Notes under the pieces: model-generated
Database searches by the model: none
Told to the model about the DNA's origin: nothing
Seen by the model: only the letters and a program-made list of their open reading frames with translations
Made by a program: the position numbers and the translations under genes
Shown: positions 1-64,000 of the stretch, one piece after another
How positions within the stretch are numbered: the first letter of the stretch is position 1
Layout: each line of letters begins with the position of its first letter
Source of the DNA: Loxodes magnus
Taxonomy: Eukaryota > Ciliophora > Karyorelictea > Loxodida > Loxodidae
Assembly (NCBI GenBank): GCA_946699065.1
Contig: CAMPDV010001564.1
Coordinates: forward strand, 37,473 to 101,472
Length of the DNA: 64,000 nucleotides
Direction: 5' to 3'

Positions 1-656
1 AACTCAATCTTTTTTTGTTAAATCCAATAACTGCTTTTTAAATGAAGAGAGATTTTTAATTGGCTTTAAATAGATTTTTACTGTTTTGGCTTTCTTCAGA
101 TGAACAAATAGGCTTGATTATGATTTTTCAGAATTTTTTTACTTTCTTTACAATTTTTTATATCTTCAATAGTTCTTTATTGTAAAAACTTGCATTTGAC
201 AGAATTAATAAATAGTTGTTGTTCTTTTTATTTTTGATTAATTGTCTATTTTTTATGGTATATATTTTATATTATATGTTTTTGATTTAAATAGATTTAA
301 AGAACCTTTTAGGTTCAGGAATGTGTTTAGGATTTCATTTTATAGTAGTTGATTTTTAAATCTAGATTATTTATTTGCTGAATTAAATGATGGAAAGCTC
401 TTTTTTTTATCTATAATGAGTTAATCTCAATCAAAGTATCATATTTTTAGTTAGGAGATTGGTTTTAGGTGAATTGTTTCTTAGGCGACACTTGATATGA
501 TACATAAAAATTATGAAATATTTTGCTAAAGTCTTAGTAGTTAAATATCTGTCCTTTTATATCAACTCAATTAGTTTGCTAAAAAATTTTAATAAGCTTA
601 GGTAGTAAGTTGAGTTTTTATTAGTAATTTAGTTAACTGGAGCAAATCAAGCATAA
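1..656. other. AT-rich sequence, no gene recognised
   Basis: Long T runs and no frame with a recognisable domain on either strand. Nothing is called here. Confidence 0.5.
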
Positions 657-1499
657 ATGACGATAGAAATCAGAGTCAAGAGGAGACTAGAATCAGTGTA
701 ATGATTCTTATGTAAAAGAAAAATTATATATTTGATATTGAAAAGTATATGGAGGTAAATTAGATCAACAGATTTAATTAAAAATAAATTTAAGAAGTGA
801 AAAGAGGATTTACTAAAATAAAGATGCTATCTAAGAGAAAGATACTAAAAATGATTATAGTCATATTAAGAAGTTCCAAAAATTATGGATGTATTGAGAA
901 GATTTGAGAATTGTCAATATGAAATTTTTTCAAGGTTGTTGAAATAAATAAGTAGGCTATAAGAATTTATGACCTAAGAAAGGAAAGAGGGATATGATTT
1001 CGAAGCTTACCGTTTAATAAAATCTTTTGCAGCTCTAATTAGTAGTAAACTTTTGGTGACGTTTTATTAATATATTTTGATATTGGTTTATTCAAAGACT
1101 AAAATTATAATAATATAATTTGAATAGATAGGAGTAACCATTCAATTTAGATCGTCAAAAAAATTTAATAGCAAAAAACATTGGGCGTGAAGAATGACTC
1201 AAAATGCTTGTTAGAAACTAAGAAGGACAGAATAAAAGAAATTCAAGTGAAATACTAAAGGATGACAAATATTAAGTTATTTAGATCATCATTGCTGAGC
1301 ACATTATATCTGGAATGCAAGATTTTAAATGATAACGAAAGATAAATTTATATTGTGAGAGCTTTAACCTTTTAAAAAGATAATTTAAATAGGAAACGTG
1401 ATGTGCTTCATTTTCTAATCTTTTTTATTATAATTTTTTTAAATAAGTTTTAGAGTATTGTTAACTATTTAATTATTATTTTATTTATTAATATTATTT
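657..1499 (+). other. Open frame upstream of WD40 fragment, doubtful
   Basis: An ATG at 657 opens a frame (TAA/TAG=Q, TGA=W) that is in phase with the WD40 fragment that follows and could be its N-terminus. However it contains about eight in-frame TGA codons in 281, close to chance for this base composition, and no domain is visible. The last 100 bases are almost pure A/T. It may be a decayed N-terminal part or simply non-coding sequence. Confidence 0.25.
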
Positions 1500-1934
1500 G
1501 TCTCAGCAATTAAAGATAAAACGATAAAGATATGGAATTTCTAGGATGGAACCCTCCAAAGAACTTTAGAAGGTCATTCGTATTCCGTTTTATCGATAGC
1601 TATATCTCATGACATGAAATGAATTGTCTCTGGTTCAGCATCTTATGATAAAACTATAAAGATATGGGACTTCTCAACAGGTCAGTTGATTCGAACTTTG
1701 GAAGGGCATAAAGAAGGTGTACCAAGTATTTAGATTAGTGCTGATTCGAGTGTTATCTTTTCTGGATCATGAGATGGAACTATTAAGATATGGAGTTAAA
1801 ATACGGGTGAGTGTATATAGACTTTATAAGGGCATACAGGCTACATAGCTTCAATACTATTGAGTGTTGATGGTAGATGATTGATATCTGGAGCTTGTGA
1901 CAGAATGGTGAGAAGGTGGAAGATTGCGAGTTGA
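1500..1934 (+). pseudogene. WD40-repeat gene fragment, 5' end missing or decayed
   Basis: About three and a half WD40 blades read in one frame: DKTIKIW, then blades with GHSYSV, GHKEGV and GHTGYI signatures, ending RRWKIAS before a TGA at 1932-1934. TGA is read as Trp in MKWIVSGS, SGSWDGTIKIW and GRWLISG, and TAG/TAA as Gln in TLQGHTG. WD40 propellers are protein-binding platforms. The blades closely match the C-terminal blades of the complete WD40 gene at 12.1-13.0 kb on the other strand (shared SADSSVIFSGS and GECIQTLQGH), so the two are paralogues. The first blade lacks its beginning and the upstream sequence degenerates into A/T, which suggests a 5'-truncated copy rather than a working gene. 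Confidence 0.55.
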
Positions 1935-3344
1935 TTGAGCATTAAACATTTAGAATTTTAAATTTTACGATTAATTTAATTATTTGAATATGTTAAAGTC
2001 ATTTAAAACATATGCAATTGAGATTTTATAAAGTTTTAATGCATTATTGAGTTTTTTTTATGTATTTGTATTTAAGTTTATGTTTTTTAAGTTATGAAAA
2101 AAGTTTAAAAATTTTTTTTAAGTAGAGGTTATTATTTAGCTTATATTAATAGGTTTTTTAAGATTTCCTAAAGTGTGTATGCAAATTACAAATGGATATT
2201 GTGATTTTTATTCTATATTATTTATAAAAAATTGTTAATTTAAAGTTATTTAAGTATTTAATTAAATCCAAGTATTATTGATATTAATTTTAAGTTTCAT
2301 AAAAAATATACAATTTTGAATTTTAAAATAAATTTTTTTTGGTTTTGATTTAAAGTAAATATTTTTGAGATGAATTGGCAAAGTTTCTTAAAGTTTGTTT
2401 TTTATTAAAAAAAATTGAATTATTTTATTTTGTATTTAAAAGATTTTTAGATTCAGTTTTTAAATTATTATTAGTGTGTTAATTAATTTTTGTGTATAAG
2501 TTTCTAATTTTAGTTATATTTTACTCCTATTATCTTATGAAAGTATTTAATCACTATTTTTGATTTTTTTTTGATAATATCATATTATATTATTTTAATT
2601 TATTTTTATGAATATATTTTTACGATAAGAAAATATTTTTTACTATAGTAAAAATATAATTTTCTTTCTAGAATTTTATGATATTAAAGGTTTTTAATTT
2701 TGTGTGAATAACAAGTTCGTTTATTTGCTCAACGTTTAGCAAAAGACATTTTTGGATGAAATACTTTTTTTGATTTCAGAATAAAAAAGTTAAAAAGGAA
2801 TACATTTTTAAGAAAAAATTCGAAATATAAAAGGATCTTGAAAATAAAAGGCGAATAAAAAATAATTTATCAATAAAATTTGAATTTGGAATTATATTTG
2901 TATAAACGATTTTTAATAAAATGTAAAAAAATTTTATTTTAGAAAAAAAAATTTAATTTGAGAATTTTTTTAATTAAAGAAAAAAATTTATTTAATAAAT
3001 TTTTTTTATTTTGGTTTTGATTTGAAGAACAAATTTTCTATTTTTAATTTTTCTTTGAATACTAATTTTGGTTTTTGATTTAAAGGAAAAATTTTTGAGA
3101 TGGACTTGCAAAGTAATTTTTAAATTTTTTTTTATTTAAATTTTTTTATTTTTAAAAATTTTTTAATTCAATATTTAATTTAATTATTAGTATACTAATT
3201 AAATTTTGTTTATAAGTTTCTAATATTTAATTATATCTTTTTTTTATATATAATTTTTTACGAAAATAAAAATATTTATTTGCTTTTTTCTTCCTAAAAT
3301 TTTTTGATATAAATACTCTTATTTTGAAAATTTAAAAAGTTTAT
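1935..3344. other. AT-rich intergenic region
   Basis: Very AT-rich and without a convincing gene on either strand. It carries the degenerate direct repeat listed separately. Confidence 0.5.
2325..3260. repeat. Degenerate direct repeat, two copies
   Basis: A block at about 2328-2525 recurs at about 3062-3240. Shared landmarks in the same order are GGTTTTGATTTAAAG, TTTTTGAGATG, TTGCAAAGT/TGGCAAAGT, ATTATTAGT followed by TTAATTAA-like sequence, and TATAAGTTTCTAAT. A shorter piece of the first part is also present near 3010. The copies are about 75-80% alike by eye and separated by about 730 bp. No protein is evident. Confidence 0.5.
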
Positions 3345-3840
3345 AAATAATAAATAAATAAATTTTATTATAGAGCGCATAGCACTCTCGTTGGTGCGCA
3401 GCTCTTTTAAAAAAATGTTTCATACTGACAAGAATGTTTGTTACTGATAAAATTATCAGATACTGATAAACCTTGTTCAATACTAGTATAATTATTCAGT
3501 ACTGATAAAAATGTTCAATACTGATATAATTTCAGAATACTCGTAATCTTTAATACTTGCTGGAGGTCCAAGGACATTGCAGGCTTGTGTCTCATTGCAT
3601 CACCAAAGCAGAGGTGGGTACTTAAATTCCCCACCTCTGATGAAGTTCGCAATATTATTCCTTTTTGTTCCAGAATTAAAAATAAACGAAGCCAAGCCAG
3701 TGTCGAAGGTCTAAGAATCTTATGTCTCGAGGTCAAACCAAAGCAGAGGAAGACATAAAGTCGATTATGGGTACTTAACTTCCCCAACCTCTGATGAAGA
3801 TGACCTTGTTGTTCGCCTTCAAACAACTATGGCAGCTTTA
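3345..3840 (-). mobile_element. SINE-like element, copy 1 (dimeric body)
   Basis: On the minus strand the element begins near 3840 and ends in a TTTA-type tail at about 3345-3375. The body holds two versions of a hairpin module (starting TTCATCAGAGG and closing CCTCTGCTTTGG), then a zone rich in CAGTACTGA/CAGTATTGA motifs, then a conserved 3' end AAAGAGCTGCGCACCAACGA followed by the tail. A second copy at 39.89-40.35 kb on the plus strand is nearly colinear with it. No protein-coding capacity is evident, and the tail plus multiple copies suggest retroposition by a partner LINE. The RNA family is not one I recognise. Confidence 0.65.
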
Positions 3841-4454
3841 AAAAATTTAGATTTATGATATTTTTTTAATTTTCATCAAAAGAAAAAGGAGAGATAAGAG
3901 TATGTCAAGTATGAAATCGTAAAAATAAAATTTTTGTTTTTTTGATCTGAGTTTTACACTATAAAAGTCTTTCGGGACTTATCAAATAAAAAAAATAAGA
4001 GATAGATTTTTAAAATTGAAATTTTTTTAATCAATTATGGAAAACGGAGAGTAATAAAGATACTTTCAAAGTTGTAAAAATTGTAAATGTCTTTTTGCTC
4101 TAAGTTTTACACTACGGGAAAATTTTGGGACGGAACAAAGTTGGAAGAAATTAAGAGGTTTATATAAAGTTATAATTTTTTTTGAAAACATTTAAAAAAA
4201 TGCAAACTTACATAAAAAAAGAATTGAAAAATCTCTTTTTCTGAAATATTAACTATTCAAAAAAGAAGAAGACGTGGTACAATGCTAATTTCCTATTATT
4301 TTTTTAGATCAAATTTAAAGAATTTAAAAAAAATTAATAAATATTGATCAAATAATTTAATTTAATAATCAAAATAAATATATAAATATCTTAAATTAAA
4401 AAACTTTTAATTCTAAAAATACACTACGAAAATTTGATCAAATAAAAATATCCT
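3841..4454. other. AT-rich spacer with a dispersed short motif
   Basis: No gene seen. Two segments, near 3950-3990 and 4095-4140, share GTTTTACACTA followed by an A-rich stretch and a GGGAC core. The second contains TTTTGGGACGGAACAAAG, the reverse complement of the satellite unit at 26.3-26.9 kb. Confidence 0.4.
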
Positions 4455-4800
4455 TTATCTTATATAAATAAATAGGGAACAACAGTCCTCCGACTGACAT
4501 TGATTTAAGATCTGGTGCAAGGAAGTACCGATAGGTGAAGAGCTGAACAAGATTCTTGGTAGGAGCCAAGAGAGAAGACAAAGACTAAAAAGGCTATCAA
4601 GTAGCATTATTGATGAAAAATACCAGATAAAAGTTCTCTTAGGAAGCATTCTGATCACGCCCTATAGAAAAAGAGACTCAAAATGGGCGTTAGCACTCTG
4701 AAATATTTCAGAAACAAAATTTGACTTTAAAAATCTTTATTAAAGAGCTGCGTGTCATTGAGGTGCAACACTCTCTGATATTATTTATTTATTTGTTATT
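4455..4800 (+). mobile_element. SINE-like element, copy 2 (different body, same 3' end)
   Basis: The 3' end (AAAGAGCTGCGTGTCATTGA at about 4742, then ATTTATTTATTTG and a TTA run to about 4805) matches the other SINE-like copies, but the body from 4455 differs from the hairpin module of copy 1. Copies 1 and 2 lie back to back. It could be a chimeric member that borrowed the LINE-recognition tail. The 5' limit is a guess from where the sequence leaves the A/T background. Confidence 0.45.
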
Positions 4801-5334
4801 ATTATTACTTTTAATTTTCTTAAAAAATTATCAAAATATTAGTTATGCTTAAAATAGCAAAAAATAGTTTTATAAATATAATAATCGAAAATGCTTTATT
4901 CTAAAAATCAAAAAAGCTATTCTAGAAAAATTAAAAAAAATTATACTTGCTAAATTTAAGTAAAAAGTGAAAATATTTTACAAAAGAATCATAAGTTAAT
5001 TCTAAAAATAAACAGAAAATCTTATTTCAAAAAATCAAATTTAAGCCGCTTGTTGGCAGGTAATTTTTTTTCTAAAGTCTATTTTTAAAAATATATAAAC
5101 AAAAAAATTAATTAGATTAAAGGAAGTAAAAATAATAAACGCTCAAATTTTTCAATCATATTCATTTTATGATTAAGATATCTATATAATTTAATCGTAA
5201 ATAAACTATATGAATACATTTAAGTCAATTATAAATAAAAATAATAAAAAAGTCTCTTAAATAAATCAAGAAATTAAAGGGATCATCAAAAATCCAAAGA
5301 AAACATTTAAAAAAGATATAAAAAAAGAAAAATA
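4801..5334. other. AT-rich spacer
   Basis: A-rich sequence with no domain recognised; it may include the eroded 3' part of the LINE copy that follows. Confidence 0.4.
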
Positions 5335-6800
5335 AAATTCTTTTAAGATATGATTCCAAATAAATCCAGTATTTAGATAATATTGTAATAGTTTTCAGAT
5401 TGTTATTCTTAATTCAGAGATTTTGTTGCACAAATGAGTTTATAGTTTTCTCTTTCTCCTAACTACTACTCTAAGTAAAGGAATTACTTCTTTTAGTTTG
5501 CTGGTTGACCAATAAAATTAGTATTTAAGGTTCACCTTTCGTTTTTTATGATATTCGTTATTTCATATTTTTAAACGTTTATTCTTAGCTTTACTCAAGT
5601 AAATCTTAAACTCTAGCTTATTTTGGATTTAGTATATTCGATTATGAATTTAAAATTTCTTTTATGTCATCTGCAAAACCTCGCACTACAAAATTTTAAG
5701 GCAGAAAGAATCTATATTTTTTTAGTTTTCTTTTAAGTATCTTACATTTCTGTCATAATTTAAAATAGCTATGAATACTTCCTTATGGTACTCTATTATT
5801 AATTTTAATTGATCTTATAAAGCAACTATCTAAAATAAACTTAACATCAATATTGTCTTAAAATGATTGGTAAGCAAAATTAAAATTTAAGGGCAATCTC
5901 AGCCCTTACAAATTATCAAAAAGCAATTTCCAAGATATAGTATCGAACATTTTCTTAAAGCCAAATAGAGTAGCACTAAGTTTATTTTTATATATTTCAT
6001 CAAATTTTCTATTTGAAATACCAATATCTCCTCAATTTAAGTTTCAATATTTATTAAAAACTTGATTCTCCCAACTTTATATAAATAATTATGTCTAATT
6101 AGAATTAAAATTCATTTGATTACGAATTCTTGCCTTTATTAGGTTTTATGCTCTTTTAAATATATCTTGGAGATTTTATTTGTTCATTATTTTTTCCTTC
6201 ATTTCTCATTTTTTCCATTTTCAAAATTTGTGAAGATAATGTCTAATAATATATCTTCTTGTTTATGTTTTCTGCAATTTTGATATTGTAAAGAGTTAAC
6301 ATCATTACTATTCTTGTTAAAATCTTTTTAAATCACATTTCAAGGTCATACTTAATGGAAAATTATCAGTATATAGTCCAGAATCTTGAATATCTAGCAA
6401 ATCCGCAAAATCATCAGAGTTTAGTTGCTGAGTTGCTTATAAGTAAGTTTCCAATTTCCACATTCTTAAAATGTCCATAAAGTTTTGAGAAATCAAGTTC
6501 AATTTAGCAAGAGTCAACTCTTTTAAAGCAAACAGACAGACATCGCCACCTCGATAATTTACATTTAAAAAATAATATCGTTATTGTTCTAAAGCAATAG
6601 GAAAATAGGCTTATTATATTCAAGTTTCATTTATTGAAAATATAAAAATCATTGTCAAATTTTTATTTTTATACGGATTCATATTTGCTAGATATAGAAT
6701 TAATATTTATAAGTCCCTTTCTTTATTTTTTCTAAATTTTTAGATTCTCCAAGAATTCTTCCTTAATAAATGCATATATGTTAAGTGCTTTTTTCATCTC
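5335..6800 (-). mobile_element. Non-LTR retrotransposon (LINE) copy 2, internally deleted
   Basis: Read on the minus strand from about 6800, an APE-type endonuclease start is visible (GLININSISSK, then NETWIQQ with TGA as Trp), followed by a piece matching the DSDH region of the neighbouring LINE (ending MTLKCDLKRF) and then the catalytic RT motif VVRGFADDI near 5640-5690. The GDFN part of the endonuclease and most of the RT fingers/palm are missing, and the parts lie in different frames, so this is a dead, deleted copy. It is related to LINE copy 1, which starts 25 bp away in the opposite direction. Confidence 0.7.
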
Positions 6801-6824
6801 TTTAATAATAAGAAAATAAAAAAA

Positions 6825-9800
6825 ATGGAAATTAATTAAAAAGCGCTAGATTAATCTCTAAGCAACTCTTCTTTATTTCACTATAAAGATGCTGCTTTTA
6901 CTTAGGACAAGCATAGAGATTTAGAGACCTAAGTAGTCTGATTCTATGATTTATAATATAAATGTTGAAGAATTAATAAAGAAGTATAATTTTAGAAGCA
7001 AACAATTAATTTCGTTTTTAAAATCAAAACATTGATAAAAATAGAATCATTTTACAACTATAGAAAACAGATTATTACACTATCATGCAAGTTAAATTGA
7101 GCTACGTGTGAACGGAATTAAATAGCAATTAGAATAGATAGGCAATTAATATAAGAATATAACTAATTGACCTTACTTATTATTATATGCTATAAAAGTT
7201 CGCAATGCACCTAATTTATTACTTATATAAATTAACAATGGTTAGAAATTTATATGCATTTTCGATACAGGATTTAAAGGAGAATCGCAAGTAAATTAAA
7301 AAAATATTAATCTTGATTATACTTGTATTAATAAAAATAATAATAAGACTATATTTAGACGGAAACCTAATTTAGTAGGAGATTTTGAAAGAATATAGAA
7401 TTCTAGTTAAAGAATGTATGCTGAAATACAAACAACTAAATAAATAAAAATAGGACATGTTAATATAAATTCTATAGCTAGTAAATAAGTTACATTATAA
7501 TAGTTTATTTTAGATAATTATTTTTATATTTTTCTATTAATGAAACTTGAATACCAGATCCTTATAGTTCAATAATTCTGTAATAATATAGAACTTATTT
7601 TCAAAATGGCAATACTGAAGCAGGTGACGCATATTTATTAGTCAATAAATAACTTGACTCTTGTCAAAATTATATTGATTTTTCAAATCTTCCTGGACAT
7701 TTTATATGCATAAGTGTTGAGAAATTAACAATTGCGTCTTGCTATTTGCCCACAAATGAAAATCAAATATAATTAAGAATATTGCTTATGAATATCTAAG
7801 CAATATCATAAATTTTAATAATCAAAATCCTACTATTCTCTGTGGCGACTTTAACGCTTTAATTCCTAATTATGGCAATAATTCATCACGAATCAATAAT
7901 AATACTTAAAGGTTAATGGATTTGTCAGAAGCAAATGATCTATTAGTTTTAATGATTAGTAATCCAATACTTTTATTCATAGGGTTAATAATTAAAACTA
8001 CTGTAATGACTATTTCATACCAACATAACATTTAAATTTTGATGACTTACTGATTTTAGAGTTATTCGACATTCAGGACTAGACTCTGATCATATACCTA
8101 TAAGTATAACTTTGAAATTTGATTTAAAAAGATTTGATTAATAATAGGAACAGTGATTGTTGTTTAAAATTTCAAAACTTTAAGACCTAAATACAAAAAA
8201 CTACTATTAAAGTCTATTTAAAGGATAATATTACTAATTTTGGTTGATTGATCAAGATGATGTTGAGAGTTAGTATAATCTTATTTGTTACTTAATTACT
8301 TATAATGCTTATATAGCTATTGGATTGCAAAATTAGAAAGGTAATTATTATAGATTGCCAAGTTAAATAACTTAATTATTTATCTAAGCTAAAAAAACAA
8401 TATTTCAAATTAAAATAGCTTTTTTTTGTACGGAAGGCATAATTAGGAGGTTAGCAAACTATTCTAGATTAAAAATAAATCCTATAGGTATTATTTATAC
8501 TAATTTGAAAGTGAAAAAATAAAAAGCCTAGAAAAGATATTATGATCTTAATAAAGATACTACAGTAATGTTTAAATAAGCTAAGAATCTAATAAACCCA
8601 AAAATTCGTAACTAAGTGAATTATAATTATAATTAAAACTAACAGTAGTTATTTATTAACAGTTGAGGAACTCTAGTTTTTAATAAGCATTCAATTCTTA
8701 GTTAAGAAGAAAATGAATTTTCCAATAAAAAGATAAATGGAATATATAAAAATAAGTCTTTTATCAACAACTATGAATTGAGTCATCTTTAGATTATACC
8801 TCTTTTTTCGGATCTTGAAATTAAAAAAATAATATCTTAACTAGCAAGCAATAAAGCCTCAGGTTGTGATGGTCTTAAAGCTGAACTTATTAAATATGGA
8901 GGGTAAGAATTATATAAAATAATAACTCGCTTTATAAATAATATGTTTAGAACGCTTAATATACCGAATAATTTGAAAAAAGTTAATATACTTCCTATTT
9001 TCAAATAAGGAAGTAGAAATATTTGAATTAATTGGCGAACTATTGCTTTACTAAATTGTTTGTTAAAAATATGATAAGGTAATTACTTAAAGACTTTATA
9101 ATTATATATATGAACGAAATATTTTGCACTCAGCTTAGTTTGGATTTCTCCGTAAACGTTCCACTACTTAATAAATTTGAACTGTTTAATAAATCATTGA
9201 TTTACATCGTAGATGATCAAGAAAGAAATAATTAATTGCTACTTTAATTGAATATAAAAGATGTTTGATAGTTTACATAGAAAATTACTTTTTGGTCATA
9301 TAAGAAGACTGAGACTTCCATTAAACTTATCTCTTGCTCTAGAATCATTTTATAACAATATTGATGCTAATTTTATTATTGATGGATATCTTACTAGAAC
9401 AATAAAGATTAATAATGGTGTTCTATGAGGAAGTTATCATGGTTCTTACTTGAAATTCTATAATATGACATTGTTATAAGATATTTAGAAGATAATTAAA
9501 AGAAACTAGGATATAATGTTAGTTCCAAATCTTTCGTTGTGCGTGGCTTTGATGATGATTTAATTGAATTTACAGATTTCTAAAAAAATGCCCAAAAACT
9601 ATTAAAAGCCACAATCAATATTTTCACTTGAGTACAACTTAATATAAATGCAAAGAAATGTGAAACGATTTAATTTCTGAGAAAAAAGAGAAAGAAATTG
9701 AAATTAACTTAAACATTAATGGATTTCCAATCACATAGACAGACTCAATCACTTATATAGGTTACAAATTGTGTAAAAAGTTAAATTATAAAAAGCATTT

Positions 9801-10995
9801 TGAAGAAAAGGTTTCTGTATACAGGAGAGCAATTTTGAAAACGACTGCTGTACTTTCCAAATAAGGCATTGCATCTCCAATTAGTTATAAAACCTTTGTA
9901 GAACTTTCATTTTCATTTTAACCAAAGTAGAATATGGAAATAATATAACTCCTTGATCAGCAATGTCAGGAATTAAAGGGATGCTTAGAAAAGTTACTAG
10001 ATTCCAAAGACTTATATCAAGATTAGCTTAAAATCTTCTTAATCTTCATTTAATGAATCTTGCTTTATTAATCTAAATTGACTTCCATTTATCCACTCTT
10101 ATACATAAAAATTTATGCGTTTTTACTGGAAATTAACTCGATTCAGCTAGGAAAATCCTAATTCAGATATAGCCTTTTTACTTCAAAAGTGCAATAAATT
10201 TAGCCTTCCCTATAAGAAATATATAGATAAAAGCATTGAAAAATATGATTTAGATATTTAAATAACTTATGATTTCAAAGAGTTTAATAAGCATCTCAAT
10301 ATTTAAATTAAAAAAATTCTTCTAAGAATGCCTTTAAAGGAATGCCGTAATGAGAACAGCAAAAAGATTTATTGATTAAATAGAAAGTAATTAAAATGTT
10401 TTCCCTTTTAGCATACACCAAATGCAATAGACATCTAATCCAAGAAACTATTTCAATCTATAAACTAAGGACTTACACTTATAATTTTTAATATAAACTG
10501 AATCAACGACATATCGAAACATAATTCAGCTAACTTTGTTTATGTAGATAGGAATTTGATACATTTTAGCACATTTTCCAATGTAATTTTTACTCAGACA
10601 TTTTTAAGAATTTTAATAAGCACAAAAAATTACTGGAAAAGATTAAAGAAGACTAATTTTATATGACTAAAACTATATTAATCAATAATTTACAAAAAGT
10701 AAGATGATTAAAGTAGAATAGTACATAAAAGCATTCCATTAATAATTATCTAGAAGAATATTAACGATTTTTAAAGACTAGAGTGAAAAAGTAGATTCTA
10801 TTAAAAGGAAATAATAAATAGATTTAATGAATTAATCGAATCCTTATCAAGACGAGAGTGAAAGATAGCCGTGATTGAAAATGCAGAAACTTTTGAATTT
10901 AGCATATCTTGCATGATTATTTACCAATAATTATGCAGTTATGTCTCATTTTAAATATTGTAACTTTTATGGTTTATTGTTATTATTATTATTAA
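6825..10995 (+). mobile_element. Non-LTR retrotransposon (LINE) copy 1, nearly full length, decayed
   Basis: An ATG at 6825 opens an N-terminal region. From 7450 an APE-type endonuclease follows: HVNINSIASK, NETWIPD (TGA=Trp), ILCGDFNA near 7840 and GLDSDHIPISI near 8080. A reverse transcriptase follows: NKASGCDGLKAELIK near 8850, NWRTIALLNC near 9030, FDSLHRKLLFGHIRRL near 9270, NNGVLWGS near 9415, and GFDDDLIEF near 9555 in place of the usual F/YADD. A thumb/connector with ITYIGYKL follows. At least four frameshifts separate these blocks, and the second residue of the FxDD motif is Asp. The 3' end near 10,970-10,995 is a TTA microsatellite tail, as expected for target-primed insertion. The clade cannot be named from motifs alone. 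Confidence 0.8.
7450..9800 (+). pseudogene. LINE ORF2 remnant: APE endonuclease plus reverse transcriptase
   Basis: This is the protein-coding core of LINE copy 1. The endonuclease nicks target DNA and the RT copies the element RNA at the nick. Motif order (APE endonuclease first, RT second) is that of L1/Jockey/CR1/RTE-type elements. Breaks: a one-base loss just before NETWIPD, shifts between the GDFNA and DSDH blocks, before FDSLHRK, and around the GVLWGS motif. It cannot make an active protein as it stands. Confidence 0.75.
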
Positions 10996-12082
10996 TAACA
11001 TATAACTTAAATATTTTGATTAGCATCTCAAAATTAATTTTTTTTTTATTTTTAAGCTTATTCTAAAAAAAATGTACCCTTTTTTAATTATTAAAAAAAA
11101 TTAAATTTATTCTGTTCTAAAAATCTTTGGTAATATAAATCGCTTAGCTAAAAGACAAACTTTTTTTCAATAAAAATCTTCATAAAAAAAATTGTAAGTA
11201 GAATTGATTTTCAAAAATTTTTATCAAAGAAGTTATAAAAAAAATTTCAAATGTTTTTATAATTATTTCCAAAAACTATTTTCAAAATCTATTTTCTAAA
11301 TTTTTTTCTTATTTAGGATTTTTTATTTCTATTTTAAATTTTTTATCCTGAAATCAAAAAATTTATTCTATCCCGAAAATTTACTCTAGTGCAAAACACA
11401 GAGCAAAAATAAATTTTTTATTTTTTGAAATTCTTGCTCTAAAATTGAAAATAAAATAAAACTTGCTATCAGAAAAAATATTTCTGATCGGAAACGAAAT
11501 ACAATAAATATAAAATTTAAAATTTAATAATCATAATCTTAATAATAATAAATAATAATAAATAATAATAATAATAATAAATAAAATTACAAATAAAATA
11601 AATAAAATGGAGCACTTAATTAAATTTTTAAATAATAATCAAGATTATAAACTAACTTTGCCAGTGCAAATAAATTTTAGCTATTTCACAAAAAAATTAA
11701 AAATTTCATTTGAATTTAAATCTTTTACTTAATTTAAATTTTTACAAAACCTAAAAAATAAATCAATAATAATTTTGACGAAATAAAAGCAAATTATTTT
11801 TATTAGATATCTTAAATACTAAAAAAATTATTTAAATTTACCATTCTTAATTCACATGCACACTTTCATAAATTTCAATAATCTATAAATATAATCTACC
11901 ATAATAACCTTTGCTTTAAAGAATATGAAACTTTTTAATTGCTAAATAAAACATATACGTAAAGCAACACTTAATAAACCACCAAATACTTAACTCACCT
12001 TGAACATTAATTTAAATAACTTTATCTAACTTATTTTCTTTAAAATGAAAATTAAATTAAATCCAAATAAAGTTACTCAACT
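10996..12082. other. AT-rich spacer with microsatellite
   Basis: No gene seen. It contains an AAT/AATA microsatellite at about 11,535-11,610. Confidence 0.5.
11535..11610. repeat. AAT-type microsatellite
   Basis: Runs of AATAATAAT broken by AAATAAT, grading into AAATAAAAT. It resembles the TTA tails of the retroelements here and may be what is left of one. Confidence 0.6.
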
Positions 12083-13033
12083 TCAATTCGTAATCCTCCA
12101 CTTTCGCACAGTCTTGTCATATCCTCCCGATACCAACCATCTATTGTCAACACTCAATGCAATAGAAGATATTTATCCTATATGCCCTTATAAAGTCTAG
12201 ATACACTCACCCTTATCAAAATTCCAGATCTTGATTGTTCTATCCAATGAACCAGAAAATATAACACTTGAATCAGCACTTAACTGAATACTTCATACAG
12301 CATTTGTATGACCTCGAAGAGTACGAATACACTTGCCAGTTGAGAAGTTCCATATCTTAATAGTCTTGTCAATAGAACCCGATATGATATACCTATTATC
12401 CTTAGACACTATTACCGATCTAACTTCACTTGAATGCCCAGATAGAGTTCGCACAAGTTGACCAGTCTAGAAATCCCAGATCTTTATGGTTTTATCCCAA
12501 GATCCCGATATAATAAAGTTAGAGTCAGGAGAGATTACTATCGATCTAACTCAGTGAGTATGTCCCGTTAAAGTTCTTTGGAGAGCACCAGTCTATGAGT
12601 TTCAGATCTTTATCGTGTTATCCCAAGATATTGATACAATATAGTTAGAATCTTGGGAAATTAATACCGAGGAAACTGAATCAGTATGTCCTGTTAAAGT
12701 TTTTATAAGGGTTCCATTGTGGTAATTTCAAATCTTTATCGAATTTTCAGGATATCCTAAACCTGATACAATTCAATTTAGGTCCCTTGATATGGCTACC
12801 GAGTAAACAAATGAGGTATGACCTGTAATGACTTAGTCTAAAAAAATTAAAAAAATACCTTTACTTTGGTCATAACTGATCTTATTTATAAGTTTTTAGT
12901 AACATAAGTTGGGCAGAATTTCATACTTAAAATGAAGAAGAGATATTTTCCCTAGGATGTGATTTTTCGCTCTTTGGAGTTTTCTTAAAAAAATACTTTT
13001 AGTAAATTGCTTTTCTTTTTTCTCCATTTTCAT
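12083..13033 (-). CDS. WD40-repeat protein, six blades
   Basis: Start ATG at 13033 (a second at 13027), stop TGA at 12085-12083 followed one codon later by another TGA. A basic N-terminal segment of about 60 residues precedes six WD40 blades (GHTSFV, GHTDSV, GHTHWV, GHSSEV, GHTNAV and GHIGQI, each closing with IKIW or VRKW). About five in-frame TGA codons serve as Trp, including GHTHWVRS where Trp is the usual residue. A 21-nt GT...AG segment at 12,838-12,858 lies at the junction between N-terminus and propeller and looks like an intron; its removal leaves 309 residues in frame. WD40 proteins act as binding scaffolds; the partner is unknown. It is a paralogue of the fragment at 1.5-1.9 kb and resembles the propeller of the NLR at 27.5-32.4 kb. 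Confidence 0.85.
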
Positions 13034-14440
13034 TTTTATAACTTACTGTAATAACTACTTAATTAAAATAACTCTATAAATTTTAATGACTTAATTTCAA
13101 TAAAATTAAGCAATTAAATTATTTATTAAGTATACTTATAAGTATCTTATTTCTAAAATATTAAAAATTCTATTTTAGTCTTAAAACAAGATAAGATATA
13201 AAACTAATTTTAAATATTACAAGCTTTTACAGTTTTAATTATTTTATATCTTTTTACTTTTAAATAAAAGGATAATTTATTATATCAAAAGTTTATAACT
13301 AAGAATTTATATCCTTATTATAATAACTTTAATATGCATTTATTAATTACAACTTATTTGTGTTTAAATAAAAGACTCTTAATAAGAAAGCCTTATTTCT
13401 TTATAGACCCTTTTAAATGATAAATAAAATATTATAATTATTTTAAAGCTACTAATAATAATTATTATTTTCACTTACATTTAATCAAAAAATTAGTTTT
13501 TCAAAGCTCTCATTATTTAATAAAATAAAATAAGTTTCTTATTAATTAGTTTAATAGAAATTATTTAAAACAAAGTATTTAAATTTAGAATTTATAAGAT
13601 AGATTCTTTTAATTATCCACTTTCTTACTACTATTTCATTTAAACTTTTTACTTATAAAAGTCTCTCATAAAATAATAAACTAATATTATTTATTACTTT
13701 TAATATTGACTCTAAGCAAAATAGGTTATATAAACGTAATAAACAGTAGTAGTAGAAAGTAAATATTTAAAACTAACTATAAATGGTGTATCACTAATTT
13801 AATTTTCTAATTATTAAATAGTAGTATTTAATTTTATTATTAAAATAAGCTTTAATATGTTTAATTATATCTATTAAATACTTAATATTTTATCCTTTAG
13901 CTTTATTAGTTATTAATTTAGATTTAATTTCTCTTTAGTTAATAAAGATATTAGATTAGTTATAGATAGTAATTATTACATTTAGATAACTTTCTCTTTG
14001 TATAGTAAACTAATATTATATTTATTATTAATGTTATTTAAGGAATTATCATTTTAAATTAATAATACCTAAATTATTTTACTTTATATTACACTTACTT
14101 CTTTTCTATTATTCTATACTTATCCAAGAAACATAGTTACCACTATTAATACTCTTTTTCTTACAATAAGTTGTTTGTTATTAAGAAATTATAAGCTTTT
14201 AAGAAAGAAAGCATATTTTTACTTCCTTCTATTATTATTTTCTGAATTAATAGAAAGAGTGAACTTAGCATAATATGTTTCTTTGTAATAAGTATGAGAT
14301 AATATAAGTATTAGAATAGCTAATATAAGTTATTTAAACTAAATTAATGTCACAAGAAATCCTAGTCTAGTTGGTTTTAGTTATAAAATTAGAAATAATA
14401 CAATCTTTAGTAGTAATAAGAAAGGATTTAAATAAACATA
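13034..14440. other. AT-rich intergenic region
   Basis: Dense A/T with TAATA-type repetition and no domain on either strand. Nothing called. Confidence 0.5.
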
Positions 14441-16270
14441 ATGAAAATGAGAAGCAAATTAAACCTACAAGATAAGAGTTTTAAAGCTTAAATTGAAGTC
14501 TACTAATTGAAAGATTCAAGAATATCTTTTGCAAACTAGAATGAAATAGCTTCTAAATTATAATTTTTCTGAGAACATTAAAAGAATCAATTGCAACGAA
14601 AAACCATGCTTAATATTTAAAAAATATTAAATTTTCAAGTAGTTACAAATTGGATATTGACCATGGCTTACCAGATGTTTCTTATGATAAAAAAGTATAA
14701 CAAAAGTTTTACAGAAGAAATAAATAAGTATTGAATTTTATTTTCTAAATAAAAAAAAAGTAATTAAGATTTAAATAATTAAAGTCATAAACAAAAAAGC
14801 TGGGAATAAATGAGAAACGCATATATCCAAAGTGGTTGCCAAAATTTCTGTTTTGAACTTATAAATCTAAAAATAATCCTTTTGAAAAAACGAAAAAATG
14901 TAAATCCTTCCAGAAATACATATATTCAGTGACTTTTATTATATCTAGATCGAAATATTTATGCAATAGTTTGAGATCTAAATTTTTCAAAATAATGGAC
15001 ACTAAGAATTTACTTAAAATCAAGATAAAGCGAGGTTTTGAATAATCCATCTAAAAATATTTGAAAGCCTCAAGTACTTCCAAACGAGAGATTCTTATTA
15101 GTGATGCAAATTTCTCTAAGGATTGCTAAAAATTTCGAGTTCTTTGATGAAGGCTGCAGAGAGCATTAAATTGCTGTCTGATTTCTACTTAATTTTCTAG
15201 CAAGAATTGCGATATTTTTATATTAGGAAATGTTTGATAAACCAAAAAATATATCGAGGACTAATCAAACTTTTGAAACTTTTTTCGCTATATTTTGATG
15301 TTTATAATATTAAGTCTGAAACCAAATAAAAATCAATGAAAAAGATGAAATACCAAAAATAAAACATTTCCAGTATGAAACTTAATCTTTAAATAAAGTC
15401 ACAAATTTAAAGATAGAAACGAGATAGATGGAAAACTTTTTATCCGAACCTCATTGGATATAAACGGGTAGATTTGAAAAGAAACTAAATATAATTTAAA
15501 GATTAATCTGATAAAACCATCAGAGGTTTAGAAGAATTCCTATTCTTGAAGGAATAGTTTGAGTTAAAGGAATTAAAGCCAAGAAAAAAGTATAGGAATA
15601 TCCCATCAACGCAAGACAATCGGACTCCTATTGTTTTTAAAATGCTGAATATAACTGCCAAGTAAAGCTGACTAGTATAAAAATGTTTTAAATGCCTGTT
15701 TTCAATTTCGATATATTACAAGTTTAGTTTCGGAGCTACGCTACAATGAGAAGTTAAATCTAGCAGTATAAAGATATTAAGCAACTTTCTTTAAAAAGGA
15801 AGAAAAAAGCAAAAAATAATCTATCTAAGCTATAATATTTAAGGATTAAGGAACAAGAATATCATTTTTTACCTAATAAGTAGAATCTGGAGCTTAAAAC
15901 GAAAAACATTAGTTAGATTTATTTTAAAGCTTTTTGTAAAAGAAAATAGACGGCTTCATATGATTTTCTTAAGAGATTTACATTATTGAGGCTAAGAAGT
16001 AGATTTTCCTTCAAAGTAGCTGCTTGCTTATATGAATCAATTAAGATAGTTAAGTTATTGCTTCAATTTCTTCCAGTTTATCTTCTTAAGAAATTTTTGT
16101 TAAAGAAAGAAAAGCTAAGTGTAAGGGTAAGGAGCTATATATCAATGAGCAGTAAATTGAAATGATTAGAGAAGAAAGCAAGCTCAAACTGACCAAAAAC
16201 AACTTTAAAGTACTAGCCTCAGAGTTAATAAATCCATTAAAGTATTTAATTGATTATTTATTATCCTGAA
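14441..16270 (+). other. Open but unresolved region, possible gene
   Basis: Base composition changes here toward a less monotonous sequence, and all three plus-strand frames stay largely open when TAA/TAG are Gln. One frame begins MKMRSKLNLQDK at 14,441. In-frame TGA frequency is about random in each frame, so a gene cannot be fixed. No domain was recognised. It could be a decayed gene or a retroelement remnant. Confidence 0.25.
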
Positions 16271-18400
16271 GCAATACTAGTTAAACTAATAAATTATTAA
16301 GATTACTAGACTCAGTATCTTTAATTAAAGATAACCTAATTCTGTATAATACTTCTTATTTATGTATCATAATAAACTAATAAGATACTTTATAGATTGA
16401 AATTTACGATATTTTTCATTCTAAGTTTTGACTTACAAGAGATTTATTAATAAGTATCATTAAACTATTTTAAAAATAAAATTTAGCTTTAATGCTTTTT
16501 TGTGTTAGTTAATTTTTTAGGTTCATTTTAGCTTAGAGATTTTAGGAAAGTCAAATAGGGTAATTGATCTAAATGAAGAAGAGGGAAGTTAATCAGATAG
16601 AATTTTAAAGGATTAGGTCGATAATGTTTTTAAGAGGCTAAAGTATGGATGTTTTTGTAATTTTGGGATTTAAATTTATGTCTATTGTATAGTGTTGTAA
16701 ATGGATCAGCAAATTCAAGTCCTAAATTTTACCAATTTGGAAAAAAAGACAGCATTTTTTATATTCCTTAGAATATAAAAAAAAAAGTAACTGAAAATTT
16801 TTGATTCAGGATAATCAAAATAATGAAAAACTTAAAGAGTGTGTACAATTTACTTCATTCAACATTCTCTACTCTTTACTAAAATTTGGTTTATAGAAAT
16901 TGATATCTGACTCTGTCTCTTAGACACTGTTTCTTTCTAAGATAGAATTAACTTTTTATCTTGCTGACTTTTCAATTATAGTTCCTTTATTTACTATACT
17001 AAGATCTGAGGATTTGCCAATCAACGACTTTAAGTAAATTTTTAAGCTTCATATATTACTTATCTAGACTAAGCTTTTATTAGATCTCACTATCTTAAGT
17101 TTACTCTACTGATTTCTATTCAAACATAGTAACCTAATTACACCTCACTCAGTATAACTACAAATATTTCTAAACCTTAACATACTTAAAAGAGGCCAAA
17201 GCTTCTTATTTTAACCTAAATAGACAAAGAATTAGATATTGTAGTAGCAAGGACATAAGATTAACAATCTAGCTTTAATTAACTAATCACTATATCCTAA
17301 TTTTAATAGTCTAGCATTATTATTACAGTTAATAAGACTATTAGCAACCCTTTATTTTAACAAAGCAGGTTATTAGTATTATATATTAAATAGCTTTAAT
17401 TTAAAGACTATAAGAGATATAGTCTAGGATATAGATAAAAGTAATAGAAAGGCTATATTTTATATAGAGAAAGGTTTTTTTATCCTTATTTAGATACAAG
17501 TAGTAGCTTTTATAGAAGACATTAAAGAGCTTTATGAATTTGAAATCAAGATACTATTGAAGTAGAATGCTACTTGAAAACAAACTAAGAGGTAACTATT
17601 AAATAGCTAATTAATGGAATCAATTACTACTTTAGTTTATAAAGCTTTTTTAAGGCTAGCAGAGAGGAGAGAAATATTAAGTTGGTGAAGGTTTTAAAAT
17701 GAGAGACTTAGTAGCTATTAAGAATTAGAAGCAAGAAAATGTTTGAAGAAAGGAGAATCTAAGGATAGAATGCAACTATTTTGATGACAGTGATGTGAAT
17801 AGCATTTTAGGGTTTTATTCTATAATTGAGAAGCTATTAAAGAGCATAAATCATTAATTTAAGTACTTGAGATATGTTCTAGATAACTATTATATGAAAA
17901 ATTGGTAGAGAGATATTTGAAAGAAAGGTATGTTATCTTTAGGTCTAAGACTCCATATTTCAGCTCAAATACAAAGCATAGTATTTTATCTTAGGTATAA
18001 TGGCAAAATCTTCTAAGCGCATGATTATGATACTAAGGCTATTTAAAAAGATTTAAGTAAAGAACATAATAAAAAAATACTTCGGAGACAAATAATTTCA
18101 ACTATGTTTAAAAAAAATGCTCAGTTACTTAACTTCATATATGGGTAATCTAAAATCCATATTAACTCCACATTCCTTATAGCTATGGTAGATAAAGTAG
18201 ATTTGTCGTCAGTATATAAATATTTATACAAATAAATCCTTTTTATCCAGAACGCAGAAACACAGTCAAGCATTACATTATTAATCAAACACTCAAGCAG
18301 TAAATATAAAAAAACTTCACTACAAATCCGAACAACAAGTCTTGCATGTATCTCCATGCAGATATTGCAATATCTCAAAGTTTACATTAAAATCTAGTTT
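16271..18400 (+). other. Open but unresolved region
   Basis: From about 16,810 the plus strand again looks protein-like in more than one frame (for example LKTIRDIVQDIDKSNRK near 17,400 and MESITTLVYKAFLRLAERR near 17,610), and on the minus strand an 85-residue frame at 18,378-18,121 is free of stops in the standard code. I cannot choose between them and recognise no family. Confidence 0.25.
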
Positions 18401-18794
18401 TATAAATAACTAAAAAGAATAAAACATCTAAGCTATTATGATTAACTAAGATAAAAGTACAATTAGCATATAAATAATCTAAGATACATCACACAAATAA
18501 AATAATTAAGCTTTAAAAAGGCTTTAATTAATTATACTCTATTAACATAAATAAAATCTAATCAAGCTTATTTAACTTTAAATAGCTTAATTTAAACAAT
18601 AATATTAAGTCAATGAACTTTAATACCTTGCTTTATTTATTTCAAATTATTAGTAACTTTATTAAGATTTATAAGGCTATAAAAAGGCTGGAATTAAGAG
18701 ATCTAAGCTTAAATAAAATAAATAATGAAAATTTTAATAAAACTATAATAGATTTGAATAATATAGCTTAGTTATTTAAATTTAAACTAAAAGA
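18401..18794. other. AT-rich spacer
   Basis: Nothing recognised. Confidence 0.5.
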
Positions 18795-20260
18795 GTTTTT
18801 TAATCTTGCTTACATCTCATCATTTTTCTTTATTTAATTCTTCTTTCTACTCATCTTTAGCTTCTTACTTTTTGCTTTCTCCATTTCTAGAATCTCAAAT
18901 CTCCTTGTCATTAGCTTCGTGTGATATATTTTGATCTATAAGTCTAAATACTCCAATTTAGATCTTGAAAATGAGTTTATATATTCTTTCTCGTAAAGTA
19001 TAAGGCGCCTTAAGCCATAATTCCCAATCTTTTCTGATAGTTTATTCATTATATTAGAATAGTACACACATTTAAAGATATGCTCGAAAGTCTCAAACTC
19101 TCTCCACATACAATAGAGATTATCAATAGAATAATAACGATCTTAAAGATCCTTACGAAAATTATAAGTTTAGATTCTAAGTCTATATATACTGATAATT
19201 TCTCGTCTATACTATTTGTTTAATTTCGTATAAGTAATTTGTGGAAATTGTTAAAGATTACCAAATTATTCAGTATATACTTTAGCTGACTTCATTCTCA
19301 TAAATTTTATAGTAGCTACTTTATAGAAATATTGCTGTATTTTTTCTTATATGTTTAGTAAAAGTTTTAAGATTGGTATTATTCTATTAATTCTCCAGAT
19401 CGATATTATAAAGGTCGATATTTGCCTCACTTAATCGTAGTATTAAGGTCCTTTTTTCCAGATATTAATGAAAAGAGAGCCTATTGCTGATCTTGGAAAA
19501 TAAATATTTTCTTATTTCATTTATAGTAGAATCTGATGAATTTTATAGTCATAATATGCTTAAAAGTTATCAATTCAGATCTATATAATATGATTCATAA
19601 AATGCTGAAGTTGCTACTTAAAAAGCTTTTCTTGAAATTGATCTCATGCTTGATTCAATTCCTTTTTGAATACTTCATGGTACTAAATCTCCTCCATATT
19701 CTGCTTTAGATAATGTAAAAAGTCTACATAAAGTTTTAAAATGTCAAGGAGTTACGTTCTTATATTTCATCAGTTAAAAAACAGCTTTCTTCATTGCAGC
19801 TATATATTTGAATGCAACTTCTTTGCAATGGAGATTAAAATTCTTCTTCTGATGTAGAATTACTCTTAAATATGTTACTTGTTCTTTTAAGCAATTTGTT
19901 AATTTCCTAATCATAAATTTAAAATTTATTATTTCTGATTCTTCTTTAGAAATTAGATGCATTCAGATTTGGTAGCATTGATATTTGAATGAGTTCATAC
20001 AAAAACTATATTTGCTTCATTTATTAGATTCTACATATACTTTGCAGATTTGTAAAGAAGAATCAGATCATTTGCCTTCCTCTGCAAGCGAAGCTAATAC
20101 TCGAATCCTGGCATTTAAATCCCAATTAGGTACTTTTACTTTCCTAACAAAGAATACCTCTATGTTACCTCTACTTTCTCGCTCTAGAACTAATATAGCC
20201 AGTCAAGTCATACTACTCTAGCTGAAGTGATTAATATTACAATGGAATCTGTTGGAAATT
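18795..20260 (-). mobile_element. LINE fragment, copy 3 (3' half)
   Basis: On the minus strand the fragment begins within the RT: KANDLILLYKSAKYM matches the position of the ADDLILL catalytic block, and HSNINATKSECI matches the LNINAKKCETI of LINE copy 1. Then follow a thumb-like region (TLCRLFTLSKAEYGGDLVPW, matching VEPKVEYGNNITPW of copy 1) and a C-terminal Cys/His cluster (CMW...HIFKCVYY) like the zinc-binding C-termini of LINE ORF2 proteins. There are several frameshifts and the RT catalytic block is altered, so it is inactive. The 5' half is absent, as in ordinary 5'-truncated insertions. Confidence 0.7.
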
Positions 20261-20659
20261 CATGCAAAACTAGAAAGACCATTGGAAGATTTTTGAGCTA
20301 AAGCGGAGCAAAGCGAAAAGGCCAGGAAAAAAAAGCAAAAACAAAAGTTGTATTATTAGAATAAGTTAATCATTAACTGGTTCCTAGGATTTATAGAAAA
20401 TACTCAAACTTTGAGATATATGAAACGAACGAAAGCACACGTTTATCTTCAGAATTAACTAAAAATTAGTCTTAAAGCGATATATATTCTTGAAATCTAT
20501 CGCATTTGAAGGTAAGCAGGACAAAATCCGTTGAAAGAAGTATAGACATAAAAGTATTTTTATCGAAAACTTTTGCTTTGAATAAAATTTAATTCAGAGA
20601 AATTCATATTCAGATAGAAATTTAGTTTGATAATAGTTAGTCTTTTCATTTAATCAAAT
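20261..20659. other. Spacer, no gene recognised
   Basis: Less AT-rich than its surroundings but without a recognisable product. Confidence 0.4.
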
Positions 20660-21850
20660 AAGAATAATAAATACAATAAAGTTGTAATTCATTAAATCAT
20701 TTGTTTGGCTAACTAAATTTTCATTGACTCTCACTTTTATGTATCTATATTATATATGTAAACTGCTTGAATCTATTATGTAAATATTCTTTTTTGCAGT
20801 TTAAGCAGAAACATCAACTTAATTTATTTTATCTAGTTTTCTAGTTGATATAATTCATTCAGATTAAAAATTTAAATATTTCCAGTTCCTTCATTAAAAA
20901 TATAAACTTACTTTTAAACTAAAAATGTATAGGATCATTCGTTTACATAAGTCTTAATTATAGTGTTTTTCAAGTGTCTTTTTCGATATTATATGCAATG
21001 ATTGCTGCAAGAGAAGACGAGAAAAACTGAGTGAAATTAGATTCAAGACTCAAATTAATGGAAGAAAACCTGTAGAAGCTTTCATAAGAAATTCCAATGG
21101 AAATAGAGAAACAAGAAAAGACATTTTCTAGAGCAAGAAAAAGAAGCTACATTTGCAACAGCACTTAACATTTATGACGGAAATGTCCCCAATAGAAAAA
21201 AATAAGAATTAATATCTGGAGAAATGTTAACTAATAGCAACTAAAGTAATGAGCAACGGAATTCTTCCTATCAGGAAATGGTAAAATTTGGAAAAAAAAT
21301 TCTCAACTCAGATTATATAAAAGAAAGAAGTCATGGATAAAATGCAATATGAGGATAGAACATGCAGAAACGGAGATTTATTACATTTAAAACTTCAATT
21401 AAGCCAGAAGGCGAACATTTATTTTAATGATTAATGATTATATGCATGATTGCATTTTAAAAGTCTTTAAATAATCCTCCAAATACATATATTTCATTTT
21501 ATATTACCTAACCACTTGCTCCTTCTGTTTCATTTGGTAAGTCACAAAATCTCTTTAATTTATGTATTTTTACATTAAAAGCTTCACGCTCAGATAAATA
21601 ATCTAATCATTTACCTCCTATTATAAAAATAAATTAAAGTTATCTATGAAAATAAATATAGGATCCATACCTTATTACTTGAGATTCAAGCTCCATAACG
21701 TTATTTTCGCTTATATATTCAATCTATCATCTCCTTAATTCCTATTATATCCACCAACTGCAATGAACAACTCCTTATTAGAATACTGAATAGATTTACA
21801 ATATTTATCTAAATTTTTTGTTTAAACTTTAAAAGATGTGAATTTCTGGG
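20660..21850 (-). pseudogene. Kelch gene copy, decayed and interrupted
   Basis: On the minus strand this is a clear copy of the intact kelch gene at 46,297-47,220: its VGGYN..QGDDR block near 21,720, IIGG near 21,600, LPNETEGASGQVIQ near 21,520 and YVFGG near 21,470 are all recognisable, and the match runs past the stop codon into the 3' flank near 20,680. It has several small indels and lost the N-terminal part beyond 21,850. It is split by a 430-bp insertion at about 21,003-21,436. Together with the broken tRNA-Lys at 23.5 kb it forms an inverted duplicate of the 45.2-47.2 kb segment. Confidence 0.8.
21003..21436 (+). mobile_element. Retroelement ORF1-type fragment inserted in the kelch pseudogene
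   Basis: This 430-bp piece is absent from the intact kelch copy. It is bounded by an imperfect duplication of the kelch target: ATATGCAATGATTGC at about 20,988-21,002 and ATATGCATGATTGC at about 21,435-21,448. On the plus strand it reads a short basic protein (MEENLQKLSQEIP, acidic coiled segment, then a degenerate zinc knuckle ICNSTQHLWRKC, then IWRN) that resembles the ORF1 at 22.1-22.9 kb in having a zinc knuckle followed by an IWR motif. Most likely a truncated LINE-type ORF1 copy, now inactive. Confidence 0.6.
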
Positions 21851-22104
21851 TTACTTTCATTAGTAATAAATACAATTAATAAAAGCCACTTAGATCTTAA
21901 ATCCATTATATTAATTATAAGCTAAATTGTAAGAAAAATTTAATTAATGAAGGGTTTTTTAGTTTAAAATTAGGATTTTTTATATTTAAAATCAGTCTTC
22001 TTTGCTGGCTTTTGAAAATACATAGTTACTAAAATAGAATCCTTATATTTTATATTTAATATACTAAATTAAAGTGTTCGTATCTCCGGGGATTTTAAAC
22101 CCCT

Positions 22105-22875
22105 TCAATACATACCTCCAGAGTTCGTTCCTTGAGGTTTAAAATAAAAGTTCGGGACTCCCAGTTTTTTTGGAGTTCTGGCACTCCCTTGAAAAAGCCT
22201 CCTTCTAAATATTCTTCCATCCTTGTCTACATAAATTCTTGAAAGTTCTCTCCAAATCTCTTCACTGTTTCTTCTCTGTTTATCCAAATATATCTTGCAT
22301 CTCTTGTATGTGTGGAATTTTGATTTGCACAGGTAGCACAGTTTGACGATCCTTCTGGGAGGAGTTATCTCTAAGGGTTTTGTGTATTCTAGTTCCATTT
22401 TATTTTCAGCTAAAGTTTAAGGTTAAATTCTTTTTTCTCCCAAAAGTTTCACTTCGATTTCCTGTTTCATTAATCTTTCTTCATTGTTTTAACTTTTCTA
22501 TAGTAATTTTTAGTTTTCTTTCTTTAATATTTAAACTTCTTCTTATAGGTTATGGATAGATTTCATAAGTTATTCTATTATTAGCTATTCATCATTTTTC
22601 TATTTCTACATTATTTTTTAGTTACCACTTTTCATGTAGTTGCTTGATCGTGGCTATGGAAGTAAAAAGTCTCGCTTGCTTTAGTCAGTTTCTGTTGATT
22701 TAATTTCTTATTCAATTTAAGATTATCTTTATTTTTCTAAATTTGGGGATTAAAGAGCCTAAGAAAATTATTATATTATTAAAGAAGACGTGGTAGGAGA
22801 AGAATTAGAAGTCTCTGGTTTTTTTTCCTTTTTCTATGGAGCTGGAAAAAAACCCTTCCTGAGACCTTCTGCCAT
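22105..22875 (-). CDS. LINE-type ORF1 protein: coiled coil plus CCHC zinc knuckle
   Basis: A single open frame of 256 residues runs from ATG 22,875 to TGA 22,107-22,105, with TAA/TAG as Gln throughout. It has a Ser/Thr/Pro-rich N-terminus (KKEKKPETSNSSPTTSS), a long coiled coil around residues 100-155 (NLQEEVQILKKENQKLLQKS), then a zinc knuckle C-x2-C-x4-H-x4-C (CYLCKSKFHTYKRC) near residue 180 and a basic C-terminus. This is the plan of nucleic-acid-binding ORF1/Gag-like chaperones of non-LTR elements, which coat element RNA. No RT follows it, since the kelch pseudogene starts 250 bp downstream, so it is either a truncated element or a domesticated ORF1. The frame is intact, unlike the LINE ORF2s here. 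Confidence 0.7.
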
Positions 22876-23480
22876 TTTTTATATAATAGAATCCTTAATA
22901 GGACTATATTAAACTAATTTAAAAACTATGTAATATAAAAATAATACATTAGAATCATTAAATAAGCTTCTATCTACAGATTTTATAATCAAACCAATAA
23001 AAAATATGAAGAACAATAATTTGCTATAAACTTAAGAGATTGAAAACACAAAGATCAATAAGGGATCAGTTTAGATGGAACACGTCTAAATGTATAAAAG
23101 ATTAATTAAAATTGTTACTAATGACAAAAAATGTATTTAATGGAATAGTCATATTTAATGTGACTTTTAAACAATAAAATAGATTAAATTTAATGAAGTT
23201 TCAACAATCATTATTTTCATACTTTAATTAAAATTCTCTAGGCTTAAAAAGATGATGTAACTTTTCTAAATTAAGTAATAGCTTCTGATTAAACATTTTA
23301 TTCATTTAAATTTGGATTTTATTTCTAGTATTTTTTAAATAGTTCAGTTTAACTTTATACTTATGTTGCTTTTAAGCTGTTTTAACATTAGAAGAAATGA
23401 AAGTATGTAGTGATATGGTACTAGCTAAAAAGTAGAAATTATAATATTAATATTTAAAGAAGTGATTCAATAATAAATAA
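22876..23480. other. Spacer upstream of ORF1
   Basis: AT-rich; probably the remains of the spacer between kelch and tRNA-Lys in the duplicated segment, with about 35 bp just before the tRNA copy still clearly matching the flank of the intact tRNA. Confidence 0.4.
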
Positions 23481-23539
23481 ACCAGTTTAGATCAGTCAGT
23501 AGAGCGCCAGCCTTTTAAGCTGGTGGTCAAGGGTTCAAG
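23481..23539 (+). pseudogene. tRNA-Lys(TTT) remnant, 3' end lost
   Basis: Matches the intact tRNA-Lys at 45.24 kb from the acceptor 5' strand through the D arm, anticodon arm (CCTTTTAAGC, anticodon TTT) and into the T loop (GGGTTCAAG), then breaks off into unrelated sequence, losing the T-stem 3' side and acceptor 3' strand. Acceptor and D-arm positions also carry substitutions. It cannot fold into a full tRNA. The 5' flank (TATTTAAAGAA..GATT.A.TAATAAATAA) matches that of the intact gene. Confidence 0.85.
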
Positions 23540-24319
23540 CAGTTAATTAAAGTAGAAATTAATTAGCAAGAAGAAGCTAAGTATTTAAAGTAAATTTATT
23601 GAATATGTTAGCAAATAGGAAGTACTTAGCTCAATAATTTATATAAATGATGCTGAAAGCTGAAATATATATCATCCAAAAATTATTATTGAAAAAAATA
23701 CTGAAAAATTAAAAAGATAGCTCTATAATTAGTATATTAAGTTTATTATTTCTAAATTAAGCAGATATGCCTTATAAAATTTAACATTTTTTATAGCAGT
23801 TGTTCTTGCTTTGTTATTGACTAAGAAAAAAGCAGAATACTTCAAATGAAAAACTTTAATTTCTAGATTCACTATTCTTTAGATCTTTTATTTAGGTTAA
23901 TCCTTCTTTTACATAAAAAGTAAAAAATTTACAAGCTGTAGAGCAGGAATCCTTTATTCTTATAATTTTGAAAGCAGAAAAACTTTTTCCATCTCTATTT
24001 AAAATTTCTAAAGTATTACTAAACCTTTATCTATATTTCTATATCAGAAATTTAATTTAGTTTTAGTTTTGATTTTTCCCATTTTATTAATTCATAATTT
24101 TATAAAAAGATTAGTAGAGAAATACTTTATCAAATAAATATAGAACTTATTTAAATTCTAAAGAATAAGGATAAAAGATGAAGTTAAGAGATTATTCTAA
24201 AATAGTATAGAGTAATTATATAATTTTAATATAAAATATATATTAAAAGTTAACTATAACTTAATACAAACTATTAATACGCTTCCTATTTCTATCTTTT
24301 ATCTCCTACATTTTAACTA
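23540..24319. other. AT-rich spacer
   Basis: No gene recognised. Confidence 0.45.
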
Positions 24320-26190
24320 TTAGGCTCGCTTACAAATTATAATGTCTTTAGATTATTCACTAGCAAAAAACCTATTTTAATCATGAGTCACAATATTTTT
24401 TTCTTCTTATGATAATTCTAAATCAATGATATTTTAGACTTCACAGTAATCTCTTATCGAAGTGTGGGTAAATTAAATTCTATTTTTGTAGCTTTACTCT
24501 TCTATCTATATCAAACATCCTATATAACTTTATTTTTATTGAATTACTCTCTTCACTTTTAATTTCATTCTTCAAAATTTCTAGCAGGCACTGATATATT
24601 CTATAGTATATGGATGCTTTTACCTTATTTGAAAGCGCTGTTTATTGCCTTATATTATCCCAATTCATCATGCGCATCAGATAATAATAATAATAATAGT
24701 AAACAAAAGTAATAAAAGTTTAGTCTCCTCTAGATTTTCAACTAGGTTTTTGCTACCATTTTTTAGCGTGGGTAGAAAGACTGAGAATCTTCTGCTTTTT
24801 ATGCAAATAATTTTTTCTTGTATACCCCTGTTTGAGTAATTCAGAGTCTGCTGATCATGCTTAACGTTCTTCTTTGTTCTTTTATCTATATTTACCTTTA
24901 TTTATCGCAATTTTATAATAAGTGCCATTTTGATTTGGAATAATAGCATTATTTAATTTGTCTTTTCTTTAATCTATTCAGAAATAATTTTTTCAAATTA
25001 GCTAATTCTTTTGAGTAAGTCTATATTAATCTTTTCGTCATTCTATTTATGGACTTTTGCTTATGTAAAAACTTTTTCAATTATCATATTTTGTTCTTGC
25101 TTAAAATTCGATTGAGATTATTCATATAGTTACTATTTCGTGACTAAATTATTCTAAATCAATTGTCGTCTAATTATAAGTAACTCATTATTTTGATCTT
25201 TGCTAGTATTCATTAGTTCTCTTAGTTTTTCCCCTTGATTGCAAATTGTTTCCTAATAATTATGTATTATTGTTTTCATTTATTCAAGTTATATTTGTAA
25301 TTATGATTAATTTTGCACCTTTATTAGATTTGTCTCTATTGTTCTGACTATGACTTTTCCTTCAGATGAGGAACTTGATTTATCTTCTTTCTTTTGTTGT
25401 CTCGCGTTTGTTTCGCTGCTTTCCTTTTGCGTTTTTAATTAGGTTTTTGGAAAGGCGAATAGAATATACAATTTTCTTTATACACGTCAAATAAAAACAA
25501 TATTTTATAAACTTAAAATTTTATTTCTCTTAAATTGTACTATTTTAAAAAGCAAATTCTTTTAATTTATTTTCAAATGCTTTAATGGTTGGAAGATATA
25601 CTAATATATATAAATATTCATTATTATACTCTAGATACTTTAAAGTTAGAACTTCTAAAAATAAATTTTTCCAGAACCAGAATCTCAAAAATTAATAATC
25701 CTGTTTACCTATCATTATCTAAAAATTTGAAAAATTCAACTGAAGATAGTCCTTAGCCATAAACTTGGATTTAGAGAACATTATAAACTTAAGAAATATT
25801 CTTGTTTCTTTATATATCATCTTTTTTATTTTTTATCATATTTTAATAGATACTTTTTTTACATTTTAAAGCAAGTCAGTTCTATTCTATTGTTTAAGTA
25901 AATTAAAAAGCAAGCTCTAGATGAGTTAAAATTCAAGTTTATATCAAGTCTTAATTTCCAAATGACACAATATTTTAGAATTATAATAATCCATCTTCGA
26001 TATATTACCTTGCTAGATCATAAGCAAGAATATCAAAGATATTTAACATTAAAATTGTTTTTTTATGGATTTTTTCATTTATCTATCCATGACTCCTTAT
26101 AAAGAAATTCTTTAAGATGGAGATAACATTAGTATCCATAATTCCAACTCAAAAATACAAAGAAAACAACTTTCTGACAATCTAAATAAA
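24320..26190 (-). pseudogene. NACHT-domain gene remnant
   Basis: On the minus strand it is a broken relative of the intact NLR at 27.5-32.4 kb. Landmarks in order: a segment near 26,100 matching the region before the NACHT domain; QEYF.SL.C near 25,800 matching EYYVSLLCAPS; DSGSGK Walker A near 25,690; YLPTIKAFENKLK near 25,590 matching HLPTIKQYEDQL; DAHDELG (Walker B region) near 24,660; and the C-terminal NACHT end near 24,430-24,500. Several frameshifts separate these blocks. It is interrupted by an ORF1-type insertion (24.69-25.49 kb) between the two Walker regions. No pentapeptide or WD40 part follows, so the copy is also 3'-truncated. Confidence 0.75.
24692..25485 (-). mobile_element. 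ORF1-type retroelement fragment inserted in the NACHT remnant
   Basis: This segment has no counterpart in the intact NLR, where the flanking sequence is continuous. On the minus strand it encodes a Ser-rich stretch and then a long coiled coil (QLQIQLEQMKTIIHNYQETI and following, about 170 residues with no TGA), like the ORF1 at 22.1-22.9 kb but without a visible zinc knuckle. It ends in a TTA tail (plus-strand 24,680-24,700), the same tail type as LINE copy 1. The flanks show a diverged target duplication (CATCAGATAA on one side, CGTCAAATAA on the other). It lacks an initiator at its 5' end, so it is probably 5'-truncated. Confidence 0.65.
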
Positions 26191-26279
26191 ATTAAAGAAC
26201 CATCAAAATAGTGATTTAATATATTATTTGGACAATATTAAATTTAAAAATTAGATTTTTTATCTTAAAGTGTTAAACA

Positions 26280-26860
26280 AACTTTTAAAATTTTATTCCG
26301 TCACAAAAAATTTTATTCCGTCCCAAAAAAATTTTGTTCCGTCCCAAAAAATTTTGTTCCGTTCCAAAAAATTTTGTTCCGTTCCAAAAAAAATTGTTCC
26401 GTCCCAAAAAATTTTGTTCCGTTCCAAAATAAATTGTTCCGTCCCAAAAAATTTTGTTCCGTTCCAAAAAAAATTGTTCCGTCGCAAAAAAAATTATACT
26501 TTCCCAAAAAAAATTATACCGTCCCAAAAAAAATTTGTTCCGTCCCAAAAATATTTGTTCCAAAAAAATTCGTTCGAAAAAATTTATTCCGTCCCAAAAA
26601 AAATTTATTCCGTCCCAAAAATATTTGTTCCAAAAAAATTCGTTCGAAAAAATTTATTCCGTCCCAAAAAAATTTATTCCGTCCCAATAAATTTTATTCC
26701 GTCACAAAAAAAATATTCCGTCACAAAAAAATTTTATTCCGTCACTAAAAAATTTTGTTCCGTCCCAAAAAATTTTATTCCGTTCCAAATTATTTATTCC
26801 AAAAAAATTCGTTCAAAAAAATTTATTCCGTCACAAATTATTTTAGTCCGTCACAAAAAA
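26280..26860. repeat. Satellite, about 20-bp unit, about 28 copies
   Basis: Tandem array of a unit close to TTTTGTTCCGTCCCAAAAAA with variants (TTCCGTTCC, TTCCGTCAC, a GTTCGAAAAAATTTATTCC subtype). It is open in several frames on both strands (Lys/Phe/Pro-Ser repeats), but that is a consequence of the 20-21-bp period and not evidence for a protein. The same core appears once, reversed, at about 4113. It lies between the broken NACHT relative and the 3' end of the intact NLR gene. Confidence 0.9.
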
Positions 26861-27489
26861 TCTCCTATAGAGCTAAACGCTGAGCAAAAAAACAAATTTT
26901 TTATTTTCACTTCTTTTACACACTATTACATACCAAATTCAAAAAAAACTTGCACACACACTCATACCCACACCCACACATACCCTACATACCCTAATTT
27001 AAATATCTTCTTCCAAATTCAAAAAAAACCTTTCCTTTCTCTCTCCATCTTAACATTTATCTCTTCAATAAAAAAAAATACTCACCACACTCACACACTT
27101 TTTATTCAATCCATTTAAATTCTAAAATTATATATAGTAATTACTAACAACCATACTAATACTTTCGTACTCACATTTTCTCTAATTTTATTTTTTCTCT
27201 TTTTGAATTCAAATACTACGCTAATTTATCCCTTTTAATAACCTCAAACACTAAATCTTTTCACTTTTAATTTTATAATTTTTCACACATTTTTCTAAAA
27301 TACTTTTAACTACTCTCTTTATTTCCAACCTCTTATAGACACTCACTTAACTTTTTAAAACACTTATTATCTAACACTATACATATCACTTGTCTTATTA
27401 AATACTTTAAATCAAAAAAACATTTATAACTTATAATTTACTTATCTTAATTCAATTATTATTATTTGTTAAAATTTATTCAAGTCTCA
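26861..27489. other. AT-rich spacer with CA-rich tracts
   Basis: Downstream flank of the NLR gene. Contains CA-rich tracts (CACACACACTCATACCCACA near 26,955) and no recognisable gene. Confidence 0.5.
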
Positions 27490-30400
27490 TCACAATGAAA
27501 GATACCTGTCTCCCATTAGTCTCACATTCATCTACTCCATTGCCACTCCCTCAAAGTCACATTGATGCACCACCAATCTATTCCTTCCCATCATCCTCTT
27601 TAACAGATAATCCCGATGATCCTTTGCTAACTCCCATATCTTGATTGTTTTATCCTAACTTCCTGATATTAAATACCTAGAGTCACTTGATAATACCAGA
27701 GAAAGAACAGACCAAGTATGACCCTCTAATGTTCTTATAAGCTCATATGTTTACATGTCCCATATCCTTATTGTTGCATCATAGCTTCCAGATATTAAAT
27801 ACTTAGAGTCACTTGATAATACCAGAGATTTAACACGATCAGTATGACCCTCTAATGTTCTTATAAGCTCATATGTTTACATGTCCCATATCCTTATTGT
27901 TGCATCATAGCTTCCAGATATTAAATACTTAGAGTCACTTGATAATACCAGAGATTTAACACGATCAGTATGACCCTCTAATGTTCTTATAAGCTCATAT
28001 GTTTACATGTCCCATATCCTTATTGTTCTATCAACACTCCCAGATATTAAATACTTAGAGTCACTTGATAATACCAGAGATTCAACAGTATCAGTATGAC
28101 CCTCTAATGTTCTTATAAGCTCATATGTTTACATGTCCCATATCCTTATTGTTTCACTTCCAGATATTAAATACTTAGAGTCACTTGATAATACCAGAGA
28201 TTCAACATAAGAAGTATGACCCTCTAATGTTCTTATGAGCTTGTATGTTTACATGTCCCATATCCTTATTGTTTTATCATAACTTCCTGATATTAAATAC
28301 TTAGAGTCACTTGATAATACCAGAGATTTAACAATAGAAGTATGACCCTCTAATGTTCTTATAAGCTCATATGTTTACATGTCCCATATCCTTATTGTTG
28401 TATCACGACTTCCAGATATTAAATACTTAGAGTCACTTGATAATACCAGAGAAAGAACAGAATCATTATGTCTTTATAGAGGCTTAGTTAGATTATCTAC
28501 CTACATGTCCCATATCCTTATTATTTCGTCAAATCGTCCACCTGCTGATATTAAATACTTAGAGTCACTCGATAATACCAGAGATTTAACACGATCAGTA
28601 TGACCCTCTAATGTTCTTATAAGCTTATATGTTTACATGTCCCATATCCTTATTGTTTTATCCTCACTTCCTGATATTAAATACTTAGAGTCACTTGATA
28701 ATACCAGAGAAGTAACCCAAGAAGTATGACCCTCTAATGTTCTTATAAGCTCATATGTTTACATGTCCCATATCCTTATTGTTTTATCATCACTTCCAGA
28801 TATTAAATACTTAGAGTCACTTGATAATACCAAAGATTCAACAGAACCAGTATGACCCTCTAATGTTCTTATAAGCTCATATGTTTACATGTCCCATATC
28901 CCTATTGTTTTATCCTCACTTCCAGATATTAAATACTTAGAGTCACTTGATAATACCAGAGAAGTAACATCATAAGTATGACCCTCTAATGTTCTTATAA
29001 GCTCATATGTTTACATGTCCCATATCCTTATTGTTGTATCCTCACTTCCAGATATTAAATACTTAGAGTCACTTGATAATACCAGAGAAATAACAGAACC
29101 AGTATGACCCTCTAATGTTCTTATAAGCTCATATGTTTACATGTCCCATATCCTTATTGTTTCATCAAGACTTCCAGATATTAAATACTTGGAGTCACTT
29201 GATAATACCAAAGATCTAACAGAATAAGTATGACCCTCTAATGTTCTTATGAGCTTGTATGTTTACATGTCCCATATCCTTATTGTTGCATCATAACTTC
29301 CAGATATTAAATACTTAGAGTCACTTGATAATACCAGAGAAAGAACAGAACCAGTATGACCCTCTAATGTTGGCATTTAACCAAAATTAACCTAACTCAT
29401 ATTTGCACCATTGAATTTACAATTTCTCAACCATGCTCCCCTAAAATTCACCCTTGATAAATTAGCACCACTCATATCACAACCATCAAACACCGAATCA
29501 CTCAAATCCGCCCCAGGTACCTATATATTTTGAAGGTCTGTCATCAACATAAACTGATAATCCATCCAATTCAATATTGTTATAGAATTAGCACCCACCG
29601 TTTATAAAGATTTATTGGATTTTGTCCACTTCACTATTTCCAATAAATTTTATTAAAATGTAACCGAACTATCTATCTCCCTTATAAACTACTAGATCTC
29701 CTTATTGTCCACTATCGAATATCTGTTTATTTCGTGAGCTTCTATAGAATTTATGCTATTTTGCTAATTTAAGACTAAATTTACTATATTCCTTGCCACA
29801 TAGTAATCCCTTATCGAAGCATGAATAAATTCAAACCTCTTTTAACCATTTTCCTCTTTTATCTATATCAAACATCCTATGTGGTTGGAACTCTCAGTCA
29901 GTTAATCAATTCATTCCTAGATTTCCTTATCCATACTCTCTAACTTTAACTAACCTCTTAACATCTAGTATGCCGCACTTATTTAAATATCCTAAAATAA
30001 CTTTAACAATGTTTGTATTTCCTCATTTTATTTATTTAATTCTTTTAATTCTTTTAACTTTTATTCAGTTTTATCATTTCATTTATTTATAAAGATCTCA
30101 TATATCTTTGCCCTTTACACTTTTTTATCCACTCCACTCCTCAAATAATTTATTATTTCCTCCTCACTCATACATATATATAACATAAAAGGATTATTTA
30201 GAATTTCCATTAAACCCGGAATACTTTAGATGATACTCATTTACTCTTTTACCTTTTCAATCATTTCTATTTACTACTCATTCACAATTTAACTTGGATC
30301 TTAATTTGCACTTTAACTAGCACCTTGATTCTATTTTCTTAAGATTAAACTTATATATTATTCTATCTAACTTTGATCAAAAGGCTTTATATATACCTCC

Positions 30401-32400
30401 TCCAACTGTTTTACCTAAGCACTTTCATTTCTATAAGGAGAAAAGAAATTTTTATAATTATCAGCTGTTAAAGCATAATTGATTCTACAAGTAATTATAT
30501 ACTTTGCCTAAGGGTATTTATAGCTTATTTTATTTTTACTCATTATGCTAATATAATTTCCTAATTCATCATAAGCATCAAATAGAAACACCATCTTCCT
30601 AAACTTCGAACTTTCATTTTCCTCAATTTTGCAGTTTTTTAAAGCTGTCTCTATTAATTAGTCTTCATATTATTTAATGGTTGGAAGATGAACGTATATC
30701 GGTAGTCAGTCATGCTTCTACTCCAGATACTTAAATGCTAAAGTTTTCAGAAATAGAGATTTTCCGGAACCTGAATCTCCCAAAAGTAATAATCCAATTT
30801 TATCTTTATTGTCTAAAAAGTTCTAAATTTTGCTTTCAAGATTATTTTATTCCTTAGAACTAGGACTAGGAGCACATAATAAACTTACGTAATACTCCTT
30901 CTTTTCTTAAATCTCATTTTATAAATAACTTTTCATATTCTAATATATTTTACTGTCTATACCCTTTAAGGCCAACCAATTCTCCTCCATAGTTTAGGTA
31001 AATTAAGTAACATGGTCCTAATTCTTTAGTATTTCTATTACTATCTATTGTTCCCTATCATTTTAAATTAAACTTTCATTCTTTTGCTTAAATACTCTCT
31101 CTTTGTAAGTTGTAGCTACTTAGTTCTTGTCAATGCTTAGTTCTAATAATGATTTCAAAGCAAAGTATCGAATCTACCAATCTTTATCCTTACACAATTG
31201 TTCTAGCAGCTAGCACGATTCCTTAACTAGTTCTGGAGAAGCTTTAGGATTTTTAATCATATGCTTCAAAAGTTAACATGCTCTAAATCTTAGATCCAAC
31301 TTTTCTTTCAAGACGAGACTTTTAAATTATTCAAATGTTTCTTATGAATATTTAATTACCAAGTCATAGGTAAGGGCATCTAGGTATCTTATTCTAACTA
31401 TTTTTTTAAGGTGAATTTTTTAATTTATTTTCTCAGTTCCCCATACAATGAATTCCTTTATTATGGAGATCGACTTAGTATCTATTGTTCCATCTCCCAA
31501 CGATAAAGCAACTACCCATTAAGTGATTTTTAGTGCCTTACAGAAAACATTAAAGTAATCAGAATCTTTATTGTCTGGAATATTTTCCAATATCATCTAA
31601 CTGTATCTTAAGTCAAAATCAAGCTCGGGACCTCCTATTTACTTTATATTTACTAACTTTAATGCAAACTCAATTTTTTACATGAGTTTCCCTTTCGTTT
31701 CTGCATTTATGAAAAAATCATTATTATTGTTATTTTTCTTACTTTTAGAAGAGTTTTACTCATTCTTCTAAAGCAACATATCCAATAACTCAGGAAGATT
31801 TTATACAAGCTACTCCTTCAAGAGCTAAGACCAACCTTCAGTATATTAATGAGAGACTATTTCTATAAATTGATTAATTAACACCAAAGGATCATCTAGT
31901 TTGGCCAGTTTATTTTTTTGAATGATTTAAATTCCTTGTAGAATTAATTCCATCTTTTACTAGCTTAAACCCTCTTTTAAGAGATTTAATCCTTCTTGAT
32001 AAATCTTTTGCTCCTCAGTTAATAAAACTGGTTATTATGATTAAGTAACATTTGTATTGCTTCCTTATGGGAGTAATTAAGTTAATTGAGGGGTTTAATC
32101 TTTTTACTTCGTACTGCAACAGCCTCCTCCCTTCAGTTTCATACTTTTCTAGAATTTAAAGTTTTAGATTTATTTGATCCGCACTGCTCCTTAATAAGAA
32201 GTCATCTATAAGCTTTCTTTTAGATAATTTGTTTCGTTTATCTAAAACTCTTTAACATCTGGTATTTCTACGTTTACCAGATAAGGATAATTTTGAATCA
32301 AGCTGTAACTTTCAGTACCTTATTAGTATCGTAAGGCATTTTCTGCTATTTGTCCTTGAATATACTCTTCCATTAGTCTTGGCAAAGTTTTATTATCCAT
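27490..32400 (-). CDS. NLR-like receptor: HEAT-like, NACHT, pentapeptide, 14 WD40 repeats
   Basis: One frame of 1,636 codons from ATG 32,400 to TGA 27,492-27,490, which is followed at once by a second TGA. An in-frame ATG nine codons upstream (32,427) is an alternative start. Order: N-terminal helical region with HEAT/ARM-like units around residues 370-430 (DWQIRYFALKSLLEL); NACHT NTPase with Walker A GDSGSGKS at 541-548, Walker B VFLFDAYDEL near 605 and the conserved FEFIHASIRDYYVA end near 875; pentapeptide repeats near 960-1000 (GADLSDSVFDGCDMSGANL); then 14 WD40 units, enough for two seven-bladed propellers. By analogy STAND proteins are switches: ligand binding by the repeats releases the NTPase to oligomerise. 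TGA is Trp in NKWNDK, IQEWIDQL and other positions. Protein and frame are intact. The N-terminal effector is not a known one (no death, TIR or HET domain visible), so the output is unknown. Confidence 0.9.
27530..29390 (-). repeat. Fourteen 126-bp WD40-coding repeats in the NLR
   Basis: The units are spaced exactly 126 bp in the best-preserved part (42 residues: LEGHT-xx-V-x-SLVLSSDSKYLISGS-x-D-x-TIRIWDMQTYELIRT). Outside five codons they are nearly identical at DNA level, including silent sites, pointing to recent amplification or gene conversion. Two units are identical over their whole length. One unit (about 28,520) has a variant hinge (SAGGRFDE), the next begins with a divergent linker, and one (about 28,150) lacks two residues. 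Confidence 0.9.
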
Positions 32401-32427
32401 AAGCTAATTATTACTTGATTTTAGCAT

Positions 32428-34411
32428 AAATCTAATTTAAGTTTATCCCTCAACCCTTTTGAGTATCTTTTAATCCTTAAAATTTGCGTCCGTTTAAATT
32501 TGCTAGGCTAATCAGATTATAACATCATGAGATTTTAAAAATCCATATAATTAGCTTTAAGACTGAAAGCCATGACAGCTTCCAAGAATTTAACCGAAGA
32601 TAAAGCAATTTGAATTGCAATATTGAGGCATTTTATAATATTTTAAAAGTATAATATCTAAGAATATAAAAGATTAAATAAAGTGTCTATTATAACTAAT
32701 TACTCCATCTATTCGCATTAGACACTTACTATCTAAACCTATAATAAACTACTAATTATACTACTATTTTATTTATTACTATCAACTAACTTAACAGCAA
32801 CTCTTTTAAGACTATCTATCACTTCAATTTCATTAAAAGTCATTTTAATTCGCGCTAATGAACCATATCTAAATACTCCTAATCAATACATCTGCTATTG
32901 TCGTTTATATGATAATTAGTTTCTTATATGATACAATTAGACTTTGAGATATTGTTTTGAATGCCTTTATTGATGCCTTCTATTATTGTCCATGAAAGAC
33001 TAGAAATAACTAAGAGATTTGCTTATCGTTTTTGCATAAAAAAGAAAGAAAATAAGCTTGGCGCTAGGTAACCTTACTTTTTATATTTGGTGTAAGAGTA
33101 AATATTTCAGCAAAACGAAAATTAAGTTATAAGCTATTAAATTAATCAAAGAGATTATAAGATTCATGCAGAACATAAATAAGATATAGAACAAATCTCA
33201 CTAACTTCTTTATATAAAGAAGAAGGAAAAGAAGAACAAATAAATAAATAAGCTGTATTAATTATCTTAAATATAAACTAATTAAAAAACAAGCAAACTA
33301 AGGATTATTAGTCCTTAGATAAGCCACACTAGTAAATCTTAAATTGCAAGTTTATAAGTAAATCTAGTAAAATAATAATAAATAAATAGATATAAGTAAA
33401 TAAAGAATATTCAGATATCTCTTAAAATACTACCAAGTAATTCTTATTTCAGATTTAAGTTTATTAACTAGAAGCTTTAGTTCCTTATTATTTTTTTATC
33501 TAAACTAGCATAAAATGTCAATTATTTATAATACCTAGAAAAACTATTAAGTAATAATAATAAAGCGCTAATATATACTTAAGGAATAATAAATAAGTTT
33601 AATGAAAAATTTAAAAAATCTAAGGAATAAATCAAGTATGAGACAGAGAAAGAAAGAATTATCATTTTTAAGCTATCTACCTTTCATAAAATTGTGAAAG
33701 ATTTGGCGAAGCTAATCGAATTTCGTAATTACTTAAAAAAAATAAAAAGAGGCAAAAATTCCTGAATGGGCCAAAGATAGCTTTAGTTTCTAAACAATTA
33801 ATTAAAATAGAACATATAAGGATTTTATCGAAAATCTAAGATTTAAAGAAGGTTAGGTAACTAAAGAATCGTATAAAGAATAATTATTAAAAGCATCGAT
33901 ATATGAGTAACTACGAAAATCTAGAACTTATCATAATTAAATTCCAAGAATTCAGAAGAAATTTTCAAGACACTTAAGGATTAGTTTCATCTTAAGGATA
34001 TTTTAGGAATTAGAGAAATAACAGAGTTTTAATATTTCAAAAATAGCTAAATTAAAAAATAAATTGAAAGAAGCTAAAGATAATTCTATAACACAAGTAA
34101 GGAGAATCTGAACAATCTCAATTTTATACTAAAGCAATTACTCAATTAAATAAACGCTAAAAGTATACTGCTACTAACAACATAGATTCAGAACAAAAAG
34201 GTAAAATATATAAATAAAATTGATGCTGGAATTTTGAGAAAGTAGTTACAAGCTAAACTGCATGTGCAAGTTGAAAATATTTAAATGTATAATAAATAGA
34301 AAAACTTCAAAATGTAATTTAAAGTAAGCATAAATTATATTTGACTGGAAAAGTCTTTATGTGAACTGGATTTAAAAAGAGATTCCTTATTCCTCTAGAA
34401 GAGTTAAGAGA
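32428..34411 (+). other. Intergenic then open, unresolved region
   Basis: 32.43-33.0 kb is AT-rich upstream flank of the NLR. From about 33.0 kb to 34.5 kb the plus strand reads Lys/Glu/Gln-rich, coiled-coil-like protein in all three frames (for example KDFIENLRFKEGQVTKE near 33,815), while the minus strand does not. A plus-strand gene is likely but the frame is unresolved and no family is recognised. Confidence 0.3.
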
Positions 34412-36640
34412 TCAAATAGAGAAACAAATATTATAAATAAATATTTATCGCAATATCTTAAGAATAGAATAAAAAAAATAACTTAAAGAAAAATTGAACA
34501 GGATTATAATAATTAAAAAAAGGAGTAAGAAAGAAATTGGTCTATTACTTAAAATCCCTGTTGAATACATATCAAATTTCCATTATAAGCTTTACTGAAG
34601 CTCCTAGGGAAATTTTTCTACTATTGAAGATATGACTTGGATAACTTAGACTCTTGAATTTTTTATATTAATTTTAAAGTTTATTCTTAATTAAATATCT
34701 TCTTATGCATTTCTTTTCTTGAATGTTTCTCATTTTAAACTTTTATAATTTCTAGGATTCTTTTATTGGATATCTAATATAAATTTTCCCTAAAGTTTCT
34801 ACATCTAGTAAAGAGCGTGCTCCAGATAGTAGTTATTTTTAACATTCTAAAAATGTAAGTAAATATAGATTAATTTCTTTTGTATTTTTAGTCAGATTAA
34901 TTCAAATTTTCCCACATATTGCTCTAAATCTGAGTAATCTTTCTTGCATTTGTTTTCTTTTTGCTTGGAAAGGTATCTTAATTTCCTTATCTTAATAAAC
35001 TGCTTTTTTTTAAAATAATTTTAGCTTTCATGGAACTTCCTCTCCAGTCCTTAACTTTTTAATTCAGCCTTTATGTTTTTGATATAGCTTCTAGATACTG
35101 AAATATTTATAAAGTCCTTTAGTCTCAAATTTTTTGGGTTTTATCTTGTATAGGTAGATTGATAACTTAACGTTTAGACTTTTTTATTTGAAGATAATTC
35201 CTTAAACCAAACTTTACCTATTTATCGCTTTCATATTATAATTAATTTTAACTATTATATTAATCTAAGATAACTAAGCTTAGGTTACAAGAGAGATTAA
35301 TTAAATCCCTAAACTTTTATAATAGCTTGACTAAATTTAGGCTCTTTTATTTAAGTAATATGACTGGCTTTTTAAAAATTAAGCAGCTTTTTTTATTTAA
35401 CTATAAATAGGAGCTTAAAAAGCTCTCTAAATTTAACTGAAAAGATTAGTTTTGTCATCGAGGAATTCTTGAAATAACCTTGCTTTTTTTGTTCCTTTAA
35501 CCTTGTTTTCGTTATTTTTTATTTTAGCACTGCTTACTATTCCACATGTTCGCTTATATCTTAAGGATCCTATCCTTTTTCTACTTTTTGTTTTGCTTTA
35601 ATTAGTATCTTAAAGTTGATTTAGAGTTAGAAAGGGGCAAAGGCTGAGGAGAAATATTGATTTTTTCTCTAATTGCTCTAATAACTTACTGTAGTGTTAA
35701 TCTCTATGGTGTAACCCTTGTAATTTCAATCCTCTTGGTTCATAGGCTTTAGATTCACTTTAAAAAGTAATCATTTAGTTAATTTTCCAAGGATAACAAA
35801 ACTTATTTTTCTCACCTCTAGCTCTTTTACCTCACCAATTTTTGTTATATTTGCTCAATTTTTTGTTTAGCTTTTGTGATTGGGAAGACTACCTTGAACT
35901 CTTTAATTTCTCTACTCCTAAAATAATTCACTTAGATAATTCGAAATCATCACCTGACGAAGAATAAAGCAGCAACTCAACTTTTTAAGCTCTTTTGTGA
36001 AGAATCTGCTAAAAGTTGTCTTTTTAATATTTTTTCTAAACTTATGTCATTTTGAAGAAAATTCTTTATCTTAGACTTTTAATTAATAAGCTTCTTCTAC
36101 TTTGCAGGTAAATAATACTTAGAATTACTATCTAAGATTAAGGCTTAAATTTATCTATATACCTTTATTTCTTAAGAGCTTTTTCTAAAATATTAATTAG
36201 ATTTACCTTCATTCCACTAAGTGCTTCTTCATAATTAAGAGCTGCTTTTGTTTTAATCTGAAATTAGATTATTTCTGTTTCTCAGCTATGATAAAGATAA
36301 AGTTTTGTCATACGGAGCTTTTAGTTTCTAATGTAATTTAATTCTTAAGAAGCGTTAGGAGATTTTAAGAATTTCATAGATTAAATGGAATTAGTCAACC
36401 TATAGGGAATAATGAAGAACGCCGCACTTCTCTAAAATTAATCCTGTAATTCTGATTTACGAGTTAAAAGAATTTTAAAAGCTACTAGTAGGCAAACTTT
36501 TAGATATTTGAAACTTCTCAAACGAGTTTACTTATTAGCTCTTAATTCATTTTACTCTCCTCAGATAAAGAACTATTCGTCCTGCTGACTTCAATTGTTA
36601 TCATTCATTTAATTTAATTCAATCTAAGTTTTAATCCTAC
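34412..36640 (-). CDS. Probable protein of unknown function, basic, possible C-terminal membrane segment
   Basis: Between about 35,860 and 34,412 one minus-strand frame has only two TGA codons in about 480, well below chance, and reads a balanced, basic protein (KDFINISVSRSYIKNIKAEL, YSDLEQYVGKFELIQLK). It ends in a hydrophobic stretch (ISFLLLFLIIIILFNFSL) before TGA 34,414-34,412, suggesting a C-terminal anchor. Upstream of 35,860 the sequence still looks coding, but the frame changes at least once, perhaps at short introns, and the start was not found. No domain recognised. Confidence 0.4.
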
Positions 36641-36977
36641 CATGCTATTTTATAATAATCTCTTAGTGGATAATCCTTTAGTTAGTGCTTTAATGCTCTG
36701 TTTTTATTCTACTGCTCTTAATTTTCTAAATTTAGGGGCTCTTAACTTAGTTACTAACTCTAGAGCTAGTAACTACTCTAAATTTGGATATTACTTACGA
36801 CTAAAGAGGTTTTATTTCAAGCCTATTTTTTCAAAAATAGGCTTTACAAACGATAGTTCGTCCCCTTTTAATAATCTATTTCATTACACAAAAAATCAAA
36901 ACACTATAAACTAAGCCTTGCTCTCCAGTCCATTTAAGTTTTCTAACTAGCTTCAGAACATTCAATTTCTGATAACT

Positions 36978-37831
36978 TCAAGTGAGCAGCATTTCAAGAA
37001 ATACACTTGTTTTAATTATGACAGATGACAGCCGTTTGGGATTACTTGGAGTTGATAAAGGATAAGTCTTAGATGTGATTATAGCTTAAGATAGGATTCT
37101 GTAAAATGTAAATTATAAGTATTTGAAGTTCTTCTCTGATATACAACTATGAGATAGTATTAATGTCGTTATCAACTATAGATATTATCAAGTATCATCT
37201 AATAACTATCCGAGGCTGAATTCACCAGGATCGTTAGTTTTACCTATTTGATTATCTAATTAAACAATTTTACCTTTACAGATAGTTCTGTCAGGTTTAT
37301 AATAATTTCCTAGAACTCCATACGAATCATTTTTTTATTCTACGACATAACTCTAAGGCTTAAAGTCTTAAACTGTTGAAGCTAAATTAGTTAATTTAAT
37401 TTATAGACAAAATTCTGAACTAGCTAGACTTGGCGGCAATTGGGATATGTTCTAATTGTTCTCTTGAGGGATAGTAACTAACTTAAAGTGAGTTAAATTT
37501 ACTAAATTATAAACAATCTATCTAGTCAATGCTAAGAAATTTTTAATCAAGATATAACTCTTACAACTTTAGGCCTTCCTTTGCTCCAACTAAGATATCA
37601 GTACTATTTACCTCATATCTAGCTTAATAAGTGGTTTGTAATTGCACAATTTGAGGAAAAAAAGGCAATTTTGTTTGAAGTAAAAGAATCTCTACATTTA
37701 AGGAATTATCAGTAGCATCAGAAATATTGCTACTATCAAGACCTCTTTTGCTCCTAGGAAGTAAATGAATAGCCTGCAAGTATATATTAGATAGATTTAT
37801 AATTAAATACTTTTAAGAAGTTTGTTGACAT
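36978..37831 (-). CDS. Probable protein of unknown function, short introns
   Basis: ATG at 37,831 gives MSTNFLK, then a 37-nt GT...AG segment whose removal restores frame into AIHLLPRSKRGLDSSNISDA and ILVGAKEGLKLQELYLDQKF. Further on, YGVLGNYYKPDRTICKGKIV and DNQIGKTNDPGEFSLGQLL appear in a shifted frame, so at least one more intron (or a frameshift) is needed. TGA codons are rare. A TGA at 36,980-36,978 is the suggested end. No family recognised. Confidence 0.4.
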
Positions 37832-38139
37832 TTTAAAATCTATATTTGAATATAAAATAAAATAGTTGAAGTTAAGTCTAATTTTTAAAGGAAATAAATA
37901 AAATAGTTAAATAGTAATTGAAAGAGATGCTTAATAAACCGAAAAATAATTAAGATTAAAAAAAAGATTAGACAAAAAAACATCATTATAGCATACCATA
38001 ATAGAAATAAATATAACTATTAAAAGTTACATTGAATAAATCTAAAAATTTACTTTTGAAATAAAGGTCTAATCTTGTTAAGCATAGCTTAGAATTATGA
38101 CTATTATTAAATTGGTATAACAAATAAGAGTAAAAGTTT
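37832..38139. other. AT-rich spacer
   Basis: Nothing recognised. Confidence 0.5.
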
Positions 38140-39041
38140 GTAGCTAAAAATCACTAATTCAACTCTTTTAAACGTTGGTTCTATTTTATGCTTAGATATT
38201 TTTCTTCCGGTTTATAATATCATTTTTCAGTTGGTACTAAATTTCATCAACCAGCAGAAATCAAAGAGGACTGCTTCTAGAAGGACTTAAAATAGGAAAT
38301 GGATAATTCGGAGATATTTATTTGAAGACAAATTTGCTTACTAAAAACAAGCTATGAAACTAGATAAAGTAAACGCGAGATATCCTTAATTTATATTCGA
38401 ATCAAAGATAAAAAAGCGGCTAAATGACAGCAGAAAGTTTATTTAATATTCTAGAGTTGGATTGCCAAAACTGCTATGGTATAAAGTGGAATATGCTATG
38501 TTTTCCTGTTACTTGATTTACTATTGCCAAATCTTTAAGATCTTTTAATCTTCTGACATCAAAAGTTCTAACAAAGACTGTTTTGATGTGCCTTGATAAT
38601 ATGGTTACTTTACCTTTAAAAATAACGAGAACTATATCTATGGAAATTATTTCAATGTTTGATATATTAGACCAGGTAACTTCTTTATATGAATGTAAAA
38701 AATGCTTATCTAATTATGTAACTGGCTTTTGACTTACTAATTTGTACAAAGAAAATAAATTTCACTAGCATATTCCTAATAGAGAAAACTAAAAATTGAA
38801 TGAAAATTTGAGATATGAGATCAGAACTAATTGGGATTGGTTAATCAAGGCAATTTGGTTTAGAAAATTTTTTAGATAGGCTTTATATTCTTCTTAGTAG
38901 CATATTGCCTAGGCAAGGATGTAATAGTAGTACTAAACAAGAAAAGCATCTGATTTGTAGTTAAGCTAAAAGAAATTTTAAGTAAATATTTCCAAGTAAA
39001 AATAAATTTTAGGCTATATACATTTAACAAATTTAAAATGA
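38140..39041 (+). CDS. Probable gene, frame uncertain
   Basis: The plus strand is protein-like here in two frames. One runs from ATG 38,424 to TGA 39,039-39,041 (205 residues, MTAESLFNILELDCQNCYG); another reads YGYFTFKNNENYIYGNYFNV in the same stretch and joins RYFSSGLQYHFSVGTKFHQP upstream near 38,200. A gene with one or more tiny introns would explain the mixture. No domain recognised. Confidence 0.3.
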
Positions 39042-39885
39042 TTTAGTAATTAAAGCGTTAAACTTTCTTATTTTTATACTTTTTTTCTAAGTTTATTATA
39101 TATAATCTACTTAAAGCAAATTTTAATATAATCTAAAATAAAATAATAGATCTAATTAAATAACTATATGTTCCTTTAATGATATATCCTTTTTATCTAA
39201 TTAATAGATATTTAAATTACAAATTAAACTGATGAGAGAAATTCACTATTTGATTAAATATTTTACAAATACTAAAAGAAAAAGCCTAATTATAATAAAA
39301 CTATTAAAATCCTATTTATAAAATACTTAAATTTAAATTATTCATTTATATCTTAGTCAATAATTATTCTGGCTCTACCATTTAGATATATATGCAAATT
39401 CTATTAAAAGAATAATTTCTTAAAGATAAGATAAAATAGACTAATTAAGTATCTTATTTAATTCTAAAAGGTAGCTTACTAATTTCTTTTATTTATTCTT
39501 TGTAATTATATTTCCTCTATCAACAGTTACCTAATTCTATTTTTTTTCCGTTTATTATTAATTTATCTTAAGAAGGTTGAATTATAAAGATAGCTAAATA
39601 GTAGACATTAAAAAACTAAATTTTTAAATTCCTTTATCTTTAGGAAAAAAGCAACTTCTTTAATAGTTTTAAATAAAAAATAAAAAAGTTTCTGTTTCTT
39701 TTTAATTTTAAATAGACTAGCTATTTTTCATTGGTAAGTAAAAGAAAGTTTTTAATTGTATAAAATAAGATTTAAATTAAAAAAATTGGATATCTCTTCG
39801 AACAAAAATGTTATATAAGCATAGATTTTAAATAATTGAATAACTTAATAAGATATTAATCTTTTATTATATTATTTTTTTAAAA
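39042..39885. other. AT-rich spacer
   Basis: Very AT-rich with no gene recognised on either strand. Confidence 0.5.
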
Positions 39886-39887
39886 CC

Positions 39888-40345
39888 GCCATAGTTGTTC
39901 GAAGGTGAACAACAAGGTCATCTTCATCAGAGGTTGGGGAAGTTAAATACCCATAATCAACTTTATGTCTTCCTCTGCTTTGGTTTGGCCTCGAGACATA
40001 AGATTCTTAGACCTTCGGCACTGGCTTAATTTAAATTTAATTTAATTCTGGAACTAAAAAGAAATAATATTGCGAGCTTCATCAGAGGTTGGGGAAGTTA
40101 AGTACCCATAATTGACACATATCGTCCTCTGCTTTGGCGATGCAATGAGACACAATCCTGCCATGTCCTTGGACCTCCAGCAAGTATTAAAGATTACGAG
40201 TATTCTAAAATTATATCAGTATTGAACAAGATTTATCAGTAAGAAACATTCTTGTCAGTATGAAACATTTTTTAAAGAGCTGCGCACCAACGAGAGTGCT
40301 ACGTGCTCTATAATCAAATTTATTTATTTATATAAATAATTTAAA
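39888..40345 (+). mobile_element. SINE-like element, copy 3 (dimeric body)
   Basis: Plus-strand counterpart of copy 1 at 3.3-3.8 kb: same start (GCCATAGTTGTTCGAAGG), two hairpin modules (the second at about 40,080-40,138), the CAGTATTGAAC zone, the 3' end AAAGAGCTGCGCACCAACGA and an ATTTATTTAT tail at 40,320-40,340. The CAGTA-type zone is shorter than in copy 1. Confidence 0.65.
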
Positions 40346-40354
40346 TAGGGTGGA

Positions 40355-40710
40355 AAACCTTTTCCTTCAGATGCTGTTTGGAGGTCCAGCAAGACAAAAA
40401 AAAATGAGCGCGGACGAAGGATAAATTGGAGAAAGAGAAACTAATGACAAGAGAAGGAAGATGTGACAAGCTGGAGAACTCTGAATGCCAGGAGGAAACT
40501 TTCTTCATCATAGATCGGGGAAATGTATCCGTAATCGCATATTGTATCCTATGCTTTGGAAGGAAAAATTACAGAGACGTACTGAAGGAAGAGAAAACAA
40601 GGATAAAGAGATCTAAAATTTTTTTTTCGACATTAAATAAAATGAATTTAAAGAGCTGCGCGCCAATGAGGTGCTACTCGTTCTATAATCATTTTTATTT
40701 ATTTATTTAT
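40355..40710 (+). mobile_element. SINE-like element, copy 4 (monomeric body)
   Basis: Directly downstream of copy 3, with one hairpin module (CTTCATCATAGATCGGGG at about 40,500) and the same 3' end AAAGAGCTGCGCGCCAATGA and TTTATTTATTTATT tail. The hairpin sequence differs from copies 1 and 3 but pairs equally well. A 95-codon open frame overlaps it but has no known relatives that I can see and is probably fortuitous. Confidence 0.6.
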
Positions 40711-40949
40711 TAAAATAAAAAAATAAAATTTGGTATCTTTATGACGTGAATTAGCCTAATTACCTTATTTAAAAAGTTGAAAGCATAAATGAAATAATTA
40801 AATAATATCTAAGAAGTTGAATTAAGAGGTAGAAAGTATAAAATAAAATAAATGTAAACTTGAAATTAATCCATAAATTTGTTTATTTAAACGTTCTTAA
40901 AGTTATAGTTGGAAAATTACAATTTATATAATCTTTATTTGGATGGATT

Positions 40950-42960
40950 TAAATATTATGATTTATTTCTTAAAATTAAAAGATAAAATAAATAAAAATA
41001 TAATCAATATTCTGCCAATTATATTTGAGCTTCCTTTTATTTCTTTTCTCTAAAATCGGTCTTTTTGAGATTTATTATTTTTCTTTCTCTTGCACTTTAG
41101 AAAGAAAAATTATTTTTAAATAGGCTACACTTTTCTATTGCTACTTTTTGGCCAATTTCGTTAATTTCTGTTTATATATTTTTATTGCAGCAACTTTAAT
41201 AATTTTATTTTTTGCTAAATAAGTGCTCTGTTTTTGAAAATTTTTCTGAAGTTTTGTTACTTTTTACATGAAAAATGATTTGTTAATTTAAGAGTTTCAA
41301 TCCTTCGAAAATGTTTATGACTTAAGAACTGATGAATTAATTTTCTATCGCGATATGTTTTCTGACTCTCAAGAATTCTTCGATTTCCTTCATACTTTTA
41401 TTTAATATAACTAAGTGTTAATTAGGGTTAATGAATTAACTAAAATAGCACCTTTTTATGCTAAGAAACTAAAGGAATTTTTTCTTTTTCACGATATATA
41501 TTCTTAAGCTCTGCTTTTTTACTAAAATTTCTATTTTACTACTATTAAGTGCCCTTTATTACTTTCTTTTTTAAGTAATTATTATTGGCAACATTTTCAG
41601 TACTGTGCTAACTAATTAGATTCACTATTGCCCCAACAATTTTTAATGGATTCCTATTCTTTTTCTCTGAAATTCCAGTACTCTTTTACCTTCTTAATGA
41701 CAAAATTTAATATTTATGCAAGCAAATTTTTGAAATTATCCTTTGAAACTACTATTAGAGTTACATCGTTATTAGCTATGACTGTTGTTTTCATTGGTTT
41801 GACTTCTGAAATACATTAATACAAAATGGTACCTAATCTTTTCAATTACACTTCTACTTAATTTCCATGCAACAGGGATTATTTAAAATATGCACTTGAG
41901 CTTATTTTCCCAATAGATTTTTATATCTTTTCTCAGTAAAAAGGTAAATTCATCTCTGTTTATTGATATTAGCTCGTTCTTCCGATAGCTTAGGCACTCA
42001 AAGACCTTGGAGTGTTTATCATTAATCCTCTTTCACCAAAGCATATTCCAGGATTTTAGCAATTAATTTACTAAATATTTACTGGGGTATTTCACTCAAG
42101 CTATTCCATCACTTATTCATATAATGATATGTATCCACTTAGAACTAAATAAACTTCTTATGTTTTATCTCCCTTCTAAAAAATTACGCTTTATTCTTAA
42201 AATACTTAGTAATGCATATGCTATAAAAGCTCTTCTTTCTTTTCAAGAGATAAATTTCTAAATATCGAGATCTCTTTTCAAACTAAATCAAGCAGCTTTT
42301 CTCCTTCTTCAAGCTAATTTTTCGTCTTAATCTATTTCTTCATTACTCTAATAAACCTTTCAGAATTAGTTTATTGCTATTAAATATTCACTAACTTAGA
42401 TAGCAATCCTCTCTTTAAAATCTTCTTAATCCTAATTGACTTTTACTTATTCAATTTTTTCTCCTTTACTTAGGAATCTTAGAATTTGCTAGATGGATAT
42501 GATAAAGCAGATTTATGCTAAAGTGAGTAGTTATTTGGTTTTTCTTATTTGTCATTTATAAAGTTTAATCCATTTTTAAATTTAGGAGCTAGAATTTATC
42601 TCTAATTTCCTTCCTTGACCAAGCTTAGCTTTTTCTTAGATCTATTTCCTTAGCTCAAGAGCTTCTTTATATCATTTCCTTCAAAATTTAACATTCAGAG
42701 TAGAATTCTCCATCTTCTATCTCTCTTAATTTCTACCTGTGCTAAATCTAATGCAATCAAGTTAAAATGCCAAGGATATATAAATTAAAGCCAACAGGTT
42801 AGTTAAAAAGATTGTAGCTTATGAAATAAATGAGTATATCACTTACAGTACATACTTAATAGCTTAAAAAATGGACTTTATATAAAGACTACATACTTTC
42901 CTAAAGGCATTTTATTTTATTCAGGTTTAGTTTAATTTAGACATTTAATATAGTAGCACC
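40950..42960. repeat. Inverted segmental duplicate of 50.56-52.69 kb
   Basis: The reverse complement of this segment follows the CNB gene from its 3' flank (about 52,690) through the coding region and its promoter into the first codons of the divergent gene (the MDF start and preceding GTACATACTTAATAGCTTA at about 42,853 match 50,6xx). Small deletions and substitutions are scattered through it. Confidence 0.75.
41000..42800 (-). pseudogene. Decayed copy of the cyclic-nucleotide-binding gene
   Basis: On the minus strand the phosphate-binding cassette is still visible (FGERGLMINTPRSLSAQAIG near 42,000), but a base is missing soon after it and most of the start of the second domain is deleted near 41,830. 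The C-terminal tail (EKIPLVSQHKKVLFQLIHQP near 41,450) is kept. Compared with the intact copy at 50,959-52,386 it is a pseudogene. Confidence 0.75.
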
Positions 42961-43095
42961 TTCTATAATTAAAAAAGGCTAGTTATATATACTTGTTTAA
43001 AATGCTTCCTTAGCTCAATAAAGTTGCATTTACTGCTATTAAGTTAGCAAGTAAAGAAAAAGAAGATTATTTTATAATGATTTAAAGCTAATTAG

Positions 43096-43704
43096 TCAGT
43101 ACATATCTTTGTAAATGCTTTCTACTTTCTCTTCTACTGTGACTTATTCTTAATCCCTTTATTATACCTCACTCTTACCTTAAATTTAATAAATAAGAGC
43201 TTGAACTATCAACTCAAAGCTCTATTAAATGTCCTTTCCTGTCTTTGCTGAAACTTCAAAATATTAAATCTTGTTTTCTTAGGAAAATTTTAGAGCTTCT
43301 TCATACTAAATAGCTCGTTAAGTAGAAAGATCTAACTTGTTTCCTATTAAAAACACTCTAGTAGTCTAACTTGCGTTTGACTGTATATCTTATAAAAATG
43401 AAGGAACTTCATCGAATGAAGATTGGTTAGTTATGTCAAATACTATAAGAACTCCATTAGACCCTCTCAAATAGCTTTTAGTAATAGCTCTAAATCTTTA
43501 TTACCCAGCTGAATCCCATAATGACACTTTACATTATTTCCCAAGAACATTCATGCTTTTAATTTTGAAATCAACTCCAATTGTACTTATATAAGCTTCA
43601 GAAAATGAGTCTTCAACAAAACGTTGTACTATCATAGATTTTCCTGCTCGGTCAGTTCCTAATAATACGACTTTGAATAAATAATCGCTTTATTAAGAAA
43701 CCAT
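43096..43704 (-). CDS. Rab-family small GTPase
   Basis: ATG 43,704 to TGA 43,098-43,096, 202 residues without introns and without internal TGA. All G-motifs are present: P-loop GTDRAGKS, switch I/effector ISTIGVDF, G3 DSAGQQRF (the catalytic Gln is written TAA), G4 NKLD and G5 EVSAKTG. TIGVDF and WDSAGQQRFR are Rab signatures, so it should regulate vesicle traffic on a membrane. Odd points: the P-loop has RA in place of the usual GV, and the C-terminus (EKVESIYKDMY) lacks the Cys pair normally prenylated, even if the stop were read through. It may use another way to reach membranes or be a non-prenylated Rab-like protein. A UGA-stop misassignment or a missed 3' exon are alternatives. Confidence 0.9.
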
Positions 43705-44560
43705 TCTAATTATTTATTAGTATAAAAGGTAAAATCTTCAAGCCTCATGAATAACAGCAAAGCATAATAGCTCGTTAAATCTTAATAATGTGGTGCCTTT
43801 TCATGTCCTTTAGCAATAGAGTAACTTACTAGATAACAGACTTGTGATATATAGTTGAAAGCGAATCTGAGAATTTAAAATTTTGAGTATACACTCTACT
43901 GCCAAACCTTTTAGAAGCAGAATATAAATAAAAAATAATTTCTTAAGTTCTTTCTTTTTGAAGCAATTAAAGACAATTTAGAAATAGAAAACGCTAGAGC
44001 ACAAAATAAGAGCTAATAGGGAGTGAGCTGGCTATATTAAATCCTTTTAATTCTAACTAAAACTTTATTTATCTATATAGCATTTAAATACGTGCTGGTA
44101 GCTTCGGAAGCTAACATTTTATTACTTAAAATACAAATCTACTAAATCTTGGGTTTCTCTTTATGAAGCTAAAATGATGACTAAAGTAGAAAAATTAAAT
44201 TTTCTAGGTAATTTCTTAATAAAAAGCTACTAGAATATGATTGAAATTACCATATTAAATAAAAGTCTATATTATAGGATAAAAAGCGAATCATTATAAT
44301 TAAGACTTCATTGCTTAGAAACTTGGAAAGTAATTGCTAGATGCTTTTTATACTTGATTCCTCTAAATAAACCTCAAGGTTTGTTCTATAGACCTTTTGG
44401 TAATTTACGATACTGCTGCTTTTGATTTCTCTCTTACCTTAATATTGTATTTCTAATTTATTTCTCCTGCTTTTACTTTAAGGTAAGTTCTTGTTCCAAT
44501 AAACATTTAAATTTATCAATTTGTTGTGTCACTAAAAAAGATAGAAATGCCTTTTGAACA
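43705..44560. other. Spacer, no gene recognised
   Basis: Nothing convincing on either strand. Confidence 0.45.
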
Positions 44561-45160
44561 ATGTGATAGAATTAAAATAGCTTGTCTATCGACTTTACTC
44601 GAAGAAATTAAGAACAGAGGGAATAAAGAAAAGTTGCGAAAAGGGAGCAAGAATGACTAAAAGAAATTGGATTGCTAGATCAAACAGAAGTTAGAATACA
44701 AATAGAGCTGATGAAGATTGAGAACATAATACTGAGTGAAAAAACTATTTTTGCAATTCACAGAAGCATCATATAATAGATTCTTAAGCTTTTTATTTTA
44801 AAATAAAACAATGAAAATAGGATAGAAATTAAGGGGATAAAACTAAAAATAAGGAGTGAATAAGATTTTTTATGCTCTAAGGAGATAGGATAAACCTATA
44901 GAAAAAAACTAAAGAAATATTGAATAAAAGATTAATTAACAAAGAACTACGAGCTATTTGTAAGCAACAACTAAAGATTATAAATTTTTTATAAAGGTTC
45001 AAAAAGATTCAAGAAGTTAGTGAGAAAAGTGTTGAAATACCTATGAAAAATTCAAAGCTAAATTTATTTAAGATTTTAATAATAATACACTAAAATAAAA
45101 TTATCTCTAGCAAATTTTATATTGCTTTTGCTCTTACTACCAATAGGTTCAATATTATGA
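44561..45160 (+). CDS. Possible small coiled-coil protein with C-terminal hydrophobic tail
   Basis: One frame from ATG 44,561 to TGA 45,158-45,160 gives 199 residues: a charged coiled coil (LKEIGLLDQTEVRIQIELMK), a basic middle and a hydrophobic end (LSLANFILLLLLLPIGSIL) that would suit a tail anchor. About four in-frame TGA codons occur, near chance, and the other frames are also partly open, so the call is tentative. The tRNA-Lys lies 80 bp downstream on the other strand. Confidence 0.3.
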
Positions 45161-45240
45161 TTCTTCAGGCTTTAGATTTTCAGTTTTAGTGTAATAATTT
45201 TTATTCACTTAGTATATACCTTTTAAAATAAAAAAATAAC

Positions 45241-45312
45241 GCCGACTAAGGGACTTGAACCCTTGACCACCAGCTTAAAAGGCTGGCGCTCTACCGACTG
45301 AGCTAAACCGGC
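45241..45312 (-). tRNA. tRNA-Lys(TTT)
   Basis: Folds fully: acceptor GCCGGTT with AGTCGGC (two G-U pairs), D arm GCTC/GAGC, anticodon stem CCAGC/GCTGG with loop CTTTTAA (anticodon TTT), T stem AAGGG/CCCTT with loop TTCAAGT. A and B boxes are standard. 72 nt, no intron. A 3'-truncated copy lies at 23.5 kb within the inverted duplicate. Confidence 0.97.
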
Positions 45313-46296
45313 TTATTTATTACTAAATCCTTTCTTTAAATATTAAATTTATCTCTTCTATCTTTAAGCCTATATAATTTTTCTTACCCTTTCATTCTCT
45401 ATAACTTTCAATAGCAACTAAAAAACACATTAATATAGTGTCACCAAAAAAACGTTTATATGGTGCTAGGAATAAAATATAAATTCTACTTAATAAATAA
45501 AGATTTGTAAATCAGGATAAGTTGCTTCATTTATAAAGCTTATGGTATCTAGTTAGATTAATAAGCTTTTATCTAAAAGATTATTATATAGTAACTATCG
45601 ATATTTTATACCAATGCCTTCTAATTTATTGCATAGGAGTTACAACAACTATCATCCTTTTTTTAATTTTGGTGATAGCAGAATTTCTAATTGCTTGATT
45701 ATTTTATTAATAGACTGGAGTGAATTGATATAAGCCTTCATTTTATTGCCTTTAAGTTGCATCTGTTTTTAAGCATTCTAAAATAATCCAATTAAGGATT
45801 CTTTTTTTTGTAGTAGTAGCACATTTTCTTTAAAATTAGCAAAAAGGCTGAAGTTAAAATTAAATATCTTAAAAGTAACTAATAAAGCTACTAATGACTG
45901 ACTTATATTTGTACCTAAGGCTTTTATCTATAGGCTTTAATATTATATAGCTAATCTAAATTAGAAATTAGTTTATCTCAACGCTAAAAATAATCTCATC
46001 ACACTTCTCTATTCCTGTTTGAACCTATATTTGCCAGAATCTACTTTCAGCTTTACATTTTTTAAACTTACTGGGAGAGTTAAATTGATGGAGATTCAAC
46101 ATATGAAAGAACCTAGTTTTAAGCCAAAAAACTCTTCATTGAATTAAATTTCCTCGCTTGAACTTCAAATTCAATCTATGGATTTACGGTTTAGCACAAT
46201 CTAAGTGAATCTGATTATTTGCCTTTAGTTAACTTATGAAAATAAATGAGCTTCAAAAATATAAATTTAGCTTATTCATTTCAATTTTAAGCTAAA
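45313..46296. other. Spacer between tRNA-Lys and kelch gene
   Basis: AT-rich with no recognised gene. Part of the segment duplicated at 21.9-23.5 kb, where only the tRNA-proximal end can still be aligned by eye. Confidence 0.4.
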
Positions 46297-47220
46297 ATGA
46301 GCAAGCAGAAAATACTCACTAAAGTTCTCTTTCTGCGCTAAATTTGTAAACAAAGAAAAGCTAATATCAGTGGACTCCTTTTTGGTAAGATTCCTTTACT
46401 TGTTAATAAATATGAAACCTTCCCTAGTTTATGTGACAATCATTTCTCTGTTTTACTTCTTCCTGAAAGAAATACTAATAACGTTATCAAGCTAGACGTC
46501 ATAACCCAGAAATTCTCTATTTTTGAAGCTTAAACAAAGGCTTTTGATAAGTATTGTAGATCTATTCAGTATTCTAATAAAGAGTTCATTGCAGTTGGTG
46601 GATATAATGGGAATTAAGGAGATGATAGATTGAGTATAGTAAGCGAAAATAACGTTATGGAGTTTTAATCTCAAGTAAAAAGGTATGGCTCCTGTGTTTG
46701 CTTTCATAAGTAGCTGCAATTGACTTTTATAATAGGAGGTAAAGGATTAAATTATTTATCTGAGTGCGAAACTTTTAATGTAAAAACGCATAAGTTAAAG
46801 AGAATTTGTAACTTACCAAATGAAACAGAAGGAGCAAGTGGTTAGGTAATATAAAGTGAAATATATGTATTTGGAGGTTGATCTAAAGACTTTTAAAATG
46901 CAATCAATGTATATAATATCGAAAATGACACTTGAAAAACACTATAAATAAGACTTACGTAAACAAGCTATCCAATAACAGTGCTATTTAAAAAGGAAGT
47001 TTATATTTTTAAAGAAGGAACTGGAAATATTTAAATTTTTAATCTGAATGAAATAATTCAATTAGAAAAGTAAGAAAGTATAAGTGAAGTTGATGTTTGT
47101 GCTTAAGCTGTAAAAAAGAAAGTTTACATAATGGATTCAAACGGTTTACATATATACAATATAGTCACAAAAAAATGGGAGTCAATGAAAATTTAGTTAG
47201 TCAAACAGAAGATTTAATGA
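46297..47220 (+). CDS. Kelch-repeat protein
   Basis: ATG 46,297 to TGA 47,218-47,220, 307 residues. Kelch blades are marked by double-glycine strands (AVGGYN, IIGGKG, YVFGG) and by the characteristic Trp after an aromatic pair (YNIENDTWKTL, where TGA encodes Trp; later KKWESM with TGG). Kelch propellers bind proteins, often cytoskeletal or as adaptors for ubiquitin ligases; no second domain is present. TGA is thus used twice as Trp (also GGWSKDF) and once as stop in one short gene. Two other copies in the window (20.7-21.9 kb and 57.8-58.7 kb) are broken, so this is the functional one. It lies about 1 kb from tRNA-Lys, transcribed away from it. Confidence 0.88.
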
Positions 47221-48236
47221 ATTTTAATTTTATTACATTTATCAATGATACTTTTCATTGAATTTATATCCATTTCTTTTCATTCTCAGAAGCTAAGCTT
47301 TTATAGTTTTAATCAGCGTATTGGTTTATTAAGCAAAACACTTATAAAATTTAAGTGATTTTAAAGATAGAATAATTACTAGTCTACTATAAGCTTTTTT
47401 CTATCTATTATAGAAGTATATAGACAGAACTGTAACTAGACTAAAAACTAAAATTTAGTTACTTTTTACTTCAAATTCTTAGTTCTACTTATAAACCTTT
47501 TTTTAGACTTGCTTTAATAAAAGTCAACTATGGTCTCTTGTAAACGAGGGAAAATAGAGTTTTTGTATACAAAGACTAGAGAAATGCAAAGTTGAATTAG
47601 TTATCCAGGTTTTGATTAAATCTCTATAAAAAGGAATTAAATTGCTGGTTATTAAAGGGAATAAAGAGGTTAGAGAACTTGTTTCTAATACTTTTAAAGT
47701 TTTTACACTGAAATTAAAAATTTAATTCCAACGGTATTTTATAAAAGATAAAGAGCACTTAAATCTTATCTTAGGAACTTATATAACCTTGTTTAAAAGG
47801 ATCATGATTAACTAAAGGCATGACTTATAAAAATAATTAAGCAAGACTTTGATTAAAAGACTTACTTTATTGCTTAGAAAATAAGAATTTAGATTTAATT
47901 TCGCTGAGAATCTACCAAAGAAGGATTAAAGAATTGTTTAACTTTTGACCAGAAATTTATAAAGTAGATGTAAAATTAAATTGAAGCAAATGAAGAGCTA
48001 AATTATATTTTTTTAAAAACAGGTTAAAATTTAGTTCAAATAGCATCCTTTCTATTGGTCTTACAATTTTAGTTATTGTTATTATATCGTTATCTCTCTA
48101 AGAGTTCTCAATCAGAGTAATTTCTCTATTGAGACTTATGCTTATTTTATATCCTTAATCTTTTATATTTATTTACCTCCAAATTTCATTTTATTAAACT
48201 ATAAAAATCATAAAATAGAAAAGCGACTAATAATCA
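47221..48236 (+). other. Open, unresolved region with a hydrophobic segment
   Basis: From about 47,640 the plus strand is protein-like and ends near 48,150 with a hydrophobic run (IGLTILVIVIISLSL in one frame, ASFLLVLQFQLLLLY in another). A small membrane-anchored protein converging on the minus-strand gene that stops at 48,237 is possible. Frame unresolved. Confidence 0.3.
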
Positions 48237-50674
48237 TCATTTATAATTGGATAGCTAAAAAATGTAATATTCTCCTAAAAAGCTTTCTAACCTTTCTGAC
48301 TGTTCTATTATATTCCATTTCAGGTATTTCACTTCTTAAACTTATCTTTTCACTAATAAATAGACGCTCTTTCTAAATATTAATAATGCTATTGCAACTC
48401 TAATATATACAAGTGAGTTTAAACACGGCTTTACCTGTTAGATGATAGCAAAGTATTTCTTAGGAATGACATTTATTTTGTTAGACTTATTAGATACCTC
48501 AAATATTTTTGATATCTTGTTCCATAATGAAATCTAAAATTCTTCTCTATTAGTAGAGCAAACTATCCATCTATCCAATATCCAGGCATTGCCAAGCATT
48601 AGTTAAATAATAGCTAAGTATGTCTCAATAGCTTTTATTAGCTATTATGTCTATTTTATTTGTTTGATTAGCATCCTTAAGTCTATTACGTAAGATATGA
48701 AAGCTATAATTTATCTCCATTTGCTAGAGATTCCTAATTATTAGTTTAATTTAGTTAGAGAAGAAAGAAAGAAAGAAGCAGGTTATAGTTTAATTAGGCT
48801 TTTGAAATTTTTACTAGCCCTCATTTCCAATTCGATCTCATTTATTAGATCATCTAAAATTACAGCATGAACGATCTTAAATCTACTTTCATAAGACATA
48901 CCCATAGTAGTAGATTCAAGGCTAATTAATAACCCTTTAGATGTATTAGTTAGGTATTTCTAATTTAAAGTCTTAGATAATTTAGTTAATATATCCTATA
49001 AACCAGCTTTAAACCCTATTTACTTATATATAAATCTAAGTAATTCTAATTAAATATTATTAATAGGTAATAAATAAGCAGGCTATTATCTTCAATTTAC
49101 TAAATGCATATGATATTTCCTCTTTGGTTGCTTCTTAATTGAGTTAAGTTGTATGGTTATGGAATAGATTAGTCTTTTAATCTAATGCCTAGGCTTTTGA
49201 TAGCTATCAAATCTTTTTAAACACTAATTTTGGTATGTTAGCTTGCTTAAAGAGTTCTAGTCTTTTTTGACTAAGGAATTAATTTTATTATATGCATAAA
49301 AGTTTAATTTTCTAGATCAAACTAAAGGAACAATTCAAAAAGCTATGTCTAATAATAAAGCTTATATAACATAAAGTCATATTAGCCATAGAACCTTAAG
49401 ATACTTCTTTGTATCTAAAGAATTTACTTAGCTTGTTTTCTATTTATAGTAGCAAAACTTTATATGGAATGAGATCTCTTTATAAATCACTCTTGATCTT
49501 TCTATTAATCATTATTAAACTCTTTATTTCATATTTTATGAAGTTTTATTTAGTTTTTTCAGAGAAATAGCTTTAAATGTTGCATTCTATTTAATGCGAA
49601 GTTGACCTATTCTGAAAAACTATGTTAAGAGCATTGCTAACTAATTAAATGTCTCAATTAGCCTAACAATTCTTATATTATTCTTTAGTTTTTAACTTTA
49701 GAGACTCTTTTAGGAATTTGCTTAACCTTGGAATATCTTTTAACATGCTTCTTACAGATAAATTTAAAGTCTATAATTTAATTTATTTGGTAGATAAAAC
49801 AGACCTTTAATGGCAATTACCTTGCTAAAGTGAGATCAATTTATTTATAAATAAGCAGCTTTAATTTTTTCATTCTCTACCTGAACTTTTTTTTGATTTC
49901 AAACATTTAAAAACCTTTCTATAACACATTCCTTTTAGCGAACTTATTCCTTATTTAATTCCACCATTACTCTCACATTTAACACTTTGGTTTATTAAAC
50001 TTATTATCCTACCTTATTATCCTAACTGATATAGACTTATATTAGTTTAAGATTATTTAAAAGCAGTGGAAGCTAAATATACATTAAGAATATGCTTTCA
50101 GCAAATAATTCCTTTTACTTATATGAACTGTATTCTATAATCTTCATACTATATTTATCTTCATTATCCTTATACTATTTATTTAAACCCTTCACTACTA
50201 TATCTTCATCAAGTATTAAGTTTTAAAGCTTACTATACCTGAAACATTTTATACCAGAGTAAAATTATTAAATTGAAATAAATAGAAAATATATCTCTTA
50301 TTATATTAGCCTTTCTAAATAACATCGTTAGGATAATTATAGCATATGTAACTTTTGTACTTCGGGTACTTTCTTTAAACCACTCAATTTAGGATTATCT
50401 GCCAATCACTTCTATTTATAAAATATGCCTATTTTATATCCCACCTTTTATATCCTTAATCTCTCACTTTTAGCTCTATCTTTATACTCCAAAGCTATTC
50501 AATCTCAGATTGTAATTCCACTGGAAGCTATCTAAGTTTAGTCTCTTTTTATTTTCCATTATCCTCTTTAATATTCTTCCAAACTAACTGAGTATAATAG
50601 ATACGAAGTATTTTAATATAACAGTGATATAAATAGCCTTCTATAGAAAGTATAGCATTTATATTAAAGTCCAT
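48237..50674 (-). CDS. Large protein of unknown function
   Basis: ATG 50,674 (MDFNINAILSIEGYLYHCY) to TGA 48,239-48,237, immediately followed by a second TGA. The frame has about seven TGA codons in some 800, clearly fewer than expected by chance, and reads a leucine/isoleucine-rich helical protein (LPVELQSEIEQLWSIKIEL; LLISLESTTMGMSYESRFK; INEIELEMRASKNFKSLIK). One frame change is needed near 50,230-50,255, where a 26-nt GT...AG segment (50,229-50,254) restores the frame exactly, giving about 803 residues. No family recognised; HEAT-like or other helical repeats are possible. It is divergent from the CNB gene, sharing a 284-bp promoter region. Confidence 0.55.
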
Positions 50675-50958
50675 ATTTATAAGCTATTAAGTATGTACTT
50701 TAAGTAAATACCCTTTTATATCATCATCTGCCTCTTTTCACTTTACCTTATGATTTTAATTTATACACCAATTATATTTTAACGTTCGCTAAAGAGGTAA
50801 AGAAGGAAGAATCAAATCTGAGAGTTTCCTTTCAAAGGAAGATGCATTAAGAAAGTCTTGATAGTTCTATAAAGGTGTAAGGAGGGGTAAACTTAGACTG
50901 AGTAAGGAATTAGTAAATTTTAGCTCCTAAAGGTAAGGAAATAAGTTCATTTTTATAA
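50675..50958. promoter_or_regulatory. Shared divergent promoter region
   Basis: 284 bp separate the start codons of the large unknown gene (minus) and the CNB gene (plus). The region is AT-rich but less so than other spacers. It is duplicated in inverted form near 42.7-42.9 kb, so the two genes may be co-regulated. No specific motif identified. Confidence 0.45.
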
Positions 50959-52386
50959 ATGGAAAGTAAGAAAAACAAATTAACTACACACTTCAAGCAT
51001 AAATCAGCTATATTATATCCATCTTATAATAGCTAAGACTCCTAGTTAAATTAAGCAATTTTGCATTAATAAAAATCAATTAGGATAAAGGGAATTTTGC
51101 AGAAAGGATTTCTATCTAAACTGATGAAGTTAAAATAGCCTTAGACTAATATTGAAAGGCTTATTAGAATACTGAAGAAATAGTTTAAGACGAAAAACGA
51201 ACTTGAAGAAGGAGGAAAACTGTTTGATTTAGTTTGAAAAGAGATCTCGATATTTAAAAATCTACCTCTTGAAAAGAAGCAAGAGCTTATATAGTATATG
51301 CGATACTAGGTATTTTAAGACTCAAGCATTGTTTTTAAGAAGGGAGATAAGGCATAAGACTTTTATATAGTGCTAAGTGGATACATATCGTTATATGAAG
51401 AAGTGATAGAATAGCTTGAGGGAAATGCACAAGTTAATATTAAGTAAGTCAATTGCTCAACACCAGGAATGTGCTTTGGGGAAAGAGGATTAATGATCAA
51501 CGCTCCCAGATCATTGAGTGCCAAAGCGATCGGAAGAACAGAGCTAATATCAATAAACAGAGATGAATTTATCTATCTACTGAGAAAAGATATAAAGATC
51601 TCCTGAGAAAATAAGCTTAAACATATCTTTTAAATAATCCCTGTAACATAGACATTAAGCAGAAATGTAATTGAAAAGGTTGGGTATTATTTTGTAGTAA
51701 TGCATTTCAAGAAGTAAAATGTCATTATAAAGTAAGGAGAATATGCTCAGTATTTGTATTGGATTTAGGTAGGAGAGTGCAAAACTTTAAAGACATTGAA
51801 TAAAAATGCTTAAACGAAAAAATAGTATGATCTTTAGTGCCTAAGTCAAGGATGTATGTTTGGCGAAGATTCTGTAATATATAACAAACCGATGGAAACA
51901 ACAGTCACAGCTGATAACGATGTAACTCTAATTGCAGTTTCAAAGGATAATTTTCAAAATTTACCTTCAGAAATAATTAATTTTGTCACTTAGAAAGCAA
52001 AAGAGCACTGGAATTTCAGAGAAAAAAGAATAGGAATCCATTAAAAATTATTGAAGTAGTAGTAAGTCTAAATTAGTTAGCATAATGCTGAGATTAATAA
52101 TAAGTTCATTTCAAAACTAGCAATAAAGGGCACTTAGTAGCAGCTAAATAGAATCTTTAGTAAAAAAGCTGAGCTAAAGGATATGTACCGTGGAAAAGAA
52201 AAAACTCCTCTAGTTTCTTAGCATAAAAGAGCGCTTTTTTAGCTGATTCATTAGCCCTAATTATCATTAAGTCATATTAAATAGAAGTCAGAAGGAAATC
52301 GAAGGGTTCTTGAGTGGTCAGAAAATATATCTCAATAGAAAATCGATCCAGCAATTCTCGGCTCATAAACGCTTTCTAATGCTTGA
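50959..52386 (+). CDS. Protein with two cyclic-nucleotide-binding domains
   Basis: ATG 50,959 (MESKKNKLTTHFKHKSAIL). First CNB domain at about residues 95-215: FKKGDKAQDFYIVLSGYISL, then a standard phosphate-binding cassette FGERGLMINAPRSLSAKA with the Glu and Arg that hold the cyclic phosphate. Second domain at about 235-345: IIKQGEYAQYLYWIQVGEC, then FGEDSVIYNKPMETTVTA, which lacks the Arg and may not bind nucleotide. The layout resembles PKA regulatory subunits, but no pseudosubstrate site is evident. TGA encodes Trp in FDLVWKE and KISWENK. The first later in-frame TGA is at 52,384-52,386 (475 residues); a neighbouring frame stays protein-like to about 52,680 (SRVKALQKNFQQHSAYLSK) and matches the duplicate there, so a tail reached through a short intron is possible. 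Confidence 0.88.
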
Positions 52387-52959
52387 AGCTCATAAACTTA
52401 CAACATATTTTCTCATGTCAAGAGTAAAAGCTCTTCAGAAAAATTTCCAACAACACAGCGCTTATTTATCAAAGTATAAAACTACGAAAGTTGTTGCAAT
52501 AAAAATACAGAAACAGAAAGTAACGAAATTGACCTAAAGGTAACAAGAGATAAGCGTATACTATTTAAAAATAATTTTCCATACTAAAGCGCAAGAGAAA
52601 AAAAAGTAATAGATCTCAGAAGTTTAGGTAATTAGCATAAAGAATACAAAGGAAGTTCTTGCATAATTGATGAATATTAAATAAACTTTTTATTTCTTAT
52701 GTCTTTTAAATTTTAAGAATAAAGATCTTAATATATAAACTTTCCCCTTTTGATGAATCACTTAAATGTTCTGCTTTTATACCCTTAAAAACGATTAAAT
52801 ACATAAGGATATTTATGGATAGTGTAAATTTATTGTATTTTATACTTCCTAACTTCATTTATCCAAATTATTGGCTATTATTAAAATACTTCATTCATGC
52901 TTTAAACTATTTTAAGTGCTTTTTTTGACCGATTTGTATAATGCAGGGTAAGCATTCAT
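52387..52959. other. 3' flank of CNB gene
   Basis: Possible C-terminal extension of the CNB protein up to about 52,680, then AT-rich spacer. Confidence 0.4.
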
Positions 52960-54560
52960 TAGCTCTATATTTCTTCTATTCACTAATGTTTCAAAAGAGA
53001 GATAGACTTCGAGATGCTAGAAGCTTATAAATAGTACTTGAAGAAACTCTCTTTTCCTTTCTTTGAAGCTAATACGGAATCATTCCCTTTTACTATTTAA
53101 GTCTACAGTTTTAATGAGACAGAAAGAGAGTAAAACTTAAATAATCACTTAGTATCTTAAAGCTTTAACCCTTACCTGCTTATATAAAGATAACCATTTT
53201 TAGTTAGACTGAAAGATAATAATTAAGATACTGGGTATACTTAAAATGCTAAGAGATAACCTTTCACTAAATGCTATAATTTCTCTTTTATAGACTTGAG
53301 CCAAAAACATCCTTAAAAAAAAGGAAGTTCTATAGCAATATCTCTGGTATAAAAAAATTTGTATAGGTTTGATTTTAAAGTTAAGATCCTAGCTTTATAG
53401 GAAATAAATTCTTTATATAGACAACTTAGTTAAAACGATTTTAATTAAGATATACTGAAGTTAATCTTGCTAATGAGATGTATAGGATTAAATAGCATGC
53501 CACTCTTAAAATTATATGCAAATCAACTAAATATGCTAAAGCTTGGTCTATCTTATAAGTAATTACTTTTAATAGGCAATTAATAAGTTAACTAAGTCCT
53601 TTTGACTCTGTAGTGTAGAGAATTTGGCAATATCTCAATGCTTCTGAGCAAGACGTTAGAAGTTATTTCTCATACTTTTAGCAGTCTGAGATAAAATTTA
53701 GTTTAATCATAGGTAATAAATTTGTAGCTTAATACTTGGAACTTCCTTAGAGAGATTCCAAATTAAATTACTTATTTTTTAACGCCTTACAGCTTTCAGA
53801 TATTCCAATAAGGTAATAATCTGTATTAAACCTTTATTATAAGGAAGAGGCTTAACTGGTAATGTTCGATTTGCTTCATCATGTATAGCTTATTATGATT
53901 ATATATAAAATGGTACCTAAGAAACAATATGATTCTTCAACAAATCCTGATAATTAGCCAGACCTTTTTAGCTACTTTTATCTGCTACAATGGACAATTA
54001 GAAGTTAATAAAAGAAGTTTAAGACATTAAATAAATAACCTAATCTGTTAAATGAATAAAATCCTTAGAGACAATAAAACTAGCACACATCTTCTTAAGA
54101 GGTGGAAAAATAAAATAATCAGATCGAATGGAATTTAAGACAAAAGTTTGACCAGAGATCAATTAATTTGAGCAAATTCAACTTAATTTACAGTCAGATC
54201 CAGAATCGAGAGGAGTGCAGAATCCGTCTTCTCCTATTAGAAAATAGAAAAAAGATATTGATATTGTAAAAAGCACGGGTACTAGGTAAACCAATGCTAT
54301 AGATTCAAGAGAAAATAATATTACGAAACAAAAAGATAGATACAAAATCTATTTAAGATCTATTGCACACCAAACGGAAGAATATATCAAAAAAATTTTA
54401 ACCTTATGTAGAAGCTCCATAGATTACACATGTACTGAGACATTTTGAGAGATGATAAGTAGGATTTGATTCCCAAGCAGTAGCAAGAGGACAAAATAGG
54501 CAATTTATAAGAATTTACTATCCGGAAAAATCAGATGAATATGACATCGAAGATTTCTGA
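52960..54560 (+). CDS. Probable protein of unknown function
   Basis: From about 53,000 one plus-strand frame has almost no TGA for 300 codons and reads KREIDFEMLEAYKQYLKKLS, TESFPFTIQVYSFNETERE and EVISHTFSSLRQNLVQSQV. Near 53,900 the coherent frame changes to one starting MVPKKQYDSSTNPDNQ (ATG 53,910) that runs to TGA 54,558-54,560 with a single internal TGA and a polar C-terminus ending EKSDEYDIEDF. This may be one gene with a short intron near 53.9 kb, or two adjacent genes, the second of 216 residues. The start of the first part is not fixed. No domain recognised. Confidence 0.5.
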
Positions 54561-55121
54561 TAAGAAAAAACCTTTACGAAGTCTGATTAACGATAAAAAA
54601 AAAGGTGAAATCACTTTAATAAATTATGTTATGTTATCTATTTTAATTTTTTTCCCGCTACTAGAATTTTAACTAAAATTTTCAATTTAAAATCCTTTTT
54701 CCAAAAATAAAAATTTGAAATACCGTTACATATTTACATTCTAAGCAACTCTAGTTATTTTAAACTATTTAAATGAAATTTATATTGTTCTTTATTTAGC
54801 TTCATAGAGTCAGCTTTTATTAATTTCATTTTCAGTCCCTTCTAGTTTAAAGGGGCATTTTAACTTAAAAATCATAACTAAAACCTTATGCTTATTTATC
54901 TCCCTTGAGTTTTAAATTCGCCTAAGATTGTAAATTAATGCATGAATAAGGATTTTTTTCTTTAGTTAAAACCAGAAATTTATATTTTGGATTTGCTTAT
55001 TCAGGAAGAAACTAAACTTCGGTTTATCTAGATGTCTTTTAGATTCTAAGAGTATCAAGACTTTTAGGTCGATAAAGTTTGATTTTTACTTTGATTTTAA
55101 AATTTAACTTAAATATATAAA
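54561..55121. other. AT-rich spacer
   Basis: Nothing recognised; upstream region of the RING/B-box gene. Confidence 0.5.
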
Positions 55122-57335
55122 ATGTAAAGCAACTGTAAGATATGTAACAATACTTTTAACGAAATTGATCACCTTCCTAAGAAACTTAATTGTGGCTGCA
55201 CTTTTTGCTTATTGTGTATTTCTATAGAAGAAACTTCATTCACTTGTCCTATAGATGGTTAAATAAATGAAGCAAATCCTGACTAGTTACAGACTGATTA
55301 TGAGATGATTCAAGATTTATAGTTCTAAATTAAAAAGGTAATGAAAGATTCTATTCCAGTGACTAAATCGCTTGAAAACACCTTCATTCCTTTATTGTCT
55401 AAACTTCCTTAGTAAATAGTAAGAAAATCATGGCATCAACAGACAATTAATATGAAATTAAATGAAAGCAAGGCATGCTAGAATCATTCTAACATATAAG
55501 TAGAGCTATTTTGCTTACCATGTGATATCTATATTTGCCATAAATGCACCTTTTAAAACCATAAAGGACATGACTACCATGAAGTTTCTATTGCTACAGA
55601 AATGTTTCGATAAGATCTTCAGGAAATATTAAACTATCTCGATGATCAAAAGTCTAGCTATCTGCAAAATATTCAATATGCGAACTAGTAACTCACTAAT
55701 CTGTGTGATTTCGAACGAGCTTATATATAGGAGCTTCATAGTGTGTATAGTAAAGTTAAATCATAAATAAAGAGTAAATACATAAGCTTAAGTGAGAGTG
55801 TTAAGCTTAATACTCAAAAAGAGTTTTGAAGGATAGAATATCAAAAAGCAAGGCTTTGGCAATAAGTTGATGCTATCAATAATATCAATTAATAAAAAAC
55901 TGAAAGCGATATCAAAAAATTAAAATAGACTATTTAATTGGCAAAACAATAAGCAGAAGCCTAAAGCTATATAGATCTGTCTCTTCATTTAAATCAGGAG
56001 GTAAATAAAAAGGTGATACTATCTTAACTTTTTTCTGATGCTAATAAGGAGTAACACGCAGAGCATTAGCTGTAGATGAGTGCGATAAAAAAACAAATAA
56101 ACGAAAAGCAGTCGTTAGTTTAAAGGTGCATGGATACTATTAACTAGTTAAAGAGTTAAAAGAAAAGCATGTAAGAAGAGATCAATAAAGTTATGTTCTT
56201 CATTTTAACCTAAATGAATAAGTAAGCAGGAGACTATTTGTAGCAGTTTATTGACAATCTCATAGATTACTCTTACATCCATACGGGAAAGAATGGATAA
56301 AGCATGATTACTCCTTTAAATATTCCAATATATGAAGTCACTTTTTTTAAGCAGCATAATAAGAAGAAAACAGCTGAGTATAAATATAACTTTTTAATGG
56401 ATTTTTTTACAAAAATAGAAAGAGAACCAAGAATTTCTCTGGGATGTAGATTTCTTTAAATAAATAATAACTAATATATCATTTCAGGAGGGAAGCTATT
56501 CTAGCAGGAACTGACATACGTCGAAGATGTATATGGAGAAACGATGCAAAGTCAGTAATATCCTTCGATATATCCAAGATACAACCATGGAATATGCTAT
56601 TTTAATAACTTGGTATACTTTATATCTGGATTATACTATGAAAAAATAAAGTAAGTCAACTCTGAATGTTTTAACATAGCTGAAAAGAAATGCTACAGCA
56701 TTGCTCAGATACCCCATCCTACACATAGTTGTGGAGTTAGCGCAATTAAATAATATATGTATGTTTTCGGAGGAATAAGTTCATATGATTAAGCCAGCGA
56801 TTTAATTTAAGTATATAGTCCTTAAAATGATCAATGAGATGTGGTTAATAAAAAGCTTCCAATGCCAATGGCATGTTCTTCGATAATCTGAAACAGCAAT
56901 GAAATATTAATTTTATCATAAGTTCCTCTTAGCGAGTCAAGTAAAGGTTCAACCTTAAAGTTTTTTAAAAACTTAATAAAGGAAAATTCAAGCATTTCAA
57001 AAATTTATTCATTTAGTTCAAGCTAAATTGAAACAGAAAGCACTGAAAAGGAAATTCTTGAAGACATTGATTTTAGATTCCAGCCAATAAAAGTATAAAA
57101 CACAATATATTTCCATCTAAGTAGCGGAGAACTAGGAATTTTTGACTTTTAGAACGAAAAATTAAATAAAAAGCAAGCAAGTTCTGTAGTTTAATTTATT
57201 TTTTCCTCTTTAACTTTCTAATCCAGGTCTCAAAGAACCATAAAACACTTCAAAGCAGAGTATAAATTCATAAATTAAAAAACTTTAAACTCATCATAGG
57301 AGCTAAATCAGTAATCCAATTCTCTTATCTACTGA
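55122..57335 (+). CDS. TRIM-like protein: RING, B-box, coiled coil, kelch
   Basis: ATG 55,122 to TGA 57,333-57,335, 737 residues in one frame. RING finger at 5-55: C-x2-C (CKIC), LNCGCTFCLLC, then CPID. The usual His is replaced by Cys and the last Cys by Asp, both possible zinc ligands. B-box type 2 at about 115-160 (CQNHSNIQVELFCLPC, then CHKC, then paired His). A long Gln-rich coiled coil occupies about 170-360. The C-terminal half is a kelch propeller (YIISGGK, VYFISGLYY, YVFGGISSYDQ, NDQWDV with TGA as Trp). By analogy it is an E3 ubiquitin ligase that self-associates through the coiled coil and selects substrates through kelch. TGA encodes Trp three times (FWRIEY, NDQWDV, IIWNSN). The full-length, intact frame makes it a firm call. 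Confidence 0.92.
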
Positions 57336-57834
57336 TTTTTTCTAGCTAGAAAATGTTAATAGTTAGCTCATTATAAGCGAGCTGCTTAATATGCGATTGT
57401 TTATTTAACTTATAAAAATTTAAAATTTACCACTACAATACCTAGAAATGGAACTTCTAGTAAAGCTCTTTTTCGTCAGATTACAGTTAAATATAAAAAA
57501 CAATGTTCCTTTAAAATCCATCATCCTATACTTTAAAGCTATAATCCTTTCTTATTGAAGCATATCAAACTTAAGCAAAAATTAATTATTTTTCTATGTT
57601 TTTTCTTGTATCAGAAAGTGAGGAACTACTTCCTATTTTTTCATTCATCATAGCTTTTGATTATTCTATCTACACTCATTAAAGCATGACTAATTAGGTT
57701 TGATATGCTTACCTTTTCAAAAAGTAATCCAATCTTAATTAAAATGAGTAAATAAGAAATTGGACTAAAAATTAAATTTCTTAGCAAAAAGTGTAAGAAA
57801 GTAAAAACTAATAATTGTAGCCTTTTTTTGTTTG
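57336..57834. other. Spacer
   Basis: AT-rich 3' flank of the TRIM-like gene; nothing recognised. Confidence 0.5.
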
Positions 57835-58665
57835 ATTCCTTACTTGTTAATAAGCACGAAACCCTTCCTAACTTGTGCTATCATCAATTCTCAATACTGC
57901 TATATCCGGAGCGAAATACTATTAATGTTATAAAACTAGAAACCAAAAATTAGAATTTTCTTGATTTTAAATCAAAGTCAAGCCTTTCGATAAATTCTCC
58001 AGATCTACTCAGCTCTCTAATAAGGAAATAATTACATTTGGTGGATATAATGAAGGTAAAGGAGATGAAGATTGAGTATTATAAGTGAAGATAAAGTTAT
58101 GAAATTCAGTATTTAAGTAAAAAGATTTGGTACGTTTATTTGCTTTCATAGATAGCATTGCTAAATATTTATTTTTGGAGGAAATGGAGATTCATACTTA
58201 CAAGAATGTGAAACCTTTAATATAAAAGCACATGAATCTAAAAAAATAAGTGACATGTCTTAAAGAAAGGAAGGATCAAGTGGTCAATATATTTAAGATG
58301 ATATTTACATTTTTGGAGGTTATGAAAGTGGAGAAAAAAACTTAATTAAGTATCTAATATTAAATATGATTAATGAAGAATTCTAAAAGTGAGACTAATT
58401 TAGACGGGATATCCTTAAACAGTAAAATTTTTAAATTAAATATACATTTTCAGAGAAGAGGATGGAGATATTGAAATTTTTATTATAAGCAAAATTGCTC
58501 AATCAGAAAAGTAAGAAAACTTAAAAGTAATTGACGTTTGCGCTTAAGTTACGAATAAGAAGATATATATAATTGATAAGAGCCGCCTCTATATATACCA
58601 CTTGAAAACATTAAAATGGAAAATTAAGGAAATTAAGTCACTGCAATCAAAAGTCAGACAATTTT
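57835..58665 (+). pseudogene. Kelch gene copy 3, decayed
   Basis: Plus-strand relative of the gene at 46.3-47.2 kb: LLVNKHETLPNLC near 57,845, LYPERNTINVIKLE near 57,910, ITFGGYNEGKGDE near 58,035, IFGGNGDSYLQECETFN near 58,175, YIFGGYE near 58,310 and AQSEKQENLKVIDVCAQ near 58,500 are all present and colinear. At least three frameshifts separate these blocks. It is more diverged from the intact gene than the 21-kb copy, so it is probably older. Confidence 0.75.
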
Positions 58666-59529
58666 TTTCAAATTTATTTAAAGGATTTAGAATAATTTAA
58701 GCTTAATAAAAAATATATAGGCAAATTTATTAAAACCCCTTTCAATTTTATCTGCTTTTCAATTAAAAAAAATTATTTAAGATCTTTTCAAACCAAGAAA
58801 CATTAATAGGCTATATATAAAATTTAATCTATAGAGCTTTAAGTTGATCTAATATCTTTAAGGAAAAAGTTATATTAAAGGTAACTTAAAAAGTGTATAA
58901 ATTTAATTAATTTTTGGAAATTTAAGTTCATTTTTCAAGTATGAATCATATTGTCTAAAATCATAGCTAAAATCTATTAAAAATAATTACATTGTAAAAT
59001 TGTAGTGTTGCAGACTATATATAATGAAATGACTTAGTCCCAAAATTTTTTAAACAAAAGTTGAAGTTTTAAGTTAAAAAATTATATATCTAGCTTCAAA
59101 AGTGGTAAAGCTTGACGAAACCTAAATTTTCGAAAAGAAAACCTAGATTTGATGATTAATTTTTTATTTTTGCTTAAAGGATAAAATTTATAAACAAAAT
59201 AGAAAATTTAGCTATCAATCTTTTATTTTTATCTCTTGTATATAATGGTTTTCTTAGTATGTATATACTTATTAAATCTTTAGCTATTTCCTTACATCAA
59301 ACACAAACAGGTTTTCTCAAAAATTATTTAATTTTTTTTCTAAATATTTGGTACTTTTACCATATTGCTAAGTTCTATTTACTTGGCTTCTCAACTAAAG
59401 ACTATAAATGTTGAAATAATGAGGTAAGTTATTATATAACAATTCCTTTGGACTCTCTTTTCATTTACCTTCACTTATTTATGTTCTTTAAGGATAAAAT
59501 TTTTTAATTTTAAGATGGTTTAAATATCC
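58666..59529. other. AT-rich spacer
   Basis: Nothing recognised on either strand. Confidence 0.5.
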
Positions 59530-60215
59530 TACAAGCTGTTTCCTTTATCAAGTGAATATCTTATCCCTATATAAGAGTATTATATAATAATAGAGTATCC
59601 CATTATCTTTATATCATGAATTACGAACGCTTCAAACCTTAATTTTAGATTCCTTAATTAAGCATGTTTTATATACTCTTCTTTAACTTATAACATTGAT
59701 ATACTAAGAGTCTCTTATATAAGACTTTGAATAATTATTTAAAACCTGGCTATTTAATTTCTAGATTCCTTTATATCTTAAGAAGCTTTAGTTAAAAGAA
59801 GTTAGGTTAAAAATCAATATTTAGAAACTATTACTTGAAGAGTAATAATACATGATTGTTAGTGACTCTAGGGAATGATATAGGATTGAACTATGATTGA
59901 AATATTATACTTCAGTTAGCCTTTCAAGGAAATTATGGAGCTAGATAACTTTGTTTAAGAATAAATCTCCAAAATAGATTCTAAATAGAAATGCTAATAG
60001 AGACTTATTAATTAAATTAAGCTAGCTTATTTTACCATTCGAGTGAGAAGAACAATAAAATAGGCAGAATATATTAAGGTATGACTTGATAATTCAATTA
60101 GTTGCAAGAGTAGAACAACATGAGTTAGCTGTCATTGTTGCATTTCAAACCTTGGAAAAAGTCGTAGAGTAATTAATCAGTTTTAAAGAGCAAATGAAAA
60201 GGTATTTTTATTAAT
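59530..60215 (+). CDS. Possible helical protein of unknown function
   Basis: One plus-strand frame reads continuously as a leucine-rich helical protein (LYHELRTLQTLILDSLIKHV, LYLKKLQLKEVRLKINIQK, VARVEQHELAVIVAFQTLEK, ending LISFKEQMKR near 60,210). It contains three in-frame TGA codons. The start is not fixed. Beyond 60,215 a different frame is protein-like (LLDLKLQLFKLLSDHKNN, to about 60,520), perhaps after an intron beginning GTATTT. Confidence 0.35.
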
Positions 60216-61039
60216 TCATTTATCATAAAAATAGCATTCTTTATTAGATCTCAAACTGCAGCTTTTTAAGTTATTAAGCGACCATAAAAATAACTAGAAC
60301 TAAATTAATTTATTTTTGAATCAATAATCAAGTTTGACTGATTATAGCTAATATTCTAATATTGAAGCATTCTTAATAAAAATATCTTAAGAGACTGTAT
60401 TTTAGCTTAAGAATTTGTTTAATTCTTATCTATAATGCTACTGTGAAAAACATCCTCAAAGGCTTTGTTTATTAATTACGCTGTCTGCAAAAGTAAGCCA
60501 TTTTAAATTATATTGATAGAGTCAACAACTGTATTAGCATGTTAAATACTTTAACTTCTTATTTTAATATTTGCCTTTATAATTATTTCAGAGTATGGTA
60601 GTTAATTTCTAAATATAAGAAGAAGGTATAATAATGTAAAGATGGTGCTTAAATAAGTTCGCAGTCGTGATTTGTTAATGGAGATATGCAGTCCAAATTA
60701 CAATCCTGTAGAAGCTAATGAAGGGAATGATATCTGAGCATTTCTTATTTTTTATCGAATTGAATAAGAAATTTAGTAATACTTGTAATAAAAGCTTTGG
60801 TCTAAACAAGTGATTTCATATACATACATTATTAGAATCTGAATTTTTAAACTCTTCTTTCAAAAACCTATGAAGGCATAATACTTACTTTATTTTTGGT
60901 AGCCATAAATTTATAATGAAGTGATCTTAGTTCTCTATTGAAAGAGTATCAAAGGAATATAATTAAGTATGAATTATAAAATTGATAGCCTGAATAATAA
61001 ATATAGCTATAAATCAATTAACTAAAATGTATCATAACT
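60216..61039. other. Unresolved, possibly continuation of the preceding gene
   Basis: Partly protein-like on the plus strand (to about 60,520), then AT-rich. No domain recognised. Confidence 0.3.
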
Positions 61040-61363
61040 TCATTTTTTCTCTTCACTTCCCCAGTTGAAGTTATTAAAGAACTCAACAGTAAAGCTTCTT
61101 CCAAATAATCGACTTTGCTCTTCATTTTAACTTGAAGAACTTCCAATCTATGCAGGCGCTTCTTAGGCATACTCTTTTTAGCCCTCTAGAGTTGCATTTT
61201 TATACTAAGGAAGCGAAGCTGACATTGGTTCTTTCACTCCTTGCTCTTCTTTGCATTCTTTCTTATACATATCTAATTTAGTACTAAAAGTTCGTCCGGA
61301 AAAGGCTTTTAGTATCATGCTAGAAAGTTATGGTTTCTACCTACATCTGCTTTTGATTTCCAT
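61040..61363 (-). CDS. Small protein of unknown function
   Basis: ATG 61,363 to TGA 61,042-61,040, 107 residues with no internal TGA. Polar, with a Glu/Gln/Ser-rich middle (EGQKEYAQEAPAQIGSSSSQ) and an aromatic C-terminus (FTVEFFNNFNWGSEEKK). Probably soluble. Lies downstream of, and co-oriented with, the gene at 61,474-62,193 with a 110-bp gap. No family recognised. Confidence 0.5.
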
Positions 61364-61473
61364 TATTATTATCCCTAATTAAATCCTTAAAATATAAAGA
61401 TTTCAAAAATATTCAACGTTAATTTCAAAAAAGCTTTTTAGGGTTTATCATAATATAATGCTTTCAAGGTAAA

Positions 61474-62193
61474 TCATCTTGATAAAATGGTAGAAAAACC
61501 CATTTCCTCTAAATTTTTAGAGCATATATAGTTAGAAAGATCATGCATGATTATTTACAGTGGTCTCCCTTTATAAGAGGCTTATCTGATTTTTATCGCT
61601 ATTGTTAGATTAGCAAATTAAATGATAAATCGTCTTAAGAAGAACGAATAATTTTCTTACTTAAGACTATACAATTAAAAAAAGGTTCTTTTTAAGCTTA
61701 ATCTTATATCAACCTGCTAGTTACTTTTAATGGTTATTAGCATATATTGATTCTATAATTGTAATTGAAACTGAAGTTGAAATATCCCTTATTAAAGCAA
61801 CTTTTTAAAGTATACCTTTACTAAACTCTGATCTATATTGCTCTTCATTTTACCACCATCATTATATGTAGAAGCTTATAAATATAAAAGACTGCTCTTA
61901 CAGAGCATCTTCCTGTATAATGTAATTAAAGCTTTTTTATAGTATTTCATATATCTTATTGGAGCATATCATCATTATATTCCTTTCTCATCAATATACT
62001 TTTTCATCTATTACTAAACCTTTTAAAAGTCTCATTGTCTCTAGACTTTTACAAATGCTTGATTCGTAGAGATAGAAGTTAGCATATTAAATTCTCTTAA
62101 CTTAGCATGAGTAAAATACTAGCAAGCATTTTAATTATATTTCTACCATTAAAATTGTATAATTTATCTGGTAGACTTAGAAATATACCTCAT
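61474..62193 (-). CDS. Protein of unknown function, basic
   Basis: ATG 62,193 to TGA 61,476-61,474, 239 residues. Basic, Gln- and Tyr-rich N-terminal half (MRYISKSTRQIIQFQWQKYN), a middle part GKMKSNIDQSLVKVYFKKLL that has a faint winged-helix flavour, and a C-terminus ending NLEEMGFSTILSR. Three TGA codons are read as Trp, two of them consecutive. Its start lies 68 bp from the start of the plus-strand gene at 62,262, suggesting a shared promoter. Function unknown. Confidence 0.45.
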
Positions 62194-62261
62194 TGTCTTA
62201 GATTTATTAGTCTTATATACTGTAAGATAACTAGAAAAAAAGGAATACACTTTGTTGTTAA

Positions 62262-62717
62262 ATGAAAATGAAAATGTAAGCTCATCATTATTAGATAAAA
62301 GTGGCAGATTAAGAAGATTCAACCTTCAAAATTTTACTCAGTTTAATCCTTAGAAGCTATTAAACGACTATTTTTAATATAAACTTAAACATCGCAAAAG
62401 ATATTCAAAGCTTTACAAAAATAAATGAAGAAGCTCAGTATAAAATAGCTAAACTTAGATCAGTCATCAATAGTTTAGTCTACAGTTTCTAAATCTTAAT
62501 TTCTAAGTTATCAATGGAGAGCAAGGTGAGTCTTAATAACTATAATATAAAGGATTAGATAACTAGATAAGCAAATGGTAGAAATAAATAGAAGAACAAT
62601 AAACTAAGTAACAATACTTAAATAGATAATAAAATCAGCTTATTATTGCTTTTACAGTCAAATAAATATAGTAGTCGTTGTAAGAAAATTAAAAACTATT
62701 TTGATTTATAAACTTGA
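62262..62717 (+). CDS. Small protein of unknown function
   Basis: ATG 62,262 (followed by two more ATG within four codons) to TGA 62,715-62,717, 151 residues with no internal TGA. Central helical segment (FTKINEEAQYKIAKLRSVIN) and an Asn/Lys-rich C-terminus. Other frames are also open, so the call is moderate. Divergent from 61,474-62,193. Confidence 0.4.
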
Positions 62718-62857
62718 AAAAGATATAAAATTGCTTATAATTAGCTTTATTAAGTTGGGCAATATTAGCCAATAGTCAAGCAATTTAAATAAATTAAATT
62801 AAATTAAATTGGAACTGTTGATAGCATTGATAAAATGATTTGTCATTTGGCACTAAA

Positions 62858-63166
62858 ATGAATATTAATCACGCTATTAGTGATATAAATCAGTTTCAGT
62901 AAGTTTACTTTATACAGGTTTGCTTTCAAAGTATTGTTTTCATGATAAGACCAGCTTTAGAATAAAAAGTGACTATCTTTATAAAAAGGGACATTTAATA
63001 GAAAACGATGTAAGATTAATTAAATAAATTGATAGTCTTAGAGTGTATATAAGAGACTTCCTTAAAATTGAGAGAGGACTTAAATTAGAAAAAATCGAAT
63101 ACAAGCAATTTACTCTATTTAATGTATTTAGCTTTTTATTTATTAGTATAATTTTTAAAATTTTGA
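62858..63166 (+). CDS. Small protein with C-terminal hydrophobic segment
   Basis: ATG 62,858 to TGA 63,164-63,166, 102 residues with no internal TGA. Amphipathic helical body (LNKLIVLECIQETSLKLRED) then a hydrophobic C-terminus (LLYLMYLAFYLLVQFLKF) suitable for tail anchoring. Co-oriented with the preceding small gene, 140 bp away. No family recognised. Confidence 0.4.
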
Positions 63167-63689
63167 TATATTGCTAATTAAATAGATAAGCAACTAAAAA
63201 TAGTTTGCAAGATAAAAATTTTTAAATAAGAAAAGCTTATATGAGATAAATAAATCACCCTTGTATATTTTCAGAAATGGTATTTTATAGATAAGCACGA
63301 AACACTTAGCGAAGAAAAAAATAATTTGCTAAGAAAATAAAAAGAAGGAGGGGGAAAAGTCTAGAGTCTAACATTCTAAAAGTTAAATGTGTGCCTAAGT
63401 ATGATATGTGTTAGATACCTTGACAAATAACATAATACCAAAACTTATCTTAAAATGCTAAAAAATTAAAAGAAATTAAAGTCTGCATTTTATTTTTATT
63501 TCTCTAAGCTATATCATTTCAAACAAAGGCTATAAAATTTATACATATGACTGAATGATTATTATCTATCTAATTAATAATAATCCTTTGTGTGTTTTAT
63601 TGTAGAAAAAGTTAGAACTTTACTAAATTATTAATAAAGCGAATAAGCATAAAATAATAATTGGTACTCTTTTAGAATTTTATGCCGAT
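63167..63689. other. Spacer
   Basis: AT-rich, nothing recognised. Confidence 0.45.
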
Positions 63690-64000
63690 CTCAATGATCA
63701 GAGATATAATAAACATAATTAAATATTTTTGTCCATATTTTTCAAATCTTATCCAGTTCTTTTCATAATTAAATTCCTTTTGCAAATTTTCCTTATTTTT
63801 CCATTTAAGCAATCCTTGAAAATTGCAGTAAAGCTTTTCTAATTCTCTTATTATCTCTCATACTTTATTTCATTATTTAAAATACTTTTTTCTATCATTT
63901 TTTCAGTATTTATTTTTTAAGTGATAAAGCCTTTTAAACAAATTTTGCATTACTTCTTTTCGACTTGCAATAACAATATTGCTTCTTTCTCTTTTTCTAA
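63690..64000 (-). CDS. Possible gene end, runs off the window
   Basis: On the minus strand, from the right edge, a frame reads EKEKEAILLLQVEKKQCKIC and KMIEKSILNNEIKYE. It would be the C-terminal part of a gene starting beyond the window. No domain can be named and the stop is uncertain. Confidence 0.25.

Follow-up and report, generated by a model that had tools for sequence, protein, structure and literature searches.

Does a single-celled ciliate possess a diversifying receptor of the kind in which, according to the part of the fungal literature available, recognition specificity is set by WD40 repeats? The question is raised by a gene of Loxodes magnus within the window, by which we mean the whole stretch of 64,000 nucleotides that was analysed. 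The reading we favour, with a probability of roughly 0.7, is that this gene encodes a diversifying cytosolic STAND/NLR receptor in a ciliate with a karyorelict-type code, and that the receptor is a sensor of foreign ligands. Its features are collected in Table 1.

Table 1. Features of the NLR-type gene, in positions of the window
Feature	Position	Strand	Basis or remark
NLR-type gene, 1645 aa	27490..32427	(-)	intact with TAA/TAG=Gln and TGA=Trp
N-terminal region, residues 1-370, possible effector/adaptor	31318..32427	(-)	without family match
HEAT-like region, residues ~378-460	31048..31296	(-)	three weak matches, none reaching cut-off
NACHT NTPase, residues ~547-692	30352..30789	(-)	PF05729 28.6 bits, cut-off 26.7
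In-frame TGA, codon 574, read as Trp	30706..30708	(-)	faces Tyr in decayed relative
In-frame TGA, codon 783, read as Trp	30079..30081	(-)	faces Trp of bacterial relative L017
In-frame TGA, codon 839, read as Trp	29911..29913	(-)	faces Trp of bacterial relative L017
Pentapeptide repeats, best of three stretches	29407..29514	(-)	PF00805 81.7 bits, cut-off 20.2
N-terminal strand predicted before blade 1	29365..29379	(-)	strand E10-14 of model
WD40 units 1-7, first propeller	28480..29367	(-)	unit calls and fold model
WD40 units 8-14, putative second propeller	27604..28479	(-)	boundary at divergent unit 7/8 junction

Along the protein, an uncharacterised N-terminus is followed by a weak HEAT region, a NACHT domain, pentapeptide repeats and 14 WD40 units, the last providing the C-terminal superstructure-forming repeats expected of a STAND/NLR protein. 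The NACHT P-loop NTPase expected of such a protein was also found, in agreement with the NACHT receptor first proposed, although its score is marginal (PF05729, 28.6 bits on a 454-aa piece and 26.8 on a 929-aa piece, barely over the cut-off of 26.7). It carries GDSGSGKS and FLFDAYDEL, whose roles as NACHT motifs we presume. The HEAT-like region reached 19.9 bits with PF02985 (cut-off 23.5). Family searches of residues 1-370, Pfam and NCBIfam among them, gave no match, and residues 148-211 gave a single weak PDB match (4yk8, E 0.21). NCBIfam matches to the pentapeptide stretches were generic repeat matches, all under cut-off (best QnrS, 29.4 bits, cut-off 460). A decayed NLR relative adjoins the intact gene.

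The earlier note had described 14 WD40 units of 42 residues, near-identical in DNA except at five codons. The count holds, as does the length in 12 of the 14, unit 7 having 44 residues and unit 10 having 40. Within the unit LEGHT-xx-V-x-S...GS-x-D-x-TIRIW, the residues at sites 6, 7, 9, 25 and 27 are as listed in all 14 units, reading from N to C GS/L/Y/A, YS/R/L/E, GS/I/E/T, YD/T/E/K, GS/E/D/K, SW/T/E/K, DR/K, DS/L/R/T, SI/K/Y/K, SY/E, DT/E/V/R, DR/K/Y/A, DR/K/Y/A and WS/L/Q/K. The near-identity stands in that mean DNA identity is 87%, but the five codons are not the only ones to vary: masked stretches excluded, silent differences occur at nine other codons (11, 14, 17, 22, 23, 24, 29, 37 and 39), and three codons besides the five (18, 30 and 38) show replacements. 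Identity among units fails where unit 7 meets unit 8 and again in the tail of unit 14. Median blade identity across the 12 units of 42 residues is 0.86, where WRAP-like propellers exceed 60%. Exchange between repeats is seen in that the units are mosaic, with 22 incompatible pairs among the 55 informative pairs of codons.

HET-D and HET-E sense HET-C, and the ciliate protein might similarly be an allorecognition receptor that senses allelic self proteins at conjugation or cell fusion, which we regard as unlikely. Such a reading draws on shared codons: in the part of Paoletti (2007) available, diversifying selection acts on codons 7, 9, 25 and 27 in relatives of Podospora HET-D/HET-E, and the available part of a 2025 paper sorts fungal repeats by positions 10, 11, 12, 14, 30, 32 and 39 (numbering shifted). 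Both sources bear out the claimed match to the fungal variable sites, and the ciliate protein, like Podospora HET-D/HET-E/HNWD, combines a NACHT domain with near-identical WD40 units in which the same four codons diversify. Fungal sites 10 and 39 (5 and 34 here) each differ in one of the 14 ciliate units. A further mark of the fungal HNWD group is that isolates differ in the number and order of their repeats. High internal identity and mosaic units (unit exchange) are likewise shared with the hnwd family, as far as its accessible description goes. However, a HET domain is absent among Pfam matches at E<=1 over the protein, for which reason membership of the fungal HNWD group was rejected, whilst a HEAT-like region and pentapeptide repeats are present in the ciliate; functional HET alleles, in the portion of the source available, usually have 11 units and three cryptic blades as against 14 similar units here. 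Nor is the likeness specific to fungal HET receptors, as the earlier note had it: in bacterial arrays of high identity, too, most of the variation falls at these positions, presumably without conjugation of such a sort. A role in self/non-self or pathogen recognition may be supposed, and general knowledge of NLRs favours a foreign, intracellular ligand (a parasite, symbiont or virus protein) over an allelic self protein.

Comparison of replacement and silent change per codon across the 14 units gave a replacement excess at the very five sites that had been put forward. Codons 6, 7, 9, 25 and 27 took 27.5 replacement and 1.5 silent steps, the remaining 37 took 4 and 9, and pN/pS was 5.0 at the five codons versus 0.13 at the others. 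At the array's silent rate 4.5 replacement steps would be expected at the five (Poisson 7e-14), which were partly picked for varying; restricted to codons 7, 9, 25 and 27, the four that fungal work had singled out in advance, Fisher's test on rounded counts gave P = 4e-4. On a star tree, whose step counts disregard the shared history of the units, beta exceeded alpha at codons 6, 7 and 27 (P<0.03), codons 25 (P 0.08) and 9 (P 0.16) missed P 0.05, and every codon besides the five had P>=0.2. All variation counts come from one allele, compared within its array; two codons of unit 7 were omitted and a two-codon gap was inserted in unit 10 for the register, and the codon test masked codons 23-42 of unit 7, codons 1-5 of unit 8, codons 33-42 of unit 14 and the unit 10 gap. 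The array could instead belong to an ordinary WD40 scaffold that arose by recent amplification of a single blade, with the five positions being loosely constrained surface loops. Recent amplification is reported for all major propeller lineages in the available part of PMC9218822, and the five positions are somewhat enriched in low-identity arrays as well, with a share of 0.21-0.39 vs 0.15 (five of 33 positions). However, relaxed constraint predicts that pN approximates pS, and the observed values of 2.33 and 0.38 make the scaffold decidedly improbable.

Two seven-bladed propellers had been envisaged. For units 1-7, AlphaFold2 returned a closed seven-bladed propeller (pLDDT 91.7, pTM 0.89; TM 0.97 by target length to 5yzv and to the seven-bladed 7big), the number of units submitted having been chosen as seven and most of the alignment consisting of shifted copies of that array; a first job, AlphaFold on 661 aa without alignment, had given pLDDT 33.5. 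Units 8-14 would very likely form the second. The proposed structural mapping places the five sites in loops of one face of the modelled propeller, at the d-a loop and b-c turn, and the variable residues of blade 1 (19, 20, 22, 38 and 40) flank strands a, b and c. The strand predicted before blade 1 would close propeller 1.

The gene had been called intact in a ciliate-type code. Its coding part (32427-27493, minus strand) ends at a stop TGA (27490-27492) with a second directly after it (tandem TGA TGA, 27492-27487), and codon-use signal along the frame is mostly positive, though near zero in places, including most of the first 110 codons. Under table 6 the frame is broken by its three in-frame TGA; read with TGA as Trp it is intact. 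A pseudogene, or a repeat assembly artefact, with in-frame stops would take the former view, and repeat arrays are indeed prone to misassembly and a decayed relative lies nearby. However, three in-frame TGA compare with ~39 expected from base composition in the 1645-codon frame, and two of the three face Trp of a bacterial relative. In a 12 kb WD40 frame, two TGA sit at the canonical Trp of the WD motif. As TGA is read as Trp, the pseudogene was rejected, and we consider it very improbable. The ciliate-type code is borne out by the 97 TAA/TAG inside the gene together with the Trp alignments of two TGA, and the use of TAA/TAG as Gln and of TGA as both Trp and stop is that of the karyorelict nuclear code (table 27). 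The Condylostoma code would be a possible alternative. In a 1.5 kb frame, the last TGA, tallied as Trp, is more likely that gene's stop. Targeted hypermutation, for instance by a diversity-generating retroelement (DGR), would suit variation restricted to few codons, often NNT, and DGRs diversify NACHT-linked sensors in bacteria according to the available part of PMC10907252, but it is scarcely credible here and was rejected, as the window holds no template copy of the unit (other WD40-like matches are 42-51% identical in protein) and the third-position adenine of codon 27 is constant in all 14 units.

The diversifying foreign-ligand sensor that we favour can be drawn as follows. Its sequence shows a NACHT switch, a pentapeptide linker and 14 near-identical WD40 blades, the first seven blades closing, in the model, into one ring with the five variable residues of each blade in loops of one face. 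The counts support replacement in excess of the silent rate at the five sites, with recombination among units keeping the rest of the unit alike. The faces of the two propellers would bind a variable protein ligand, binding would release the NACHT switch, and the signal would be relayed by the N-terminal and HEAT region. It is also conceivable, but distinctly unlikely, that the ciliate keeps an NLR repertoire in which recombination rearranges the WD40 arrays, perhaps afresh in the somatic nucleus, such that sister clones differ in recognition surfaces built on the five residues per blade used by bacteria and fungi.

Bacterial proteins are also among the closest known systems. Units 1-7 found their best sequence match in the PDB in 2ymu, which we take to be the WRAP protein Npun_R6612 of Nostoc punctiforme. 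In the accessible part of its description this STAND protein has, like the ciliate's, 14 near-identical blades, forming two seven-bladed propellers; its ten point mutations across the blades, none silent, contrast with a ciliate array that is more diversified, chiefly at five sites. A NACHT-pentapeptide-WD40 protein of Nostoc sp. ATCC 53789 has the domain order of the ciliate gene and is collinear with its protein over 594 columns, 20% of them identical (E 7e-8, database of 97 sequences), but its WD40 units are far less alike (median 0.57, from a count that includes one false unit and misses several true ones) and their variation is not concentrated at the five sites. An NB-ARC-WD40 protein of Acaryochloris 'Moss Beach', with 13 counted units that are 85% alike, has the ciliate's five as the five most variable of 33 positions, yet in place of NACHT it carries NB-ARC and an APAF-1 helical domain, and the part scanned gave no pentapeptide match.

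A wider comparison kept 22 arrays from 40 loci (one, L011, repeats L001), at least five units of canonical spacing being needed; units spaced otherwise within these arrays escaped the count, the comparison covered residues 1-33 per unit, and the loci were chosen for resembling the ciliate array and are not a random sample. Variation in the ten high-identity bacterial arrays lay mostly at the ciliate's positions, with an excess of the same kind in nine of them; when all 42 residues were taken, some bacterial arrays also varied elsewhere, for example at positions 35 and 41. Plasmid records with a match numbered 351 (355 in another search), of which nine were examined, and one scan of genome contigs gave 44 stretches, among which a WD40 protein from a Rhodospirillales MAG was the single relative. 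Viral contigs searched with the protein and with the alignment gave 7 and 19 pattern matches, none encoding a relative, and a phage search with residues 1-929 gave no match. Among the literature matches listed, which covered titles and abstract openings with most subscription papers outside their scope, none describes a ciliate NACHT/WD40 NLR. A ciliate example may already lie within the data of PMC9218822, as, in the part available, 16% of its eukaryotic sequences are repetitive propellers from eukaryotes outside the two fungal phyla.

Because the pattern is also bacterial, with a collinear Nostoc protein, the ciliate gene is a known kind of diversifying STAND/NLR sensor in another lineage. 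Since NLRs are missing from yeasts, those of fungi have been connected with multicellularity (PMC4986451, in the part available); a strict link is hard to reconcile with a unicellular protist whose intact NLR uses the same positions for sensing and is apparently diversifying. The comparison further suggests a general rule, that near-identical STAND WD40 arrays of bacteria, fungi and a ciliate diversify at largely the same few residues per blade, and predictions of binding are therefore testable.

The focal gene, of NLR type, is a single open frame whose stop TGA is directly followed by a second TGA, and in which glutamine is written TAA or TAG 97 times. Three in-frame TGA codons are found within it, while its base composition would predict about 39; those at codons 783 and 839 align with tryptophan in a bacterial WD40 protein (L017), and that at codon 574 is matched by a tyrosine in the gene's decayed relative within the window. 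Elsewhere in this relative, one TGA aligns with a focal-gene tryptophan written TGG. Two of the five TGA in the WD40 frame at 12 kb fall at the canonical tryptophan of the WD motif, which is evidence for the code, and one of the three inside the shorter frame at 1.5 kb pairs by eye with a tryptophan that the 12 kb frame writes TGG. TGA is therefore read as tryptophan within genes and as stop at their ends. The Condylostoma code may be an alternative for the window. The usage found here matches table 27 of karyorelict ciliates, in which TGA is described as tryptophan in genes and stop at their ends (PMC11441545).

Family searches with residues 1-370 of the protein gave no match, and a single, weak PDB match was obtained for this region (E 0.21). 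Residues ~378-460 are HEAT-like with a score under the Pfam cut-off, the NACHT match is barely over its cut-off (28.6 vs 26.7 bits), and pentapeptide repeats (81.7 bits) precede the WD40 units. These units have a mean pairwise DNA identity of 0.87. At the five codons named as variable in the earlier note (unit positions 6, 7, 9, 25 and 27), minimum-spanning counts give 27.5 replacement and 1.5 silent steps, against 4 and 9 at the remaining 37 codons, a pN/pS of 5.0 vs 0.13 (Fisher P 5.6e-5; P 4e-4, with counts rounded, when restricted to the four codons named in fungi); the array's silent rate would predict 4.5 replacement steps at the five. Star-tree estimates place beta above alpha at codons 6, 7 and 27 (P<0.03), as also at codon 25 (P 0.08) and codon 9 (P 0.16), and no codon outside the five reaches P<0.2; both the step-count and star-tree tests ignore shared history, and the five sites were partly picked for variability. 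Exchange of sequence among the units is pointed to by the informative codons (n=11), since 22 of their 55 pairs are incompatible with a single tree; DRK, for example, precedes FE in unit 7 and YA in units 12 and 13. In the 12 kb frame, whose units are less alike, the five positions have an entropy share of 0.29 over five units and replacements show no excess (P 0.86); the frame is a weak local control because its counts saturate.

Units 1-7 with the preceding strand, seven being set by choice and the model covering these units only, were predicted to form a ring of 28 strands (pLDDT 91.7, pTM 0.89), which matches two structures with TM 0.97 by target length: 7big, a seven-bladed design, and 5yzv, a prokaryotic WD40 domain. 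In blade 1, where strands a, b and c are modelled at residues 21-26, 32-37 and 41-46, the five sites correspond to residues 19, 20, 22, 38 and 40 of the model and lie ahead of and at the start of strand a, behind strand b and ahead of strand c. In the model the five sites of this blade thus fall in the d-a loop and in the b-c turn, where PMC1805685 describes those of HET-E. Two rings would be compatible with the fourteen units and the divergent junction at units 7/8.

The decayed relative, in which ~0.8 kb separates the two halves of the Walker B region, shows that the locus has undergone duplication and loss.

Features of the window, in window coordinates
Feature	Position	Strand	Details
Focal gene	32427-27490	-	1645 codons; ATG at 32427, TGA at 27492-27490
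WD40 units 1-14	29367-27604	-	42 residues in 12 of 14; unit 7, 44; unit 10, 40
Decayed relative of focal HEAT-NACHT part	24368-26199	-	same strand as focal gene; four BLAST pieces, 35-47% identity, different frames
Tandem array	26287-26800		between focal gene and decayed relative; 20-base unit, 70-base higher order
Frame with CCHC zinc-knuckle-like motif	~22200-22900	-	possibly of retroelement origin
WD40 frame	12086-12946	-	six divergent units; five in-frame TGA
Short WD40 frame	1497-1934	+	resembles 12 kb frame; three internal TGA; possibly a fragment
TRIM-like frame	53478-56837	+	B-box and Kelch above cut-off, RING below
tRNA-Lys(TTT)	45240-45312	-	one gene

The earlier note had likened the array to fungal HET-E/HET-D receptors; this comparison was right but too narrow, since bacterial arrays of high identity vary mostly at the same positions. 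The 40 loci fetched yielded 22 bacterial arrays with at least five canonically spaced units, ten of which, from nine loci, have a median identity of at least 0.73; these ten come from plasmids of cyanobacteria and Bacteroidota and from genomes belonging to the same phylum as a Rhodospirillales MAG. In them, 44-82% of the entropy across the 33 residues compared falls on the five positions (the ciliate array has the top share, 91%), and replacements exceed the silent rate at P<0.01 in all except L016 (P 0.13). The positional match with the ciliate array is imperfect. The five are exactly the most variable positions in four arrays (L002, L008, Acaryochloris 'Moss Beach' L009 and one from L024); a further four arrays have four of the five among their top five, and two (L004, L016) have three. 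The rank of position 27 is 27 in L004 and 18 in L006. The remaining 12 arrays have shares of 21-39%, and none of them reaches P<0.05; their counts are saturated and so have little bearing on selection. The L008 array, with these five as its most variable positions, belongs to a Haliscomenobacter plasmid protein (1670-6106 of that locus) in which caspase and NACHT are combined with repetitive WD40 units of median identity 0.76, and a second annotated NACHT gene adjoins it.

A literature search directed at ciliates found, among the matches listed, no such receptor described from these organisms. The evolutionary pattern of one allele gives good support to variable-ligand recognition by the focal protein. 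The focal gene belongs to a known kind, STAND receptors whose WD40 sensor has near-identical units and is diversified at the surface, here in a ciliate lineage. Its NACHT-pentapeptide part is collinear with a NACHT protein of Nostoc sp. ATCC 53789 (L005), at 20% identity over 594 columns (E 7e-8), and also with L017, at 20% over 409 columns (E 6e-10); these E-values refer to a database of 97 sequences. The Nostoc protein has the same domain order, NACHT-pentapeptide-WD40. The best solved structure by sequence match is 2ymu, which we take to be the WRAP protein (Npun_R6612 of Nostoc punctiforme). WRAP is described in PMC9218822 as having two seven-bladed rings in a STAND context.
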